Shown: positions 1-64,000 of the stretch, in pieces
Layout: each line of letters starts with the position of its first letter
How positions within the stretch are numbered: position 1 is the stretch's first letter
NCBI RefSeq assembly: GCF_003023845.1
Contig: NZ_PYFT01000001.1
Coordinates: 1,240,001 to 1,304,000, forward strand
DNA length: 64,000 nucleotides
DNA from: Adhaeribacter arboris
GTDB taxonomy: Bacteria > Bacteroidota > Bacteroidia > Cytophagales > Hymenobacteraceae
Direction of reading: 5' to 3'
Translations under genes and position numbers: made by a program
Notes under the pieces: generated by a model
What the model was told of the DNA's origin: nothing
The model's database searches: none
The model's input: only the letters and a program-made list of their open reading frames with translations

Positions 1-65
1 GGGCACAAAAATCAATTTGCTAATTTTTTTAACATTATCCGCACGGAAGTATAATCAGAAATCGT

Positions 66-73
66 TAGATTTG
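66..73 (+). promoter_or_regulatory. Bacteroidota -7 promoter element before xseA
   Basis: TAGATTTG matches the Bacteroidota -7 consensus TAnnTTTG. It lies 8 nt before the xseA start codon, so the mRNA would have only a few leader bases. No convincing -33 TTTG is visible. Bases 1-65 to its left hold no recognisable gene. Confidence 0.45.
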
Positions 74-81
74 TTAACAGT

Positions 82-1440
82 ATGCAAACTTCCGCTCCCT
101 TAAAATTATCGCAACTTAACCAACTGATCCAGTATGCCATTGATGGGGTTTTCCGGGAGCAAACCTACGCGGTAATTGCCGAAACCTCGAACATTAAAAA
201 TTATCAGGACAAGCGCCAATGTTATTTAACCCTGGTAGAAAAAGCGGAAAATTCCAACGAAGTTCTAGCCTCTATACAAGCGAAGATTTGGGGAAATTGC
301 TACCGTACTATCCGTAACTTCGAAGAGATTACCGGGCAGGCTTTTAAGGATAATATTGAGATTTTATTTAAAGTCCGGATTCAATTTCACATCTACTACG
401 GTCTCACCGTTTTAATTGAGGAGATCGATTGTAATTATACCATCGGGAAGCTAGCCCTTTCGCGGCAAGCCGTTTTACAAAAGTTAATCGACCAGAATCC
501 GGATGCCGTACAATTAGTGAACGGTGAATTCCGGACGCGCAACCGGCAACTCAATTTTCCGCCGGTAATTCAAAAAATTGCCTTAATTTCTTCTGCCCAG
601 GCCGATGGATATAACGACTTTGTGCATGAACTGTATCTAAACAAATACCAGTATACTTTTCAGGTGGATGAATATTTCGCGCAGGTACAAGGCAACGAAG
701 CGGCGAATCAAATCTGTCAAAAACTGATTCAAATTTATCAATCTCAAATCGCCTACGACGCGGTAGTTATTGTAAGGGGCGGCGGCAGTCAATTAGATTT
801 TAGCGCTTTCGACTCGTATACGGTAGCGCGGGCGGTGGCTCGCTTTCCCATTCCCATTATAACGGGTATCGGGCACGAACGGAACGAATCTATTTGCGAT
901 TTAATGGCCCGGATGCCCACCAAAACCCCAACGAAGGCGGCCGCCACTATTGTCAGCCATAACCGGGCGTTCGAAGAAAATTTACTGCACTTACAAAAAA
1001 TAGTTATTTCTAAAACAAACGAAGTTTTAAGCGCCCAAAAGTTAATCCTACAAACCTTACATTCTAAAGTAATCCGGAAAACGCACGAGTGTTTAAATCA
1101 ACAGCAGCAACGGTTAAGGCCCTTATCCGGAACCGTTATTCAATTAATAAACCGGCTCGTTCATAACCAGCGGTTTAAATTAGCTAAAATTACCTATCGC
1201 TTAAACGGCAGCACCGAAGCCTTGGTAAAAGCAGAACAGCATAAATTATTAACTATCCGGAATACAGTTAAGCTTCTTAGTCCGGAAAATGTTCTGAAGC
1301 GTGGTTACGCTATTATATTCCGGGGCGATACCATCATTAAAAATGCCGCCGATGTTAGGCCCGGTGACGAAATAACTACTCTGTTCCAGGACTCTGAAAT
1401 TATTAGTACCATTACCGAAACCCGCTCGACGTATGAATAA
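82..1440 (+). CDS. xseA: exodeoxyribonuclease VII large subunit
   Basis: Catalytic large subunit of ExoVII, a cytoplasmic nuclease that degrades single-stranded DNA to oligonucleotides in mismatch repair and damage processing. The 452 residues are normal for the family. An N-terminal OB-fold (about residues 20-115) precedes the catalytic domain, which carries VRGGGSQLDFSAF (about 232-244) and the GHERNESICDLMA stretch corresponding to the GHE...D motif. The C-terminal half is long and helical, as expected for binding XseB. The stop overlaps the xseB start by 8 nt, so the two are co-transcribed and probably translationally coupled. The start is the ATG directly after a -7 element. Confidence 0.96.
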   Translation: MQTSAPLKLSQLNQLIQYAIDGVFREQTYAVIAETSNIKNYQDKRQCYLTLVEKAENSNEVLASIQAKIWGNCYRTIRNFEEITGQAFKDNIEILFKVRIQFHIYYGLTVLIEEIDCNYTIGKLALSRQAVLQKLIDQNPDAVQLVNGEFRTRNRQLNFPPVIQKIALISSAQADGYNDFVHELYLNKYQYTFQVDEYFAQVQGNEAANQICQKLIQIYQSQIAYDAVVIVRGGGSQLDFSAFDSYTVARAVARFPIPIITGIGHERNESICDLMARMPTKTPTKAAATIVSHNRAFEENLLHLQKIVISKTNEVLSAQKLILQTLHSKVIRKTHECLNQQQQRLRPLSGTVIQLINRLVHNQRFKLAKITYRLNGSTEALVKAEQHKLLTIRNTVKLLSPENVLKRGYAIIFRGDTIIKNAADVRPGDEITTLFQDSEIISTITETRSTYE

Positions 1441-1651
1441 GGTAAATGATGATTTAACGTACCAACAAGCCTTGGAAGAATTAGAAAATATTGTAGAAGC
1501 TTTGGAAGATGAAACCATTCCGGTGGATGAACTGGCAATAAAAGTAAAGCGCGCATCGGATTTAATTGAGTTTTGTCAGGCTAAACTGACCGAAACGGAT
1601 GAAGAGGTGAAGAAAATTTTAACTTACCTGGAAGATAAAACTAAAAAATAG
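1433..1651 (+). CDS. xseB: exodeoxyribonuclease VII small subunit
   Basis: Small helical subunit that packs around XseA to form active ExoVII. The 72 residues match the family length (about 70-80). It contains the XseB pattern TYQQALEELENIVEALEDE near residues 8-26, followed by a second helix ending in a charged tail (ETDEEVKKILTYLEDKTKK). The start lies inside the end of xseA, an overlap typical of xseAB pairs. No strong terminator follows. Confidence 0.94.
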   Translation: MNKVNDDLTYQQALEELENIVEALEDETIPVDELAIKVKRASDLIEFCQAKLTETDEEVKKILTYLEDKTKK

Positions 1652-2146
1652 GTTAAAACTTCAAGTAAAGCTTTTAAAGTAAAATCTTACTAATATTTTA
1701 TTTTTCGGATATTTTTTCTAGTAAAGTTCTTAAGATATAAGTTACTTTTATTCAATTAGCTAGTACTAGTAAGCCCTCCTTTTGTATTTAACTACCGATT
1801 TTTAGTATATTTTAAGTTAAAAGTACAAAATCAATTACTTAAATGAAGCAATAAAAGTTAAGTAATAAGATTAAAAAGATTATATTCTATTTTTAATAGT
1901 TTATACAATTTGCGTTATTTTTTTGTAAATTCTAAGATTTACTTGAATTACATCAGGAACTTACTTAAATATTTTTTTGTAATATCATCAGTTAATTTAC
2001 TGGTAATCAAATTATTTGCTTAAATTAGCTAAATAATACTTCTATTTTGAAGCAATGTTGCAACAAAATCATGCATTTTAGAGTAAAATACTTCAAAATA
2101 AAAGAGTAGAGAAAACAAGGTAGGTCATTAAAACAGGAACAGTAAA
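1652..2146. other. AT-rich intergenic region, no recognised feature
   Basis: About 495 bases very rich in A and T between xseB and the 83-residue gene. I see no open frame of coding character, no RNA gene and no clear terminator or -7 element. It probably carries the 3' end of the xseAB message and the upstream region of the next gene. Confidence 0.5.
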
Positions 2147-2398
2147 ATGGAAAAAGTAAACAACACAAAAAACAACACAGTTTCTACGGGATGGGTGAAA
2201 ACTACTAAAGAGTCTGCGTTATCTGCTCATAATTCAGCTACTAATAAAGTAGTAGAAGATAAAATTGTTAGCCGGGTTACTTTTGAACCAGATCCTTATG
2301 CACACGTGAGTTTTAATACTTACCAAGATATATTAGATCGTCGTAATCAGATGCTGGGTACTGTTAAGCCAAGTTTATATACGTACGACACAGAATAG
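2147..2398 (+). CDS. small hypothetical protein (83 aa)
   Basis: No family recognised. The 83 residues are hydrophilic, with no signal peptide or membrane segment. The N-terminal half is rich in Asn, Thr and Ser and looks disordered; the C-terminal half (about 44-83) is more ordered, with FEPDPYAHVSFNTYQDIL and a YTYDTE end. It is supported as a real gene by its ATG, its isolated position in long non-coding DNA and a strong terminator 23 nt after its stop. It seems to be a single-gene unit. Function unknown. Confidence 0.7.
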   Translation: MEKVNNTKNNTVSTGWVKTTKESALSAHNSATNKVVEDKIVSRVTFEPDPYAHVSFNTYQDILDRRNQMLGTVKPSLYTYDTE

Positions 2399-2420
2399 TT
2401 TTGTGCGTTATAGAATAGAA

Positions 2421-2457
2421 AAAAGCCTCCTGGTACAGTTTACCAGGAGGCTTTTTT
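2421..2457 (+). terminator. rho-independent terminator after the 83-aa gene
   Basis: A 15-bp perfect stem (2421-2435 with 2441-2455), 5-nt loop, GC-rich core GCCTCCTGG and flanking A and T runs. The symmetric A/T tails allow it to work both ways, ending the plus-strand gene and the minus-strand LytTR gene that converge here. Confidence 0.9.
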
Positions 2458-2491
2458 ATTTATAGTAGTTGATAACGTTAACACTAGACTA

Positions 2492-3238
2492 TTAAAGTTG
2501 AAGCACTGCTTTCAGTTTCGTGTAACCGCTACGACTTACCGGAATTTCGGCGCCGGAACGTAGCTTGGCAATATAAGTATCTTTCTGGTAAGGATCTAAG
2601 CGCGTTATTTGCGATATCTGAACCATATAGGAGCGGTGAACCCGCACAAATTGCTGGGGGTCTAAAGATTTTTCAAAGTAACTCATGGTCCGGTTCTTTA
2701 AATAAGTCCCTTGGGTCGTGTGTAAGTTTACGTAATCGTCGTCGGCAGCTAAGTACTGAATATCTACCACCGGAATAATATTAATTTTGTGTCCTAATTT
2801 AACGACAACCCGGTCGTGGCGCTCCGCCGATTGGGCAGCGGTTTCCAATAAGGCATCCGTTTTCATTTTGTTTTCGGGAATAGTTAATTTATGTTCAAGC
2901 CACTTATTAATGGCTTTATTAAATCTATCCTGGCTAAAAGGCTTTAATAAATAATCTACCGCATGAGCTTCAAAAGCTTTTAAGGCGTACTGGTCAAAGG
3001 CAGTAGTGAAAATTACGGTGGGTGGTTCTTCGAGTAATTCCAGCATTTCAAATCCGTTAATCTTAGGCATTTGAATATCTAGAAATATTAAATCCGGTTG
3101 GTGTAATTGCACGGCTTTTACTCCTTCAAATCCATCGTTACATTCTTGTAAAACTTTAATTTGCGGAAAAGCTTGCAGGTATTCCAGAATCAACGAACGA
3201 GCCAGGGGTTCATCGTCAATAATCAATACTTTAATCAT
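2492..3238 (-). CDS. LytTR-family response regulator
   Basis: DNA-binding response regulator of the LytR/AlgR class. The receiver domain (1-120) shows the acidic pair D8-D9, phospho-acceptor D54 in FLDIQMP, and a K in LLKPF. The C-terminal LytTR domain (about 145-248) includes YLAADDDYVNLHT and FVRVHRSYMV. At 248 residues it has normal length. Its start overlaps the stop of the upstream sensor kinase gene by 4 nt (ATGA), so the two proteins form one two-component system. Likely downstream of the LiaF-like gene in a three-gene unit, which points to envelope sensing; the actual signal is unknown. Confidence 0.93.
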   Translation of the reverse strand: MIKVLIIDDEPLARSLILEYLQAFPQIKVLQECNDGFEGVKAVQLHQPDLIFLDIQMPKINGFEMLELLEEPPTVIFTTAFDQYALKAFEAHAVDYLLKPFSQDRFNKAINKWLEHKLTIPENKMKTDALLETAAQSAERHDRVVVKLGHKINIIPVVDIQYLAADDDYVNLHTTQGTYLKNRTMSYFEKSLDPQQFVRVHRSYMVQISQITRLDPYQKDTYIAKLRSGAEIPVSRSGYTKLKAVLQL

Positions 3239-4311
3239 AGTTGCGGAATAATTAAAATGGTGGTAAAAAGCGAACCATCTACTTTGGTGGCGAACAAATC
3301 ATAACGGGCAAAAAGTAAATACAGCCTGCGTTGAACGCTGCTTAAACCAAACCCCGTACCTTGGCGGGGCCGGGCTGTTTGGGGATCGAAAGGGTTTTGA
3401 ATCGTCAGGCGCAAATGGTTTTCTAAGCATTCGGCCTGAATTCGGATAATAACGCCGTCGATGGTGTCATATAAACCAAACTTAATGGCATTCTCTACAA
3501 TAGGCTGCAGCAGCATGGGCGGCAGATGCATCTGGGCGCATCCAGGCTCCGAAGTTATTTCTGTTTGCAGCCGGTGTCCGAAACGTACTTTTTCAATGTC
3601 CAGGTACAGTTGCAAGTGGTTTAATTCTTCGGTAAGGCTTACCCATTGGTCTTCGTCTTTCTTAAGCGTGCCCCGTAAAAAGTCGGATAATTGGTGAATC
3701 ATGTGGCGGGCCTCGGCGGGCCGGCTGCCTACCAGCGCATTAATCGAGTTTAAGCTATTAAACAAAAAATGCGGATTTAATTGTTCGCGCAAATTTAAGA
3801 GCTCAGCTTCGCGGGCCAGCTTTTCGGCCTGTGTCTGACGTTGCTGGTGAGCTTTCTGATCTTGCTGATTGTGCCAGATAATGGTGAGCATGGTAATCCA
3901 GCTCATAGTCAAAAAACCAAAAATAAACCGGATAGGTAAAGAACGCACTAAAAACAACTCGTAGTTGGGCTGATCATCGTTACAAAAAAGAAGAAATTGG
4001 TAGCACAAGAACAGCCAAATAACCGCAAAAAATAAACTGTACGAAAGTAAAAGCCAGTACCGGTCAATCCGAGGGCGATAGAAGCGCAGAATGTTGATTA
4101 AAACAAAGGCTGCCCCAATGAGTAGGATATTGCTGATGGCACAATCCGACCATACTACTTTACCTTCCCAACCAAAACTATTTAAGGCATAAGCTTGCAA
4201 AAGCCCCAATAATAGCCAGCAAAAAAGTAAACTAAGTAATATTTTAGGTTGAGAAAACGGGGAGGAAAGCACCATTATACAATATTGCTTTTTGGGCCTA
4301 ATTATATTCAA
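3235..4311 (-). CDS. LytS-type sensor histidine kinase
   Basis: Membrane sensor kinase of the His_kinase (PF06580) group that pairs with LytTR regulators. Several hydrophobic segments fill about residues 20-150 with no large periplasmic domain. A short coiled-coil linker (QKAHQQRQTQAEKLAREAEL) leads to the H-box LNPHFLFNSLNSINAL, the N-box PIVENAIKFGL and the G-box GTGFGLSSVQRRL. An internal ATG at 4275 is an equally possible start, because the first 12 residues are not hydrophobic. It overlaps the regulator gene by 4 nt. The signal is probably sensed within the membrane, as in the intramembrane-sensing kinases; that is inference. Confidence 0.92.
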   Translation of the reverse strand: MNIIRPKKQYCIMVLSSPFSQPKILLSLLFCWLLLGLLQAYALNSFGWEGKVVWSDCAISNILLIGAAFVLINILRFYRPRIDRYWLLLSYSLFFAVIWLFLCYQFLLFCNDDQPNYELFLVRSLPIRFIFGFLTMSWITMLTIIWHNQQDQKAHQQRQTQAEKLAREAELLNLREQLNPHFLFNSLNSINALVGSRPAEARHMIHQLSDFLRGTLKKDEDQWVSLTEELNHLQLYLDIEKVRFGHRLQTEITSEPGCAQMHLPPMLLQPIVENAIKFGLYDTIDGVIIRIQAECLENHLRLTIQNPFDPQTARPRQGTGFGLSSVQRRLYLLFARYDLFATKVDGSLFTTILIIPQL

Positions 4312-4374
4312 ACCAAATTTTCATTAAATAGAATCAAGGTTTTGCCAACTAAAACCTAGCCCGGGAATTTTTAC

Positions 4375-5244
4375 CTAGATGTAACTTTGAATTTCCAATC
4401 CGCCCATGAACGCCACTCCCTGCAGAACCAGCACTTTCGGGTTAGGAGATTTTAGGGTCGGAGCGAGGCTGCGCCGGTCTTCCACACCACCCATAATGGC
4501 GGTAATTTCCGAAATTACTTCCCAATTAGAGGGCACAATTAATTTACAGCCGCCCATAATCATGGTTAAATCCATTACTACCCGTCCCTGAATATCAGCT
4601 TGCGAAAAGTTGAGTTCTGCTCCGCCCATAATACAAGTGATATCCGCGCCCGTTAAATTTTTAGAAAATATATTACGCTTCACGCCACCCAATATGGCAC
4701 TGATATCCACGAACTCCGGATTAAAAGCAACCGAAGAATCGGGAGTGGAGGAATGATTGGCGGCAGATATAACCGGCTCAATTGGTGGGACAGCAGTTGC
4801 AGAAGCAAGTGGTTCGTCGCCATTTAAAATTGGAATAGTGGAAGATTGATCTTGTACTGGGGGAGCAAAATTATTCCGGCGCTGGTGCCAGCGTTGCCGG
4901 TATTCGGAGCGATCCGGCCACGAATGGTTCCGCCGAAAGATCATAAACAGACCAGCGCCAATAATTAACAGCGGCCAGGTAAAACGGGTAATTTGGTAAA
5001 CCGGGTACATTTGATCCAGTAAAAACGCAAACCCAAGCCCGATAAAGGCTAACCAGGCAAAATTACGAAAGCTGCTTTTAGCGCCGTTAATCAAACCTAT
5101 TACAATAAAAATCATGGGCCAGGAAAACAGCCAGTGGGGAAAATGGTAACCTAGCTGACGCAGTAGAAAAACGGTACCTACGGTAACAATTATTAAACCA
5201 GCCACTATTTTACCAGATGAGGAAGATGTGCGAGTAGAGTTCAT
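4375..5244 (-). CDS. LiaF-like / DUF5668 membrane protein
   Basis: Membrane protein with a LiaI/LiaF-type transmembrane region (DUF5668; four hydrophobic stretches in about residues 10-105), a Pro/Ser-rich linker, and a C-terminal beta-rich repeat domain of the cell-wall-active antibiotic response type, visible as recurrent IMGG or LGG motifs (ILGGVKRN, IMGGAELN, IMGGCKLI, IMGGVEDR, FMGGLEI). The ATG at 5244 is chosen; the longer frame to 5292 adds 16 unlikely residues across a hairpin. In Firmicutes LiaF inhibits the LiaRS system; here the gene sits 63 nt before the LytS/LytTR genes, so a similar modulatory role is a fair inference. Confidence 0.85.
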   Translation of the reverse strand: MNSTRTSSSSGKIVAGLIIVTVGTVFLLRQLGYHFPHWLFSWPMIFIVIGLINGAKSSFRNFAWLAFIGLGFAFLLDQMYPVYQITRFTWPLLIIGAGLFMIFRRNHSWPDRSEYRQRWHQRRNNFAPPVQDQSSTIPILNGDEPLASATAVPPIEPVISAANHSSTPDSSVAFNPEFVDISAILGGVKRNIFSKNLTGADITCIMGGAELNFSQADIQGRVVMDLTMIMGGCKLIVPSNWEVISEITAIMGGVEDRRSLAPTLKSPNPKVLVLQGVAFMGGLEIQSYI

Positions 5245-5612
5245 AACTTTATATTTTTTCGAAAGGTAATAGGTGCCCCAATGGGGTACCAATATGTAAA
5301 AGGTAACTGATAAATAAAAATCGGTAAATACTGGTGATTTGTCGGTGAAGTAGTAGAAGATGGTGTACTACGGTTAATTTTATTCTGAATCAACTTCTCC
5401 CGATATACAATTAGCATTAAACAATTAGCTTTATCTCCGTGTAATAGAAGCAATTATAGTAAATTAACTTACCAAACTCTTTGTTTCGTAAAGCTATTAT
5501 AAACTTAAAATCCGTTGTTCTTAGCGCCAATTTGGGAGTATCCTAAAATAATTAAAGTAAAAATCAGACTTCATTCGTCTTCCTAAATAGTTATACATGT
5601 TTAATCGTCCGG
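5245..5612. other. divergent intergenic region between LiaF-like gene and ECF sigma gene
   Basis: A 368-base control region. On the minus-strand side, an imperfect hairpin (5272-5279 with 5283-5290, GGTGCCCC/GGGGTACC) lies in the presumed leader of the LiaF-like gene. On the plus side, 5551-5589 holds the ECF-type promoter block described separately. The middle is AT-rich and contains no convincing gene. Confidence 0.5.
5551..5589 (+). promoter_or_regulatory. putative ECF-sigma promoter of the sigma gene
   Basis: The block ATTAAAGTAA (5551-5560), AGACTT (5566-5571), CGTCTTCCT (5576-5584) and AAATA recurs almost base for base before hsp20 at 6568. CGTC is a familiar -10 core for ECF sigma factors, and the conserved upstream ATTAAAGTAA sits 15 nt before it, in the -35 zone. 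It ends 24 nt before the sigma gene start. It suggests autoregulation. Confidence 0.55.
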
Positions 5613-6161
5613 ATGAATGATAAGTCGCCAAATATAATTCAAACCATAGGTGCTTACGGTAAAGGTTTATTTAACTTTATTCGTGGTCGGGTTACAACCA
5701 AAGAAGAAGCAGAAGATATTTTGCAGGATGTTTGGTACCAGCTCAGTCATGTAACGGATTTAGATGAAGTAGAACAGATGAGCAGTTGGCTCTTTCGGGT
5801 GGCCCGGAATAAAATTATTGATCGCAGCCGGAAAAAAACCGTGGAATCGCTGGAGAACTTTACTTACGCCGATGAAGATGGGGAATACAGTATTGCCGAT
5901 ATTTTATTAATTGATGATGCTGACCCTGAAACCGAGTACCTGAAAGATCTATTTTGGCAGGAGCTTTTTACGGCTTTAGATGAATTACCTAAAAATCAGA
6001 AACAGGTTTTTATCTGGAACGAACTGGAAGATAAAACACTACAACAAATTGCGGATATGACCGGTGAAAATTTAAAAACAATTATATCGCGTAAAGGCTA
6101 CGCCGTAAAACATTTGCGTAAACGTTTAGAAAACTTGTATAACGAATTTTTAGATTTATAA
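5613..6161 (+). CDS. ECF-family RNA polymerase sigma factor
   Basis: Sigma-70 family factor of the extracytoplasmic-function type, 182 residues. Region 2 (about 10-75) contains TKEEAEDILQDVWYQL and MSSWLFRVARNKIIDRSRKK, the usual core-binding and -10-recognition helices. Region 4 (about 125-175) has LPKNQKQVFIWNELEDKT followed by a helix-turn-helix (LQQIADMTGENLKTIISRKG). An acidic linker lies between them. No classic anti-sigma gene adjoins; the next gene, 12 nt downstream, encodes a small two-helix membrane protein. A copy of its own upstream block precedes hsp20, suggesting a small stress regulon. Confidence 0.93.
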   Translation: MNDKSPNIIQTIGAYGKGLFNFIRGRVTTKEEAEDILQDVWYQLSHVTDLDEVEQMSSWLFRVARNKIIDRSRKKTVESLENFTYADEDGEYSIADILLIDDADPETEYLKDLFWQELFTALDELPKNQKQVFIWNELEDKTLQQIADMTGENLKTIISRKGYAVKHLRKRLENLYNEFLDL

Positions 6162-6173
6162 TCTACCAAATAT

Positions 6174-6515
6174 ATGTACGGTAATCCGAATAAAAATAAC
6201 TGGACCTGGCATAAGCGTCGATTAGGATTTGCTTTCTTTTTTCTGGTTCTACTACTTGTAATAGGAGGTATGGTTCAGTGGTTATGGAATACGGTTCTAC
6301 CCGAAGTATTACCCGCAAAAAAATTAACCTACGGCCAAGCTTTAGGGCTATTGATTTTGTGCCGGATATTATTTGGTAGTTTTAGATTCGGTTATCGGGG
6401 AGGTTCCGCTTTTTATAAGAACCCTGGAAACGTACGCGGTAAATGGCTCAACATGACCGAGGAGGAAAGAGCAGCTTTTAAAGAACAATGGAAAAAACGT
6501 TGCGAACAACGATGA
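6174..6515 (+). CDS. small two-TM membrane protein co-transcribed with ECF sigma
   Basis: No named family recognised. The 113 residues have a basic N-terminus (NNWTWHKRRLG), a first membrane helix (about 18-40), a second hydrophobic segment (about 54-73, LTYGQALGLLILCRILFGSF), and a soluble basic/acidic tail that includes MTEEERAAFKEQWKKRCEQR. The start is 12 nt after the sigma gene stop, so it is in the same operon. Its place where an anti-sigma factor usually lies, together with a cytosolic helical tail, makes it a candidate membrane modulator of the sigma factor; this is inference only. Confidence 0.8.
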   Translation: MYGNPNKNNWTWHKRRLGFAFFFLVLLLVIGGMVQWLWNTVLPEVLPAKKLTYGQALGLLILCRILFGSFRFGYRGGSAFYKNPGNVRGKWLNMTEEERAAFKEQWKKRCEQR

Positions 6516-6567
6516 TGTAAAGTTTTCTAAAGTTTATTTTTAATTTTTTTCTAAAAACACCATAGCC

Positions 6568-6605
6568 ATTAAAGTAAATTTTAGACTTGTTCGTCTTCCT
6601 TAATA
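6568..6605 (+). promoter_or_regulatory. putative ECF-sigma promoter of hsp20
   Basis: Second copy of the block found before the sigma gene: ATTAAAGTAA (6568-6577), AGACTT (6583-6588), TTCGTCTTCCT (6590-6600), then TAATA. The spacing between upstream and CGTC blocks is 14 nt, one shorter than at 5551. Conservation is confined to this block, which argues for a binding site rather than a gene duplication. Confidence 0.55.
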
Positions 6606-6623
6606 AGAAAAGATTTCTTATTA
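6601..6623 (+). promoter_or_regulatory. hairpin in the hsp20 5' leader
   Basis: A perfect 10-bp inverted repeat (TAATAAGAAA at 6601-6610, TTTCTTATTA at 6614-6623) with a 3-nt loop, 21 nt before the hsp20 start codon. If transcription starts just after the CGTC element, the hairpin sits at the very 5' end of the message. It is all A/U except two G-C pairs, so it could melt with heat; a thermometer or stability role is inference. Confidence 0.5.
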
Positions 6624-6644
6624 AAAATTTAAACCATAATTGCT

Positions 6645-7082
6645 ATGTACAGAAATTATAATACCGCCCGGGACGCGCAAGGATGTGGCTCGGGCTTCGG
6701 GAAAGCTAGTTTTTTCGGTCATCACAGATTTAGGAATAACTACTTCCGGCGACCGAAGTACAATATCCCCTTGAACATTATTGATAACGAATCGGCTTTT
6801 GAAGTGCATTTATATGCCCTGGGATTTGCGAAAGAAGCCATCAAAATTACGGTGCAAGACGATGTATTATACATAAGCGGCACCCGTACCATCGATGAAA
6901 ATAATTCCCCAAACTTTAGCCATCAAGAATACCCAATTAAATCATTCGAAAGAATTTTAAATTTAAATGGTCAAGTAGATACCACAAAAATTACAGCGAA
7001 ACAAGTAGAAGGAATATTAATTGTTACTTTACCCAAAAACGCCGCGGCCCAACAACCAGCCCAGGAAGTTACAGTTAGTTAG
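6645..7082 (+). CDS. Hsp20 / alpha-crystallin small heat-shock protein
   Basis: ATP-independent holdase chaperone that binds unfolding proteins in the cytoplasm. The 145 residues have a short Gly/Phe/Arg-rich N-terminal arm (1-40) and an alpha-crystallin domain (about 45-135) with FEVHLYALGFAKEAIKITV, an FERILNLNGQVDTTKITA strand pair, and the hallmark VEGILIVTLPK near residues 123-133. The C-terminal tail lacks a clear IxI motif (EVTVS at the end). It follows the ECF sigma operon and has the same promoter-like block. A strong terminator closes the unit. Confidence 0.92.
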   Translation: MYRNYNTARDAQGCGSGFGKASFFGHHRFRNNYFRRPKYNIPLNIIDNESAFEVHLYALGFAKEAIKITVQDDVLYISGTRTIDENNSPNFSHQEYPIKSFERILNLNGQVDTTKITAKQVEGILIVTLPKNAAAQQPAQEVTVS

Positions 7083-7107
7083 GTTATTTAGTGAGATTAG
7101 AATTACC

Positions 7108-7153
7108 ATAGCCAAGGATAAAGCTGCGTAAGCTAAACCTTGGCTATTTTTTT
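7108..7153 (+). terminator. rho-independent terminator after hsp20
   Basis: A 10-bp stem ATAGCCAAGG (7108-7117) / CCTTGGCTAT (7138-7147), a loop that can form a small inner AGCT pair, and a T7 run. It lies 26 nt after the hsp20 stop. Confidence 0.88.
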
Positions 7154-7378
7154 AATTCAAATTCAGCAAAGCTATGACATTCCATTTTAAGTTAGTCGTG
7201 TTACTATTGCTAGCTGCTTAATTAAGATAAAAAATTTAGAATAGAAAAATAAATAAGAAGTACGTTCAGGGATACTGGAAAGAACCTTAAATTTCTATTT
7301 AACATAATATAAATTATAAGACAAAAGATAGTTTACAAAAATTAAGCTTAAAGTTTAGCTACCTAAATTTAGAGCAAA

Positions 7379-7423
7379 TTTCAAGGATAATTTTTTTAAC
7401 AAATTGAAAAATTATCCTTGAAA
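7379..7423. repeat. 17-bp perfect inverted repeat in intergenic DNA
   Basis: Arms 7379-7395 and 7407-7423 are perfect reverse complements (CAAGGATAATTTTT core) around an 11-nt loop. It stands alone in the 539-base gap (7083-7621) between hsp20 and the ArsR operon, about 200 nt before the latter. It may be a terminator of an unseen small transcript or an operator. The rest of the gap is AT-rich with no recognised gene. Confidence 0.6.
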
Positions 7424-7571
7424 CCTGCTATTACTTAGTATTTTTGCCAACGATATATCTTCAAAAAATTAACTTTTTGACCGATAATAATTGGTTCCAT
7501 TACCTGTCGCAGATATAATTTAATGCTCTAACCAAAGCTTGAAAATTATTTAAAATTTTTCGTCGCGAAAT

Positions 7572-7620
7572 ATTGTGTAGCTAAATAACTACATTTATAT
7601 TTGTAGTCAAATAACTACAT
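7572..7620 (+). promoter_or_regulatory. promoter and paired operators of the ArsR-type operon
   Basis: A -7 element TATATTTG (7596-7603) with ATTG at 7572-7575 in the -33 zone (20-nt spacer). Two near-identical 18-bp repeats, GTAGCTAAATAACTACAT (7577-7594) and GTAGTCAAATAACTACAT (7603-7620), flank the -7 element; each has GTAG/CTAC dyad ends. This is where an ArsR-family dimer would block polymerase, implying autorepression. Confidence 0.7.
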
Positions 7621-7621
7621 A

Positions 7622-7945
7622 ATGAATTTAAGACGAGATGTATTTCAAGCCATAGCAGATCCGACCAGAAGAACGATCCTGTTGTTGGTAGCTTCGCAGT
7701 CCATGACGGCCGGCGCTATAGCGGCTAACTTTGACACTGCCCGACCAACTGTTTCCAAACACTTGCAAATTCTCACTGAATGTGAATTGCTTAAACAAGA
7801 GCAAAACGGCAGAGAAATTTACTATCACTTAAATCCCCAAAAAATGAAAGAAATAGCCGACTTTATTGAACCGTTCCGCCAAATGTGGGATGACCGGTTT
7901 AACAAATTAGAAACCATCATGAAGAAATACAAACCAAATAAGTAG
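7622..7945 (+). CDS. ArsR-family winged-helix repressor
   Basis: Transcriptional repressor, 107 residues, with the ArsR-type winged helix: [45 protein letters not shown] is in the helix-turn-helix zone (about 12-58), followed by a wing [10 protein letters not shown]. There is no CxC metal-binding pair, so it belongs to the metal-independent group commonly paired with SRPBCC proteins. It starts a four-gene unit and has two operator-like repeats directly upstream. Confidence 0.92.
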
Positions 7946-7951
7946 CATAAA

Positions 7952-8419
7952 ATGGAGCGAAAAACAAAAATTCATGCCGAAGCTGGGAAACACGATTTAG
8001 TAATTACCAGGGAATTTGATTTACCCTTGGAACTACTTTTTAAAGCGCACGTGGAACCGGAAATTGTGGAGCAATGGATGGCAACGAAAGTGCTGAAACT
8101 CGAAAGTAAAAAGCACGGCAGCTGGCAATTCCAAACAACCGATACGCAAGGAAATGTGGTGTTTGGGGCCCACGGAGTATTCCATGAATTTGTTCCGAAC
8201 CAAAAAATCACCCGGACCTTTGAAATGGATAACGCGCCTTTTGGCGTCCAACTGGAGTTCTTAGAATTTGAACAATTCCCCGACGATACCAGCAAACTCA
8301 CTATGCATATAGTGTATAAATCGGTCGATCACAGAAATAAAATGCTAAAGCTCCCCTTTGCTCAAGGCCTTAATATGGCTCATAACCGCTTACAGGATAT
8401 TGTGAACAAATTGAAATAA
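7952..8419 (+). CDS. SRPBCC (AHSA1-type) protein
   Basis: START/Bet v1-like fold of the Activator of Hsp90 ATPase C-terminal family, 155 residues. Signature features are ITREFDLPLELLFKAHVEPEIVEQWM near the N-terminus, a beta-rich middle (GVFHEFVPNQKITRTFEMD), and a C-terminal amphipathic helix. These proteins bind hydrophobic ligands in a central cavity; the ligand is unknown. The gene lies 6 nt after the ArsR-type repressor, a pairing very common in bacteria, and is presumably derepressed with it. Confidence 0.88.
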   Translation: MERKTKIHAEAGKHDLVITREFDLPLELLFKAHVEPEIVEQWMATKVLKLESKKHGSWQFQTTDTQGNVVFGAHGVFHEFVPNQKITRTFEMDNAPFGVQLEFLEFEQFPDDTSKLTMHIVYKSVDHRNKMLKLPFAQGLNMAHNRLQDIVNKLK

Positions 8420-8431
8420 ATTATACATACT

Positions 8432-8809
8432 ATGACAAAGAGAAATAAAATTATTTATTGGCTAGCTACCGGCTGGCTGGCTTTGGGAATGCTATCCACC
8501 GGAATAGTACAATTATTAAAAGTGGAAGCAGAAGTAGATAACATCACGCAATTGGGCTATCCTAGCTATTTTCTGACACTATTAGGTACTTGGAAAATTT
8601 TAGGAGTAGCCGCGGTGCTATTTCCTAAATTTCCTTTGCTTAAAGAATGGGCGTATGCCGGCTTTTTCTTTGCCATGTCCGGAGCGACATTTTCCCGGAT
8701 CGCATCCAGCGAGCCGGTGAACGAATTATTACCCTCTTTGCTTCTTTTAACTCTAACGGTAATATCGTGGTATTTCAGGCCTACGGATAGAAAAATCATG
8801 GTAGTTTAA
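8432..8809 (+). CDS. DoxX-like membrane protein
   Basis: Small integral membrane protein, 125 residues, with about four hydrophobic helices (8-28, 43-62, 70-88, 98-115). The pattern of a helix ending STGIVQLLK, then YPSYFLTLLGTWKILGVAAVLFP and KEWAYAGFFFAMSGATFSRI, is typical of the DoxX-like family. Biochemical role uncertain; some relatives act with redox enzymes. It lies 12 nt after the SRPBCC gene in the ArsR-controlled unit. Confidence 0.85.
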   Translation: MTKRNKIIYWLATGWLALGMLSTGIVQLLKVEAEVDNITQLGYPSYFLTLLGTWKILGVAAVLFPKFPLLKEWAYAGFFFAMSGATFSRIASSEPVNELLPSLLLLTLTVISWYFRPTDRKIMVV

Positions 8810-8878
8810 TCCATAATTTACTTAAAAAGAACCCATTATTAATTAACTGAAATAAGTAACTTATATAATTTAAAAAGT

Positions 8879-9454
8879 ATGAACAGCATAATTAGCAATA
8901 ATCAAGAATTAGCATTAGACCAACGTGAAGAACTCCTTAGAACGCTGAAAGCCCGTTTTGAGAAAAACAAGAATCGCCATCCAGAACTCGAATGGACTAA
9001 TATAGTAGCCAAGTTAGAAGCTAATATCCAAAAACTATGGTCACTTTATGAAATGGAAAGAACTGGCGGTGAACCGGATGTTATTGGTTATGATAAAAAC
9101 ACAGGCGAATACATTTTTTATGATTGTGCCGCGGAAAGTCCTAAAGGTCGCCGAAGTATTTGCTACGACCGCGAAGCGCTGGAGTCAAGAAAAGAACATA
9201 AACCCGCCAATAATGCCCTTGATATGGCGGCGGCCATGGGCATTGAAATTTTAACCGAAGAACAATACCGAGAGCTGCAGAAACTTGGTAATTTCGATTC
9301 AAAAACCTCGAGCTGGATCAAAACGCCTGCAGAAATTAGAAAGCTAGGAGGTGCCATCTATGCTGATTTTCGCTACGGCCAAATCTTCGTGTACCACAAC
9401 GGCGCCGATTCTTATTATGCCGTCAGAGGGTTCCGGGGCTCGCTAAAAGTTTAA
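8879..9454 (+). CDS. DUF4256 family protein
   Basis: A 191-residue soluble protein that I recognise as DUF4256 from SLYEMERTGGEPDVIGYDKNTGEYIFYDCAAESPKGRRSICYD, the ALESRKEHKP segment, and the end DFRYGQIFVYHNGADSYYAVRGFRG. Its biochemical role is not established. It follows the DoxX-like gene after 69 nt on the same strand; ArsR-SRPBCC-DoxX-DUF4256 groups recur in Bacteroidota, so it is probably in the same regulon. Confidence 0.8.
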   Translation: MNSIISNNQELALDQREELLRTLKARFEKNKNRHPELEWTNIVAKLEANIQKLWSLYEMERTGGEPDVIGYDKNTGEYIFYDCAAESPKGRRSICYDREALESRKEHKPANNALDMAAAMGIEILTEEQYRELQKLGNFDSKTSSWIKTPAEIRKLGGAIYADFRYGQIFVYHNGADSYYAVRGFRGSLKV

Positions 9455-9564
9455 ATTTTTCGCGCAAATAGCACATTAGGCGCTCCTTCGTACAGCTTTC
9501 AGAAAAGTAAATTAACCATTTTATCTTGTGGGTAGTTTATCTTAAAAAGCAACATAAAATTAAT

Positions 9565-10101
9565 ATGGCGGAAAAGAATAATTTAGAAGTTTGGTTGCGC
9601 GGGCCAATTGCGGAAATACCGGCTAGTTTACAACCTGTAGCTCATGCATTGCTGCAGGCCCGAGAAGAAGTAAATGAACTAACGAAGGATTTCCCAGAGA
9701 ATTTACTTTGGAAAAAACCTGGTCCAGTAGCAACGCCGGGCTTTCACCTGCAACACCTTACCGGAGTACTAGATCGTTTATTTACCTACGCCCGGGGCGA
9801 ATCTTTAAATTCTGATCAGTTGGAGAGTTTGGCAAAGGAAAGTAATCCTGATAAAGCATCATGGAAATTAGCTGTTTTAGTTCAAAATTTTCATTTTCAG
9901 GTAGATAAAGCCATTGCCCAGCTAAAATCAACTGCTAGCAGCCAATTGCTGGAGACCAGAGCGGTTGGACGAGATAAAATACCTTCAACCGTTCTTGGTT
10001 TACTCTTTCACGCCGCAGAACATACGCAACGGCATTTAGGTCAATTATTGGTAACGGTAAAAGTTTTAAAAGCCTTACCTGATTCGCTTATTATTGAATG
10101 A
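9565..10101 (+). CDS. DinB-family protein
   Basis: Four-helix-bundle protein of the DinB/YfiT-like superfamily, likely a metal-dependent enzyme (related members act as thiol-dependent transferases). Candidate metal-binding histidines lie in GFHLQHLTGVLDRL and HAAEHTQRHLGQLL. Start chosen at ATG 9565; the frame can extend to a TTG at 9526, but the ATG gives the usual DinB N-terminus. Bacillithiol synthesis is encoded elsewhere in the window (bshB1), and some DinB proteins use bacillithiol; a link here is speculation. Confidence 0.83.
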   Translation: MAEKNNLEVWLRGPIAEIPASLQPVAHALLQAREEVNELTKDFPENLLWKKPGPVATPGFHLQHLTGVLDRLFTYARGESLNSDQLESLAKESNPDKASWKLAVLVQNFHFQVDKAIAQLKSTASSQLLETRAVGRDKIPSTVLGLLFHAAEHTQRHLGQLLVTVKVLKALPDSLIIE

Positions 10102-10171
10102 GCAACTATATGAAAACAAGCACCTGTACTTAACATAATAAGTCCAATGTTATACTTTTGCAATTTTAATC

Positions 10172-11371
10172 TTAAGCTCGTGCCGGTAATTTCTCTTCCA
10201 CATAAATTTCTCCTTGGCGGGTCAATTTCCAGCCAGTAGTTGTATTATCAATTATTTTTTGGAACCAGAGGCGTTCATTTTTTAAGTTTATAATAATTTG
10301 TTTCAAATGTGCCGGTTTGTTATTTAAGTTTAAAATCCGATAAGCGTAGTCGATGTTACCTTCGGTAAAATATTCCTGGTGGTTAATTTTAGTAATGTAA
10401 TAAGCAATGGTTATAATACGGTTAGGATTGCCATTACCCGGATTTTTCCGCCGAAAAAAAGCTTCCAATGCTTCTTTATACTCATTTTTATACACATCGA
10501 ACTCATTGGGCACAATACTATTGGCTACTACTTTTCGGGAAACAGGCATAGTGCGTATGGTATTCATTCGGGTATTACTTACAGAATTGCTTTTGCGGGC
10601 CACAAAGTTATTTTCCGCATTATCATGGTTTATTCGCAGCAAACTTTTAACTTTTTGTAAACCGGCGTTAGTAAACCGAAATTCATTTTCTTTAACGGTC
10701 GCCAGGTATTTTTTAAATAAGGAGCGCCAATTCGTACCTAAATTCTTAAAGCGTGTTTCGGTTTTCCTTTTGTCTTTATACAATTGCCAGATAATATCTT
10801 TCGTAAAAGTATTTGCGCCGAAATTCGAATTATAAAAAGAAAATAGTAACAACCATTCGTTTTCTTTACAGTCAAGCCGTATTTCTAAGTCATTCAGATG
10901 CGGATAAACAGCTTCACGGTCTTCCTGACCAGTATGAAAGATTGGTAGTGGTGTTACTTCTAATTGCGGTGACGTAACTGTTGTTGGTGCAGGTATTAAC
11001 TCCTTTACCTCTGCTTGCTTTACTGATTCGGTTGTTACCAGTTGACCAACGTTTTGCTCTTCATTATCAGTAGGCGTTAATTTATTTTTTAATAAATCCG
11101 CTATTACTTCTTTAATTTCTTTACCAACCTCGTTGGTAAATTCAATCTCATAGATTCGTTCTTCTTTATTTTCCCTTAATTTAAAAGTGTTAATAGAAGT
11201 ACTATGACTAGTTTTAATTACGGGAAGACCACAATGGCTACAGTTTTTTGATCCGGAGATTACCTTTTCGCCACAACCTTTACATTTTACTTGTAAGCCA
11301 CAATTGTGGCAGAAGAAAGCATCTTCAATAACAGCGACAGAACACGACTGACAAACTAAACTTTTAGGCAT
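10172..11371 (-). CDS. double zinc-ribbon protein of unknown function
   Basis: A 399-residue protein. Residues 7-47 contain two to three zinc-ribbon knuckles (C7-C10, C21-C24, C30-C33, C44-C47), a DZANK-like arrangement. A variable Thr/Glu/Pro-rich linker (about 55-145) follows, then two basic globular segments: about 155-245 with ENEWLLLFSFYNSNFG and FRFTNAGLQKVKSLL, and about 290-395 with YYITKINHQEYFTEGNIDYAYRILN and GWKLTRQGEIYVEE, which look like winged-helix or SAM-like DNA-binding folds. No enzyme motif is seen. It stands alone with a dyad sequence before its start. It may be a nucleic-acid-binding regulator. Confidence 0.75.
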   Translation of the reverse strand: MPKSLVCQSCSVAVIEDAFFCHNCGLQVKCKGCGEKVISGSKNCSHCGLPVIKTSHSTSINTFKLRENKEERIYEIEFTNEVGKEIKEVIADLLKNKLTPTDNEEQNVGQLVTTESVKQAEVKELIPAPTTVTSPQLEVTPLPIFHTGQEDREAVYPHLNDLEIRLDCKENEWLLLFSFYNSNFGANTFTKDIIWQLYKDKRKTETRFKNLGTNWRSLFKKYLATVKENEFRFTNAGLQKVKSLLRINHDNAENNFVARKSNSVSNTRMNTIRTMPVSRKVVANSIVPNEFDVYKNEYKEALEAFFRRKNPGNGNPNRIITIAYYITKINHQEYFTEGNIDYAYRILNLNNKPAHLKQIIINLKNERLWFQKIIDNTTTGWKLTRQGEIYVEEKLPARA

Positions 11372-11397
11372 ATATACAAGACTTACAATTGCTAACT

Positions 11398-11424
11398 ATT
11401 CTTATATTGTATAAATATAAGAAT
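11398..11424. promoter_or_regulatory. 11-bp perfect dyad upstream of zinc-ribbon gene
   Basis: ATTCTTATATT (11398-11408) and AATATAAGAAT (11414-11424) are perfect reverse complements around GTATA. It lies 27 nt upstream of the zinc-ribbon gene start, in the promoter zone, and is a plausible operator, perhaps for that protein itself. Confidence 0.45.
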
Positions 11425-11464
11425 AAATTTTAAAATATAAGATTTCTTTAAATATATACCCCAT

Positions 11465-11525
11465 TATGGATAACTTCACTTATCCACAATTTCTCATTAA
11501 TATGGATAACTACACCTTATCAACA
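11465..11525. repeat. cluster of four DnaA-box-like 9-mers in two tandem units
   Basis: TTATCCATA (minus, 11465-11473), TTATCCACA (plus, 11480-11488, a perfect DnaA box), TTATCCATA (minus, 11501-11509) and TTATCAACA (plus, 11517-11525). Each pair forms a dyad, TGGATAA...TTATCCA in the first, and the pairs repeat with a 36-37-nt period. Very A/T-rich DNA follows. Could be a DnaA-binding site or a repressor operator. Confidence 0.5.
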
Positions 11526-11945
11526 TCCATTAAACTAAAGAATACAGATCTGGTAAATAATTACTTTATTAAGATTTAACATATACTTATAAACCCTTAT
11601 AGAATACAAATGCACAATAATTTATAAGATTTATTAAGAATTTATCCTAATAGCCTTACAAATAATAAATATTTCTCTACCTTGAGATAATTAAGATAAG
11701 ATTTAAAATTATATCTTTCGTAAGTAATTAGTTGGTTGGGTTGGTGGTTATAGTTTATTTTAATCAATCCTGTTATGTAGTGGAATATTCAGGTGATTAC
11801 CAAATATTGGCAGAGTAAGAATTTAGATTTTTTATTTAATTTTTGTCAGGTGATATTTGATAAGTTGTAAAACTTAGGAGATTAGTTCTTTTAGAAAGCT
11901 TCTAAAATTTCATACTTCTTCTCCCCTACCCTAGTTATAAAACAA

Positions 11946-11971
11946 AAAAGCCCCGAATTATCGGGGCTTTT
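11946..11971 (-). terminator. rho-independent terminator of ppc
   Basis: A GCCCCGA/TCGGGGC stem (11950-11956 with 11961-11967), ATTA loop, extended by A/T pairs, with a T6 run on the minus strand. It lies 21 nt after the ppc stop. Confidence 0.9.
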
Positions 11972-11992
11972 GCAATACTATTTAGGTAACTT

Positions 11993-14568
11993 CTAAGCTG
12001 AATTACGCTCCGCATTAATAATTCCGAAAGAACAACGCATTACTAATTTTTCATAGATTTTCTTTTCTTCTCTTTCTTGTTGTTGTTCTTCCATCGCCCG
12101 GATTCTGGTAAGTGCGTATTGCTGAATAGTTATGAGGGGTAATTCTATTCTTTGCCGTAGCTGAATCGACAATTGATCAATAGGTTTGTCCGCCATTAAC
12201 TCGTCGCTACCCGAAAGTAAAAGCAAATATTTTTTGGTTCTTTCATATTCTTCGTTCATGACTTTCCAGAGAACACCGTACTTAGGATGCTCCGCTAAAT
12301 AAGCAGTAACCGGGAAACAGCATTTGTTCATGGCCATTTCGCAATTATCCAGTAACGTTTTAAAGAATAAAGAATCTTCGTATAAAGCTTTTAACTGGGG
12401 CCATTTACCAGCCGCTTCCAATTTCTCCAGAGCAGTGCCTACTCCGTAAAATCCAGGTACATTTTGTTTTAACTGGCTCCAGGCACCCACGTACGGAACA
12501 GCTCGTAAATCATCCAAATTTAGTTGGCCGGATTTGCGTTTGGCCGGCCGGCTGCCAATGTTGGCTTCGGCATAATACCTTAATGGGCTTACATAATTCA
12601 AATATTCCAGAAAGTCAGGATGATTTTTTAACGTATTATAAGCTGCAAAACTTTCGTTGGCTAAAGTTGTCAGTAATTCTTCTTCTGGTTCCGTTATCGT
12701 CTTTTCCCGGGTAGAAAATAGCGCGTTGCTGATGCCGGCGTGCATTAATTGCTCCATATTATACCGGGCTGCATCTATGGTACCAAAATTAGAACTAATG
12801 GTTTGACCCTGAATAGTTAGCTGAATTTCTTTATTCGCAATGTTCCTACCCATAGAAGCATAAAATTGGTGGGTTTTACCCCCCCGCGGGCAGGTGGCCC
12901 TCCCCGGCCGTCGAAGAACACTACTTCTAAGTCGTATTGCTTCGATAGAAAGCTTAGCATTTCTTTGGCTTTGTAAATGCTCCAATTAGCCATTAAGTAA
13001 CCGCCATCTTTTGTTCCGTCCGAAAATCCCAGCATGATAGTTTGCACATTACCGCGCCTTTGTAAATGCCGCCGATATATTTCATTTTCGTATAATTTCT
13101 GCATTACCAGCCCGGCATTCCGTAAATCTTCAATTGTTTCAAAAAGCGGAACAATATCTACGGTAATGGTTTCCAGGTCCCAACCCCGCAGTAAGAAAAG
13201 CGCGTAAACTTCTATAATATTTAAAGCACTGGTACTATGGCTAATAATATACCGGTGACAACCCGCTTCGCCGTTAAAGGCCTGAATGGTTTTGATTGCA
13301 TCCAGCGTATCTAGGGTATCTTGCAGCAACTGATCGGTAAATAAACTAGATTCGATAGTGTCTTTTATTGTTAGTAAAGCTGCAATCTTATCTTCTTCCG
13401 GAAGCTCCGCATAATTTTTTGGTAAGATATCTGAATGACTCGCTAATTCTTCCATTAACTTCGTATGTACCGAAGAATCCTGCCGGATATCCAGGGAGGC
13501 GAAATGCAGGCCAAATAAATCAACTTTATTTAAAAATGAATCTACCTGGTTCACAAATAAACCATTGTGCAAACGCAGAATAGTGGCCTTAATCTGCTGC
13601 ATGGTATCTCTTATTTCTGCCACCGATAAATCGGCTTTATAACCTGGCACAAATAAATTGTTATATAATCTTTGTTCCAGTTCAGCCAATAAATTAGCTA
13701 CCCCTTTAAAGGTGAGGCGTTTTTTCAAACGACGAATTTCCAGATAATAAGATTTAATAATTCCTCCCCGCAGCGCCTCCGCTACTTTTAAGGTGTTTGC
13801 GGAGTTTACAAATGGATTTCCATCCCGATCGCCACCGGGCCAAAAGCCCATTCGGATTAAAGGATTAGCCGAATTAATAGCATTTGGAAAAGTATTCTTT
13901 AGATAAGATAAGATTTGGCCCGTAGCCGGATAAAAGACATTTTCTAAAAACCAGATAAGGTTAACTGCTTCGTCGTAGGGAGTAGGCTTTTCTTTTTTGA
14001 AAAAAGGTGTTTTCCCTAATTGCTGCAAATACGAGTTGGCTAAGGCAGTATTATCGTTGGTTAAAGCTTTTGATAAATCATTGATTATACCCAATACTTC
14101 GCTGGGATAAAATTGAGTTGGGTGAGCAGTTAAAACTAGTCGAACAGAAAAATCCGTTAATTTTCCGGCTAACTTACTTTGCGCCCGGTGCTGTACAATT
14201 TCCGATTCCAGATGTTTTAAAGTACCTACCCCCTGCATATCGTTTATATGATTAAACGCGGCATCTTCCAAAGCATCAAATAAAACTACTTGCCGTTCGG
14301 CAAACTGAACAAAACGAAATAACAAATCGGTTTGCTCCTGTTCGGTGGCATAAGAAGTATATTGCCGAAAAAAAGATTCAATAATTTCGTTCGGACTAGA
14401 TTCTTTTTTTAGTCCTTCTTCGCAATGCAACAGAAACAAGGATAATAACACTCCCGTTTTCTCTACCCGGTAAAAGGGCAAAGAAGAGAATAAGCTATTA
14501 TACATTTCATATTTGAAACCAACTAAATTCCTGAATTTATGTAAGGAACCGTTTGAATAAGCCGTCAT
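11993..14568 (-). pseudogene. ppc: phosphoenolpyruvate carboxylase, frameshifted at a G7 tract
   Basis: PEPC converts phosphoenolpyruvate and bicarbonate to oxaloacetate, replenishing the TCA cycle. The 5' frame (14568 to about 12880) carries LTAHPTQ (catalytic His), FWPGGDRDGNPFV, MLGFSDGTKDGGYLMANW and FFDGRGGPPARGG. At a run of seven G on the coding strand (12879-12885) the frame breaks: one frame reads GGVKPTNF and stops at 12817, while the next frame continues GKTHQFYASMGRNIANKEIQLT to the true C-terminus at 11993. Eight G would restore RGGGKTHQFYASMG and a protein of about 858 residues, normal for the family. Both halves are otherwise intact, so the break is recent, a sequencing error or slippage-controlled. 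Confidence 0.9.
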
Positions 14569-14593
14569 GCTAATGATTTTTTAATTCGCTGAA

Positions 14594-14601
14594 CAAAGCT
14601 A
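14594..14601 (-). promoter_or_regulatory. -7 promoter element of ppc
   Basis: TAGCTTTG on the minus strand fits TAnnTTTG and lies 25 nt upstream of the ppc ATG. The rest of the 324-base gap 14569-14892 holds no gene; its far end carries the terminator at 14841. Confidence 0.45.
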
Positions 14602-14840
14602 GACTTTTATTGTAATTAACATAACACGAAGCCTAACTTTTAAAAAGATTTTATAACAAAAAGCTATTTTCTTGCAGAAAGCCAAGTTGGTATAATTCCT
14701 TTATGATTCATTCTTCTCGAAGTAGTAATTAGAACGCCAATGTTCGGAGTAGATGAAATAATAACTTTTTAGTAGCAAGAGTAGAACACTTTAATTGATG
14801 GCCATTTTTACGAGTAGCTTAAGTGCTCCTTTAAAATAAT

Positions 14841-14871
14841 AAAGCCTGCTTTTTTAAGAAAAGCAGGCTTT
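14841..14871 (-). terminator. terminator after holin-family gene
   Basis: A 13-bp perfect stem (14841-14853 with 14859-14871; AAAGCCTGCTTTT/AAAAGCAGGCTTT) with a 5-nt loop, 21 nt after the stop of the minus-strand gene at 14893. T-rich DNA follows. Confidence 0.8.
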
Positions 14872-14892
14872 GTGAAATAAAATAAATTATTT

Positions 14893-15285
14893 TTAAATAA
14901 CTGAAGGATAGTTAAGGGTAGTTTGGTAAGCTGTATCATACCGCTCTTCTGCTTCATTACGATCGAAAAGTGCCCCAGCTACGGCTAAAGCAATGGCAAT
15001 AACCAGAGCCGGCCAAAAACCACGTACTTCAAAGTTACTGACTAATTTATCAACTAACTTAATTATAATAGCAGTAACTACCAACCGTACTAAAAACCCT
15101 AATAAAAAAAACGTAACCAAGTTAAGCGGTAATCGCAGCAAAAAACCAACTGTTAAATTAAGGATACTTATTAAAAATGCCACCCACAACGCGGTCCCAA
15201 AGCTTTTTACACGTATTTGGGGTAATATGTAAGCCAACAGCATGACTACACCGGCGTTAACTAAAAGATTAATAAGGTAATTCAT
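14893..15285 (-). CDS. phage-holin-family (YvlD-like) membrane protein
   Basis: A 130-residue integral membrane protein with four predicted helices, the pattern of PF04020 (Mycobacterial 4-TMS holin superfamily / YvlD). The N-terminus INLLVNAGVVMLLAYILPQIRVKSFGTALWVAFLISILN is characteristic, followed by a second helical pair ending in FWPALVIAIALAVAGALFD. Despite the name these are usually chromosomal housekeeping or envelope-stress proteins, and no phage genes are nearby. The short C-terminal tail (EAEERYDTAYQTTLNYPSVI) is polar. Single-gene unit. Confidence 0.85.
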   Translation of the reverse strand: MNYLINLLVNAGVVMLLAYILPQIRVKSFGTALWVAFLISILNLTVGFLLRLPLNLVTFFLLGFLVRLVVTAIIIKLVDKLVSNFEVRGFWPALVIAIALAVAGALFDRNEAEERYDTAYQTTLNYPSVI

Positions 15286-15420
15286 AGTTTTATGTAGATT
15301 ATAAAGATGGGATTAAGTAATTGTAAGCTTCTACGATAATCTTAGATTAAAGATTATAGAAAGGATAAACTAAACCTTTTGCGGTGGCTAATTTAATCAA
15401 GGCAGATTTTACTAAAACGA

Positions 15421-16227
15421 TTATTCGTAGATCTGAAGGTACCGGTTTATAGAATGATCAAAAGCTTGCCGGGCATTTTGCCCGATGTGGGGCTCAAAAG
15501 CACCGTACATCCGGGCAAAACGAATATCTTCCATTGCTTTACGAATAGCCAGTATTTCGACCTGACGCAAAGGTATTAGATTAGGATACGAATACATAAA
15601 AGAAACGGATTGCCGGTCCATGGCTACCTGGAGGGTATCGCCGGATAAAACAACTCCCTGGTTATCGGCTCCGGCGGGCCAATGCAGGACACAAGCCCCC
15701 GGAAAATGCCCGCCACAATTTATAATTTTAATCCCGTCGTTCAGTTCCAGGCTTTTTCCTTCCCAGAACTGAATAGATTGGTCTGGTTGCGTTACCCACT
15801 CCTGATCAAGAGCGTGAATATAAATGGGCGCATTAACAAACGCCCGACTCCAATTAACAATAGTTGAATAATAATGCGGATGCGAAAGCGCAACGGCCTG
15901 AATACCGCCTATTTTTTTAATAAAGTTTATGGTTTCGTCGTTGAGCAGGGTAACGCAATCCCATAAAATATTCCCGTTCGGGCTTATAATTAAATGCGCT
16001 TTCTGGGCAATACCAAATTTAGGGGTAGTCTGAATTCTATATAAACCAGGTTCAACGAGTTGAATCTCGTTTTGGTACTTGCGTTGCATTTCCGCCAGAG
16101 TAGTCCAGGTTTGCCCTTGCCAATTCACGTACTGACGATCATCTTCGCAGATGATGCAATGGGCAGGTTCGGTTTCAGTTGCAGCGTACTGCACGCCACA
16201 AGTAGTACAAATAAAATTTTCCGGCAT
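15421..16227 (-). CDS. MBL-fold metallo-hydrolase with N-terminal zinc ribbon
   Basis: A 268-residue protein. Residues 6-27 form a rubredoxin-like knuckle pair (CTTC and CIIC). The metallo-beta-lactamase fold follows, with HPHYYS in place of the classical HxHxDH, then GGHFPGACVLHW (metal His), SGDT (bridging Asp) and a late His in FEPHIG. The missing Asp/His of the first motif seems to be a property of this subfamily, so the metal site may be mononuclear or redox-inactive. The substrate is unknown. It lies 163 nt downstream of hisIE on the same strand but is probably a separate gene. Confidence 0.8.
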   Translation of the reverse strand: MPENFICTTCGVQYAATETEPAHCIICEDDRQYVNWQGQTWTTLAEMQRKYQNEIQLVEPGLYRIQTTPKFGIAQKAHLIISPNGNILWDCVTLLNDETINFIKKIGGIQAVALSHPHYYSTIVNWSRAFVNAPIYIHALDQEWVTQPDQSIQFWEGKSLELNDGIKIINCGGHFPGACVLHWPAGADNQGVVLSGDTLQVAMDRQSVSFMYSYPNLIPLRQVEILAIRKAMEDIRFARMYGAFEPHIGQNARQAFDHSINRYLQIYE

Positions 16228-16390
16228 TATTAAAATTTAAAATGGATTCAACCATCGACCTTACTTTAAAAATTAATCAATAAGTCTACTTAACATAAAA
16301 AATAAAACGTAAGGCAACTAATTGTTTTATGAACTTTATATCGAATATTGACTTGAAAGAAAATCTTAAATAGCAGGGATGATCCATCAC

Positions 16391-17014
16391 CTATTTACGA
16401 TGCCGCTCTTGTAATATCTGAACCACATCATGTAACTTTAAATCGGATGCTGCCAGTAAAACTAGTAAGTGATACAATAAATCCGCTACTTCTTCTTTTA
16501 AACGATCTGTATTACCCGCTACCGCGTCAATTACGGTTTCCACCGCCTCTTCCCCTACTTTTTGAGCAATTTTCTGAATTCCTTTCTCAAAAAGTAGATT
16601 CGTATAAGATTTTTCCAGCGGGTTATTTCGTCGATTCTGAATCAAATTTTCGAGGTATTCTAAAAAAACAACGCTAGCATTTTGTTCTTCAAGTAATTCA
16701 CCTTCCTGTGGTGCTGGTTCAAAACAAGTCCGGGCACCGGTATGGCAAACCGGACCAACCGGGTTTACTTTTATTAATACCGTATCCTGGTCACAATCGG
16801 CTTGGATGCTGACTACGTGCAGGAAATTACCACTGGTTTCCCCTTTGGTCCAGAGTCGGTTTTTAGTGCGGGAGAAGAAAGTAACTACTTTTTCCTGCCG
16901 CGTTTTCTCGTAAGCCTCCTGGTTCATAAATCCAACCATAAGTACTTCCTGGGTAGCGTGGTTTTGTATAACGGCTGGTAGCAGACCACCGGCTTTGGCA
17001 AAATCTAATAACAT
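16391..17014 (-). CDS. hisIE: bifunctional phosphoribosyl-AMP cyclohydrolase / phosphoribosyl-ATP diphosphatase
   Basis: Carries out steps 2 and 3 of histidine synthesis. The N-terminal HisI domain (1-110) shows [27 protein letters not shown] and the metal-binding DCDQDTVL and CHTGARTCF. The C-terminal HisE domain (about 115-207) is a helical MazG-like pyrophosphatase with [11 protein letters not shown] and [14 protein letters not shown]. At 207 residues it is the normal fused form. Last gene of the his operon; it overlaps hisF by 10 nt. Confidence 0.97.
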
Positions 17015-17766
17015 AAACGAATGGGTAAACCCTGGTTAGCTAAATATTGTTTAAGATCAGGAATTGGAATTTCTCCGAAGTGAAATATACTGGCAGCTAA
17101 GGCGGCATCCGCTTGTGCTTGATTAAAAACATCCGCAAAATGCGTCATTTGCCCGGCTCCTCCCGAAGCAATAACGGGTATCGAAACTCCTTGTGAAACG
17201 GCACCAGTAATATCTAAAGCAAAACCGTTCTTGGTACCATCATGGCTCATGGAAGTTAACAAAATTTCGCCGGCTCCTAAATCGGTAATTTGTTTTGCCC
17301 AATCTAGTGTGGCGTGTTCTGTTTCCAGCGTACCCGCGCGACTAAATACTTTCCAACCATGACTAGTTAGTTTGGTATCAATGGCCACGGTAATGCACTG
17401 ACTACCGAATCTTTTAGCCAGATCATAGACTAATTGCGGTTCTTTAATCGCGGCAGAATTAATAGAAACTTTATCAGCTCCTTCGTGTAATAAAACTTCT
17501 ACGTCGCGAATAGCACCAATACCGCCGCCAACCGTGAACGGAATATCAATGTGGCGGGCAATTTCCCGGACCAACTGGGCAAAAGTTTTACGTTCTTCGT
17601 TAGTAGCAGTAATATCTAAAAAAACCAGTTCATCGGCTCCTTGGCGAGCATACTCGGCCCCTAAGGCCACCGGGTCACCTGCATCCCGGATATTTTCGAA
17701 CATTACCCCTTTTACCGTGCGTCCGTTTTTAATATCCAGGCAAGGAATAATACGTTTGGTTAACAT
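17005..17766 (-). CDS. hisF: imidazole glycerol phosphate synthase cyclase subunit
   Basis: TIM-barrel cyclase subunit that uses ammonia from HisH to form imidazole glycerol phosphate and AICAR. The 253 residues begin [20 protein letters not shown], with the catalytic Asp at D11; the second catalytic Asp is in VAIDTK near residue 130. Phosphate-binding loops are TVGGGI and ASGGAG. It overlaps hisA upstream by 7 nt and hisIE downstream by 10 nt. Confidence 0.98.
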
Positions 17767-18482
17767 ACAAATCTTTTTAAATCAGCCAGCGAAATGGTTC
17801 CTTCGTAGATGGCTTTACCAATAATAACACCTGTTAAACCAGCTGCTCCCAGTTCCTCTACATCTTGAATAGTGGTAACCCCACCGCTCGCAATAAAACT
17901 AGCCCCGGGAAAAGTTTTGACTAGTTGGGCATACGTTTGGGTAGCCGGTCCTTGCAATTTACCATCTTTACTAACGTCGGTACAAATAAAGGTTTTAGCT
18001 GCGGCTTGTAAATATTGCTGAATAAAATCCGGGAGTGAAATTGTAGATTGTTCCGCCCAAGCATTGATAGAAATAAAGTTATCCCGGAAATCTGCTCCAA
18101 TAATTATTTTATCTGGTCCGAATGTTTCTAACCAATTCTGCACCAAATCAGGTTCCCGGACGGCGATACTACCGGCTGTAATCTGATTTGCCCCGGCATT
18201 AAAAGCCTGCTGGATAGCTTCCTCTGATTGGATGCCACCCCCAAAATCAATTATTAAATTGGTTTGACTAGCAATGGCTTCTAATACCGCTAAGTTTTGT
18301 GGTTTTCGTGCCCGAGCCCCGTCTAAATCAACTAAATGCAAGCGCGTAAGACCCGCGTCCGCAAACTGTTTTGCCACTTCCACCGGATTACTGGCATAGG
18401 TTTTTTGCTGAGCGAAATCACCTTCGGTTAAGCGCACGCATTGGCCTCCGATAATATCAATTGCCGGGATAATCTGCATCAT
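17760..18482 (-). CDS. hisA: ProFAR isomerase
   Basis: 1-(5-phosphoribosyl)-5-[(5-phosphoribosylamino)methylideneamino]imidazole-4-carboxamide isomerase, an Amadori-type TIM barrel paralogous to HisF. The 240 residues contain [19 protein letters not shown] (catalytic D9-type Asp), IDFGGGIQ, the second acid in [14 protein letters not shown], and IASGGVTT. It overlaps hisH by 4 nt and hisF by 7 nt. Confidence 0.98.
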
Positions 18483-19060
18483 AAAGCAAGAAAGTTCTGA
18501 ATAATACGCGTACCAGTCGGGCCACTTTTTTCGGTATGAAACTGCATGGCATAAAAATTTTTGTATTGTACAGCGGCACTAAAAGGCTCCGGATAAGCAC
18601 CGGTAGCAATGGTGTATTCACATACGGGTAAGTAGTAACTATGGACGAAATAAACGTAATCCTGCTCCTTTACTCCGTTAAATAAATCGCCTTTCAAATT
18701 AAATAAAGTATTCCACCCCATGTGCGGCACCTTCAAGCCATTATTAAACTTAATTACATTTATGGGCAGAATATCAAGCATTTGGGTATCGTTTTCTTCG
18801 GAATGCCGGCATAATAACTGGATGCCCAGGCAAATGCCTAAAAAAGGCTGGGTTAATTCGGGGATAACTTTATCTAAGCCTCTAGCCCTAAGTTCCTCCA
18901 TAGCGGAACTTGCTTCTCCTTCGCCCGGAAAGATAATTTTATCGGCACTACGGATAATTTCCGGATCTGCGCTCAAGGTAGCTTCGGCGCCTAATCTTTC
19001 CAGCGCAAACTTAACCGATTGCACATTGCCGCCTTTATAATCAATGATAACAATACTCAT
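18479..19060 (-). CDS. hisH: imidazole glycerol phosphate synthase glutaminase subunit
   Basis: Class I glutamine amidotransferase that supplies ammonia to HisF. The 193 residues contain DYKGGNVQSV at the N-terminus, the nucleophile Cys in FLGICLGIQLL, and the His/Glu pair in QFHTEKSG. The oxyanion-type loop is PGEGEASSAMEEL. It overlaps hisB by 1 nt and hisA by 4 nt, so the pair HisH-HisF is encoded in one tightly packed block. Confidence 0.98.
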   Translation of the reverse strand: MSIVIIDYKGGNVQSVKFALERLGAEATLSADPEIIRSADKIIFPGEGEASSAMEELRARGLDKVIPELTQPFLGICLGIQLLCRHSEENDTQMLDILPINVIKFNNGLKVPHMGWNTLFNLKGDLFNGVKEQDYVYFVHSYYLPVCEYTIATGAYPEPFSAAVQYKNFYAMQFHTEKSGPTGTRIIQNFLAL

Positions 19061-20154
19061 TATAAAATACCTTTGGTACTCGGGATTTCCATTTTGTTTA
19101 TGTCACGCGCAACCGCCATTTTAATGGACTTGGCGACTGCTTTAAAAATTGCTTCGATTTTGTGGTGTTCATTGGTACCCTCGGCCTTCACGTTCAGGTT
19201 GCATTTGGCAGCGTCGGAAAATGATTTAAAAAAATGAAAAAACATTTCCGTAGGCATATCTCCCACTCTTTCGCGTTTAAAGTCGGCTTCCCAAACTAAC
19301 CAGGGCCGACCGGAGAAATCTAAAGCTACCTGGGCTAATACATCATCCATAGGTAATAAATACCCGTATCGGCTAATTCCTCGTTTATCGCCTAACGCTT
19401 GCCCCAAAGCTTCTCCGATGGCAATGGCGGTATCTTCAATGGTATGATGTTCGTCAATATGTAAGTCTCCTTCCACTTGAATCTGCATATCGGCACCCGA
19501 ATGCTTGCTTAATTGTTCTAACATGTGATCAAAAAAGCCCAATCCCGTATGAATGCGCATTTCGCCTGTACCATCTATATTTAAATCAACTTTAATTTTA
19601 GTTTCGTTGGTATTCCGGATGATGCTGGCTTTACGGGCAGGTAAACGAAGATAGTTATAAATCTGGTCCCAGTTTTTCGCAGAATAAGCAGTTTCATTGC
19701 TTGAGTTGTTGTTCAAGTAAATTGCTTTACAACCAAGATTATCAGCCAGTTTTATGTCGGTAACTCTATCGCCAATTACATAAGAATTCATTAAATCATA
19801 ATTGCCGTTAAAGTATTTCTGTAACATCCCAATCCCTGGCTTACGGGTTGGTAGATTTTCATGCTCGAAGCTTCTATCAATCAGAATTTCAGTGAAAGTT
19901 ATTCCTTCTCCGGCTAAAATTTCCAGCATCTTGTTCTGGTAAGGCCAGAAAGTATCTTCGGGATAAGAAGAAGTACCTAATCCATCCTGATTGGTAACCA
20001 TTACAAACTCATAATCCAATTCAGATGAAATCTTAAATAAGTTTCGAATAACGCCTGGGATGAAGGAAAATTTTTCGAATGAATCAACTTGATAATCGGT
20101 TTTCGGCTCGATTAGTAATGTTCCATCCCGGTCAATAAATAAAACTTTTTTCAT
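19060..20154 (-). CDS. hisB: bifunctional histidinol-phosphatase / imidazoleglycerol-phosphate dehydratase
   Basis: Fused enzyme for steps 7 and 9 of histidine synthesis. The N-terminal HAD phosphatase (1-165) has FIDRDGTLL (nucleophile D8, D10) and [14 protein letters not shown]. The C-terminal IGPD (about 170-364) has the manganese-binding [14 protein letters not shown] and [18 protein letters not shown], and [14 protein letters not shown]. The fusion is typical of Bacteroidota and gamma-Proteobacteria. A 91-nt gap separates it from hisC, the largest in the operon; I see no terminator or promoter there. Confidence 0.97.
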
Positions 20155-20245
20155 TGAAAATTTTATAATTCTAAATATTTTAAATTGATAAAGTTCTTAT
20201 AATCAATTTAGTAAATAGTAAAACTTCATAATTACATTGAAGTAG

Positions 20246-21295
20246 CTAAATATAGCTTTTCAAACAAGTAAGGAGCCGTTCATTTTCATCTTTAGTGCCA
20301 ACAGAAACTCTCAGGCAATTCGTACAGCCCGGTTGATTGGTGCGGTTTCTAACTACAATCCCATTGTTTAACAAGTAAGAATATATCGCATTGGCATCGC
20401 TTACTTCTACCAAAATAAAATTAGCCTCTGAAGGATAAACTCTTTTAATTACGGGCAAATGCGTTAAGGCATCCGCGAGAAAATCCCGGTTCGCTTTAAT
20501 TTCATTTACCATTAAAGGTAAGCGACTGGTGTTTTGTAAAGCACTTAAGGCAATTTGTTGCGTAGCTTCGTTAATGTTATAAGGAGGCTTAATTTTATTT
20601 AAAAAAGAAATTATTTCTTCCGAGGCAAAAGCCATTCCTAATCTTAAAGCGGCCATACCCCAGGCTTTAGAAAAGGTCTGTAAAACCACCAAATTAGGGT
20701 AATTACTTAATTGCGTAGTCCAGCTTTCTTCCGCAGAAAAATCAATATACGCTTCATCTATCACGACTAAACCCGAGAAAGATTTTAGAATATATTCGAT
20801 ACTACTGCGGTTAATTAAATTCCCGCTGGGATTGTTAGGCGAGCAGATAAAAATAATTTTGATTTCCGAATGAATTTGCCCCTGCAGCTTATTTAATTGC
20901 AGCTGAAAGTTCTCGTCTAATCTAACCAGCTTTAATTCTACGTCGTTAAGATTGGCCGATACCTCGTACATGCCATAGGTAGGACTAAAAGCTAAAATTT
21001 GGTCATGGCCCGGTTGACAAACCAACCTAATTAAAAGATCGATTGCTTCGTCGGAGCCATTACCCAGAAAAATCTGTTCCGGCCGAACGGCTTTAACTTG
21101 AGCAATAGCGGCTTTTAACGCTTTTTGATGTGGGTCAGGATAACGATTGTACTGTTGGTTGGCCGCCATACTGCCCAGATTATTCTCATTCGCATCAATA
21201 AAAATGCTGGCTTCCCCTTCAAATTCATCCCGGGCGGAAGAATAAGGTTTCATGCCCCGGATATTCGGGCGTACCAAATTTGTCAGTTTAAACAT
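20246..21295 (-). CDS. hisC: histidinol-phosphate aminotransferase
   Basis: PLP-dependent class I/II aminotransferase converting imidazole acetol phosphate and glutamate to histidinol phosphate. The 349 residues contain FLGNGSDEAIDLLIR, FSPTYGMYEVSA, SPNNPSGN, VIDEAYIDF and the PLP lysine in TFSKAWGMAALRLG. The C-terminal arginine motif is LRVSVGTKDENERLL. It overlaps hisD by 8 nt. Confidence 0.97.
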   Translation of the reverse strand: MFKLTNLVRPNIRGMKPYSSARDEFEGEASIFIDANENNLGSMAANQQYNRYPDPHQKALKAAIAQVKAVRPEQIFLGNGSDEAIDLLIRLVCQPGHDQILAFSPTYGMYEVSANLNDVELKLVRLDENFQLQLNKLQGQIHSEIKIIFICSPNNPSGNLINRSSIEYILKSFSGLVVIDEAYIDFSAEESWTTQLSNYPNLVVLQTFSKAWGMAALRLGMAFASEEIISFLNKIKPPYNINEATQQIALSALQNTSRLPLMVNEIKANRDFLADALTHLPVIKRVYPSEANFILVEVSDANAIYSYLLNNGIVVRNRTNQPGCTNCLRVSVGTKDENERLLTCLKSYI

Positions 21296-22580
21296 GAGAT
21301 AAACTTTTTAAACGAATACTAACCGCTTGCCGATGGGCATCCAAACCTTCGGCATCGGCCATTACCTCTACCGTAGGACCAATTAATTGTAAACCTTGCG
21401 GAGTAAGATGCTGATAAGTAATTTTTTTAACAAATGAATCTAAGGAAACCCCGCTGTAGACCCGGGCATAGCCGTTGGTAGGTAATGTATGATTTGTTCC
21501 GGAAGCATAATCCCCCACTGATTCCGGACTATACTCACCTAAAAAAACGGAACCGGCATTGGTAATTTTCTCGGCTAATTGCTCATATTCTTTTACAGCT
21601 ATTATCAAGTGTTCGGGGGCGTACAGATTAGAAAAAGCCAGCATTTCAGTTGAATCTTTCAGTAGAATTCCTAAACTGTTGGTTAAGGTTTTGGCGGCAA
21701 TAGCTTTACGGGATAGATTATTCAATTGCTCTTTCAAAGATTCCTCCACTAATGAAAGTAATTTTTCGGAATTTGTAACAAACACTACCTGTGAATCTAC
21801 GCCATGCTCCGCCTGCGAAAGTAAATCAGCCGCCACAAATGCTGGATTGGCAGTTTCATCGGCAATTATTAAAACTTCCGAAGGACCGGCCGGCATATCA
21901 ATAGCCACACCGTACTTACCGGCCATTTGCTTAGCGACCGTAACGAATTGGTTTCCGGGACCGAATATTTTAGAAACGGCTGGTATGGATTCGGTACCAA
22001 AAGTAAGTGCCGCAATAGCCTGACTTCCTCCCACTTTCCGGATAGTCGAAATTTGAAGTAGGGAAGCCGTAAATAAAATAGCAGGATGAATGGTTCCATC
22101 TTGCCGGGGTGGCGTGCATAACACAATTTCCTGGCAACCGGCTAGTTTAGCAGGAATACCTAACATTAATAAGGTAGAAAATAAAGGAGCCGTACCACCC
22201 GGAATGTAAAGGCCTACCTTTTCAATCGCCACACTTTTGCGCCAGCAACGAACCCCGGGCATTGTTTCGATGGGAAATTTAACTTCGCGTTGGCTCTCGT
22301 GGAAAGCAGTTATGTTGGCGCAGGCTTGCCGAATAGCTAATTGTAATTCCTGAGGTATTTGCTCAGCGGCCACCTTTAACTCTTCCGGGGTAACCAGCAA
22401 ACTATTTAAACTTACCTTATCAAACTGGGCCGTAAAGTCTAATAAAGCTTTATCTCCGTTATCGCGTACCTGGTTAAAAACAGTTTTAATTTGTTCCTCA
22501 ATGGTTTCATACTCTTGTACGGGTCGCTTTATTAACTCTGGCCAGGTTGCCCGATCAGGGTATACTACTTTCTTTAACAT
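21288..22580 (-). CDS. hisD: histidinol dehydrogenase
   Basis: Zinc enzyme that oxidises histidinol to histidine in two NAD-dependent steps. The 430 residues show the family blocks VGLYIPGGTAPLFSTLLML, PAGPSEVLIIADETANP, LLSQAEHGVDSQVVFVT (zinc/catalytic His) and YASGTNHTLPTNGYARVYSG. It overlaps hisG by 1 nt (TAATG) and hisC by 8 nt. Confidence 0.98.
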   Translation of the reverse strand: MLKKVVYPDRATWPELIKRPVQEYETIEEQIKTVFNQVRDNGDKALLDFTAQFDKVSLNSLLVTPEELKVAAEQIPQELQLAIRQACANITAFHESQREVKFPIETMPGVRCWRKSVAIEKVGLYIPGGTAPLFSTLLMLGIPAKLAGCQEIVLCTPPRQDGTIHPAILFTASLLQISTIRKVGGSQAIAALTFGTESIPAVSKIFGPGNQFVTVAKQMAGKYGVAIDMPAGPSEVLIIADETANPAFVAADLLSQAEHGVDSQVVFVTNSEKLLSLVEESLKEQLNNLSRKAIAAKTLTNSLGILLKDSTEMLAFSNLYAPEHLIIAVKEYEQLAEKITNAGSVFLGEYSPESVGDYASGTNHTLPTNGYARVYSGVSLDSFVKKITYQHLTPQGLQLIGPTVEVMADAEGLDAHRQAVSIRLKSLSHV

Positions 22581-23431
22581 TACAATATCATTTTCTCAAT
22601 GGGTACCACCAATATACCTTGGGCGCCTGCTTCGCGTAATTTTTGAATAATTTCCCAGAAGTCGTCTTCGTTCACCACCGAATGTACTGAGCTCCAGCCT
22701 TCTTCGGTTAAAGGTAAAATAGAAGGAGCTTTCATGCCAGGCAATAAAGACTTAATCCGGGGAATGGCTGCATTAGGAGCGTTCAATAAAATATATTTTG
22801 CTTTTTGGGCTTTTCTGACGGCATCAATCCGGAATAATAATTGATTTAAGATTTGCCGTTTTACTTCCGTTAGTTTTGGATGGGCAATTAAAACCGCTTC
22901 GGAGCGAAAAACTGTTTGCACTTCGCGCAAGCCATTACTAATTAAAGTACTACCCGAGGAAACAATGTCGCAAATAGCATCGGCTAAGCCAATACTGGGG
23001 GCAATTTCTACGGAACCGCTAATGGTATGAATATGAGCTTGCACGCCTTCGCCGGATAAATAAGCCTGCAGTAAATTAGGGTAAGAGGTAGCAATATTTT
23101 TACCTTCCAACCCTGAAATATCATCATAAACTGTATTTTTAGGAACGGCAATAGATAACCGGCATTGCGAAAAACCTAATTTTTGCACCTGCAGTTCTTG
23201 TTTACCTTCTTCCACTAAAACGTTTTCCCCTACAATTCCTATGTCGGCAACCCCGTCTGCTACGTAACCGGGTATGTCATCGTCGCGCAGAAATAAGATT
23301 TCGAGCGGAAAGTTAGTGGCTTCAGTTTTAAGTTTTAAAGAAGAGTTAACAAAAGAAATACCGCATTCCCGAATAAGATTAAGAGAGTCTTCGCTTAATC
23401 TACCCGACTTTTGAATGGCTAATCGAATCAT
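22580..23431 (-). CDS. hisG: ATP phosphoribosyltransferase (long form)
   Basis: First and committed step of histidine synthesis, normally feedback-inhibited by histidine. The 283 residues represent the long form: two periplasmic-binding-like catalytic lobes (LAIQKSGRLSEDSLNLIRECG; DIVSSGSTLISNGL, the PRPP loop) and a C-terminal ACT-like regulatory domain (about 210-283, ending IEKMIL). It is the first enzyme gene of the operon. A histidine-rich leader peptide ends 96 nt upstream, so expression is probably controlled by attenuation as well as by feedback. Confidence 0.97.
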   Translation of the reverse strand: MIRLAIQKSGRLSEDSLNLIRECGISFVNSSLKLKTEATNFPLEILFLRDDDIPGYVADGVADIGIVGENVLVEEGKQELQVQKLGFSQCRLSIAVPKNTVYDDISGLEGKNIATSYPNLLQAYLSGEGVQAHIHTISGSVEIAPSIGLADAICDIVSSGSTLISNGLREVQTVFRSEAVLIAHPKLTEVKRQILNQLLFRIDAVRKAQKAKYILLNAPNAAIPRIKSLLPGMKAPSILPLTEEGWSSVHSVVNEDDFWEIIQKLREAGAQGILVVPIEKMIL

Positions 23432-23487
23432 TTTTTAATTTATATACTTCCTGAATATTAAAATTAAGAGCCGTTTGCAAGACAGCT

Positions 23488-23545
23488 AAAAACCAGGAGT
23501 TTCCTCCGCTCCGAACATAAATAATTTTATTCTCCGCGGGAGGAA
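23488..23545 (-). promoter_or_regulatory. attenuator-like alternative RNA structures of the his operon
   Basis: On the minus strand, TTCCTCCCGC (23545-23536, inside the last leader codons) can pair with GCGGAGGAA (23509-23501) with one bulge. Alternatively GGAG (23507-23504) pairs with CTCC (23499-23496) around a GAAA loop followed by TGGTTTTT (to 23488). The two are mutually exclusive. A ribosome stalled at the first His codons would leave the 5' arm free and favour the first form; one at the stop codon would cover it and favour the second. The terminator stem is only 4 bp, so this is provisional. Confidence 0.5.
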
Positions 23546-23637
23546 TGATGGTAATGGTGGAAATGGACAGCAAAAACAAACGCATGAGAAAGCGCTAAAA
23601 GAGGAAGATTGCTGTATGTTTTGCTGCTTTTCATCAT
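23527..23637 (-). CDS. histidine-rich leader peptide of the his operon
   Basis: A 36-codon frame between a promoter and hisG. After a hydrophobic start (MMKSSKTYSNLPLLALSHAF) it reads VFAVHFHHYHHSSRGE: five of the seven residues 25-31 are His, six in all. This is the hallmark of a his-operon attenuator peptide, like HisL of enterobacteria, though the sequence is unrelated. Two ATG codons open it; the first, at 23637, is 9 nt after a -7 element, so the message begins almost at the peptide. The mRNA after the His run can form mutually exclusive hairpins. It ends 95 nt before hisG. It would sense charged tRNA-His. Confidence 0.8.
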   Translation of the reverse strand: MMKSSKTYSNLPLLALSHAFVFAVHFHHYHHSSRGE

Positions 23638-23646
23638 AAGATGGTG

Positions 23647-23654
23647 CAAATGTA
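23647..23654 (-). promoter_or_regulatory. -7 promoter element of the his operon
   Basis: TACATTTG on the minus strand is a perfect TAnnTTTG. It lies 9 nt before the first leader ATG. A GTTTTT about 18 nt upstream is a weak -33 candidate. The same octamer precedes the tRNA gene at 57867. Confidence 0.6.
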
Positions 23655-23893
23655 AGCCAGAAAATGAATTATAAAAACTTATCTTAATTTTTTCTGATAC
23701 CTCACACTTTTCTGAATACATTTTTGTAATTTGCCGCTAATTTATAGAATATAACCATTTTTATTATACCATAAATTCTATTTTTTATATACTTACCTTG
23801 TACTCTGGCATTATTTTTTACTTCTGAATAAAATATCTTACTCCAATCTTAGTTAAACTAAAATGGTTGTTCCTAACAGAAACTATTAACTTT

Positions 23894-23901
23894 TAAGTTT
23901 G
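23894..23901 (+). promoter_or_regulatory. -7 promoter element of the DUF2911 gene
   Basis: TAAGTTTG matches TAnnTTTG, 11 nt before the start codon at 23913. TTG at 23867 is a distant -33 candidate (24-nt gap). It fires away from the his promoter on the other strand. Confidence 0.4.
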
Positions 23902-23912
23902 TTCTTTTTGCT

Positions 23913-24791
23913 ATGCGAGCTATACTAGCTATTATCTGTATCAGTTTTCTTTTTTTTTCGCCATTAGCTAAGGCGCAATTACGCTTCCCGCAACCTAGCC
24001 CGGCTGCTACTATACTACAAACCATTGGTTTAACGGAAGTAACTCTTAAATACCATACTCCCGGCGTAAAAAGCCGGGAAATTTGGGGGAAATTAGTTCC
24101 GTATAACGAAGTTTGGCGGACGGGAGCCAATGAGGCTACTCTTATTACCTTTTCGGACGCGGTAAAGATAAACGGGGAGAATGTGGCAGCCGGGACGTAT
24201 AGTTTGTTTTCCTTCCCCCAAAGTTCCGATTCGTGCCTGTTTATTTTAAATAAAAATACTACTTTATGGGGTACGAAGGGCTACAATCCCCAAGAAGATG
24301 TATTACGAGTACCCGCTCAAGTTAAAGAAGCTCCCTTCCACGAAACCTTTCAGTTTAGTTTTTCTAACGTTTCGCAAAATGCAGGCACTTTGAGTTTTCT
24401 TTGGGAGCGTAAGGAATTTTCCGTAATAATAGAAGTCGACACGGATGCTAAGGTATTGGCCATGTTGCAGGAAGACTTAAACAAAGCCAAACCCAATGAT
24501 TGGCAGATTTATGCGCAGGCAACCAATTACTTGATTTCGAAAAATACTCAACACGAATTAGCCTTACAGTGGATTGATAAATCGTTAACTATTAACGATA
24601 ACTTTTTTAATAATTGGATTAAGGCACAACTGTTAGCTCAAAAAGAAGAATACGAAGGAGCCGTAGATTTGTGTAAAAAAGCCATCAAACTAGGTAAAAA
24701 GGACCAGGAAGAATATAAAAAATACGAATCAAGTATTGAGCGCAACTTTAGCCTCTGGAAGTTTAAACGACACGAAGGAGACATGAATTAA
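23913..24791 (+). CDS. DUF2911 domain exported protein
   Basis: A 292-residue secreted or periplasmic protein. A signal peptide (about 1-21, MRAILAIICISFLFFSPLAKA) precedes a DUF2911 domain (about 22-175), recognisable from PSPAATILQTIGLTEVTLKYHTPGVKSREIWG, YNEVWRTGANEAT and INGENVAAGTYSLFSFP. The C-terminal third is helical and TPR-like (LALQWIDKSLTINDNFFNNWIKAQLLAQKEEYEGAVDLCKKAI). DUF2911 proteins are common in Bacteroidota and have no proven function. Single gene, divergent from the his operon. Confidence 0.88.
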   Translation: MRAILAIICISFLFFSPLAKAQLRFPQPSPAATILQTIGLTEVTLKYHTPGVKSREIWGKLVPYNEVWRTGANEATLITFSDAVKINGENVAAGTYSLFSFPQSSDSCLFILNKNTTLWGTKGYNPQEDVLRVPAQVKEAPFHETFQFSFSNVSQNAGTLSFLWERKEFSVIIEVDTDAKVLAMLQEDLNKAKPNDWQIYAQATNYLISKNTQHELALQWIDKSLTINDNFFNNWIKAQLLAQKEEYEGAVDLCKKAIKLGKKDQEEYKKYESSIERNFSLWKFKRHEGDMN

Positions 24792-24817
24792 ATCACCTTA
24801 TTCATTTTTGATGAATA

Positions 24818-24867
24818 TTTATACGTGTAAAAGGCGGAAACTGAATTCCGCCTTTTACACGTATAAA
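24818..24867. terminator. 22-bp perfect inverted repeat between convergent genes
   Basis: Arms 24818-24839 and 24846-24867 are perfect complements around a 6-nt loop, with core AAAAGGCGGAA. It sits between the convergent DUF2911 and TonB-receptor genes, where a bidirectional terminator is expected. There is no T run outside the stem; T-rich DNA is inside the arms instead. Confidence 0.7.
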
Positions 24868-24913
24868 CTGAGTGAGCGAACATAAATGAAGACTTTGTAC
24901 AATTTACTTTTAT

Positions 24914-27355
24914 CTAAAACTGAGCAATAAAGCGGAGATTTAATAAACGGGAAGATAAGTAATTGGGTACCGCGTAGGTTGTATTACGAACATCTTTCAC
25001 GTAGTTATAGGAAACCACGTTGTTAGCCGCAATCAAATTAAGAACCTCTAAACTTAACCAAAAACTCTCCAGATTAATAGTTTTATCATTGGGTGAAGTA
25101 CGAAATGTAAGCAGCTTAGAAAAACCAATATCTACCCGCTTGTAAAAAGGCATATTAAACTGATTACGGATAGATTCGTTACCCGGCGGGCTAAATGGTA
25201 ATCCGGTACCAACTACCCCATTTAAATACATTTTATAGGATGGATGGTCCGGAATATAATCCTGAAAAAATACGCCAAAAGTTACCCGTTGGTCGGTAGG
25301 TCGGCGAATAAAGCCAATGGGTCGTTTAGGTACCGGCTTAAAAGTATTTAAATCGAAGGTAGTAGAATCACCGGAAATATTTTCTTTAGTAGTTAGAATA
25401 CCTAAGCTAAACCACGACTCGGCACCTTTTATAAACTCTCCATTCACCCGCAAGTCCAGACCCGCCGCATAAGCTGTAGCATTGTTTAAAGCAAAATAAC
25501 GCAGCCGGACATTTTCAACTTCGTACGGGATAACGTTCGTGAGTTTTTTGTAGTAAGCTTCGGCGGTTAGTTTAAAAGGACGATCCCAGGATAAAAACCT
25601 ATACTCCGCGCCAGCGATAAAGTGTAAGGATTTTTGAGCTTTTAAGTTTTGGTTCAGTTCACCTTGGCGATTGCGGAGTTCGCGGTAAAAAGGAGGCTGG
25701 TAATAAATGCCTAAGGCTATTTTATACGACCAATTGGGATGAGCAGGTACTATTCCCGTATATTGTACCCTGGGGCTGATTAATAGTTCGCGATTTACTG
25801 TCCAATAATTTAATCGAACACCGTAAATTAAAGTTCGCAGAGAATCAAGCTTTATAGTGTTCTGTGCGTAACCTTGATAGCGATCAGATTTTAAATTCAG
25901 GTTTGAAGTAATGTTCTTGTTTAACGTCACATAACCGGCTGAATCCAGCAGACTGTACTCGTTTAACTGATCCTGGATGTTTTCGTGGGCAGCTTTAAGT
26001 CCAATTTGCCATTCTCGTCTACTAGTTGGCTGCCAGGTATACCGGTTTTCTACCGCAAAAATCATTGCGGTTAAACTATTCCGGGAATGCTCGAAATCTG
26101 TTCCGGCATCAACGTTACGCACTTCCTCGTTTAGATCACGGGTTTTACTATCGGTCACCCCTTCCGAAAAAGAGTAACTCGCTGCTACATCCCGTAGTTC
26201 TCTTTCCCGGGCCAGTACAGACGAAGCAATAACTTCGGTAAAAAATCGAGGAGAAAAGCGGTGCAGTAAATTCAATCCTCCTTGGTAAGTTTCGTATTCC
26301 ATCCGTTCGTGCCCGTTGTAGTCTATTCCTATACGAACTACCCGATCCATGGTACCAAAGGAAGTTTCGCGGTAAAAAGGAACAACTTCGTATTTATTCC
26401 GGGCCACACTGGTCAAAATTCCTAAGGTAGTTTTGGGTGATACTGAAACTTGGTTTTTTTTGGTCAGGTCAACAGTTAGGTAGCTTTGGGCATCCGTAAA
26501 ATTGGGCTGGTAATTGCCGTTTGTCTCTAGCGAATTAAATACTAATTGGGCATTTTTATAACGTACTCCGGCTAGGAAAGTAACTCTTCTGTTCTGGGAA
26601 ACAGTTTCCAGATGTACTCTCCCGCCCATAAATCCACCCGTTACTGATCCAGCTAGCTTTTGAGGAGCTTTGTAGGTAATATTTAATACCGAGGATAATT
26701 TGTCCCCTAATCGGGGTTGCCAACCCCCCGAAGAAAACTGAACATCTTGCACTAAATCGGGATTCACAAAGCTTAAGCCTTCTTGTTGGGCATTCATTAC
26801 TAAGAATGGCCGGTAAATCTCCATGCCATTTACGTACACCAAATTTTCGTCGTAATTACCGCCCCGAACGGAATAAGTAGAAGTAAGTTCGTTGTTATTC
26901 GAAACTCCCGGCAAAGTAGAAAGTATCTTATTAAAATCATTAAACGCCGAAGGTAGTTGCTTAGTCAAGCGTGGGTTTAAGCGCATAATGCTTACTCCGG
27001 AAGATCCTGCCTTCTGATCGGTGATAACAACAGTAGAGAGAGCCTGACTACCGGCAAAAAGTTTTACTTTAACTACCCGGTTTTCTCCGGCTTTTAAAAA
27101 AAATTTTATCTCCTGATCTTCAAGACCAATGTACTTTATTACCAGAGTAATATCTTTTTCGGCGGGAGTTGTAATTTTAAATTTTCCGGCAGCATTCGTT
27201 TGACTGCCACTTGTTCTACCTTTCACAAAAACACTGGCGTATTCCAGGGGTGTTCCGGCAGCGTCAGTAACGATGCCGGTAACTGAGGCTTGTTGGGCAA
27301 AAACTAAAACGGGAAAAAATAGCCAACTCAGCCATGCGACCAGTTTTAGAGACAT
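24914..27355 (-). CDS. TonB-dependent outer-membrane receptor with carboxypeptidase-regulatory domain
   Basis: An 813-residue outer-membrane transporter. Signal peptide about 1-20 (SLKLVAWLSWLFFPVLVFAQ). A CarboxypepD_reg-like domain (about 24-105: VTGIVTDAAGTPLEYASVFVKGRTSGSQTN) precedes a plug domain (about 125-225, with YSVRGGNYDENLVYVNGMEIY) and a 22-strand-type barrel ending in Phe (LLNLRFIAQF). It takes up an unknown substrate with energy from TonB-ExbBD. No SusD partner is nearby, so it is not a classic polysaccharide locus. Its start is 7 nt after rpe, so both may be co-transcribed. Confidence 0.92.
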   Translation of the reverse strand: MSLKLVAWLSWLFFPVLVFAQQASVTGIVTDAAGTPLEYASVFVKGRTSGSQTNAAGKFKITTPAEKDITLVIKYIGLEDQEIKFFLKAGENRVVKVKLFAGSQALSTVVITDQKAGSSGVSIMRLNPRLTKQLPSAFNDFNKILSTLPGVSNNNELTSTYSVRGGNYDENLVYVNGMEIYRPFLVMNAQQEGLSFVNPDLVQDVQFSSGGWQPRLGDKLSSVLNITYKAPQKLAGSVTGGFMGGRVHLETVSQNRRVTFLAGVRYKNAQLVFNSLETNGNYQPNFTDAQSYLTVDLTKKNQVSVSPKTTLGILTSVARNKYEVVPFYRETSFGTMDRVVRIGIDYNGHERMEYETYQGGLNLLHRFSPRFFTEVIASSVLARERELRDVAASYSFSEGVTDSKTRDLNEEVRNVDAGTDFEHSRNSLTAMIFAVENRYTWQPTSRREWQIGLKAAHENIQDQLNEYSLLDSAGYVTLNKNITSNLNLKSDRYQGYAQNTIKLDSLRTLIYGVRLNYWTVNRELLISPRVQYTGIVPAHPNWSYKIALGIYYQPPFYRELRNRQGELNQNLKAQKSLHFIAGAEYRFLSWDRPFKLTAEAYYKKLTNVIPYEVENVRLRYFALNNATAYAAGLDLRVNGEFIKGAESWFSLGILTTKENISGDSTTFDLNTFKPVPKRPIGFIRRPTDQRVTFGVFFQDYIPDHPSYKMYLNGVVGTGLPFSPPGNESIRNQFNMPFYKRVDIGFSKLLTFRTSPNDKTINLESFWLSLEVLNLIAANNVVSYNYVKDVRNTTYAVPNYLSSRLLNLRFIAQF

Positions 27356-27362
27356 GGATATT

Positions 27363-28022
27363 TTAATAGGATGCTAAATTATGTAAATGAAGGATAGTCT
27401 GCAGCGGATCAGCAGCCTGAAAGACAAATGAACCGGCCACCAATACATTTGCTCCCTGCTCTACTAACAAAGGTGCTGTTTCGGTGTTTACTCCCCCATC
27501 TACTTGGATAAGCGCGTGCGCCTTTTTCGCTTGTATTAACTCCCGTAATGCGGCTACTTTAGCGTAGGTATGGGGTATAAATTTTTGCCCGCCAAAGCCG
27601 GGATTTACCGACATGATAAGGACCAGATCCAGATCCGTAATAATATCTTCTAACAAACCAACGGGAGTATGCGGATTTAAAGCAACACCGGCCTTGCAAC
27701 CTGCACTTTTAATTTGCTCTATTACCCGGTGTAAATGCGGACAGACCTCATAGTGAACCGTAATGTTAGTTGCTCCTGCTTTTTGAAATTGCTCAATATA
27801 CAAGTGGGGTTCCGCAATCATTAAGTGAACATCTAATGGTTTACGGGCATGTTTATGAACGGCTTCCAAGACCGGCAAACCAAAGGAAATATTAGGCACA
27901 AAACGGCCATCCATTATATCACAATGAATCCACTCGCCAGCACTTTGGTTTAGTAATTCAATTTCGGACTGTAAGTTAGCAAAATCAGCCGCTAAAATAG
28001 AAGGAGCAATAATTGGTTTCAT
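27363..28022 (-). CDS. rpe: ribulose-phosphate 3-epimerase
   Basis: Interconverts ribulose-5-phosphate and xylulose-5-phosphate in the pentose phosphate pathway. A 219-residue TIM barrel with APSILAADFANLQSEIE, WIHCDIMDGRFVPNISFG (metal/catalytic His and Asp), DVHLMI, MSVNPGFGGQKFIP and QVDGGVNTETA. A -7 element ends 4 nt before the start codon, implying a leaderless message. Followed after 7 nt by the TonB receptor gene. Confidence 0.97.
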   Translation of the reverse strand: MKPIIAPSILAADFANLQSEIELLNQSAGEWIHCDIMDGRFVPNISFGLPVLEAVHKHARKPLDVHLMIAEPHLYIEQFQKAGATNITVHYEVCPHLHRVIEQIKSAGCKAGVALNPHTPVGLLEDIITDLDLVLIMSVNPGFGGQKFIPHTYAKVAALRELIQAKKAHALIQVDGGVNTETAPLLVEQGANVLVAGSFVFQAADPLQTILHLHNLASY

Positions 28023-28026
28023 GCAG

Positions 28027-28034
28027 CAAAGATA
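28027..28034 (-). promoter_or_regulatory. -7 element abutting the rpe start codon
   Basis: TATCTTTG on the minus strand, separated from the rpe ATG by only 4 nt. With the normal spacing of this element to the start point, transcription would begin at or next to the A of the ATG. Confidence 0.5.
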
Positions 28035-28080
28035 GGCACTTTGGTAGTACTACTCGGTTTATTTTCAATGAAAAATAAAG

Positions 28081-29757
28081 TCAGAGTTTCAAAAACCGGA
28101 TGGTTTCGGAGCGGTTAAGGCTAGTAATAACGCAATGATACATACCCGGGGTAAGTCCGTTTATTTCAAAGGTAACAAATGTACGGTCGGTTTTAATTTT
28201 ATCGTAATGGTAGGTAAACAAGTTCACTTCCTGACCAATAGCATTAAAAATTTTAATTTCGGTATTCTGATCGGCGTTTACCGGTATTAAAACGGTAAAA
28301 TGATTATTATTCACCGGATTAGGAAATAACTTAAAACCGGCTCTATTCATTTCAGAATCTTGTTGGGCCAATAACTGCGCTCTTTTGAAATGCGGAATGC
28401 CAAACCCTAAACGGTTATCGGGTTGCGAAGCTTGTGAGCCCGATAATTTTAAATAATCCATTACCTGCAAATTGGTTAGCTGCCGATTGGCTTGCCAGAA
28501 ACCAGCCGCCAAGCCGCAGATAATCGGGGCAGAGAAGGAAGTACCATTGGCCCGAATAACATTACCCGCCGGATTGATAACGGCCGCTTGCAAACCCTGA
28601 CCGGATAGGTCCGGCTTAATGCGGGCATCCGCGGTAGGTCCAATTGAACTAAATACGGCTCTTTGCCCCAATGAATCAGTGGCGCCAATACTTAACACAG
28701 AATCCGCATCCGCAGGGGCAGTAATGTATTGCCAGGGATCATTGCCTTCGTTGCCGGCACTTACTACTACTAACATACCCGCGGCGGCCGCAAAATCAGC
28801 CGCACGGGTACTTATGGCTTTATCCCCGTTCATATCCTGGTACGAGTAATTGGTACTAGCACCATCAAAAAGGTTGTAACCCAACGAAGTTTGAATAATG
28901 TCTACCCCAGCGCTATCCGCAAATTCAGCGGCTAATAACCAGTTGATTTCTTCCAGTTTTTGTTCCCGGCTCACATCTTCGGTGATAAATAACGAATACT
29001 CTGCCTGCGGTGCCGTGCCGATAAAGGCTCCGGGTACATTAGCGGCTAATGTAGATAACACTTCCGTGCCGTGGCTATCTTTTTCAAAAACCCCCGTGTT
29101 TTTGTCCACGAAATCGAAAGTTGCTTTAAGTTTGTTATTCGTAAACAAGTGACTAAATGCCGGAACCCGGTTTACTCCTGAAAATCCGCCATCAAATACC
29201 GCAATACGCATGCCTTCGCCCCGGTATCCTTCCGCATGCATAGCCGGAACGCCAATCAATTTGGCTTGGCTATAAGACTCTCCGTATTCTTGCTGCGTTT
29301 TTTTGCGAGAAAAAGTTTCTTGCGAGTTGTATACTAAAAGAACTCGTTTCTGCCCGCTGGCGGAAGGATTTTTTTTCACTCGTAACCCTACGGTTTGCGT
29401 TTCTTTTACAAAAGGCAAAGCGGTAATTTTGCGGTAGGTACTCGTATCGCATTGTACTAAAGCTCCATTAAACCAGCGGGAGGTATACCAGACGCTGGCG
29501 CCATTTGCTTTTAATTGAGCTACGTACGCTGGGTTAACTGGTAAATCGCGCGAAACAACGGGTATTTGGTAGCGCAACCGCCGGTCAATTGCCGCTTTAC
29601 CTAGGAATTTTTGGGGTTCCTGGGTCGAAAAAGGAGTATTGGCTTTATCTTTAAAATAGATAAAATATTTACTTAAACCGTTCGAACCCGGATTTATCTG
29701 GCTCCAGCCAACTATCGACCACAAAAATAAAAAACTAGCCAGAATCCAAATTTTCAT
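28081..29757 (-). CDS. T9SS-secreted S8 family serine peptidase
   Basis: A 558-residue subtilisin-type protease. Signal peptide 1-20 (KIWILASFLFLWSIVGWSQ). After an inhibitor-like pro-region (about 25-130), the catalytic triad appears as RIAVFDGGFSGVN (Asp), KDSHGTEVLSTLA (His) and ANGTSFSAPIICGLA (Ser), with the oxyanion-type Asn in VVSAGNEGNDPW. The C-terminal about 85 residues (NRAGFKLFPNPVNNNHFTV ... RFLKL) form a type A T9SS sorting domain, so the protein crosses the outer membrane by the gliding/Por machinery and is cell-surface attached or released. Confidence 0.93.
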   Translation of the reverse strand: MKIWILASFLFLWSIVGWSQINPGSNGLSKYFIYFKDKANTPFSTQEPQKFLGKAAIDRRLRYQIPVVSRDLPVNPAYVAQLKANGASVWYTSRWFNGALVQCDTSTYRKITALPFVKETQTVGLRVKKNPSASGQKRVLLVYNSQETFSRKKTQQEYGESYSQAKLIGVPAMHAEGYRGEGMRIAVFDGGFSGVNRVPAFSHLFTNNKLKATFDFVDKNTGVFEKDSHGTEVLSTLAANVPGAFIGTAPQAEYSLFITEDVSREQKLEEINWLLAAEFADSAGVDIIQTSLGYNLFDGASTNYSYQDMNGDKAISTRAADFAAAAGMLVVVSAGNEGNDPWQYITAPADADSVLSIGATDSLGQRAVFSSIGPTADARIKPDLSGQGLQAAVINPAGNVIRANGTSFSAPIICGLAAGFWQANRQLTNLQVMDYLKLSGSQASQPDNRLGFGIPHFKRAQLLAQQDSEMNRAGFKLFPNPVNNNHFTVLIPVNADQNTEIKIFNAIGQEVNLFTYHYDKIKTDRTFVTFEINGLTPGMYHCVITSLNRSETIRFLKL

Positions 29758-29763
29758 TTAGTA

Positions 29764-30501
29764 TTATTTAACGGAACCATGTTCCAGTAGTTTCTCAACT
29801 CGTTTCACTCCAGTAATGATGAATTGCTTTCCAACTTCGCAGCCATTTTGCCGATCCGGATCAGAACAGTAGTTAAAGGCAATTACCTGCTTATAAATTC
29901 GTCCCAAACCGTAAGCATAAACTTCAAACGCATCTTGCCTTTCAATAGCATTATCATTTAAGGTTTGTATTACTTTCACCGTATTTGGATACGTAATATT
30001 GTTTATGGAAAATGCTGCATTTTTGTCAGCAAATCCATAAAACTTTTGGTCTGAACTATTATTTACTCCGGATTGAGTAGTATAGATGTGGGCATTCCAC
30101 TTTTTACCTTCTACAACCGGAAAAATAAATTTTACTACTCGTACATTATTTTGCGTTACTCGTACGTCGGAACCGGATTTATTAACTACGAACACCGAAT
30201 CTGTACCCCATATTTCAGAAGTCTTATTTCGGCGAGAGCGAATAATTTTATACGTATCTTTATTCGTTAAGTCTTTAAAAATAGTATCTACCCGCTCTCG
30301 TACAAAATAGTTAATAGAGTCGCTGGCCTGATTGGCAAATTGGTTCTGGTAATGTGTTTCGATAACCTGGTAAATCCAATAATCTCCCACCTGCAAAGGA
30401 TAATATTTCAATCCTAGTTCTTCCGGATTAGGAGCAATTTCTTCGGTGCAGCCGCCGAATACAAAACAAATTAAAAAGACCAGCCGGCATTGTTTTACCA
30501 T
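29764..30501 (-). CDS. hypothetical lipoprotein
   Basis: A 245-residue exported protein with a lipoprotein signal (MVKQCRLVFLICFVFGGC, Cys at residue 18). The mature part is beta-rich, with YYPLQVGDYWIYQVIETHY and a C-terminal GLGRIYKQVIAFNYCSDP, a pattern common to Bacteroidota envelope proteins of unknown function. It lies 11 nt after mnmA and 6 nt before the protease gene, so mnmA-lipoprotein-protease may be one transcript. No enzymatic motif is seen. Confidence 0.8.
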   Translation of the reverse strand: MVKQCRLVFLICFVFGGCTEEIAPNPEELGLKYYPLQVGDYWIYQVIETHYQNQFANQASDSINYFVRERVDTIFKDLTNKDTYKIIRSRRNKTSEIWGTDSVFVVNKSGSDVRVTQNNVRVVKFIFPVVEGKKWNAHIYTTQSGVNNSSDQKFYGFADKNAAFSINNITYPNTVKVIQTLNDNAIERQDAFEVYAYGLGRIYKQVIAFNYCSDPDRQNGCEVGKQFIITGVKRVEKLLEHGSVK

Positions 30502-30512
30502 TATCCGCAGTG

Positions 30513-31616
30513 CTAAACGTTATAACTGGCTTCAATCCAGCCTCCCCCAATTACGTCGTTGCCTTCGTAAAAAACTGCTGCCTGACCCGGAGCAATAGCG
30601 TGTACTCCCCGGGCAAATTGTACTTCCATTTTATCTTCTACTTGCTCAATTACCGCGTCAGTACCCGGATCGTTATAACGAACTTTCGTAACGGAAGCAG
30701 TTGGTTTATGCAATAAATCCGGATATTTACTTAGCGTTAGCTTCCCTACCCGCATGGCATTTTTAGCTAGGTCGTCGTAATTACCTAATATTACCCTGTT
30801 TTTATCTTTCTCGATTTTAGTAACATAAGCCGGAAAACCTAAAGCAATACCTAAACCTTTGCGTTGCCCAATGGTATAAAAAGGGTATCCTTCGTGTTTG
30901 CCTACAATGGTACCGTCTTCCAGCACAAATTCTCCACCAGCCACTTCGGTTTGCAAGGCGGGCACCCGTCTTTTTAAGAAACCCCGGTAATCGTTATCCG
31001 GAATAAAGCAGATTTCGTAAGATTCCGGTTTTTGCACCAGTTCCATAAATCCGCGTTCTACGGCCATTTGGCGGATTTCCGTTTTCCGCAGGTTACCCAA
31101 CGGAAAAATCGTCCGGCTCAAACTGGCTTGCGAAATTCCCCACAGGGCGTAAGATTGATCTTTATTTTCGTCTAAACCTTTCGAGATAACAAACCGGTTA
31201 TTTTCTTCCCGGATGTTCGCGTAGTGACCGGTAGCAATAAAATCGCAGCCTAATTTATCGGCCCGCCGCAACAAAGAATCCCATTTAATGTGGGTGTTGC
31301 ACAATACACAAGGATTTGGGGTACGTCCGGCAATATATTCGTCGGTAAAATGATTGATTACGTAATCACCAAACTCTTCGCGGATATCAATTATATAGTG
31401 CGGAAAACCTAAAGAAACCGCAATATTACGGGCATCGTTAATGGAGTCCAGGCTACAGCAACCCGTTTCTTTTTTGTTACCCCCCGCGGAGGCATAATCC
31501 CAAGTTTTCATGGTCATGCCCACTACTTCGTAGCCTTGTTCGTGCAGCATTACGGCCGCCACCGAAGAATCGATGCCGCCGCTCATTGCCACCAAAACTC
31601 TACCTAATTTACTCAT
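30513..31616 (-). CDS. mnmA: tRNA-specific 2-thiouridylase MnmA
   Basis: Adds sulfur to U34 of tRNA-Glu, -Gln and -Lys. The 367 residues show the PP-loop MSGGIDSSVAA (about 11-22), GCCSLDSINDARNIA, the catalytic cysteines in NPCVLCN (about 100-106) and YEICFIPDNDYRGFL (about 198-212), GHYANI and a C-terminal beta-barrel. Sulfur donors are encoded elsewhere. The -7 element at 31659 probably drives it. Confidence 0.97.
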   Translation of the reverse strand: MSKLGRVLVAMSGGIDSSVAAVMLHEQGYEVVGMTMKTWDYASAGGNKKETGCCSLDSINDARNIAVSLGFPHYIIDIREEFGDYVINHFTDEYIAGRTPNPCVLCNTHIKWDSLLRRADKLGCDFIATGHYANIREENNRFVISKGLDENKDQSYALWGISQASLSRTIFPLGNLRKTEIRQMAVERGFMELVQKPESYEICFIPDNDYRGFLKRRVPALQTEVAGGEFVLEDGTIVGKHEGYPFYTIGQRKGLGIALGFPAYVTKIEKDKNRVILGNYDDLAKNAMRVGKLTLSKYPDLLHKPTASVTKVRYNDPGTDAVIEQVEDKMEVQFARGVHAIAPGQAAVFYEGNDVIGGGWIEASYNV

Positions 31617-31658
31617 TATGAATAGTATGCTAAAAATTTAAATACATGCAATTGGTTG

Positions 31659-31666
31659 CAAATATA
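31659..31666 (-). promoter_or_regulatory. -7 promoter element of mnmA
   Basis: TATATTTG on the minus strand matches TAnnTTTG and lies 42 nt before the mnmA start codon. The remaining part of the 248-base gap to 31864 is AT-rich without visible genes. Confidence 0.45.
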
Positions 31667-31864
31667 CCAACAAGCTTTCACTAACATAAGTTTACGAATT
31701 GTTTTTAGAAGCTTATTGCGGCAAGAAGCAGAAATTTTTAACTAACCTTATACATTTTTAAGATAAAAACTTACTGATTTCCCAAATACTTACTTATTTT
31801 GACTTTAAAATACGTTAAAACAAATTTATATTTAAAACAATAGTTAAACCACCTCTTCTTCGTT

Positions 31865-32488
31865 ATGGCTTTAATCACATCGGTAATTGTAAATAGTGTT
31901 AATAATTTGAGCGATGCCCGGTATTGTGCCGGAATGGGCGTAGATATGATTGGTTTTTGCCTCGACGAAAGTCAGCCAAACTATATACAATCCTCAGAGA
32001 TAAAAGAAATTTCGGGTTGGGTAGCTGGGGTAAAGCTGGTTGGGGAATTTAAAAAATCTACCGTGGAGCAAATAAATTCGTTCGTTGAAACCTGCCAACT
32101 CGATTATGTTCAACTAGAAAAACAATATTTAATTGATGAAATTCAACAGATTAATTGTCCGGTAATCCAGCGGGCCCGCTTTACCAAAGATACCATTGAA
32201 AGTGAACTAGTTGAAGAAATGCATTTATATAAAGATCATGTGGCTTATTTTCTGATTTTCTCGGATGATTATCAAACAATTGACGAAACCAACATCCGGT
32301 TCTTACAAGATTTAGCCCGCGATTTTAAAATTATAATTGGCTTTGGTATTTCAAAAGAAAATGTTGCCAAGGTTCTTCAAAAAGTAAAACCTGATGGCAT
32401 TGCCCTCCGGGGAGGACAGGAAATTAAGCCAGGACTAAAAGATTACGATAAGCTGCAAGAAATATTTGAAGAACTGGAAGAAATTTAG
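31865..32488 (+). CDS. TrpF-like TIM-barrel protein lacking isomerase catalytic motifs
   Basis: A 207-residue protein with the phosphoribosylanthranilate isomerase fold: NNLSDARYCAGMGVDMIGF matches the TrpF block after the catalytic ICGI, YVQLEKQ matches the VQLHG strand, and GIALRGGQEIKPGLKDYDKLQEIFE matches the SGVE...PGxKD end. However, the catalytic Cys of ICGI is replaced (IVNSV), and the GGTGxxFDW loop near the catalytic Asp is absent. It has no trp neighbours. Probably a divergent paralogue with another substrate, or a non-catalytic protein. Annotating it as TrpF would be doubtful. Confidence 0.75.
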   Translation: MALITSVIVNSVNNLSDARYCAGMGVDMIGFCLDESQPNYIQSSEIKEISGWVAGVKLVGEFKKSTVEQINSFVETCQLDYVQLEKQYLIDEIQQINCPVIQRARFTKDTIESELVEEMHLYKDHVAYFLIFSDDYQTIDETNIRFLQDLARDFKIIIGFGISKENVAKVLQKVKPDGIALRGGQEIKPGLKDYDKLQEIFEELEEI

Positions 32489-32526
32489 TCCACAGACCAT
32501 TGTCGCAAATTATAGTATAGTATATT

Positions 32527-32577
32527 AGTTTTAATTTTCACTGTTGACTATCGACTTTAGTCTATGGTCTATCGACT
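32527..32577. repeat. short imperfect tandem repeat overlapping trmB 3' end
   Basis: CTATCGACTTTAGTCTATGG and CTATCGACTAAA are two partial copies of one unit, with a related GTTGACTATCGACT before them. The copy nearest the gene includes the trmB stop codon. Similar CTATCGACTA strings are familiar as dispersed intergenic sequence in Cytophagales genomes; that is from memory. Confidence 0.4.
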
Positions 32578-33222
32578 AAACTGTAAGTATTTTATTGTTT
32601 GGCCTTCGGCCAGAAAGCGCTTTTCGTAAGTAGTTTGAATGCCAAGCGTATGATGTTGCAAGTCAGACTCATACAAATTAAAAGTATAACGCAGGTTTTT
32701 AGCTTCGCGCTTTTGCAACAATTCTAACGTGTATTGGAATAGATCTAAATCATCCGTTTTAAAGTGAATAAGACCTTCGGGCTTAACTATAGATTGATAA
32801 ATATCTAAAAAACGAGCAGAAGTTAAGCGTTTCTTTTCATCTCCTTTCTTTGGACGTGGGTCCGGAAAAGTAATCCATAGTTCACTAACTTCACCGGGAG
32901 AAAACTGCTGGGATATTTGCTCAATGAAATTCCGGAGAAAAGCTACATTCGTTAGGCCTTGTTCTTGCGCCAACCTACTTCCTTTCCACAAACGGGAACC
33001 TTTTATATCAATGCCAACAAAGTTTTTATTCGGAAATAAATTTGCCATACCAATGGTGTAATCGCCTTTGCCACAGCCTATTTCTACAACCAAGTCGTGG
33101 TTATTATTAAAAAATTCTTCGTTCCAGTTTCCTCTTATTGTTTCAAAAATAGGTTTACCCGGTTCGATTACAATATTACTTTCGGCAATTTCTTTAAATT
33201 TTGTTAGTTTCGATCGAGCCAT
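32569..33222 (-). CDS. trmB: tRNA (guanine-N7)-methyltransferase
   Basis: Makes m7G46 in tRNA with S-adenosylmethionine. The 217 residues have the SAM loop VVEIGCGKGDYTIGMA, NFVGIDIKGSRLWKG, and the catalytic/tRNA-binding WITFPDPRPKKGDEKKRL with SARFLDIY. The C-terminus TTYEKRFLAEGQTIKYLQF is typical. It starts 6 nt after folC, so it ends the long envelope/folC transcription unit. Confidence 0.95.
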   Translation of the reverse strand: MARSKLTKFKEIAESNIVIEPGKPIFETIRGNWNEEFFNNNHDLVVEIGCGKGDYTIGMANLFPNKNFVGIDIKGSRLWKGSRLAQEQGLTNVAFLRNFIEQISQQFSPGEVSELWITFPDPRPKKGDEKKRLTSARFLDIYQSIVKPEGLIHFKTDDLDLFQYTLELLQKREAKNLRYTFNLYESDLQHHTLGIQTTYEKRFLAEGQTIKYLQFSR

Positions 33223-33228
33223 TCTATC

Positions 33229-34521
33229 TTATAAATCTTCTATTTCGGCAACCACAAAGGTACTACCCCCAATAAATATAACTTCGTTTTCTCGGACATT
33301 TGTTTTAGCGGCTTTTACAGCTTCGCTCACGGTTGCATAAGACTCTCCTTCTAAACCTATTTCGGCGGCCAATTTCATTAACTCATCTACCGGCAATGCC
33401 CGCGGGATTTGGGCCTGGCAGAAATAATAGCGGTAATGTTGAGGCAATAGCTGTAAAATCTCACTTACATCTTTATCCTTAACTGCTCCAAACACAAAAT
33501 GAACTAACTGGCTCGTAGTAGTTGCTAATTGGCTTACTACCTGTTTTATGCCATCTACGTTATGACCAGTATCACAAATAATAAGTGGTTTTTCCTGCAG
33601 TATTTGCCAGCGACCTTTGAAACCCGTTAAGCTACGAACCTGGGCAAGTCCATTTCTCAGATTTTTTTCCCCAATATGGTAGCCTTGTTCTTGTAAATAA
33701 TCTAAGGTAGCTAAAACTCCGGGTAAATTTTCGCGTTGGTAATTTCCCATTAAATCCAGCTCCAGATCTTCCCAAAGGATACAACCCTTCTCCCTTACCT
33801 GAAAACGTTGATTTTGGAAAGTTCGGCCATTAAAATTAACCTGAAATCGCTGGTCGGCGAATAAAATAGGAGCGCCTTCTGCGGCCGCTTTGTTAATAAA
33901 AACTTCCCTCACCTCGGGTTGCGTTTTGCTGATAACAACCGGAATGTTAGGCTTGATAATACCGGCTTTTTCTGAAGCAATGCTAGGTAAATTATCGCCC
34001 AACAAACTTTGATGATCGAGACCAATATTGGTAATAAGCGAAATTAAAGGAGTAATAATGTTGGTAGAATCTAACCGGCCGCCTAAACCCACTTCAATAA
34101 TAGCAATGTCCACTTGTTCCTCCGCAAAGAATTTAAATGCCAAAGCTACCGTCATCTCAAAAAAAGATGGTTTGATTTGGGCAAATAAATCTTGATTTTT
34201 CACCACGAAATTTACCACATACTCCTTTGGTATGTCCGTACCATTAATTTTAATGCGTTCGGTGAAATCTTTTAAGTGGGGAGAAGTATATAAGCCGGTT
34301 TTGTACCCTGCTTGTTGTAAAACAGCTGCCAGCATGTTCGAAGAACTGCCTTTACCATTAGTACCAGCCACATGCACCGATTTAAAGTATTGCTGCGGAT
34401 TATTCAAGGTATAACAAAGAGCTTCAATGTTTTGCAAGCCTTTATTAAATGCAATATTGCCGACGCGGTGAAACATCGGCAAATGCTGGTATAAATAAGA
34501 AAGACATTCCGGATAAGTCAT
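33229..34521 (-). CDS. folC: bifunctional folylpolyglutamate synthase / dihydrofolate synthase
   Basis: Adds glutamate to dihydropteroate and to reduced folates. A 430-residue Mur-ligase-type enzyme: ATP loop VAGTNGKGSSSNMLAAVLQQAG (about 50-70), YTSPHLKDFTERIKING, EVGLGGRLDSTNII, TNIGLDHQSLLGD, then ICDTGHNVDG in the C-terminal domain. It lies 28 nt after the tonB-like gene and 6 nt before trmB, a gene order frequent in Bacteroidota. Confidence 0.95.
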   Translation of the reverse strand: MTYPECLSYLYQHLPMFHRVGNIAFNKGLQNIEALCYTLNNPQQYFKSVHVAGTNGKGSSSNMLAAVLQQAGYKTGLYTSPHLKDFTERIKINGTDIPKEYVVNFVVKNQDLFAQIKPSFFEMTVALAFKFFAEEQVDIAIIEVGLGGRLDSTNIITPLISLITNIGLDHQSLLGDNLPSIASEKAGIIKPNIPVVISKTQPEVREVFINKAAAEGAPILFADQRFQVNFNGRTFQNQRFQVREKGCILWEDLELDLMGNYQRENLPGVLATLDYLQEQGYHIGEKNLRNGLAQVRSLTGFKGRWQILQEKPLIICDTGHNVDGIKQVVSQLATTTSQLVHFVFGAVKDKDVSEILQLLPQHYRYYFCQAQIPRALPVDELMKLAAEIGLEGESYATVSEAVKAAKTNVRENEVIFIGGSTFVVAEIEDL

Positions 34522-34549
34522 TCCCGAAATTTAGTTATTATTGTTTTGA

Positions 34550-35425
34550 TTATTTCGCCCGGATGATAAACCGAATTGTTCCGGTAGCTCCTACGTTAGC
34601 CGCCCCGGGTGAAGTACGCGTAAAGGTAGAACGATACACTTCGTCGCGGTATAATTTTTCTAAAGCGGGAGATACGTTACCACTCACTTTCACTACCGAT
34701 TCCACTTCGCCGTCTTCGTTAATTTTGATCCGAAAAACCAATTCTCCCGTTTCACTGGAGGTATCGTTGGGTCTTGGTTCGCGGTCATAGCCCCAACCCG
34801 GCATATTTAAAGAGCCGGAACCACTACCACCCGTACCGGTTCCTGGTTTACCGTACAAAGCCTTCGAGTTTAACGAACCATTTGGGTCACCCTGATCCCC
34901 TACTTTTCCGGGCCGATCACCGTTGTTATTACCGGTAGCGGTATTGCTGCTACCAGCTACTCCGTTTCCCGTACCATTGTCTGCTTTAGATTTACCCGGA
35001 TAAAGCGCTTTGGGCTTTTCTACTATTTTTATTTCCTCTTTGGGTTGTTCTACTACTTTAGGTTGTGGCTTCTCAATTACTTTTACATTAACCGGGCTTT
35101 CTTCATTAGTGGTGAGTAATTTTTCTTCCACCGGAGCCTCTTTTACTGGCTCGGGCTTAACTTCTGGTTGAGCTTCCCGGCTGGGTCGGGCTGGCGCCGG
35201 TCGACTATCCTCTCTGTTTTTAGATTCATTGGCGGGAGCTGTTGTTTGCACATCCCCAAATCCTTCGGCATCTAATCCGTAGTTAAGCACAATTCCGTCG
35301 CCACCGGATAAAGGAGGCTTAGGCTCGTGTAAAATTATTAAGAAAAACAATGCGAGCAACCCACCGTGAAACAGCAGCGTAACCAACAAACCGTATTTCC
35401 GGTAATCTTGTTCTTCTACGGTCAT
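34550..35425 (-). CDS. TonB-family energy transducer
   Basis: A 291-residue inner-membrane-anchored periplasmic protein. One membrane helix (about 12-30, LLVTLLFHGGLLALFFLIIL) is followed by a Pro/Glu/Lys-rich spacer (about 55-150, with PKPEPVKEAPVEEK and repeated EKPQPK/EKPK), a Gly/Asn-rich flexible segment, and a C-terminal TonB-like domain (about 215-291, GELVFRIKINEDGEVESVVKV). It transmits proton-motive force from ExbB-ExbD to outer-membrane proteins. It follows exbD by 11 nt. Confidence 0.88.
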   Translation of the reverse strand: MTVEEQDYRKYGLLVTLLFHGGLLALFFLIILHEPKPPLSGGDGIVLNYGLDAEGFGDVQTTAPANESKNREDSRPAPARPSREAQPEVKPEPVKEAPVEEKLLTTNEESPVNVKVIEKPQPKVVEQPKEEIKIVEKPKALYPGKSKADNGTGNGVAGSSNTATGNNNGDRPGKVGDQGDPNGSLNSKALYGKPGTGTGGSGSGSLNMPGWGYDREPRPNDTSSETGELVFRIKINEDGEVESVVKVSGNVSPALEKLYRDEVYRSTFTRTSPGAANVGATGTIRFIIRAK

Positions 35426-35436
35426 AGCTTTATCTC

Positions 35437-35838
35437 CTATCCTTTTGGCGTTTGAGTGGCCATTATCATTTTAATCTTCAACTTATTGCCTACTTCCAGA
35501 ATGTTAACCAAAGTTTGTACGTTTAAGGAAACATCTACCCGTAAAACAACGGTCGGCTCGTCTATACCGGCTACAACAGCTCCTAATTCTTGTTCTAAAT
35601 TATCCGGAGAAATCAAACTTCGGTTAATGTAGTACTCGCCTTTTTCGTTAACCGATAAATTTATTTGTTGTTTGGTTACCGATTTTCCGCTATTGGCACT
35701 CGGTAGCAACAACTTAATAACATTAGGATTTACCATAGTAGAAACTATAAGAAAAAATAACATCAGGAAAAACATGATGTCATTCATCGAACCCGTTTCT
35801 ACGTGCGAGGTAACCCTTCTACGTCCGCGTAATTGCAT
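35437..35838 (-). CDS. exbD: ExbD/TolR-family biopolymer transport protein
   Basis: A 133-residue protein with one N-terminal membrane helix (about 18-42, MNDIMFFLMLFFLIVSTMVNP) carrying the functional Asp (D20 in the NDIMFF segment), and a periplasmic domain with VNEKGEYYINRSLISPDNLEQEL. It forms the proton-conducting stator with ExbB. The gene lies 3 nt after exbB and 11 nt before the tonB-like gene. Confidence 0.92.
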   Translation of the reverse strand: MQLRGRRRVTSHVETGSMNDIMFFLMLFFLIVSTMVNPNVIKLLLPSANSGKSVTKQQINLSVNEKGEYYINRSLISPDNLEQELGAVVAGIDEPTVVLRVDVSLNVQTLVNILEVGNKLKIKMIMATQTPKG

Positions 35839-35841
35839 ACC

Positions 35842-36537
35842 TTAATTCTCCTGTAACAAATCGGTAAATTCGATGGCGTTGTTTTCCATTTTAAAAACTA
35901 CCCGATCTACCATTAAGCTTAGATAATGATACCCCACGTGCGCAATAATACCCACAATTAACCCAGCGGCCGAAGTAACCATTTTAGTATACAAACCTCC
36001 CGAAATCTGGGCAATACCAAAATCGCCGGAAGCTGAAATAGCATAGAAAATTTTAATTACCCCGATAATCGTACCGATAAATCCTAACATGGGAGCAATA
36101 CCAGCGATAATACCTAAAATACTAATGTTTTTCTCCAGTTTCGTTACTTCCAGTTTACCTACGTTTTCAATAGAAGTTTCTATGTCTTTTAAGGGTTGAC
36201 CAATTCGCTTAATGCCTTTTTCAATCATGCGCGCAATCGGAGTCCGGGTTTGACCGCAAAGCAACAAAGCCCCCTGTAAGTCATGGCGCAGGATTAACCC
36301 TTTTACCTGGTTCATAAATGAATCCGGATTCTGCGAAGCTTTTTTAATAGCCACGTAGCGTTCCGCCATAATGTAAATGGAGATAATAGATAAAATTAAA
36401 ATGGGAATCATTACCCAACCGCCTTTTAACAGCAGATCAATAAGTGATAATTCCGGATCTGCTTTTCCAGCCGCAGTAGCTACATTATTTAAAGTATCGG
36501 TGGTAGTGGTGGAAATTTGTAAGAGAAGAGAATTCAT
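35842..36537 (-). CDS. exbB: MotA/TolQ/ExbB proton channel protein
   Basis: A 231-residue inner-membrane protein with three membrane helices: about 32-55 (GGWVMIPILILSIISIYIMAE), about 135-160 (ILGIIAGIAPMLGFIGTIIGV) and about 180-205 (KMVTSAAGLIVGIIAHVGYH). The ML GFIGTIIG and VTSAAGLIVGI segments are the family signature. It powers ExbD and TonB. Its start is 1 nt past the stop of the HU/SPOR gene. Confidence 0.93.
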   Translation of the reverse strand: MNSLLLQISTTTTDTLNNVATAAGKADPELSLIDLLLKGGWVMIPILILSIISIYIMAERYVAIKKASQNPDSFMNQVKGLILRHDLQGALLLCGQTRTPIARMIEKGIKRIGQPLKDIETSIENVGKLEVTKLEKNISILGIIAGIAPMLGFIGTIIGVIKIFYAISASGDFGIAQISGGLYTKMVTSAAGLIVGIIAHVGYHYLSLMVDRVVFKMENNAIEFTDLLQEN

Positions 36538-36538
36538 G

Positions 36539-37984
36539 TTAACGTTTAAGTATCCAGATAGTATTTCCGTATTTATTTTTTAATGCTGACAAGTTTTGTA
36601 GAGCCTGCTCCCGGGTGGGGTATTCTGCAATAGCAATTCGATATAATTCTGCATTCCCAGTTGGGGAGATAATCTTACCCGGTCTGCCTTTTTTCGCAAT
36701 AACTTTCCGGTTACGTTCGGCGCTTGCGTAAGTAGAATATCCGTTCACAATAATGTAGAAACGCTCCGATTTGGCATTAATTGTAGCAGACTCGCCGGAT
36801 TTAGCAGTACTTCCGCTTCGGTTTACATTTTTGGCGGCATCGGATGTTTTTGTGGTTACAGCACTAGGAGTTGCCGCCGATTTAACAGTATTGGTTGATT
36901 CAGATTTTGCTTTGGTGCCGTCTTTAGCTAATGCCGCGTTTATTTCGTCAATGGAAAAATTACGTTTTACCTCCTCCGACTCGGCGGTGGTATTAACTTT
37001 TTGAGGAGTTTTTGCCGGGGTAGTTTTGGGGGCAGAGGTTTTAGCGGCACTGACTCTTGCCGAAATAAGCACGGCCTCGCCCGGAGCAATACTTACTTTC
37101 TTAAGTACTTTTTGCTTTTGCTCTACCGTATTACTTGTTTTTGTTTCTTCTGAATTCTTGGCAAAAGTACTATTTCCCGCCTCCGTTTCTTTGTTGGCAG
37201 GAGTAGCGCTTAGAATATCCGCATCTATTTCGGTAGTTGAATTTTCGAAGGCATCTAAACTCGTTTCATCTGCAGGTATTGCAGCAACTATATCAAGATC
37301 GGTAATAGAATTATCAGGGGCAGATGGTTGTTCTGGTTCCGAAACTGACGAAACTGGCTGGTTATTCGACTGAAATAAGGTAATCGGATTAATAGCACTT
37401 AAATTATAGTCTGTCTGTAAAGAAAGTAAATAAAGACCCGTTATTATTACGCCACCAATCATTAATGCACCTGCTGCCTGGTAGTACCGGTAAATTGTAT
37501 TCCGAAAACCTTTCTTAGTTTTAACCGGCGGTTCTTTGAGTAAGGTACGAAGAATAACGGGTTCAGATGCTACTATTGGTTTAGACACCAGCTCGGGCAA
37601 ACCAAAGGCATCATTTAAATAGTTTTTGCTTTCTACGTACTCGAATATAATTTTACTTTCTTCGTTTAACCGGAAGATACCAATTCCTTTTAAATCGAAA
37701 CGACGGCTACGGTTTAGCTCACGTTGCAATTCGTGCACAAACTGTAATACCTGCATTTGGGCTTGTTCCGCACTTAATTTATAATCATAAGCCAGAGTGC
37801 TGATTAATAAGCCGTCGTTTAATTTCAATTTTTCATTAAAAGCTATTCGTTTGGCCGGCGGCAAAAAAGTGTGGCGAATAGGATGAATTTTTGCCGGCTC
37901 GTAATGCGTAATCAAGCCGCCAAAATCGGGCATAATCACGCAATCGTGGTCAAACAATAATTTTTGAATATGTTCTAATACCAT
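36539..37984 (-). CDS. HU-CCDC81 and SPOR domain membrane protein
   Basis: A 481-residue protein. The N-terminus (about 1-125) is two HU-like CCDC81-type domains (LEHIQKLLFDHDCVIMPDFGGLITHYEPA; LNRSRRFDLKGIGIFRLNEESKIIFEY). A single membrane helix (about 168-188) separates this cytoplasmic part from a long Thr/Ala/Ser/Glu-rich region and a C-terminal SPOR domain (about 400-481, FYIIVNGYSTYASAERNRKV ... NKYGNTIWILKR), which in other proteins binds denuded peptidoglycan at division sites. ATG 37984 is preferred to an in-frame TTG at 37990. It is within the TPR-barrel-ExbBD operon. Confidence 0.85.
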   Translation of the reverse strand: MVLEHIQKLLFDHDCVIMPDFGGLITHYEPAKIHPIRHTFLPPAKRIAFNEKLKLNDGLLISTLAYDYKLSAEQAQMQVLQFVHELQRELNRSRRFDLKGIGIFRLNEESKIIFEYVESKNYLNDAFGLPELVSKPIVASEPVILRTLLKEPPVKTKKGFRNTIYRYYQAAGALMIGGVIITGLYLLSLQTDYNLSAINPITLFQSNNQPVSSVSEPEQPSAPDNSITDLDIVAAIPADETSLDAFENSTTEIDADILSATPANKETEAGNSTFAKNSEETKTSNTVEQKQKVLKKVSIAPGEAVLISARVSAAKTSAPKTTPAKTPQKVNTTAESEEVKRNFSIDEINAALAKDGTKAKSESTNTVKSAATPSAVTTKTSDAAKNVNRSGSTAKSGESATINAKSERFYIIVNGYSTYASAERNRKVIAKKGRPGKIISPTGNAELYRIAIAEYPTREQALQNLSALKNKYGNTIWILKR

Positions 37985-37995
37985 AAGCAAGGCTG

Positions 37996-39681
37996 TTAGA
38001 AAGAGTACGAAATACCACCAATTACATTCAGTCCTTTTGTAGGATAGTTGACGAAACGCTCATATTTCTTATTTAAAATATTATTAAGCATAACAAAAGT
38101 TGAAAACTTATCGGAGAACCGGTAATCGGCTTTTACATTTAAATCTACAATATTATCGGTCTTTTTCAGAACCTCATGAACAGCAGGATTACCTGTATTA
38201 GGTCGTGTAATTCTGCCGTAGGAGCTGCTAATATAGTAAAGTTCGCCGTTAAAGAAGAGCTTATTGTAAATATTATACGAACCAAAAAAAGTAGCCTGCG
38301 TAGCCGGGCGGTGATAAGGTTTTGCTAAACTCGCCGTTTTATATTGATTGTATTCGGTGCGGGCTCCCAACCGTAACTTTTCGGATTGGTTGTAAATTAA
38401 TTCCCCGAAGAAGTTAAGAACATTGGTATTATCATTATCATAAACAATATCAAAGCGGGACGAATCTGTGGCTGAATTGTTAAAGAAGTATAAGTTACGG
38501 TAACTTAAATACGAAACCCGGGCCGTAAAACTTAAATTTTTACTTATGTTTCCCGTTAACCCGCCGTTCACATCTAAAGCTTTGTTTACATCGGCAATCT
38601 GTAAATTACTATTCAAATAAGGATTTTCCTGCGTTAACTGGTACAACGACGTACGTTGTAAATCGCCGGACAAATTTCCGAATAAAACCAGTTTATCATC
38701 TGCCACTTCATAGGCTACTTTTAACACCGGATAAAGGTTCATTTTTTTCGCATCATTCACTTTATCGCCGGTATAAGCCAAATTCACTCCCACACTGTAA
38801 TCGAATCGATCGCCGTCTACTTCGTAGGCTGGTTTTAATTTAAAGAACCCGCGGGTAGTTTTACTCGAATCCTGGTAGGAAATACCAGAAAAATCGGCGG
38901 CGATATTAAACCGTGAAACAGTTGAAAGGGCATAACTTGCTCCTAAAGTTATCGCCACATTGCTTTCGCGTGCTTCAAAGTTGTCCCGGAAAATAGAGAC
39001 GCCTACTCCAGCCTGGTATTGAAGCGGACTCTCCGTATTCTTATTATTCAAATAACCCTGCAGCGAAATACGATTAAATAATTGTTTGATAGAATCCTCT
39101 TTAACGCTCTCACTTAAGGGAGAGTATCCATAAAAATTATACTTATCATGACCATAGTTAAATTTGCCACCTATGGTTAAGCCACCGGTGTAGGATTCAC
39201 CGTTAAGGCCAATGCTGGAGTTGCTTACGCCGGAGTTTGGAACAGGTCCTTTAGAAGAAGAGATATGACTAATGTTCGCTCCATACGAAAACTGCTCATC
39301 GCGGTTATTATGGAAATAACCTTTCACGTAGGGAGTACCATAATTGCCATAACCTAATTTCAGGTAATTTCCCGGTACTGGAGTTTGATCTTCAGGCTTA
39401 ATGGTTAATACGCGCATGTTCAGGTTCAAATCCTGTTGGGCGAGCTTGTAATCCGTAAACTTATAACTTAAAGGAGTAACTTTTTTCTCCGGAGGATCTA
39501 CTTTAAACTTTTCGAAGTTCCGGCTAGCTTCCGGTAACTCATTTACCCGGCTTTTTTCGACCACAATTTCAGCGTCTTCCAGTTTACCAGTAGTTTTTTG
39601 CGCCCAGGCAGGTGAGGCAATTAAGGTACAAATACCAGCTAATACCGCTAAGCCCGCCGTCTTCATTGTTTTATTTTTCAT
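37996..39681 (-). CDS. plugless TonB-receptor-like outer-membrane barrel
   Basis: A 561-residue protein. Signal peptide ends about residue 27 (LAVLAGICTLIASPAWAQ). A charged periplasmic N-terminal segment (about 30-95) contains VVEKSRVNELPEASRNFEKFKV. The rest is an outer-membrane beta-barrel with repeated aromatic strands (LKLGYGNYGTPYVKGYFHNN) ending NVIGGISYSF. No plug or TonB box domain is evident. An internal ATG at 39666 is an alternative start. It overlaps the upstream TPR gene by 1 nt and is 11 nt before the HU/SPOR gene. Possibly the outer-membrane partner of the adjacent TonB-ExbBD set. Confidence 0.82.
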   Translation of the reverse strand: MKNKTMKTAGLAVLAGICTLIASPAWAQKTTGKLEDAEIVVEKSRVNELPEASRNFEKFKVDPPEKKVTPLSYKFTDYKLAQQDLNLNMRVLTIKPEDQTPVPGNYLKLGYGNYGTPYVKGYFHNNRDEQFSYGANISHISSSKGPVPNSGVSNSSIGLNGESYTGGLTIGGKFNYGHDKYNFYGYSPLSESVKEDSIKQLFNRISLQGYLNNKNTESPLQYQAGVGVSIFRDNFEARESNVAITLGASYALSTVSRFNIAADFSGISYQDSSKTTRGFFKLKPAYEVDGDRFDYSVGVNLAYTGDKVNDAKKMNLYPVLKVAYEVADDKLVLFGNLSGDLQRTSLYQLTQENPYLNSNLQIADVNKALDVNGGLTGNISKNLSFTARVSYLSYRNLYFFNNSATDSSRFDIVYDNDNTNVLNFFGELIYNQSEKLRLGARTEYNQYKTASLAKPYHRPATQATFFGSYNIYNKLFFNGELYYISSSYGRITRPNTGNPAVHEVLKKTDNIVDLNVKADYRFSDKFSTFVMLNNILNKKYERFVNYPTKGLNVIGGISYSF

Positions 39682-42600
39682 TATTTAATAGAATCCGTCA
39701 GAACGTTAGTCAAATTAGTTTTTGTTGAATCTTCTTTCTTCAGGCTGGTATTGGCACCAGGTTCTAAAGCCGCTAATTTAGCTTTGGCTTCTTCTACAAT
39801 CTCCTGGTTAGGTGAGTTTTCAATAACTGAGTTAAGGGTAGCTTTGGCCTGGAATAATTCATTCGTAGCAATATAATTATCGGCAATTAAAATAAAAGAT
39901 TTACCCAGCCAATATTCGTACGCCGAATAATTACTGCTTACTTTAAATAAATCACTCAAAGACTCTTTATACTTCTTTTGCTTATAATGGATTTCACCCA
40001 CTAAATACTGCGCTTCGGCTCCATTCGCATCGGTAGCCGAACCAACCGTAGAAGATAATTCCGTTAAGGCTTGGTCCAAATTTCCGGCCGCATAAGAAGC
40101 TTTACCTTTGTAAAGAAGGGCTGAATTGTAGGCGTTAAGAGAAGCATTGCCCTGGGCGATTAATTCATCGGCAATTTTACCTGTATTGGCATAATCATTC
40201 GTTAAGAAATAACTTCGCATTAAACCCATTAAAGCATTGGACTGATCTTTTTTACTCGTCGCGATTTTGTTCAAACGATTATAATAAGTGATAGCCTCGG
40301 GATAATTTTTATTTTCAAATTCTAATTCTGCCGCCCGGTATATAGCCCGGCTTAGGTATTCGGATTTGCTTTCGGCAATAACCTCTTTGAAAGTAGTTAA
40401 AGCCGCTTCTTTATCATTATTTTTTAAATATGCATCGGCTAAAAAATAGCGGGCCTCCGGCGCGTAGGGACTGGCTGCATACGATTTTAAATAAGCTTCA
40501 AGACGTGGGATGGCCGGTTCATATTTTCCACTTAAGTACAACGATTTAGCTGCTTCAAATTCCACGCTTTCCAAGGCGCCACTCTGCGGGTTGGCGGCTT
40601 TAAACCGGGCTAAATAGGCATCAAACTCTTCGCTCTTATTCGTAGAAGCTAGGACTTCCTGCAAACTATACAAGGCACTTTGGGCTACTTTAGAAGAAGG
40701 ATAATCGTTTAATATGCGTTTAAAATCCGCCAAAGCCTCGTTAGGTTTATTTACGTTGGAGTAAGCCACTCCTCTTTTGTGCAAGGCGTTTGGTAATAAG
40801 CGGCTATCCGGCCGGGTATCAATCAGGTTGGAAAAACCAGTTATAGAAGGTGCGTAATTTCCGGCTTCAAAATCTATTAAAGCTCTTTGGTAAGCCGCTT
40901 CGTCGGCGTATTGCGAACGGGGATAATTAGCAACTAATGTACGTAAACTTTCTATGGCTTGCTCCCGCTTACCCTGGAGACCATAAATAACGCCTTTTTG
41001 AAAAAATGCAAAATCAGCATCAGTGGCTTTTTGTTCAATTGCTTTATCGTACAAAGTTAAAGCTTGGCTGTAGTTCTTCTGGATATAATAACAATCGGCT
41101 AATCGGATGGTAGCATCGTTAATGTTAGAGGCATTGGCTTGCGCTCCGGCATCGCTGATGTAGGTTTTAAAATGCGGCAGTGCTTTATCGTATTGCTGAG
41201 TATTGTAATACGCGTATCCAATCCCATAACGGGATTTAACATAATAATCGGTTTTAGAAGCATTAGAACTTTTGAAAACCGCTCCGTAACTCGCAATGGC
41301 ATCCTCCCAGAGTTGCGCAATGGATTGGGCTTCGCCTTTTAAGAAAAAGCTGGCCGCCCGGATTTCGCTGTTGTATTTATGTTCCAGAGATTTATTCAGG
41401 GCAGCCAAAGCTTCCTGAAAACGGCCATCGTTGAATAATTGCACCGCCTGAAAATAGGTAACCCGCTGGTACGTTTCGTTAATGCGCGCCGAACGGTTAT
41501 TTAAAGACTCAATGTGCCGGACAGCATCGCCGTAATTACTCGTGTTTAAATACGATTCACTTAAAATATCATCGGCTTCGGATAGTAACTTTGATTGCGG
41601 AAATTTCTTCCGGAATTCACCTAAAGCGTTTATGGCTTCGTTAAAATTACCATTTTCGTAATTCAGCTGAGCGTATTTAAGGGTAGCCGATTCGGTTACC
41701 GGCAAGTCGAAGTTTACCCGGCGTGCCTGGTCGAAGGCCGCCAGGGCAAATTGCTTATTTTCTTCTTTCAAATAGCTTAAACCTAAGTGATAAGCAGCAT
41801 TTTGCCCTAAAACTTCTTTCTGCGAGGCTACCGGCTGAAAATACTGAATCGCATTTTTATAATTATTGGTCTTGTAATTAGCGTAGCCTAATTTATACGC
41901 TACCGTATGGTCTAGTTTCTTTTTTCCTTTGGCGTAATCGGTAAAATACGTTAGGGCTTTTTTGTAATTGTTTTTCTTATAATACCCATCGCCCACTAAA
42001 ATTCTAATTTCATCGGCATTTTGAGGTTCGGGCTGTTGTTGGAGAACGCGTTCGCCGTAGGAGATTACCTCATTGGTATTGCCTTCTTTATAATAAATCT
42101 CGGTAAGCATATAAGGTACAATCTGCTTATAAGCTTCGTTTTGCTCAGCAACTTGTAAATCTTTTTTGGCGCTGGCATAATCGCCGTTCCGGTAGGCTAA
42201 GTAGCCGGCGTAATAATTAGAGGCATACACGTAGTTATGATCCCCGGTCTTATTGCGGTCGAAAAGTACCTTTGCTTTATCAAATTGTTTTTGGGCAAAA
42301 TAAGAGTAAGCTAACTTAAATTCTGCTTCGCGCAATTGCTTTTCGTCTAAGCTGGCGGAAGGAGATTTTTCTAAATATTCAATGGATTTATCGTAATCTT
42401 TTTTATTAAAATAAAATTTACCTAACTCCAGATAAGCAACCGAAGCTTTCGGATGAGCCGGGTAATTGGCCGCAAAATCTAAAATTAATTTTTCGGCGTT
42501 GGCATGCATTAAGTACAAGCCACTTAAGGCATAATAGTACTGGGCGTCAATAGTTTTGGTATTATCACCAATAAGACTTACGTACTGCGCAAAAGCTTGC

Positions 42601-42752
42601 TGAGCCGCGCCATACTTTTCCCGATCGAACAGTTCCAACCCTTCCTGGTAGTAGTGATCGGCGTGGGAAAATACCTGCGTATGCTGAGCTTCCGCCAAGG
42701 ATGCCGTTCCTAAAAAAGCAAAGGTTATTAGTAAAGTTTGGAGTTTTTTCAT
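39681..42752 (-). CDS. large periplasmic tetratricopeptide-repeat protein
   Basis: A 1023-residue exported protein. Start taken at ATG 42752, which gives a clean signal peptide (KKLQTLLITFAFLGTASLAEAQ); the frame extends 16 unlikely residues further. Almost the whole mature chain is TPR-like helical repeats (for example YYQEGLELFDREKYGAAQQAF, AYLELGKFYFNKKDYDKSIEYL, ALHKRGVAYSNVNKPNEALADF), with a Lys/Thr tail. It resembles an oversized CpoB/YbgF-type scaffold. First gene of the TPR-barrel-HU/SPOR-ExbBD-TonB cluster. Confidence 0.88.
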   Translation of the reverse strand: MKKLQTLLITFAFLGTASLAEAQHTQVFSHADHYYQEGLELFDREKYGAAQQAFAQYVSLIGDNTKTIDAQYYYALSGLYLMHANAEKLILDFAANYPAHPKASVAYLELGKFYFNKKDYDKSIEYLEKSPSASLDEKQLREAEFKLAYSYFAQKQFDKAKVLFDRNKTGDHNYVYASNYYAGYLAYRNGDYASAKKDLQVAEQNEAYKQIVPYMLTEIYYKEGNTNEVISYGERVLQQQPEPQNADEIRILVGDGYYKKNNYKKALTYFTDYAKGKKKLDHTVAYKLGYANYKTNNYKNAIQYFQPVASQKEVLGQNAAYHLGLSYLKEENKQFALAAFDQARRVNFDLPVTESATLKYAQLNYENGNFNEAINALGEFRKKFPQSKLLSEADDILSESYLNTSNYGDAVRHIESLNNRSARINETYQRVTYFQAVQLFNDGRFQEALAALNKSLEHKYNSEIRAASFFLKGEAQSIAQLWEDAIASYGAVFKSSNASKTDYYVKSRYGIGYAYYNTQQYDKALPHFKTYISDAGAQANASNINDATIRLADCYYIQKNYSQALTLYDKAIEQKATDADFAFFQKGVIYGLQGKREQAIESLRTLVANYPRSQYADEAAYQRALIDFEAGNYAPSITGFSNLIDTRPDSRLLPNALHKRGVAYSNVNKPNEALADFKRILNDYPSSKVAQSALYSLQEVLASTNKSEEFDAYLARFKAANPQSGALESVEFEAAKSLYLSGKYEPAIPRLEAYLKSYAASPYAPEARYFLADAYLKNNDKEAALTTFKEVIAESKSEYLSRAIYRAAELEFENKNYPEAITYYNRLNKIATSKKDQSNALMGLMRSYFLTNDYANTGKIADELIAQGNASLNAYNSALLYKGKASYAAGNLDQALTELSSTVGSATDANGAEAQYLVGEIHYKQKKYKESLSDLFKVSSNYSAYEYWLGKSFILIADNYIATNELFQAKATLNSVIENSPNQEIVEEAKAKLAALEPGANTSLKKEDSTKTNLTNVLTDSIK

Positions 42753-42945
42753 GGTAAAAAAGATCCGGTTAATTCCGGCGCAGCACAATCTTAGATTCAA
42801 AATTAATAAAAACCGGCAATGCGGCGCAGCTTTTTTAGTTTTCCGGCAGTGCTATTTCATAAAAACTGCCTTTTGGGTGTGAAAGGATAACGGCGGAGCG
42901 GCACTAAAATTTTACTCTAATATTAAATTTTATACATATATCTCC

Positions 42946-43986
42946 TTAAACGAGTACTTCTTCCGGCACCGGATGTAAAATTTTAAAAACCAACTCCTGC
43001 ATAATTTCTCCGTCGGTCATGTTGCCTCCTTCAATGCCTTTACTTTGTAAATCCGCTAACCGAATGTAATGGATAATTTGAGTCGTGCGATAATAATTAA
43101 AAGTACGTAAGGCTTGTATATATTCTTTTACCAGAAAGCTGCGGTTGCCCAAACTTTTGCTAATGGCCGCTTCTGATTTATCGGGAGAAGCGTGCAAACA
43201 AAGTAATTTAGTAAAAAAAGAAAAGAGTAAAGTTAAATTAGGAATAATGGGGTTGTTTTTAGGATTAGCCTCAAAATACTGAATAATACGATTGGCTTTT
43301 AAAACATTACCTTGAATAAGGGCGGTTTGCAGTTCAAAAATATTGTATTCTTTACTAATACCTACATTTTCCTGCACCATCCGTTCGTCAATAGTTTGCT
43401 CGGGTTTTAAATTTAAAGCTAGTTTATCGATTTCATTGGCTAGCCGCGAAATATCTGCCCCAATGTATTCGCTTAATAGTAGAGTGGCTTTAGGTTGTAT
43501 TTGTAATTGTTTGGATTTTACGTAGCCGTTAATCCAAGTGGGCACCTGGTTTTCATACAACTTTTTAGTAGTAAGTAGTACAGCGTGTTTGTTTACCGTC
43601 TTTGCCAGCGATTTACGGCCATCCAACACCTTCAGTTTGTAACAAAACACCAGAATAGTAGAAGGCAAAGGATGTTGGAGATAGGCTTCGAGTTGTTTCA
43701 TGCCAGATTCCCGGTCAATATCTACAATGGATTGAGCTTCTTTCACAATTACCACGGATCGCTCCGACATCATGGGATAACGTTTGGCTTGCAGCAGAAT
43801 GGTACTAATATCTACGTCTTTACCGTACAAGATTACTTGATTAAAACCTTTTTCACTTTCCGCTAAAGCGTTTTGCTCAATGTAATTCGCGATTAAATCA
43901 ATAAAGTAAGGCTCCTCGCCTTGCAAAAAATAAACAGGGGCGAACTGCTTATTTTTTAACTTCTGTAGTATTTCTTCGGCCGTCAT
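42946..43986 (-). CDS. holA: DNA polymerase III subunit delta
   Basis: Opens the beta clamp as part of the clamp loader. About 346 residues from ATG 43986: FAPVYFLQGEEPYFIDLIANYIEQNAL is the degenerate Walker-type start, PSTILVFCYKLKVLDGRKSLAKTV and LLSEYIGADISRLANEIDKLAL are HolA family blocks. The frame can start at 44013, but a -7 promoter element lies in that extension, supporting 43986. Single gene, divergent from tyrS. Confidence 0.92.
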   Translation of the reverse strand: MTAEEILQKLKNKQFAPVYFLQGEEPYFIDLIANYIEQNALAESEKGFNQVILYGKDVDISTILLQAKRYPMMSERSVVIVKEAQSIVDIDRESGMKQLEAYLQHPLPSTILVFCYKLKVLDGRKSLAKTVNKHAVLLTTKKLYENQVPTWINGYVKSKQLQIQPKATLLLSEYIGADISRLANEIDKLALNLKPEQTIDERMVQENVGISKEYNIFELQTALIQGNVLKANRIIQYFEANPKNNPIIPNLTLLFSFFTKLLCLHASPDKSEAAISKSLGNRSFLVKEYIQALRTFNYYRTTQIIHYIRLADLQSKGIEGGNMTDGEIMQELVFKILHPVPEEVLV

Positions 43987-43989
43987 ACA

Positions 43990-43997
43990 CAAAAATA
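43990..43997 (-). promoter_or_regulatory. -7 element abutting the holA start codon
   Basis: TATTTTTG on the minus strand, 3 nt before ATG 43986. Transcription would begin at the start codon, giving a leaderless message. Confidence 0.45.
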
Positions 43998-44031
43998 TGG
44001 GAAGCAGTAACAAGGAACAAGGAACAACTAA

Positions 44032-44039
44032 TATCTTTG
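44032..44039 (+). promoter_or_regulatory. -7 promoter element of tyrS
   Basis: TATCTTTG matches TAnnTTTG, 92 nt before the tyrS start codon, leaving a leader of about 85 nt. It is divergent from the holA element 42 nt away. Confidence 0.4.
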
Positions 44040-44131
44040 CGCCCGAAAATTACTTTTTTGGGACACTTCTTACCTAAGTAATTTTTTATCTGGGTTAATA
44101 CCTATTCACTTATAATATAGAAGGCAATTGC

Positions 44132-45439
44132 ATGAATCTGGTACAAGAATTAAAATGGCGCGGCATGTTTCACGATGCGATGCCGGGCACCGAAGAACAA
44201 CTTACCAAAGAAATGACCACTGGTTACGTTGGTTTTGATCCTACGGCGGCCTCCCTGCATATTGGTAATTTAGCCACCATCATGTTGCTAGTACATTTAC
44301 AGCGTTGTGGTCATAAACCTATTGCTTTAGTTGGTGGTGCCACTGGCATGATTGGCGATCCTTCGGGTAAGTCGGCGGAACGCAATCTACTCTCCGAAGA
44401 AACGTTACGCCAAAACCAGGAAGGAATCCGGACACAGTTAGAAAAATTCTTGGATTTCAACTGCGGAACTAACTCCGCCGAAATGGTAAACAATTACGAC
44501 TGGTTTAAAGAATTTAATTTTTTAGGTTTTCTGCGGGATGTAGGCAAACACCTGACGGTAAACTACATGATGAAAAAAGAATCGGTGCAAAAACGTATCC
44601 AGGTAGAGGAAGAAGGAGAAGGTCGGGTAGAAGGTTTGTCTTTCACGGAGTTTTCTTACCAGTTATTACAAGGCTATGATTATTACCATTTGTATAAACA
44701 CAAAAATGTACGGCTACAAATGGGTGCCTCCGACCAATGGGGAAATATTACCACCGGTACCGAATTAATCCGGCGAATGGATGGTGGAAAAGCGTATGCC
44801 TTGGTGGGTAAATTGGTTACCAAATCGGATGGCACCAAATTTGGCAAATCCGAGAGTGGTAATATATGGCTGGATCCAAATTTAACTTCCCCTTACCGGT
44901 TCTATCAGTTTTGGCTGAACCTGGCGGATGAGGAAGCCAAAAAGTTGATTAAAGTATACACGCTACTACCCAAAGAAGAAATTGAGGCTTTCATTCTTCA
45001 GCACGACGAAGCCCCTCATTTGCGTACTTTGCAGAAAGCACTAGCTAAAGAAGTAACTACCCGCGTGCATTCCGAAGAAGATTATTTGGCCGCGGTTCAG
45101 GCTTCCGAAGTTTTATTTGGGAAAAATGATATTAGTGCCTTACGTGCCTTATCCGAGGACTTGCTTTTGGCAGTATTCGAAGGGGTCCCCATTATCAAGG
45201 TAACCAAACAAGCTTATCAAGCGGCAGGTTCCGTAGTGGAATTCTTAGCCGATACTACCCACTTCCAAATTTTTGAATCGCGTGGTGAGGCAAAGCGCAT
45301 GTTACAGAATGGTGGCGTAAGTATAAACCGGGAGAAAATAGCGGCATCTATTACAGATGTGAATTTTGAACTTCTCCAAGACAAGTATTTAGTTATCCAG
45401 AAAGGAAAGAAAAATTATTACTTAGTAGCGGTAGAATAG
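44132..45439 (+). CDS. tyrS: tyrosyl-tRNA synthetase
   Basis: Class Ic synthetase charging tRNA-Tyr. The 435 residues have the HIGH-type motif in [13 protein letters not shown] (about 35-47), [19 protein letters not shown] for tyrosine binding, MGASDQWGN, the KMSKS-type KFGKS (about 240), and a C-terminal S4 RNA-binding domain (about 375-435, [20 protein letters not shown]). Single gene with its own terminator. Confidence 0.97.
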
Positions 45440-45530
45440 TTGGAGGGTTAGAAGTTGCAAGTTTCCCCTTGATATTGGATAATTCAAGAATTATGCTAAC
45501 ATATAGTACAACCTGCAACTGTACAAAAAC

Positions 45531-45563
45531 AAAAAAAGTGGTCCCGTTGGGGCCACTTTTTTT
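45531..45563 (+). terminator. rho-independent terminator after tyrS
   Basis: AAAAAAAGTGGTCCC pairs with GGGGCCACTTTTTTT (one T-G wobble) around a 3-nt loop. It serves tyrS and, with its symmetric A/T tails, also the convergent H1-like gene. Confidence 0.88.
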
Positions 45564-45589
45564 GTTGGTTGGTGTGGAAAGTTCTTGAA

Positions 45590-45829
45590 TTACTTTTTAG
45601 CTTTTGAAGTGCTTTTTTTAGCGCCTTCTTTAGCTGTCTCTTCAGATCCTCCAGCCGCATTGTTTTTCATGTCTTGAACCTCTTTTCTTAGGTCTTGAGC
45701 CAGATTTTTCAGTTCTTGCATCCCTTTTCTTACCCGGGTACCAGCTGCCGAATTTCCTTTTTCGTAGAATTTCTCGAAATCGCTCTCCAAAGACATTACT
45801 AAGTCTTTAACACTGCTAAACTTGTTCAT
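45590..45829 (-). CDS. histone H1-like protein
   Basis: A 79-residue basic helical protein starting at ATG 45829 (MNKFSSVKDLVMSLESDFEKFYEKG); the frame can extend 20 residues to 45889, without the family pattern. It matches the small H1-like proteins of Bacteroidota: an N-terminal helical pair (RVRKGMQELKNLAQDLRKEVQDMK) and a Lys/Ala/Ser-rich tail ending KKSTSKAKK that would bind DNA non-specifically. Probably a nucleoid protein. Single gene between two convergently and co-oriented neighbours. Confidence 0.85.
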   Translation of the reverse strand: MNKFSSVKDLVMSLESDFEKFYEKGNSAAGTRVRKGMQELKNLAQDLRKEVQDMKNNAAGGSEETAKEGAKKSTSKAKK

Positions 45830-45935
45830 TAGAGTTTTATTAGTTGTGGAACATATATATTTAATCGCTCTAATATACACAATAATCAATACGAAGCAAA
45901 AAAAAGGGCCTTTTAATAGAAATTTATCTTAAATA

Positions 45936-47174
45936 TTAGACCGCAATAGCTGATTTGGAGTACAAACCTTTATCTAACTTCTCCGAAATGCGCTCAAAAG
46001 CCTCAATTGTTTCGTTTACATCTTCTAAAGTATGAGCCGCTGTTGGAATTAAACGCAGCATAATTACATCCTTTGGCACCACCGGATAAACGACAATGGA
46101 GCAGAAAATACTGTAATTTTCACGTAAATCTAAAGTAAGTTGGGTGGCATCAGGAATTTGTCCTTTTAAAATAACCGGTGTAACGCAGGATTGAGTAGTA
46201 CCAATGTTAAATCCTTTTTCGCGTAAACCGTTTTGCAAAGCATTCGTAATTTCCCAGAGTTTATCTTTTAACTCCGGCTTACTACGCAATAATTCTAATC
46301 TTTTTAGCGCCCCTACTACTATGGGCATGGGCAATGATTTCGCAAAAATTTGCGAACGCATGTTATAGCGTAAGTATTCTATCACCTGCTCCGGTCCCGC
46401 TACAAAAGCGCCAATACTGGCCATAGATTTAGCGAAGGTAGAAAAGTAAACGTCTATTCCGTCCTGAGCTCCAAAATGTTCCCCGGTACCCGCGCCCGTT
46501 TTACCCTGCGTACCAAAGCCATGCGCATCATCCACGAATAAGCGGAATTTGTATTTTTCTTTTAACGCTATAATAGCGGGCAGGTTCCCTAAATTACCAG
46601 ACATGCCAAATACTCCTTCGGTAATAACCAGAATAGCTCCTCCGGTTTCGCTGGATAGCCGGGAAGCCCGTTGCAATTGCTTCTCCAGGTTCTCCATGTT
46701 GTTGTGCGCGTAAACAAACCGTTTACCCTGGTGCAATCGTACACCATCAATAATACAGGCGTGCGACTCGGCATCGTAAACAATAACATCGTGCCGATTC
46801 ACCAAAGCATCAATAATCGATACTACTCCCTGATAACCATAATTAAGCAACAAAGCATCCGGCTTCATCACAAAATCGGCTAATTCGGCTTCCAACTGTT
46901 CGTGTAAATTGGAATTACCTGACATAATCCGGGCTCCCATTGGGTAAGCCATGCCCCATTCAGCGGCTGCAACGGCATCAGCCTTGCGAACTTCCGGATG
47001 ATTGGCTAATCCTAAATAATTATTCAAACTCCAGGTAAGCACCGGTTTTCCCCGAAATTGCATTCGGGGAGATATTTCGCCCTCTAATTTAGGAAAGGTA
47101 AAATAACCGTGTGCGTAATGCGAATGGCTGCCTAATGGTCCTCGGTTGGCTAACAGTTTGTCAAATAAATCCAC
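45936..47174 (-). CDS. alpha-oxoamine synthase family PLP enzyme (serine palmitoyltransferase or cysteate acyltransferase)
   Basis: A 412-residue PLP enzyme condensing an acyl thioester with an amino acid. Motifs are NNYLGLANHPEVRKA, SGNSNLHEQLEAELADF, FVDDAHGFGTQG (PLP-ring Asp) and the PLP lysine in FSTFAKSMASIGAFVAG. The N-terminal MDLFDKLLANRGPLGSHSHYAHGYF is not that of KBL or BioF. In Bacteroidota such enzymes start sphingolipid (Spt) or sulfonolipid/capnine (CapA-type) synthesis; I cannot separate these from sequence alone. Expected to act at the cytosolic membrane face. Confidence 0.83.
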   Translation of the reverse strand: MDLFDKLLANRGPLGSHSHYAHGYFTFPKLEGEISPRMQFRGKPVLTWSLNNYLGLANHPEVRKADAVAAAEWGMAYPMGARIMSGNSNLHEQLEAELADFVMKPDALLLNYGYQGVVSIIDALVNRHDVIVYDAESHACIIDGVRLHQGKRFVYAHNNMENLEKQLQRASRLSSETGGAILVITEGVFGMSGNLGNLPAIIALKEKYKFRLFVDDAHGFGTQGKTGAGTGEHFGAQDGIDVYFSTFAKSMASIGAFVAGPEQVIEYLRYNMRSQIFAKSLPMPIVVGALKRLELLRSKPELKDKLWEITNALQNGLREKGFNIGTTQSCVTPVILKGQIPDATQLTLDLRENYSIFCSIVVYPVVPKDVIMLRLIPTAAHTLEDVNETIEAFERISEKLDKGLYSKSAIAV

Positions 47175-47253
47175 TCTGTATCGTATTAAGTGATGGAAAA
47201 AACAAATTACTTTCTAACTTCAACCGGTAAATGTCCGGTTACTTTAATGCCCG

Positions 47254-47261
47254 CAAATTTA
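47254..47261 (-). promoter_or_regulatory. -7 promoter element of the PLP acyltransferase gene
   Basis: TAAATTTG on the minus strand, 79 nt upstream of the start codon. The leader contains a small dyad AACCGG (47222-47227) / CCGGTT (47235-47240). Confidence 0.4.
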
Positions 47262-47372
47262 GAACTTAAATGTTTTATAAACAATCTTAAAACTAGAAGG
47301 AAAAAACTTATTTATTAATTCTATATACTAACTAGAGATTAAAGCCGAGAAAGTCATAATGTAATTAGCAGC

Positions 47373-48872
47373 ATGAAGAAAATAAATAAAATATTAGTTG
47401 CAAACCGAGGCGAAATAGCATTACGCGTTATGCGCTCGGCCCGCGAATTAGGTATACAAACCGTAGCTATCTATAGTGAAGCTGACCGGACTGCTTTACA
47501 CGTGCAATACGCCGACGAAGCCGTTTGTGTAGGAGAAGCAAAATCATCCGAATCGTACTTACGAGGGAATAAAATTATTCAAGTTTGCCGCGAATTGCAC
47601 GTTGATGCCGTTCATCCAGGTTATGGTTTTTTATCGGAAAATGCAGCTTTTGCGCAAGCGGTTCAGGATGCGGGTATTATTTTTATTGGCCCTACTCCGG
47701 CTGCTATTGAGTTAATGGGAAATAAACTAGCCGCCAAAGCAGCCGTAGCGCGATATGCTATTCCCATGGTTCCCGGCACGGAAGAAGCTATTTCCGATAT
47801 AGAAGCAGCCAAGAAAATTGTTCAGGAAGTTGGGTTTCCCATTTTGATTAAAGCCAGTGCGGGTGGCGGTGGTAAAGGTATGCGGGTAGTCTCGGAACTA
47901 GCCAGCTTTGAACAACAAATGCAACTGGCGGTAAGCGAAGCTACTTCTGCCTTCGGTGATGGTGCCGTGTTTATTGAAAAATATATTAGTTCGCCGAGAC
48001 ATATTGAAATCCAGGTTTTAGGTGATACACAAGGCAATATTGTGCACTTATTTGAACGGGAATGTTCTATTCAGCGCCGGCACCAAAAAGTAATGGAAGA
48101 AGCACCTTCTAGTGTTCTAACACCAGCCTTACGCGCGGAAATGGGTCAATGTGCCGTTAATGTGGCGAAAGCCTGTGAGTACGTAGGAGCTGGAACGGTG
48201 GAGTTTTTGTTAGATGAAAATAACCGCTTTTACTTCCTGGAAATGAATACCCGTTTGCAAGTAGAACATCCGGTTACGGAGCAAATTACGGGTTTAGATC
48301 TGGTGAAAGAACAAATTAAGATTGCGGAAGGGCAACCGCTCTCTTATAAACAGGAAGATTTAAAAATATACGGTCATGCCCTGGAATTGCGGGTTTACGC
48401 CGAAGATCCCCAGAATAATTTTTTACCCGATATTGGAAATTTAACAACTTATAAACGGCCGCAAGGTTTAGGAGTGCGCGTAGACGATGGCTTTGAACAA
48501 GGTATGGACATTCCCATCCATTACGATCCTATGATTGCCAAACTAGTTACCTTCGGCGCTAACCGAGAAGAGGCTATTACCAAAATGCTGCGGGCCATTG
48601 ACGAATACCAGATTACAGGTGTGGAGAATACTTTAGCTTTTGGCAAATACGTGTTAGAGCACCCGGCTTTTGTTTCGGGCAATTTTGACACTAAATTTAT
48701 TGAACGCTATTTTACCGCCGAGGATTTGCAAGCTTCAGCTAACCGTGTTGCCGAACAAGTAGCGGCTGTGTTAGCTGCTTGGCTGTACGACACGGCTAAA
48801 CCAAAAGCTATGGCAACCACGAACAACTCTTCTGTAGTAAGCTCTAATTGGAAAAAGAATCGTACACGTTAA
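47373..48872 (+). CDS. accC: acetyl-CoA carboxylase biotin carboxylase subunit
   Basis: ATP-dependent carboxylation of biotin on the carrier protein in fatty-acid synthesis. The 499 residues open with KKINKILVANRGEIALRVMRSARELG, then the ATP-grasp Gly-rich loop KASAGGGGKGMRVV (about 159-172), ERECSIQRRHQKVMEEAPS, and EMNTRLQVEHPVTEQITG. AccC is usually about 450 residues; the extra 50 at the C-terminus are Ala/Asn/Ser-rich and end SSNWKKNRTR. No accB is adjacent, so it may serve AccB or another acyl-CoA carboxylase. Confidence 0.93.
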   Translation: MKKINKILVANRGEIALRVMRSARELGIQTVAIYSEADRTALHVQYADEAVCVGEAKSSESYLRGNKIIQVCRELHVDAVHPGYGFLSENAAFAQAVQDAGIIFIGPTPAAIELMGNKLAAKAAVARYAIPMVPGTEEAISDIEAAKKIVQEVGFPILIKASAGGGGKGMRVVSELASFEQQMQLAVSEATSAFGDGAVFIEKYISSPRHIEIQVLGDTQGNIVHLFERECSIQRRHQKVMEEAPSSVLTPALRAEMGQCAVNVAKACEYVGAGTVEFLLDENNRFYFLEMNTRLQVEHPVTEQITGLDLVKEQIKIAEGQPLSYKQEDLKIYGHALELRVYAEDPQNNFLPDIGNLTTYKRPQGLGVRVDDGFEQGMDIPIHYDPMIAKLVTFGANREEAITKMLRAIDEYQITGVENTLAFGKYVLEHPAFVSGNFDTKFIERYFTAEDLQASANRVAEQVAAVLAAWLYDTAKPKAMATTNNSSVVSSNWKKNRTR

Positions 48873-48903
48873 AAAGGCTGCTGTTTATTTTTGTTCAGCC
48901 TGT
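48871..48903 (-). terminator. terminator between convergent accC and bshB1
   Basis: AGGCTG (48875-48880) and CAGCCT (48896-48901) form the stem; on the minus strand it is followed by TTTT, so it best serves bshB1. Stem is short and the loop is 15 nt. Confidence 0.55.
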
Positions 48904-48927
48904 AATATTTAAATGCTTGTTAAGCAA

Positions 48928-49644
48928 TTAAATTAAATCAAACAAATTTCGTATTCCAAGGTGTCGTTCTTTAGTAAAACCTTCACCGAAAGTAGTACCA
49001 ATTAAATGACCCATATCGCGGCTGCGCGCTTCGATAAAATTTAAAAAATCCGGATTAGATATATACGTATTGGGTTCGACACTATTAGGATCATAAAATT
49101 GGGACTTAAAAGCTTTGATGGCTTGTAATTTTAAATCCCAATAAGGAGTAATATCCACTACAAAATCAGGTACCAACAAACGATCCTGAATGTAATGATA
49201 AACCGCTTTAGGGCGCCAGGCCATTTGCGTTGTATTATTTCCCTCGGTTTGAATTTGTTTCAAGCCCGCTAAAAAACAAGATTCCGATACTAAAATACTT
49301 CCGCGACCATGATCCGGATGCCGGTCGGTAATAGCATTGGCAATGACAATTTCGGGTTGGTAACGCCGTATCATTTTCACTACTTCTAGCTGGTGTTCCC
49401 GGTCATTCCGAAAAAAGCCATCGGCAAAACCTAAATTTTCTCTTGCGTGTAAGCCCATTAAAGAAGTAGCAGCAGTTGCTTCGGCTTCCCTGATTTCGGG
49501 AGTTCCCCGGGTTCCTAATTCTCCTTTGGTCAGGTCAACAATACCTACTTTTTTCCCGGCTTGTACGTGGGCAATAAGGGTTCCGGCACACGATAATTCA
49601 ATATCATCCGGATGAGAGGAAAAAGCAAGAATATCTAATTTCAT
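48928..49644 (-). CDS. bshB1: bacillithiol biosynthesis deacetylase BshB1
   Basis: Zinc-dependent deacetylase that converts GlcNAc-malate to GlcN-malate in bacillithiol synthesis. The 238 residues show the LmbE/PIG-L zinc motif SSHPDDIELSCAGTL, DLTKGELGTRGTPEIR, NLGFADGFF and DRHPDHGRGS. It shows that the organism makes bacillithiol as low-molecular-weight thiol. It starts 10 nt after the M23 peptidase gene. Confidence 0.93.
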   Translation of the reverse strand: MKLDILAFSSHPDDIELSCAGTLIAHVQAGKKVGIVDLTKGELGTRGTPEIREAEATAATSLMGLHARENLGFADGFFRNDREHQLEVVKMIRRYQPEIVIANAITDRHPDHGRGSILVSESCFLAGLKQIQTEGNNTTQMAWRPKAVYHYIQDRLLVPDFVVDITPYWDLKLQAIKAFKSQFYDPNSVEPNTYISNPDFLNFIEARSRDMGHLIGTTFGEGFTKERHLGIRNLFDLI

Positions 49645-49654
49645 AGATTATAGT

Positions 49655-50701
49655 TTATTTTACCCGCAGCCTTCGGCCAGCTCGAATAGTAGTTCGGGCA
49701 GATATATGATTTAGCCGCGCAAGCTGCGACACGGAGATTCCGTACCGGCGAGCAATAGTACCTAACACTTCGCCACGTCGGACGGTATGGTAAACTGTTC
49801 GCCGCGCTCTATGTTTTTTTACCGAATTATAGTAATTAAATAAAGAAGCCGTTATTACAAAATCGTTTTGCAGCAAGCGATATGCCGGAAAATCATATAA
49901 GCGTTCCGGATCAATAGGATTACCTTGGTAACGTACTTCATAATGCAAATGCGGTCCGGTACTGCGCCCGGTACTTCCACCTTTACCTAAAAGTTGACCA
50001 GCTTTTACAAACTGACCTACATTCACCAGGGTTTTACTCATATGGCCGTACAAAGTTTCTAAACCATTATAATGCCTTACTACTACGTAATTCCCGTAAC
50101 CCCCTCCATCCCAGGCGGCAATCCGCACCACTCCATCAAAAGCTGCTAAAACCGAATCACCGGTATCTAGGTCCAGATCAGTACCGTAATGCCACCGATA
50201 TCCCCGAAAACCAAAATCAGAAGTAATAGGTGTGCTTTCAAGAGGCATCTTACTTAATCGATTACGCGCTTCATCAACCAACTTGATCGGCACAGCTTCT
50301 TTAATCTGGCGGCCATCCATCCGGTAAGGGTTTACACTTCGGGTATCCCAAATAGCGTAATAACCCGCAATTTTAATCCAGGAAGAATCAATTAAAACTT
50401 CCTCCGACATTTCCACGATGCTTTTTTCTCCCAGATCTAAGGTAGTGGTATCTTCGCTTACAATGGACAATCTTTTGGCCGGACTGAATATAGATTTACT
50501 AGCTTCGGATTTATCGTCTGGAAATTCCTGATACTCAATTAAAGTAGCGGTATCCGGTTTTACATACTGAATTTTTGGAGTTTTAATTTTAAAGAAATCT
50601 TTCGATTTTTTCTTTGGCGTTTGTGCCCAGCTTTCGCTAACGCCCAACAAAAGAAAGACTAGTGTTAGATAATATATAAATGCAATTTTTTTTGAAAACA
50701 T
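49655..50701 (-). CDS. M23 peptidase with C-terminal LysM domain
   Basis: A 348-residue exported peptidoglycan endopeptidase. Signal peptide about 1-27 (IAFIYYLTLVFLLLGVSESWAQ). The M23 domain (about 155-265) has the zinc ligands in RWHYGTDLDLDTGD and GPHLHYEVRYQG. A C-terminal LysM (about 303-348, YHTVRRGEVLGTIARRYGISVSQLARLNH) binds glycan strands. It likely cuts cross-links in cell growth or division. It stands 10 nt before bshB1. Confidence 0.92.
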   Translation of the reverse strand: MFSKKIAFIYYLTLVFLLLGVSESWAQTPKKKSKDFFKIKTPKIQYVKPDTATLIEYQEFPDDKSEASKSIFSPAKRLSIVSEDTTTLDLGEKSIVEMSEEVLIDSSWIKIAGYYAIWDTRSVNPYRMDGRQIKEAVPIKLVDEARNRLSKMPLESTPITSDFGFRGYRWHYGTDLDLDTGDSVLAAFDGVVRIAAWDGGGYGNYVVVRHYNGLETLYGHMSKTLVNVGQFVKAGQLLGKGGSTGRSTGPHLHYEVRYQGNPIDPERLYDFPAYRLLQNDFVITASLFNYYNSVKKHRARRTVYHTVRRGEVLGTIARRYGISVSQLARLNHISARTTIRAGRRLRVK

Positions 50702-50989
50702 TCGTGCTGTAAGTTTAGCAGTAACGTAGGGTAGTATTTAAATAACTCTTAAATAAACCTCATTATTGCTATTTTTATTGTGAGGAAGCAAACCATCACC
50801 TTTCTTTGATTTTATCAATTTTAAAACAAGCAATTAGCTTAGCATCTATTGAGATTTAAAGCAATATAAAATTGCCTTTATCTTTTCCAGTTTAGAAATA
50901 CACCCAGTAGCATTAGTAAGAGTAAATGAAGGAATTTACGACCTAAATAATTATTTAGAAAAAGTTGACTTCCTTGTTTTACTCCATTC

Positions 50990-51925
50990 TTAATGTAATT
51001 CATTTGCTACCAGGTAGCGCTCTGCATCCAAAGCTGCCATACAGCCAGAACCAGCTGCAGTAACTGCTTGCCGATATACGTAATCCTGCACATCGCCGCA
51101 GGCAAATACCCCGTCTACATTGGTTTGCGAAGTGCCCGGAACCGTTTTCAGATAGCCATTAGCATCGTGGTTTATATACTTTTTGAAAATTTCGGAATTA
51201 GGTTGGTGCCCAATAGCCACAAAAAAACCTTTTACATCTAAAACCTGGTGTTCACCGGTAACAGCATTTTTGATTCGAACTCCTTCTACGGTGTGCTCGC
51301 CTAAAATCTCATCGGTTACCGAATTATAAATTAACTCAATATTGGGTGTTCTTTTTACCCGTTCCTGCATAATCAGGGAAGCCCGCATTTCGCTTTTCCG
51401 CACAATCATATACACCTTCGAGCATAAATTGGCCAGGTAAGTGGCCTCTTCGCAAGCAGTATCACCAGCGCCCACAATAGCTACATCCTGGCCGCGGTAA
51501 AAAAAGCCATCGCACACCGCGCAAGCCGAAACCCCACTGCCATTTAAACGCGCTTCTGATTCTATTCCCAGCCACTTAGCCGAAGCTCCGGTAGCCAGAA
51601 TAACGGCATCAGCCAAGATCGTTTTAGAATCATCAATAACTACTTTATGCGGCTGTCCGGAAAAATCTACGTCCGTGGCAATACCATAGCGGATATCGGT
51701 ACCAAACCGTTCGGCTTGTATCCGGAAATCTTCCATCATTTGCGGACCGTTTATTCCTTGAGGGTAACCCGGGTAATTTTCTACATCGTTAGTAATAGTA
51801 AGCTGCCCACCAGGCTGTAAACCTTGATACATAATTGGATTTAAACCTGCCCGAGCGGCATAAATGGCGGCCGTGTAACCAGCCGGACCAGAACCTATAA
51901 TTAATAATTTTACTTTTTCTTCCAT
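50990..51925 (-). CDS. trxB: thioredoxin-disulfide reductase
   Basis: NADPH-dependent flavoenzyme that reduces thioredoxin. The 311 residues have the FAD motif IIGSGPAGYTAAIYAARAG, the redox-active SACAVCDGFF (about 133-142), the NADP motif VAIVGAGDTACEEATYL and the C-terminal FACGDVQDYVYRQAVTAAGSGCMAALDAERYL. Single gene downstream of rpoD and its terminator. The 288-base gap 50702-50989 after it shows no gene. Confidence 0.97.
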   Translation of the reverse strand: MEEKVKLLIIGSGPAGYTAAIYAARAGLNPIMYQGLQPGGQLTITNDVENYPGYPQGINGPQMMEDFRIQAERFGTDIRYGIATDVDFSGQPHKVVIDDSKTILADAVILATGASAKWLGIESEARLNGSGVSACAVCDGFFYRGQDVAIVGAGDTACEEATYLANLCSKVYMIVRKSEMRASLIMQERVKRTPNIELIYNSVTDEILGEHTVEGVRIKNAVTGEHQVLDVKGFFVAIGHQPNSEIFKKYINHDANGYLKTVPGTSQTNVDGVFACGDVQDYVYRQAVTAAGSGCMAALDAERYLVANELH

Positions 51926-52027
51926 TTATAAAAGAATATTCAAATGCGGGGCAAAACTACAAAATAATAACAAATCAATTAGCATTTGTTCTAACCAGCA
52001 CGGGTAAACCATAACAGATATAATGCA

Positions 52028-52056
52028 AAAAGCCTTAACATATTAGCTAAGGCTTC
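52028..52056 (-). terminator. rho-independent terminator after rpoD
   Basis: AAGCCTTA (52030-52037) / TAAGGCTT (52048-52055) with a 10-nt loop; TTTTTG follows on the minus strand. It lies 22 nt after the rpoD stop and upstream of trxB. Confidence 0.8.
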
Positions 52057-52076
52057 TTCCTATCAATTTAGAAAAT

Positions 52077-52940
52077 CTAGCCTAAGTACGGCTTCAGAGC
52101 TTTGCTACGAGAGGTATGACGTAAGCGACGAATAGCTTTTTCTTTTATTTGACGTACCCGCTCCCGGGTTAAATTAAATTTCTCCCCAATTTCTTCCAGA
52201 GTTAAGGAATGTTCGCCGTTTAAACCAAAATACAAGGTAATAACATCGGCTTCTCGCTTGGTTAAAGTAGATAAAGCGCGTTGTACTTCTTTACGTAAAG
52301 AATCATTCATTAAACCGGTATCCGGCGATTCTTCATCTTCGTTTTCCAGAACATCTAATAAGCGGTTTTCTTCGCCTTGTACAAAAGGGGCATCTACCGA
52401 TACATGGCGGCCCGAGATTTTTAAAGTGTCTACTACTTCAGAGGTAGTTAACTCCAGTACTTCGGCAATCTCTTCCGGGGAGGGTTCTCTTTCAAATTTT
52501 TGTTCCAGTTCCGAGAATGACTTGGATATTTTATTTAAAGAACCTACCCGGTTTAAGGGCAAACGTACAATGCGCGATTGCTCAGCCAAAGCCTGTAAAA
52601 TTGACTGACGAATCCACCAAACGGCGTACGAAATAAATTTAAATCCCCGGGTTTCGTCAAAGCGTTTAGCTGCTTTAATTAAACCTAAATTACCTTCGTT
52701 AATTAAATCGCCTAAAGATAAGCCTTGGTTTTGATATTGTTTCGCTACCGAAACCACAAAGCGTAAATTAGCTTTGGTTAATTTTTCAAGAGCAAATTGG
52801 TCGCCTTCTTTTATTCTTTGAGCTAACGTAACCTCTTCATCAGGAGTAAGCAAATCAACTTTACCAATTTCTTGTAGATACTTATCCAACGATTGACTTT
52901 CGCGGTTAGTGATTTGTTTACTTATTTTAAGTTGTCTCAT
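52077..52940 (-). CDS. rpoD: RNA polymerase primary sigma factor RpoD/SigA
   Basis: The housekeeping sigma factor, 287 residues; like other Bacteroidota primary sigmas it lacks region 1.1. Region 1.2 (about 13-45) is [25 protein letters not shown]; region 2 (about 55-125) is [32 protein letters not shown] and [20 protein letters not shown]; region 3 (about 135-200) and region 4 (about 220-285, [20 protein letters not shown]) are complete. It would read the TAnnTTTG promoters seen across the window. Confidence 0.97.
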
Positions 52941-53135
52941 TAGAGTATATTGTAAATTATATTATTTAGTAATAAAGTGTTTTTCAGCGAAAAAGTTTAA
53001 ATATGAACGTAGTATTTTTAATATTCTCTGATAAATTATCATTCCTTTATTATCAGAATATAATAAATAAAGCTAAATTCAAATTTTTACATTGATTAAG
53101 CCGAGGAACTACTCGTATTAAGTTAAACCAGAAAA

Positions 53136-53166
53136 CGGTGGCCCCAGAAAGGAAACCACCGCCATA
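53136..53166 (-). terminator. possible terminator after pnp
   Basis: CGGTGG (53136-53141) and CCACCG (53156-53161) form a 6-bp stem; on the minus strand TTTT follows. It lies 20 nt after the pnp stop. The 245-base gap to rpoD (52941-53185) shows nothing else. Confidence 0.45.
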
Positions 53167-53185
53167 CTAGAATAAGTTCGAATCT

Positions 53186-55330
53186 TTAAGAATTTGTTTG
53201 AGCTTGCTCGCCAGCTTTAGGAATTAACACTTTACGAGACAATTTAAATTTACCGGTTTTTTTATCTACATCTACCAGTTTCACTTTTATTTCTTCGCCG
53301 ATCTCTAATACATTATCCATTGATTCTAAGCGCTCCCATTTAACTTCGGAGATATGCAATAAGCCATCTTTACCCGGCATGAATTCAACAAAAGCGCCGT
53401 AAGGCTGAATGGATTTTACTTTACCTACATAAACCTCTCCAATTTCCGGAACCGATACAATAGCTTTTACTTTACTTACGGCTTCGTCCATTGCTTGTTG
53501 GTTATTCGCAAAGATATTTACGTGGCCTTTATCATTTTTCTCTTCAATAACGATAGTAGCTCCCGTATCTTTTTGTATTTGTTGTACTACTTTACCGCCA
53601 GGTCCAATAATGGCTCCGATAAATTCTTTTTCAATAACAATATTATAAGAACGAGGCGTGTGGGGTTTATAATCCGCATTAGGTACCGCAATGGTTTTCG
53701 CCATTTCACCCAATATGTGCAAACGACCTGCTTTAGCCTGGGCCAAAGCTTGAGATAGTATTTCGAAAGAAAGCCCTTGTACTTTTATGTCCATCTGGCA
53801 AGCAGTAATACCATCTTTCGTACCAGCTACCTTAAAATCCATATCGCCTAAGTGGTCTTCGTCACCTAAAATATCGGATAATACCGCAAATTTACCACTT
53901 TCCTTATCGGTGATTAAACCCATGGCAATTCCTGATACCCCACCTTTTACTTTCACGCCAGCATCCATTAATGCTAAAGACCCCGCACAGACAGTAGCCA
54001 TGGAAGAAGAACCATTTGATTCTAGGATATCGGATACAATCCGGATGGTATATGGGTTTTCTGTTTCCGATGGTAACACTTTACGCAAGGCACGCATAGC
54101 TAAATTACCATGGCCTACTTCTCTCCTACCCGGACCACGGTTAGGTTTTACCTCACCCGTTGAAAAAGCCGGGAAATTATAGTGCAGGATAAATTTATTA
54201 GAACCCGTAAACATGGCACTGTCAATCATTTGTTCATCTAATTTGGTGCCTAGAGTAACAGTGGTTAATGATTGCGTTTCGCCGCGAGTAAAAATGGCGG
54301 AACCATGTGTGGATGGCAGATAATTGATTTCGGACCAAATAGCCCGAATTTCATCTAATTTACGGCCATCTAATCGAATCCTTTCGTCTAAAACTACATT
54401 ACGAACTGCCTCTTTCTCAATATCGTGGTAATAAGTTTTAAGTAATCCTAAATCAATTTCATGATCTTCGGGTAAAGCGGCAATATATTCATCAATGATC
54501 GCCCGGAAAGCAACCCGGCGTTCTGATTTTGCATTATTGCCCGATTTAGCTACCGCATATACTTTATCGTATACTTCGGCTTGTAAACGTTCTTTTAGTT
54601 CCGGGTCATGCGTTTCGTGCGAATATTCCCGTTTCTGCAGTTTGCCAACTTCTTCGGCTAATTCAACTTGAGCCTGGCATTGCAACTTGATAGCTTCGTG
54701 CGCAACGCGAATAGCTTCGAGCATTTCTTCTTCCGAAACTTCGTTCATTTCACCTTCCACCATGGCAATACTATCCGCAGAACCACCCACCATAATATCA
54801 ATATCAGCTCGCACCAAGTCAGAACCTAATGGATTAATAACAAACTGTCCATCAATGCGGGCTACCCGAACTTCTGAAATAGGTCCGTTAAATGGAATAT
54901 CCGAGACAGCTAAGGCCGCAGAAGCCGCTAAACCAGCCAAAGCATCCGGTAAAATATCTGTATCGGCTGAAATTAAATTTATTAAAATTTGAGTATCCGC
55001 ATGATAATCGTCCGGGAACATAGGACGAAGGACACGGTCGACTAAACGGCTAATTAAAATTTCATAATCAGATAAACGAGCTTCACGTTTCAGAAAACCG
55101 CCGGGAATTTTACCGGAAGAAGCAAATTTTTCTTGATAATCAACAGATAAAGGTAAAAAGTCGGTGCCTTCACGAGCTTCTTTTGCCGAAACCACCGTAG
55201 CTAGCAACATCGTATTCCCCATTTTTACGACTACTGCGCCATCGGCTTGTTTGGCAAGTCTACCGGTTTCAATGGTTATTTCCCGGCCATCGGTTAAAGT
55301 GATTGTTTTATAAATAGCGTTATAAGACAT
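53186..55330 (-). CDS. pnp: polyribonucleotide nucleotidyltransferase (PNPase)
   Basis: 3'-5' phosphorolytic exoribonuclease of mRNA decay. The 714 residues contain two RNase PH-like domains (about 10-145 and 310-545, the latter with the active-site region around [21 protein letters not shown]), a helical linker, a KH domain (about 555-615, [17 protein letters not shown]) and an S1 domain (about 620-690, [29 protein letters not shown]). It follows rpsO on the same strand, a conserved order, but a terminator stands between them. A hairpin lies in its leader. Confidence 0.97.
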
Positions 55331-55348
55331 ATATTTTTATACTACATA

Positions 55349-55367
55349 AAAGGGCCGTCCGCCCTTT
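55349..55367 (-). promoter_or_regulatory. GC-rich hairpin in the pnp leader
   Basis: AAAGGGC (55349-55355) and GCCCTTT (55361-55367) pair around a 5-nt loop, 18 nt before the pnp ATG. In enterobacteria pnp is autoregulated through a leader hairpin cut by RNase III; a parallel here is inference. It could also be a weak second terminator of rpsO (TTTT follows). Confidence 0.4.
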
Positions 55368-55401
55368 AAATAAATTTAAAATTGTAAAATAGCAGGCACG
55401 T

Positions 55402-55448
55402 AAAAAAGATTAGGGAATCCCTAAAATGAATTCCCTAATCTTTTTTTT
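55402..55448 (-). terminator. rho-independent terminator after rpsO
   Basis: A 16-17-bp stem (55402-55418 with 55430-55446, GATTAGGGAAT core), 11-nt loop, T6 run on the minus strand. It begins within a base or two of the rpsO stop codon at 55447-55449. Confidence 0.88.
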
Positions 55449-55722
55449 ATTTTCTGATACCTAATTCGTTGATAATGGCCCGATATCTTTCAATTTCGGT
55501 GTGTGACAGGTAGTTGAGTAATCTTCTTCTTTTACCTACCAGTTTTAAAAGACCCAAACGGGTAGAGAAATCTTTTTTGTTTTCTTTCAAATGCTCTGTT
55601 AAATGATTGATTCGGTGGGTAAACAAAGCAATTTGGGATTCAGCGGAACCGGTATCGGTTTTAGATTTTTGTAAGCTGTTCTTCTCAAAAATTTCTTGTT
55701 TCGCTTCGGTAGTTAATTTCAT
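55447..55722 (-). CDS. rpsO: 30S ribosomal protein S15
   Basis: Primary rRNA-binding protein of the 30S platform, contacting h20-h22 of 16S rRNA. The 91 residues have the family blocks [50 protein letters not shown]. Normal length. It precedes pnp on the same strand. A -7 element at 55771 and a strong terminator define it as an independent unit. Confidence 0.98.
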
Positions 55723-55770
55723 CGGGTATTATTGGCTTATTTATCTTTCTTTGTCGTTTCTATTAGGCGG

Positions 55771-55778
55771 CAAAGGTA
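55771..55778 (-). promoter_or_regulatory. -7 promoter element of rpsO
   Basis: TACCTTTG on the minus strand matches TAnnTTTG, 48 nt before the rpsO start codon. Confidence 0.45.
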
Positions 55779-55828
55779 AGTATTTTTTTAGATTTTTTAA
55801 AATTATTTAATTATATTCTTAACGTACA

Positions 55829-57241
55829 CTACAACTTATTGCGTTTCAAGCGTAGAGTAAGTCGGCGCCAAAAATCAATCTCTAACAGACTAGAGTCGTT
55901 CCGGGCTTGGTATAAAAAAAACAGGCCAATTGGTAGTAAAATTAAGTTGGCTGCCCACATGCCTGCGCCTACCATAACAATTCCTTCGCGTCCCCATTTT
56001 TCCCCTAAAATGGTTAACACATAAAAAATAATAAAAAACAAAATGGATATGAGCACAGGCATGCCTAAACCACCTTTTTTGATAATAGCCCCGAGAGGCG
56101 CCCCAATCAAGAACATGATTACACAAGCTGCCGACTGCGTAAATTTTCGAAAAATTTCGATTTGATAATTATTACTTTCCCGGTACGTTACTTTCATTTT
56201 TTCGGTATAAGCGGTTGTAAAGCTTTTAATATTGCGGGCTTTATTGGTGGCCAAAGAAATTACGTTAGGATTTCTTTCGGGAAGTGGTCTTTTAGAGATA
56301 GTAGCAATTTTGGGTAGCTGCATTCTTTTAAGCGAATCCGCTTTAAAATACGCATAGTAGGGTCCCAAATTAGGAGCTACTAATCTACGCTCTTGGTTTA
56401 ACTGCTTTCTTAAAGAATCCGTTACATGCCGAAGCTCTTTAATGTTTAACATCATCCGGCTACCTTTAAATAAATCTTCGCGGGTACGGTCGAGATTAAA
56501 GGAGGATAAATTAAAAAGCATTTTTTGCGAGGTAAAATTCTGCCGGACAAATCCCGCCTGAGTATTCGAACCCGTATTAGAAGCATCTTCGGCATAAATT
56601 TTACCATTATACAAATCAAAAGCTAAGTACTGCTCATTGAATTTAGTATACATTCTCCCAGAATCAGCCATAATAACACTGGTATTTCCTCGCCCGCTCG
56701 AATGATCATAAATCATTACCCCTTTTAAAATATCACCTTCTTCGCCTAATTTTTCGGTAACCTTAATACTGTAACCAGGAATACCATTGTAAAATATATT
56801 CTCCCGAATATCAAGTGAAGGCTTTTTCTGTCGAATATCCCAGAGTAAACTATAGGCCTTTAAGTTTGCTTTGGGCACAATTTTATTATTAAAGTAAAAC
56901 GCACCCACACCCAGAAATAAAGTAAAAATAAAAACAGGGCGCAGTATTCGGATGAGGGATATCCCGGAAGTTTTAATGGCAGTTAACTCATGATGCTCCC
57001 CTAAATTTCCATAGGTCATGAGGGAGGAAATTAATACAGCCAAAGGCAAAGCTACGGGAGCCATATTCAAGCTGAAGTACATTAAAAGCTGGGCTATGAC
57101 TAAAAAGCCCAAATCCTTACCTACTAAATCATCGAGGTATTTCAGCATGTATTGCGTAAGCAAAATGAACTCTACTACTGCAAACGTTAATAAAAAAGGA
57201 CCGATAAAAGAGCGTAGTATGAGCTTATCTAATTTTTTCAT
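55829..57241 (-). CDS. LptF/LptG-family permease (YjgP/YjgQ)
   Basis: A 470-residue inner-membrane protein of the lipopolysaccharide-export ABC transporter. The membrane part comprises an N-terminal helix set (about 10-120: LILRSFIGPFLLTFAVVEFILL, and LPLAVLISSLMTYGNLGEHHELTAIKTSGIS, the coupling helix) and a C-terminal set (about 365-455). Between them is a long periplasmic beta-jellyroll region. One gene is present here; the partner permease and LptB are elsewhere. Slightly longer than enterobacterial homologues (about 360), as is common in Bacteroidota. Confidence 0.92.
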   Translation of the reverse strand: MKKLDKLILRSFIGPFLLTFAVVEFILLTQYMLKYLDDLVGKDLGFLVIAQLLMYFSLNMAPVALPLAVLISSLMTYGNLGEHHELTAIKTSGISLIRILRPVFIFTLFLGVGAFYFNNKIVPKANLKAYSLLWDIRQKKPSLDIRENIFYNGIPGYSIKVTEKLGEEGDILKGVMIYDHSSGRGNTSVIMADSGRMYTKFNEQYLAFDLYNGKIYAEDASNTGSNTQAGFVRQNFTSQKMLFNLSSFNLDRTREDLFKGSRMMLNIKELRHVTDSLRKQLNQERRLVAPNLGPYYAYFKADSLKRMQLPKIATISKRPLPERNPNVISLATNKARNIKSFTTAYTEKMKVTYRESNNYQIEIFRKFTQSAACVIMFLIGAPLGAIIKKGGLGMPVLISILFFIIFYVLTILGEKWGREGIVMVGAGMWAANLILLPIGLFFLYQARNDSSLLEIDFWRRLTLRLKRNKL

Positions 57242-57380
57242 ATCAGCAAAGCCACTCTATATACCTTTCTATAATTTAAGTATACAGATAAATTTTTGTG
57301 ATTAAGTTTTACAAGTAACAATATAGGTCAGTACTAATGATACTATACTAGTATTAGCTTTTTTAATGGTATAACGTAAT

Positions 57381-57776
57381 TTAACCGCCTAAAATATCTC
57401 GTAAGCCTTGAATTAGGCCATCCCACATTTCATTCAGTTCTACTAAGTCTGTTTCATCTGAATAATCAATCACCCGGAGATAATGCTCTTGGGTAAGTTC
57501 ACTGGTTTCAATGCAAAAATCCATATAACTGGGATCCGATTCGTGATGTTTTTGATTATTTAAGAAAACAAAACGCACCGACTTATTTGTTCGATGGCTG
57601 TTCATTTCGGCGTAATGGTTCTGATTATCCCAAATAAAATTAAAAATTTTATCTTCATTCAGCCGAACATCGTGGCAAAACCACTGTGCTAAACCTGAAG
57701 CAGTGCTTAAATACGGATAAATCATCCGGGCAGAAGCATTTATGGGGTATTCATTCGTATACTTAAATTTGCTCAT
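57381..57776 (-). CDS. START-like (SRPBCC) domain protein
   Basis: A 131-residue soluble protein of the START-like group found in Bacteroidota. It begins MSKFKYTNEYPINASARMIYPYLSTASGLAQWFCHDV and ends LNEMWDGLIQGLRDILGG, a helix that closes the hydrophobic cavity. Start at ATG 57776; the frame extends two residues to 57782. Ligand and role unknown. Single gene, next to tRNA-Met on the other strand. Confidence 0.85.
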   Translation of the reverse strand: MSKFKYTNEYPINASARMIYPYLSTASGLAQWFCHDVRLNEDKIFNFIWDNQNHYAEMNSHRTNKSVRFVFLNNQKHHESDPSYMDFCIETSELTQEHYLRVIDYSDETDLVELNEMWDGLIQGLRDILGG

Positions 57777-57866
57777 AATCATAAGCCTAGAGGTATTCGA
57801 TTAGGTACAGTAATTAAATCAAATTATTTTATTTTAAAAAACTTGCTTATATAATATTGTTATGTC

Positions 57867-57874
57867 TACATTTG
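57867..57874 (+). promoter_or_regulatory. -7 promoter element of tRNA-Met
   Basis: TACATTTG with CTTG at 57842-57845 in the -33 zone (21-nt spacer). It lies 15 nt before the tRNA 5' end. Confidence 0.6.
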
Positions 57875-57889
57875 CACTCCGAATTTCAA

Positions 57890-57963
57890 GGCGGGGTAGC
57901 TCAGTTGGTTAGAGCACAGGATTCATAACCCTGAGGTCAGGGGTTCAAATCCCCTCCCCGCTA
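57890..57963 (+). tRNA. tRNA-Met (CAT anticodon)
   Basis: A complete cloverleaf. Acceptor stem GGCGGGG (57890-57896) pairs with CCCCGCT (57956-57962), with G-U at 1:72; D-arm GCTCAGTTGGTTAGAGC; anticodon loop TTCATAA with CAT; T-arm AGGGG TTCAAAT CCCCT; discriminator A at 57963; CCA not encoded. Lacking the unpaired C1-A72 and the three G-C anticodon pairs of initiators, it is most likely elongator tRNA-Met; a tRNA-Ile with lysidine at C34 cannot be excluded. A31-C39 in the anticodon stem is a mismatch. Confidence 0.93.
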
Positions 57964-57968
57964 CTCCT

Positions 57969-58000
57969 AGCCCCTTTACTTTGTGTTTAGGGGCTTTTTT
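57969..58000 (+). terminator. rho-independent terminator after tRNA-Met
   Basis: AGCCCCT (57969-57975) / AGGGGCT (57989-57995) with a 13-nt loop and T6 tail, 6 nt after the tRNA. The open frame starting at 57981 overlaps it and is spurious. Bases 58001-58190 hold nothing recognisable. Confidence 0.88.
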
Positions 58001-58193
58001 ATTTAATAACGTTCAGCCTCTTCAAAATTTAACACTATTCTTACCAAAATTTTTAATTGATCACCTGTATAGTGAAGCAAAACTTAAACTTGAAAATCCA
58101 TTCTGTTATTATAGATTATACTTATTAAGCTTCGTATTTACTAAATGTAAACCGAAAACTTTTAAAAAGAAAACAATATTCGGATAGCAAAAA

Positions 58194-58222
58194 AAAAGCT
58201 TAACCCGGGGTTAAGCTTTTCT
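58194..58222 (-). terminator. rho-independent terminator after rplT
   Basis: AAAAGCTTAACC (58194-58205) / GGTTAAGCTTTT (58209-58220) around a 3-nt loop, with a long T run on the minus strand. It ends the thrS-infC-rpmI-rplT unit. Confidence 0.9.
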
Positions 58223-58239
58223 TCCTTTATTTTAAAGTA

Positions 58240-58584
58240 CTATCTTACTTTCTCGACAATACCCTTAAAAGCTTCCGGATGATTTAGAGCTAAATCAGCT
58301 AAAACTTTGCGGTTTAAGTTAACATTTGCTTTCTTTAAGCTACCCATAAATTGAGAATAGGATAATCCATATTCCCGGACCCCGGCATTAATACGCTGAA
58401 TCCACAAACCGCGAAAATCTCTTTTCTTGGTTTTTCTATCACGATAAGCATATAATAAACCTTTTTCTACTGCATTTTTGGCAACGGTCCATACGTTTTT
58501 ACGACGTCCGAAATAACCTTTTGCCAGTTTCATGATGCGCTTTCTTTTTTGTCGGGCGGCAACGACGTTTACGGATCTTGGCAT
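58240..58584 (-). CDS. rplT: 50S ribosomal protein L20
   Basis: Early 50S assembly protein binding 23S rRNA domain II. The 114 residues are normal: [36 protein letters not shown] at the basic N-terminus and [38 protein letters not shown] in the globular part. In many bacteria L20 represses its own operon by binding mRNA. Last gene of the infC-rpmI-rplT group; 122 nt separate it from rpmI. Confidence 0.98.
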
Positions 58585-58706
58585 TTCTTTAATTTTTTTG
58601 GAGAATGGTGATTTTTACAAATTCTTTAAAAACCAGGCCCCGGGTAATAAATAATTTAAGGGAAAGAAATTATTTAACCAATCTAAAACTGGCTAGTAAA
58701 CTTCTC

Positions 58707-58901
58707 TTACAAGTTAAGCATTGCTTTTACGCGGCCCAGGTCAGCATCACTTACTAGACCAACATGAGTCAGGCTTCTTTTCTGCTTTGTGGTTTTCTTT
58801 GTCAGAATATGGCTTTTAAAAGCGTGTTTCCGCTTTATCTTGCCTGTTCCGGTCAGAGAAAATCTCTTTTTAGCACCAGATTTAGTTTTTACTTTAGGCA
58901 T
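58707..58901 (-). CDS. rpmI: 50S ribosomal protein L35
   Basis: Small 50S protein, 64 residues, with the family pattern [31 protein letters not shown] and [31 protein letters not shown]. It lies between infC (60 nt upstream) and rplT, the universal order for these three genes. Confidence 0.98.
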
Positions 58902-58961
58902 TTTATTTATTTAATTGTTGAAATTCTCTTCAATCTAAAGCTTACAATGTAAGCTTTACCG

Positions 58962-59513
58962 TTATTTTTTGGGCTTAGGAGCCAGGAACAAAAACATACG
59001 TTTTCCTTCCAGTTTAGGCATTTGTTCCACTTTGGCGTATTCTTCCAAAGCTTGCGCAAATTTGAGCAGCAGTAACTCACCTCGTTCTTTAAAAACAATG
59101 GTACGTCCCACGAAATGAACGTAGGCCTTTACTTTAGCCCCACTTTCTAAAAATGATTTAGCGTGTTTTACCTTAAACTCAAAGTCATGATCGTCGGTAT
59201 TTGGGCCAAACCGAATTTCCTTCTGGACTACTTTCTGGGTCTTAGCCTTTAACTCCCGCTGCTTTTTCTTTATGTCGTACTTAAACTTAGAGTAATCTAC
59301 AATACGACAAACCGGGGGTTCTGCTTTGGGAGATATCTCAACTAAATCGAGATTTTGCTCTCGGGCAATGGCCTGAGCTTGGGTAAGTGAATAAATGCCT
59401 GGCTGAATATTATCGCCAACCAACCGCACTTCCCGGGCCAATATTCGGTTATTAATCTTATAAGGCTCCTCAACGACCGCTCTGGGTCCGGGGCGTTTAT
59501 TTGTAGGATTTAT
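58962..59513 (-). CDS. infC: translation initiation factor IF-3, probable ATA start
   Basis: IF-3 prevents premature subunit joining and discriminates against wrong start codons. The obvious frame begins with a TTG at 59441, but the same frame continues upstream to a stop at 59526-59528, coding for [20 protein letters not shown] before [13 protein letters not shown], which matches the usual IF-3 N-terminus. No ATG, GTG or TTG occurs in that stretch at a suitable place; the only AUN codon near its beginning is ATA at 59513-59511, giving 183 residues, the family norm. The rest (IF3 N domain, linker, C domain with [21 protein letters not shown]) is complete. Confidence 0.85.
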
Positions 59514-59591
59514 AGTTTTACTCGTTTAAGTTTAACAAATTACAATTAAGGTGCAAATATCGCATAAAAGAATATATTATAAAAATAAATT

Positions 59592-61532
59592 CTAGTTTTT
59601 GCTCAAAATATCCTCTACCATCGATTTAAAATTGCTGATAAATACATCAACGGTTAAATTCCCCATGTCACCAATGCCGTGCTTACGAACCGCAATAATA
59701 CTATTCTCTTGCTCTTTCTCTCCTACAATAATCATGTAAGGAATTTTTTGCATTTCCGCATCCCGTATTTTACGACCAATTTTCTCATCCCGGGTGTCAA
59801 TATGACCCCGAATATCTTCCTGCAGCAAGCGCTCGTACACCTGCTGGGCATAATCGTGGTACTTCTCCGAAATAGGTAAAATAGCAAATTGCTCCGGGCT
59901 CAACCATAACGGGAATTTACCGGCACAATGCTCTATTAATACCGCTACGAAGCGCTCTATGGAACCGAAAGGTGCCCGGTGAATCATAACCGGACGTTGT
60001 TTGGTGTTATCGGAGGCGGTATATTCTAATTGAAAACGCTCGGGCAGGTTATAATCTACCTGAATGGTACCTAATTGCCACTTTCTACCCAAGGCATCTT
60101 TCACCATAAAATCTAACTTTGGCCCGTAAAAAGCAGCTTCCCCGTACTCGGTGACAGTAGGCAGACCTTTTTCCTGAGCTGCTTCTATAATGGCAGTTTC
60201 AGCTTTCTCCCAGACTTCATCGCTGCCTATGTATTTAGACCGGTTAACGGAATCACGCAACGAAATCTGAGCGGTATAATCTTCGAAGCCTAAGGCATTA
60301 AACACGTAAAGCACCAAATCAATCACTTTGGTGAATTCTTGTTTCACCTGGTCGGCTCGGCAGAAAATATGCGCATCGTCTTGGGTAAAGCCGCGCACAC
60401 GAGTCAAACCATGCAATTCCCCACTTTGCTCATACCGATAAACAGTACCAAATTCAGCTAAGCGCAAAGGTAAGTCACGGTACGAACGAGGTTTTACTTT
60501 GTAAATTTCACAATGATGCGGACAATTCATGGGTTTTAGCAAGAACTCCTCCCCTTCATTAGGAGTATGAATGGGCTGAAAAGAATCTTTACCGTATTTT
60601 TCGTAGTGCCCGGAAGTTACGTACAGCTCTTTAGCTCCAATGTGCGGTGTAACTACTTGCTGGTATCCGGCTTTCACTTGAGCCCGGCGCATAAAATTTT
60701 CGAGCCGTTCGCGCAAAGCAGTGCCTTTCGGCAACCATAAAGGTAAACCCATACCCACCTTCTCCGAAAAGGCAAATAACTCCAGTTCTTTCCCCAGTTT
60801 GCGGTGGTCGCGCCGCTTAGCTTCTTCCAGTTTTTCCAGGTACTCAGTTAAATCTTTCTGTTTCGGAAAAGTAATGGCATATACCCGGGTAAGCTGTTTA
60901 CTTTTTTCATCGCCGCGCCAATAGGCGCCTGCTACGTTCATGAGCTTGGCAGCTTTTATGAAACCCGTATTTGGAATATGCGGTCCGCGGCATAAATCGG
61001 TAAAATTACCTTGGGTATAAAAAGTAATCGTTCCGTCTTGCAAATCTTGCAGCAAATCTAACTTATACTTATCGCCTTTTTCGGTGAAGTATGCTATAGC
61101 ATCGGCTTTCGAAATTTCTTTACGTACATAGGGACTTTTTGCCCTAGCCAGTTCCAGCATTTTTTGTTCGATAGTCGCAAAATCGTCTTGCGAAAGCTGA
61201 CGATCGCCTAAATCAATATCGTAGTAAAAACCATTTTCAATGGCGGGACCTATTCCGAATTGAACACCGGGATATAAAGATTCTAAAGCTTCCGCCAACA
61301 AGTGGGCGGAGGAATGCCAATACGTAGCTTTCCCTTCTGCATCGTTCCAGGTTAGTAATTGTACCGTAGCATCTTGATTTATAGGACGGTTAGCCTCTAC
61401 AATTTCGTTGTTTACTTTAGCGGCCAACACATTGCGGGCCAAGCCTTCACTAATGTCGGCAGCTATTTCATAACCGGTTACTCCTGCTTCGTATTGTTTA
61501 ACCGAGCCATCGGGTAAGGTAATATTAATCAT
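59592..61532 (-). CDS. thrS: threonyl-tRNA synthetase
   Basis: Charges tRNA-Thr and edits mischarged serine. The 646 residues contain a TGS domain (1-60), the editing domain with [11 protein letters not shown] (about 73-83) and [10 protein letters not shown], the class II core with [11 protein letters not shown] (zinc Cys), [13 protein letters not shown], and a C-terminal anticodon domain (about 535-646). It overlaps the upstream TPR lipoprotein gene by 8 nt and precedes infC, an order widely conserved. Confidence 0.97.
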
Positions 61533-62676
61533 TCTTTTTGCTTCGTAGTTTTTTATTTTCTTCTTTAGATTGCCGGCGTTCCCGAAAAATAGCTAGTAAA
61601 CTATCTCGTTTTTGCTTTTCCTCGAAACGTAAGCTATCACGTCTGATTTTGTAAAGTTGATACATGGTGCGCCGCACGCCCCACATAGCTTTTATATTTT
61701 GTACATCTCGCTTATAAACCCATTGGTAATGCGGCAAGGCTTTCTCTAATTGCCCGGTTTTTTCGTAACTTTCCCCTAGAATGATATGCGACTGCGGCAA
61801 ATTATCGGAATGTTTCAGAGATTTTTCTAATTCAGTGATCGCTTCCGGATATTTGTTTTTATTGAAAGCCAGCACCCCGACTCTTTGGTGGGCAAGATAT
61901 AATAAAGAATCGTATTTTACCGCATTTCTATAACTTATGTAAGCGCTATCCAGTTTTTTTAGGTTGGTATAATACTCTCCTTGGTAGTACCACAAATAGG
62001 CGTTTGTAGAGTCTTGTTTTTGTCCTGCGCGCAAGTAATTTAAAGCAAAAACATCTTCTTTTCTAGCAAAATAAATCTTTAATAATTGATTATAGGCTTC
62101 AATTAAATCAGGGGAACGGCGAATAGCAGATTTAAAGTTGCGAATGGCTTCGGTGGTATCTCTTGTTTGAGCATAAGCTAAGCCCCGATAGAAATAAATA
62201 TATTCGTTTTGGGGTATTTCTTCGGCGGCGTCGTTTAAATATTGCAAAGCCATTCCGTACTTTTTGCTAAAAAGATATAACTCGCCCAGGAGCACGTCTA
62301 AATCGGTACTTCGGTAATTTAAATCTTCGGCGCGGGTAGCCGCCGTAAGGGCAGCAGGATAATTACCCGTTTTCCGTAGAATTTGAGCCTTCCGAAAATA
62401 ATATTCTCCTTTTTCTTCGTCCTGGGCAATGGCTTGGTTAACATCTTTCAGAGCCGCTGCGTCGTTATTGGCCTCTACGTAAAATTGAGCCCGTTTAAAA
62501 TAATGGGCTGCATTCTGAGGATCCCGCTTAATAGCAGCGCTGATTTCTTTCAACGTAAAAGCTGGGTCGTACTTCACTTGGCGGAGGTCAATCATTCTAT
62601 CTTGGCTTTGTTCCGGAGAAGAACAGGATAAAAGTAGAAGACCGCAAATTAAGTAAAGAAGTTTCTGCTGTAACAT
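61525..62676 (-). CDS. tetratricopeptide-repeat lipoprotein
   Basis: A 383-residue exported lipoprotein. Start taken at ATG 62676, giving a signal [15 protein letters not shown] with the lipobox Cys near residue 18; six extra residues from 62694 are unlikely. The mature part has about eight TPR units (for example [70 protein letters not shown]) and a highly charged coiled tail ([19 protein letters not shown]). A scaffold in the envelope; partners unknown. It overlaps thrS by 8 nt, so the two are co-transcribed from the -7 element at 62710. Confidence 0.88.
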
Positions 62677-62709
62677 GCTGCCCCTTGAATCCATTGGTTA
62701 TACCTGCAG

Positions 62710-62717
62710 CAAAATTA
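62710..62717 (-). promoter_or_regulatory. -7 promoter element of the TPR-thrS-infC unit
   Basis: TAATTTTG on the minus strand matches TAnnTTTG, 33 nt before the TPR gene ATG at 62676. Confidence 0.4.
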
Positions 62718-62800
62718 TTAATTTTTAACGTTTATTAAGATACGTTTTCCTCGATATGTTGCTCCGAAATTAAATTAGGAAAGTAGTAAAACTATAATCA

Positions 62801-62872
62801 CTAGCATCTTTAAAGGAGGTAAGAATAATGCTAGCTTTCATAGTAAGGCTTTTTGATTCTATTTTCTTTTAA
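62801..62872 (+). other. possible tiny ORF with a full Shine-Dalgarno inside a dyad
   Basis: AAAGGAGGT (62812-62820) is followed 7 nt later by an ATG at 62828 opening a 14-codon frame (MLAFIVRLFDSIFF) with stop TAA at 62870-62872. CTAGCAT (62801-62807) and ATGCTAG (62828-62834) can pair, placing the SD in the loop and the start codon in the stem. Strong SD sequences are rare in Bacteroidota. It may be chance. Confidence 0.25.
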
Positions 62873-62990
62873 AACTAAGTACTTTTAAACAGTTGGTTTT
62901 AAATTGCAAGGACTTTTATTCTTCCTAAATAGTATTAATGTATAAAGCATTTAAGATTATAATGCTAAAGAACTCCATTTAAAGAATTAC

Positions 62991-64000
62991 TTATAGCTTA
63001 AACTGTAAAGAAAATTTCAAACCAAATTTTTTAACATCCGGATTCTGCAGATAAGTTAACCGGTGAAAAGCATCAATCCGTAAAACTTTAAAAATATTCT
63101 CTACGGCGTAACCCGCTTCTATATAAGGCGTTTCATTTAAAGTTTTAACTGGTTCCTGCAGCGTACCGTTTAAACCAATGGGAGCAATTATATCTTGATT
63201 TTCTTTACCTAAGCGGCCATATAATACATTAGATGTTCCTACTACCCGCCATTTTAATTTTTTGATTAAGGGCAAGCGATTAAACAGCAAACCTTCAAAG
63301 TATTGTTCGTAATGTAAGGAGGCGTAGGTATCGCTAGCAAATTCAAAATAATTCATCAGATTAAATGTTTGGGCGTAATAAAATGGGGTTTCGTTGCCCA
63401 AATGCATTTCCAGTAAAGGATAAGGCACCGGAGAATAAATTTTACCTGCTTCAATCCGATACATGGCATTTCCTAAACGGCCCATTACAAAATCGTGTTT
63501 TACGCCTACGTCCATTCGCTGGTAATCAACCGTGGAACCAAATAATCCCTTTAAACCTAAGGTGTATTTAAAGGTAAATACCGGCCAATGATTTGCTGAT
63601 CCTAAACTTATCCGTTCGTTGTCGTTTTGTACAAATACCTCATTCTGAGCGTAGCGGGTGAAAAAAGTAATAGCCGAGCTGGAAAAATCCCGGGTTAAAA
63701 CTTTGGGTTGTTCACCTTCTTGTCGGTAATAAGCAAAATCATAGTCCGGTTTAAAAATGCGGTTACTCAAGGAAATTCGCTGCGTTAATCCCGGAAAAAT
63801 ATCCCTTTGCAAATAGCTGCTTGTTTGGGTCACGTAAAAAGGCCGCCTTAAATCGCCAAACCTAGAAAACCCCGTTAAGAAATAGCTATCCGCTAATTTT
63901 TCCGACATTAAACCAACCCGTTCAATGTCTTCGCGGCGCGTAAATCCAATTTCACTCCATTTTTTACGAGAAATTATGTAACGCCCGGAAGCTTCGTACT
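62991..64000 (-). CDS. DUF5686-type outer-membrane protein, C-terminal part (cut by window edge)
   Basis: The frame is open from the right edge of the window to its stop at 62991, giving about 336 C-terminal residues; upstream of the first internal Met the same frame reads YEASGRYIISRKKWSEIGFTRREDIERVGL. The visible part is an outer-membrane beta-barrel with alternating aromatic strands and the end KKFGLKFSLQFKL. Features such as PIGLNGTLQEPVKTLNETPYIEAGYAVENIFKVLRIDAFHRLTYL fit the large DUF5686/carboxypeptidase-regulatory family of Bacteroidota. The N-terminal domain lies outside the window. Confidence 0.78.
   Translation of the reverse strand, partial: YEASGRYIISRKKWSEIGFTRREDIERVGLMSEKLADSYFLTGFSRFGDLRRPFYVTQTSSYLQRDIFPGLTQRISLSNRIFKPDYDFAYYRQEGEQPKVLTRDFSSSAITFFTRYAQNEVFVQNDNERISLGSANHWPVFTFKYTLGLKGLFGSTVDYQRMDVGVKHDFVMGRLGNAMYRIEAGKIYSPVPYPLLEMHLGNETPFYYAQTFNLMNYFEFASDTYASLHYEQYFEGLLFNRLPLIKKLKWRVVGTSNVLYGRLGKENQDIIAPIGLNGTLQEPVKTLNETPYIEAGYAVENIFKVLRIDAFHRLTYLQNPDVKKFGLKFSLQFKL

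Follow-up and report, generated by a model that had tools for sequence, protein, structure and literature searches.

The his operon of Adhaeribacter arboris is preceded by a short reading frame with clustered histidine codons, which raises two questions: whether this frame is the leader peptide of an attenuator, and which signal would then stop transcription ahead of hisG. The locus lies in a window of 64,000 nucleotides (the whole stretch of DNA that was analysed), to which coordinates refer unless a contig position is given. An earlier note on this DNA had proposed a histidine leader whose translation decides between two mutually exclusive RNA structures.

Leader frame and operon structure

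The his operon comprises eight genes on the minus strand, of which hisG, in its long form, is the first (22580..23431; PF01634, E 1.8e-53; PF08029; TIGR00070). Pfam domains give the order of the remainder (16391..22580, minus strand) as hisD, hisC, hisB, hisH, hisA, hisF and hisI(E), the assignment of hisA and hisF between the two His_biosynth genes being putative. Upstream, on the same strand, the sequence contains a -7 element, TACATTTG (23654-23647), which is of the TANNTTTG type and lies 9 nt before the first ATG (23637) of a leader frame of 36 codons plus stop (23527..23637). The frame translates as MMKSSKTYSNLPLLALSHAFVFAVHFHHYHHSSRGE, has a second ATG at 23634, and ends with its stop codon at 23527, 95 nt before the hisG ATG (23431); its position and its histidine cluster are conserved in relatives. 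A mechanical list of open reading frames opens it at 23721, upstream of the -7 element. The putative regulatory codons, HFHHYHH at residues 25-31, occupy 23545..23565 (minus strand), and FAVHFHHYH is intact or almost intact in the three closest congeners (L082-L084). The coordinates and residue numbers that the earlier note had given for these features are correct.

Bacteroidota promoters and start-codon recognition differ from those of E. coli. Given a transcription start a few bases after the -7 element, the usual spacing, the leader mRNA would be almost leaderless. Across the leader promoter from the operon lies a divergent DUF2911 gene of 292 aa (23913-24791, plus strand), and a 268-aa frame downstream of the operon (15421-16227, minus strand) has no Pfam match and an NCBIfam PvdO match far below threshold. 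The four closest congeners all have a CAGGAAG motif in a similar place; in the window it stands 15 nt before the hisG ATG (23447-23453), and it has partial complementarity to CTCCTG in the hairpin T1 described below.

Candidate RNA structures and the proposed switch

Between the histidine codons and hisG, folding of the minus strand brings out a candidate terminator, T1 (GGAG-GAAA-CTCC, 23496..23507), which is separated by TGG from a TTTTT tract (23488..23492). Its 5' arm is included in GCGGAGGAA (23501..23509), the 3' strand of an antiterminator in the folding model; the 5' strand, UUCCUCCCGC (23536..23545), lies inside the codons HHSSR and is taken from the minimum-energy structure with the ribosome at the first histidine codons. 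In the sequence itself, TTCCTCCCGC (23545-23536) is complementary to GCGGAGGAA (23509-23501) with one bulged C. The minimum-energy fold also has a 5' stem upstream of the histidine codons, whose 3' strand, UGUUUUUGCUGU (23567..23578, minus strand), pairs with 23617-23627, and a similar complementarity between ACAGCAAA and UUUGCUGU can be seen by eye in L082-L084. A consensus fold of the four congeners contains T1 and an inner hairpin, with little covariation (-0.38).

From these segments, leader translation, ribosome stalling, premature termination and the role of T1 as the stop signal may be inferred in the following order. Transcription would start a few bases before the leader ATG, as judged from the -7 element, and a ribosome would translate the leader behind RNA polymerase. 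Were charged His-tRNA scarce, the ribosome would wait at the first histidine codons (H25-H28) and leave UUCCUCCCGC free to pair with GCGGAGGAA; T1 would be blocked and transcription would enter hisG. With ample histidine, a ribosome at the stop codon would cover UUCCUCCCGC, T1 would form, and transcription would tend to end at the U tract after it.

This scheme was examined with a partition-function model in which the ribosome hides the RNA as far as 13 nt beyond the first base of the A-site codon, only the remainder being folded, for the window (L081), the congeners L082, L083 and L084, and relatives. In the window, T1 has a probability of 0.00 when H25, F26, H27 or H28 is in the A site and of 0.03 for Y29; the value is 0.98 for H30 and 0.94 from H31 onwards, up to the stop. 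The switch thus falls between Y29 and H30, so that stalls at the first four codons of the run would antiterminate and later ones would not. From the first histidine to the stop, T1 rises from 0.14 to 0.99 in L083 and from 0.10 to 0.99 in L084; L082 has 0.65 at the first histidine, 0.91 at the stop and lower values between, without a switch. When the stretch from the stall site to T1 is shuffled, T1 is equally low in 3/300 (L081), 84/300 (L082), 15/300 (L083) and 9/300 (L084) shuffles, figures that are not independent because the four loci are related. With other transcript ends, T1 in L081 to L084 is 0.00, 0.65, 0.44 and 0.10 at the first histidine and 0.95, 0.91, 1.0 and 1.0 at the stop. In transcripts extended through a second hairpin, T2 (see below), it is 0.97, 0.96, 0.01 and 1.0 at the stop; L083 is thus left without T1 whether the ribosome is at the first histidine (0.03) or at the stop (0.01).

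The switch of the earlier note therefore holds in the model for the window, L083 and L084, where T1 is low at the first histidine and high at the stop, but not for L082; it is plausible and goes in the right direction. As its output, a terminator at T1 fares less evenly: T1 forms at the stop in the model, but the hairpin is weak, the U tract is interrupted, L082 is static, and L083 loses T1 when the transcript runs through T2. The doubt that had been voiced over the terminator stem is well founded, since T1 in the window has 4 pairs and amounts to -4.7 kcal/mol alone; its tail in L082 reads TGGTTGT. With only 4 pairs, T1 lies below the threshold of a simple terminator scan, which does not report it. 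The chances that T1 and the antiterminator as drawn control the operon are about even.

Applied at equilibrium to 113 loci, the model gives a mean terminator probability of 0.62 at the first histidine, 0.72 at the stop and 0.67 in shuffles. It yields no general switch across these loci, 21 of which lie at or below 0.05 of 40 shuffles. Strong terminators dominate at equilibrium regardless of the ribosome, so the model neither confirms nor refutes the distant leaders. Many of the Hymenobacter "terminators" picked in this comparison are far downstream and probably meaningless.

Other amino acid leaders in the same genome

The genome contains two further leaders with strong terminators, which support an attenuation mechanism. 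A Trp-Trp leader frame, MKMKQLYTAGWWHLLEF (contig position 6732156-6732209; L281 1157-1210), precedes a gene for a chorismate-binding enzyme of the TrpE/PabB type and is followed, 40 nt on, by a hairpin of -17.1 kcal/mol with a T run. GTGAACT, directly after its stop, has its complement, AGTTCAC, in the terminator hairpin, a textbook arrangement. A Phe/Tyr-rich frame, MIMKRITNAFYFYYYFFSTSPGS (contig position 677948-678019, minus strand; L284), precedes a prephenate dehydratase gene and has a hairpin of -16.4 kcal/mol with a T run. Before one homoserine dehydrogenase gene there is no candidate threonine leader, and before one acetolactate synthase gene a search for an isoleucine/valine/leucine leader gave only ambiguous aliphatic-rich frames.

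A variant RNA in relatives

Related loci were collected in two sets. Set A, nearly all Hymenobacteraceae, consists of the best 80 HisG relatives and 24 further loci (L081-L104), from which L085, L087 and L088 were removed as copies of L001, L002 and L007; 101 loci remain, or 98 after removal of identical 400-nt upstream sequences. Set B covers more distant Bacteroidota and joins 36 loci returned by searches to 100 hand-picked ones, about one per genus, drawn from the genomes with a HisG match (148 in the order, at least 315 in the phylum); it has 136 loci, 135 of them distinct. Of the 53 histidine leaders of set B, 43 are followed by a hairpin that has a T-rich tail and reaches at least -9 kcal/mol, by cut-offs chosen after inspection of the data; in set A, only 19 of 91 have a strong hairpin with a T tail within 60 nt.

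A different RNA appears among 107 leaders examined from the Hymenobacteraceae and from families f5, f9 and f19 of the order. In a hairpin search that had no chance control, the best hairpin close to the leader stop has that codon in its loop in 90 of these; the stop comes after the hairpin in 10 and before it in 7. A CAUAUNG-like motif follows the stop hairpin after 7-9 nt in 70 of the 107 (L003-L097, L118, L192), and the combined element has no Rfam match in the loci scanned. Rufibacter roseus (L023) has its stop outside the hairpin, yet the 8-nt spacing to CAUAUNG is unchanged. The spacer thus goes with the hairpin rather than with the stop codon, which would point to an element read by RNA polymerase or a protein, not by the ribosome alone. 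Two further, competing hairpins share the segment GG(G/A), which pairs in hairpin A with a preceding GYCC and in hairpin B with a following YCC.

Individual folding of the motif-bearing leaders covered 70-odd rows, those before L143. The 67 distinct motif-bearing stretches gave alignments of 36 and 27 rows, with L032 (a near copy of L031), L143 and L192 (which aligned badly) and L231 (spurious) set aside. In the 27 Hymenobacter-type rows, 92.8% of the cells of the stop hairpin and hairpin B are paired, slid versions reaching at most 60.2%; six pairs, of which B contributes five, have changes in both strands, and on no measure does any of 500 shuffles score as high. Hairpin B carries this signal, with 5 of its 8 pairs changed on both sides and 88% of its cells paired. 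The stop-codon hairpin, with 6 of 8 pairs invariant, hardly varies, so that covariation is uninformative on it. In 34 Pontibacter-type rows, RNAalifold predicts only the stop-codon hairpin and hairpin A.

These relatives bear on the leading alternative for the window, in which stalling senses histidine but the output in this family is no intrinsic terminator; stalling would act on pausing of RNA polymerase, on access for Rho or on some other RNA switch, and T1 would be a relic or a pausing hairpin. T1 is indeed weak next to the hairpins of -16 to -17 kcal/mol that this genome has behind its trp and phe leaders, the stop hairpin and spaced CAUAUNG recur in most of the leaders examined, and in Hymenobacter the covarying next hairpin runs into GC-rich sequence with no U tract. 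The window and its closest congeners, however, have no CAUAUNG element, and in three of these four loci the T1 switch of the model takes the classical direction. An output of this kind appears unlikely. Ribosome-mediated attenuation of the his operon by this leader, with some latitude on the stop signal, is the probable reading; stalling on the leader very probably senses histidine shortage and switches the his genes on, which is a known kind of control.

For the relatives, a tentative possibility is that a new RNA switch has taken the place of the classical U-tract terminator in most Hymenobacteraceae studied here and in a few loci from other families of the order. Its parts might be, again tentatively, a stop-loop hairpin AUUCCUC-NNNN-GAGGAAU, a fixed spacer of 7-9 nt, the seemingly invariant segment CAUAUNGYCC, and hairpins A (GYCC/GGRY) and B (GGRY/RYCC), competing for one GG(G/A). 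If so, the species of the window would represent a derived line in which CAUAUNG was lost and a weak terminator formed anew. The natural series, from terminators of -15 to -20 kcal/mol down to none visible, is of interest for how the output of an attenuator gets replaced.

Some loci depart from these patterns in other ways. In A. aerolatus and two congeners (L001, L086, L002), the leader stop lies inside GAGGAATAAT, which is complementary to ATTATTCCTC, followed by Ts; by this pairing, a ribosome that has reached the stop would keep the terminator from forming, the reverse of the usual logic. A ATTCGTGTTTGRGTTNTATCTTTGA stretch with a TANNTTTG -7 element is conserved about 20-45 nt before hisG in L001, L002, L007 and L086 and is a possible second promoter between attenuator and hisG; TATCTTTG occurs before hisG in several Rufibacter/Sabulibacter loci as well. 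A segment of the (A/C)AUAU type at about leader codon 7-9 resembles the CAUAUNG behind the stop hairpin in L073 and in several loci of Pontibacter/Rufibacter; L073 has CATATCGCCC early in the leader and CATATTGTCC after it.

A second hairpin downstream of T1

Immediately after the T tract lies T2 (AGCTGT-CTTGCAA-ACGGCT, 23469..23487, minus strand), whose tail, CTTAATTTT, contains T. The earlier note had overlooked it. T2 may be seen as the true terminator, with T1 as a helper hairpin: it is predicted by folding, it is reported by the simple terminator scan (2 sites found against 0.2 expected), and the hairpin is retained with different letters in L082-L084, hence in all four congeners. Its modelled behaviour is wrong for such a role. 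With the ribosome at the first histidine, the probability of T2 is 0.99, 1.0, 0.89 and 1.0 in the four congeners, and at the stop it is 0.19, 1.0, 0.0 and 1.0; it is not lower under starvation, so T2 would be unregulated or would switch the wrong way. T2 was rejected as the regulated terminator on this ground, and there is only a slight chance that it has that role.

Conservation of the histidine cluster

In the 400 nt upstream of hisG, the best histidine cluster has 5 His in 8 residues, which 0 of 2000 dinucleotide shuffles of that stretch match. The leader alone has at least 4 His in 8 among the 732 short ATG frames of the window (both tests used ATG frames of at most 75 aa, the window count covering both strands). 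At the same threshold, a cluster precedes hisG in 94 of 101 loci of set A (91 of 98 distinct sequences) and in 53 of 136 loci of set B (53 of 135), as compared with 0/101 and 0/136 on the antisense strand and 2/1010 and 3/1360 in shuffles. The set A sequences below it are L061, L071, L076, L077, L078, L079 and L100, of which L061, L076 and L078 have a cluster of 3.

Split by kinship label, the distinct loci of set B reach the threshold in 10 of 71 cases outside the family but within the order, in 33 of 41 cases in the remaining orders of the class, and in 10 of 23 cases farther out in the phylum. Within the order, family f19 has the cluster in 8 of 8 loci, and none is found at 4 His in 8 in families f2, f4, f11, f14, f15, f16, f18, f20 and f22. 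A short frame with clustered histidine codons is therefore conserved upstream of hisG in relatives, as the earlier note had expected. Relatives that lack one, which it would have counted against the leader, are the rule in other families of the order but not in set A. The low count in those families may reflect loss or replacement by lineage, and the distribution as a whole suggests that a leader of histidine codons before hisG is common in Bacteroidota.

The -7 element is also widespread, with TANNTTTG nearby in 114 of the 147 leaders that have at least 4 His in 8. The distance from its last base to the ATG has its mode at 9 nt (28 loci) and is 6-11 nt in 68 loci, with a second group at 16-21 nt in 38. 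An element of this type occurs in 42 of 1422 antisense 60-nt windows, a figure for orientation and not a matched control, because the stretches searched in the leaders were longer.

The histidine run reads VHFHHYHHSSRGE in the window and L082, FLHCFHHHHSSHEE in A. aerolatus, HHFHHSS in Pontibacter, HHHLHGHHSSF in Hymenobacter, and LHHHHFHNCSQAMC or HIHHHHSLPKR in distant relatives. Indels inside the leader frame are of 3, 6 or 9 nt in a 35-row Pontibacter-type alignment. Outside the run, peptide sequence and length vary freely among relatives while the place before hisG is constant, which points to a leader whose histidine codons are what matters. The same pattern tells against a small His-rich protein with a function of its own, such as metal binding, for which the clustering of the histidines might speak; there is also no Pfam or NCBIfam match for the frame, DUF2418 being sub-threshold (E 0.096). 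An independent protein was rejected on these grounds as very improbable. A chance run of histidine codons in a non-functional frame, in favour of which nothing was found, is contradicted by the shuffle, antisense and conservation controls and has a negligible probability. Together with the frame itself and the eight his genes behind it, the cluster controls bear out the proposal of a histidine leader peptide ahead of the operon, and the leader is very probably real.

Relation to known systems

The enterobacterial his leader, HisL, is a short translated frame of histidine codons before hisG, followed by mutually exclusive hairpins and a terminator. The locus in the window resembles it in having a cluster of histidine codons before hisG, segments for mutually exclusive hairpins and a candidate terminator; it differs in its Bacteroidota-type promoter and in a terminator that is much weaker than the textbook one. 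The HisL profile of Pfam has no match in the mechanical frame of 64 aa within which the 36-aa leader lies. The corresponding Rfam family, given as RF00514 in passages of PMC9413887, is absent from 23300-23950 at E up to 5, where two unrelated chance hits appear. At gathering score, the only Rfam match in the whole window is a tRNA, a His T-box riboswitch giving none, and no family matches in 20 related loci. The earlier note had seen no resemblance of the peptide to HisL beyond the His run, and the profiles of the enterobacterial family give no match. The independent origin that had been drawn from this is not supported; the leader is old and broad in Bacteroidota.

The closest case in print is Flavobacterium psychrophilum, for which passages of Guerin et al. 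2021 (PMC9723704) describe strong indications that amino acid operons are attenuated through leader peptides encoded ahead of them, as well as a structured 5' element before hisG that is kept in other Flavobacteriaceae. Phylum, gene and proposed mechanism are the same as in the window; those passages hold no hisG peptide sequence for comparison. In Firmicutes, histidine attenuators are described for the Bacillus cereus group, Peptostreptococcaceae and Erysipelotrichales in passages of Ashniev et al. 2022 (PMC9413887). As there presented, they are like the window in their terminator and antiterminator hairpins, in 3-5 histidine codons in a row and in the lack of a match to RF00514, and unlike it in phylum and in the downstream RNA. 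The text of that paper has 0 occurrences of Bacteroidetes. Passages of Naville and Gautheret 2010 (PMC2965389) state that none was known outside Proteobacteria and Actinobacteria before their own cases in bacilli, and in the accessible part of a 2021 study of his genes in the Bacteroidota superphylum (PMC8305728) the word "leader" is absent. The literature searched, mostly without subscription papers, holds no earlier report of a histidine leader in Hymenobacteraceae. Work by Vitreschak et al. from 2004 on attenuators may mention Bacteroidetes/Chlorobi.

The leader is probably a further case of the already known amino acid attenuation, with a variant RNA in its relatives. It provides a named, testable case of histidine-codon attenuation in a phylum with little experimental work on his regulation. 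Since attenuation needs a ribosome close behind RNA polymerase, a working leader also bears on transcription-translation coupling in Bacteroidota. In the trp attenuator of E. coli, the leader stop lies between segments 1 and 2, and a leader stop in a hairpin loop is a feature that this attenuator shares with the relatives of the window. In the window itself, in contrast, a weak hairpin (CUCC-CGC-GGAG) occupies this place, with the stop codon on its 3' side.
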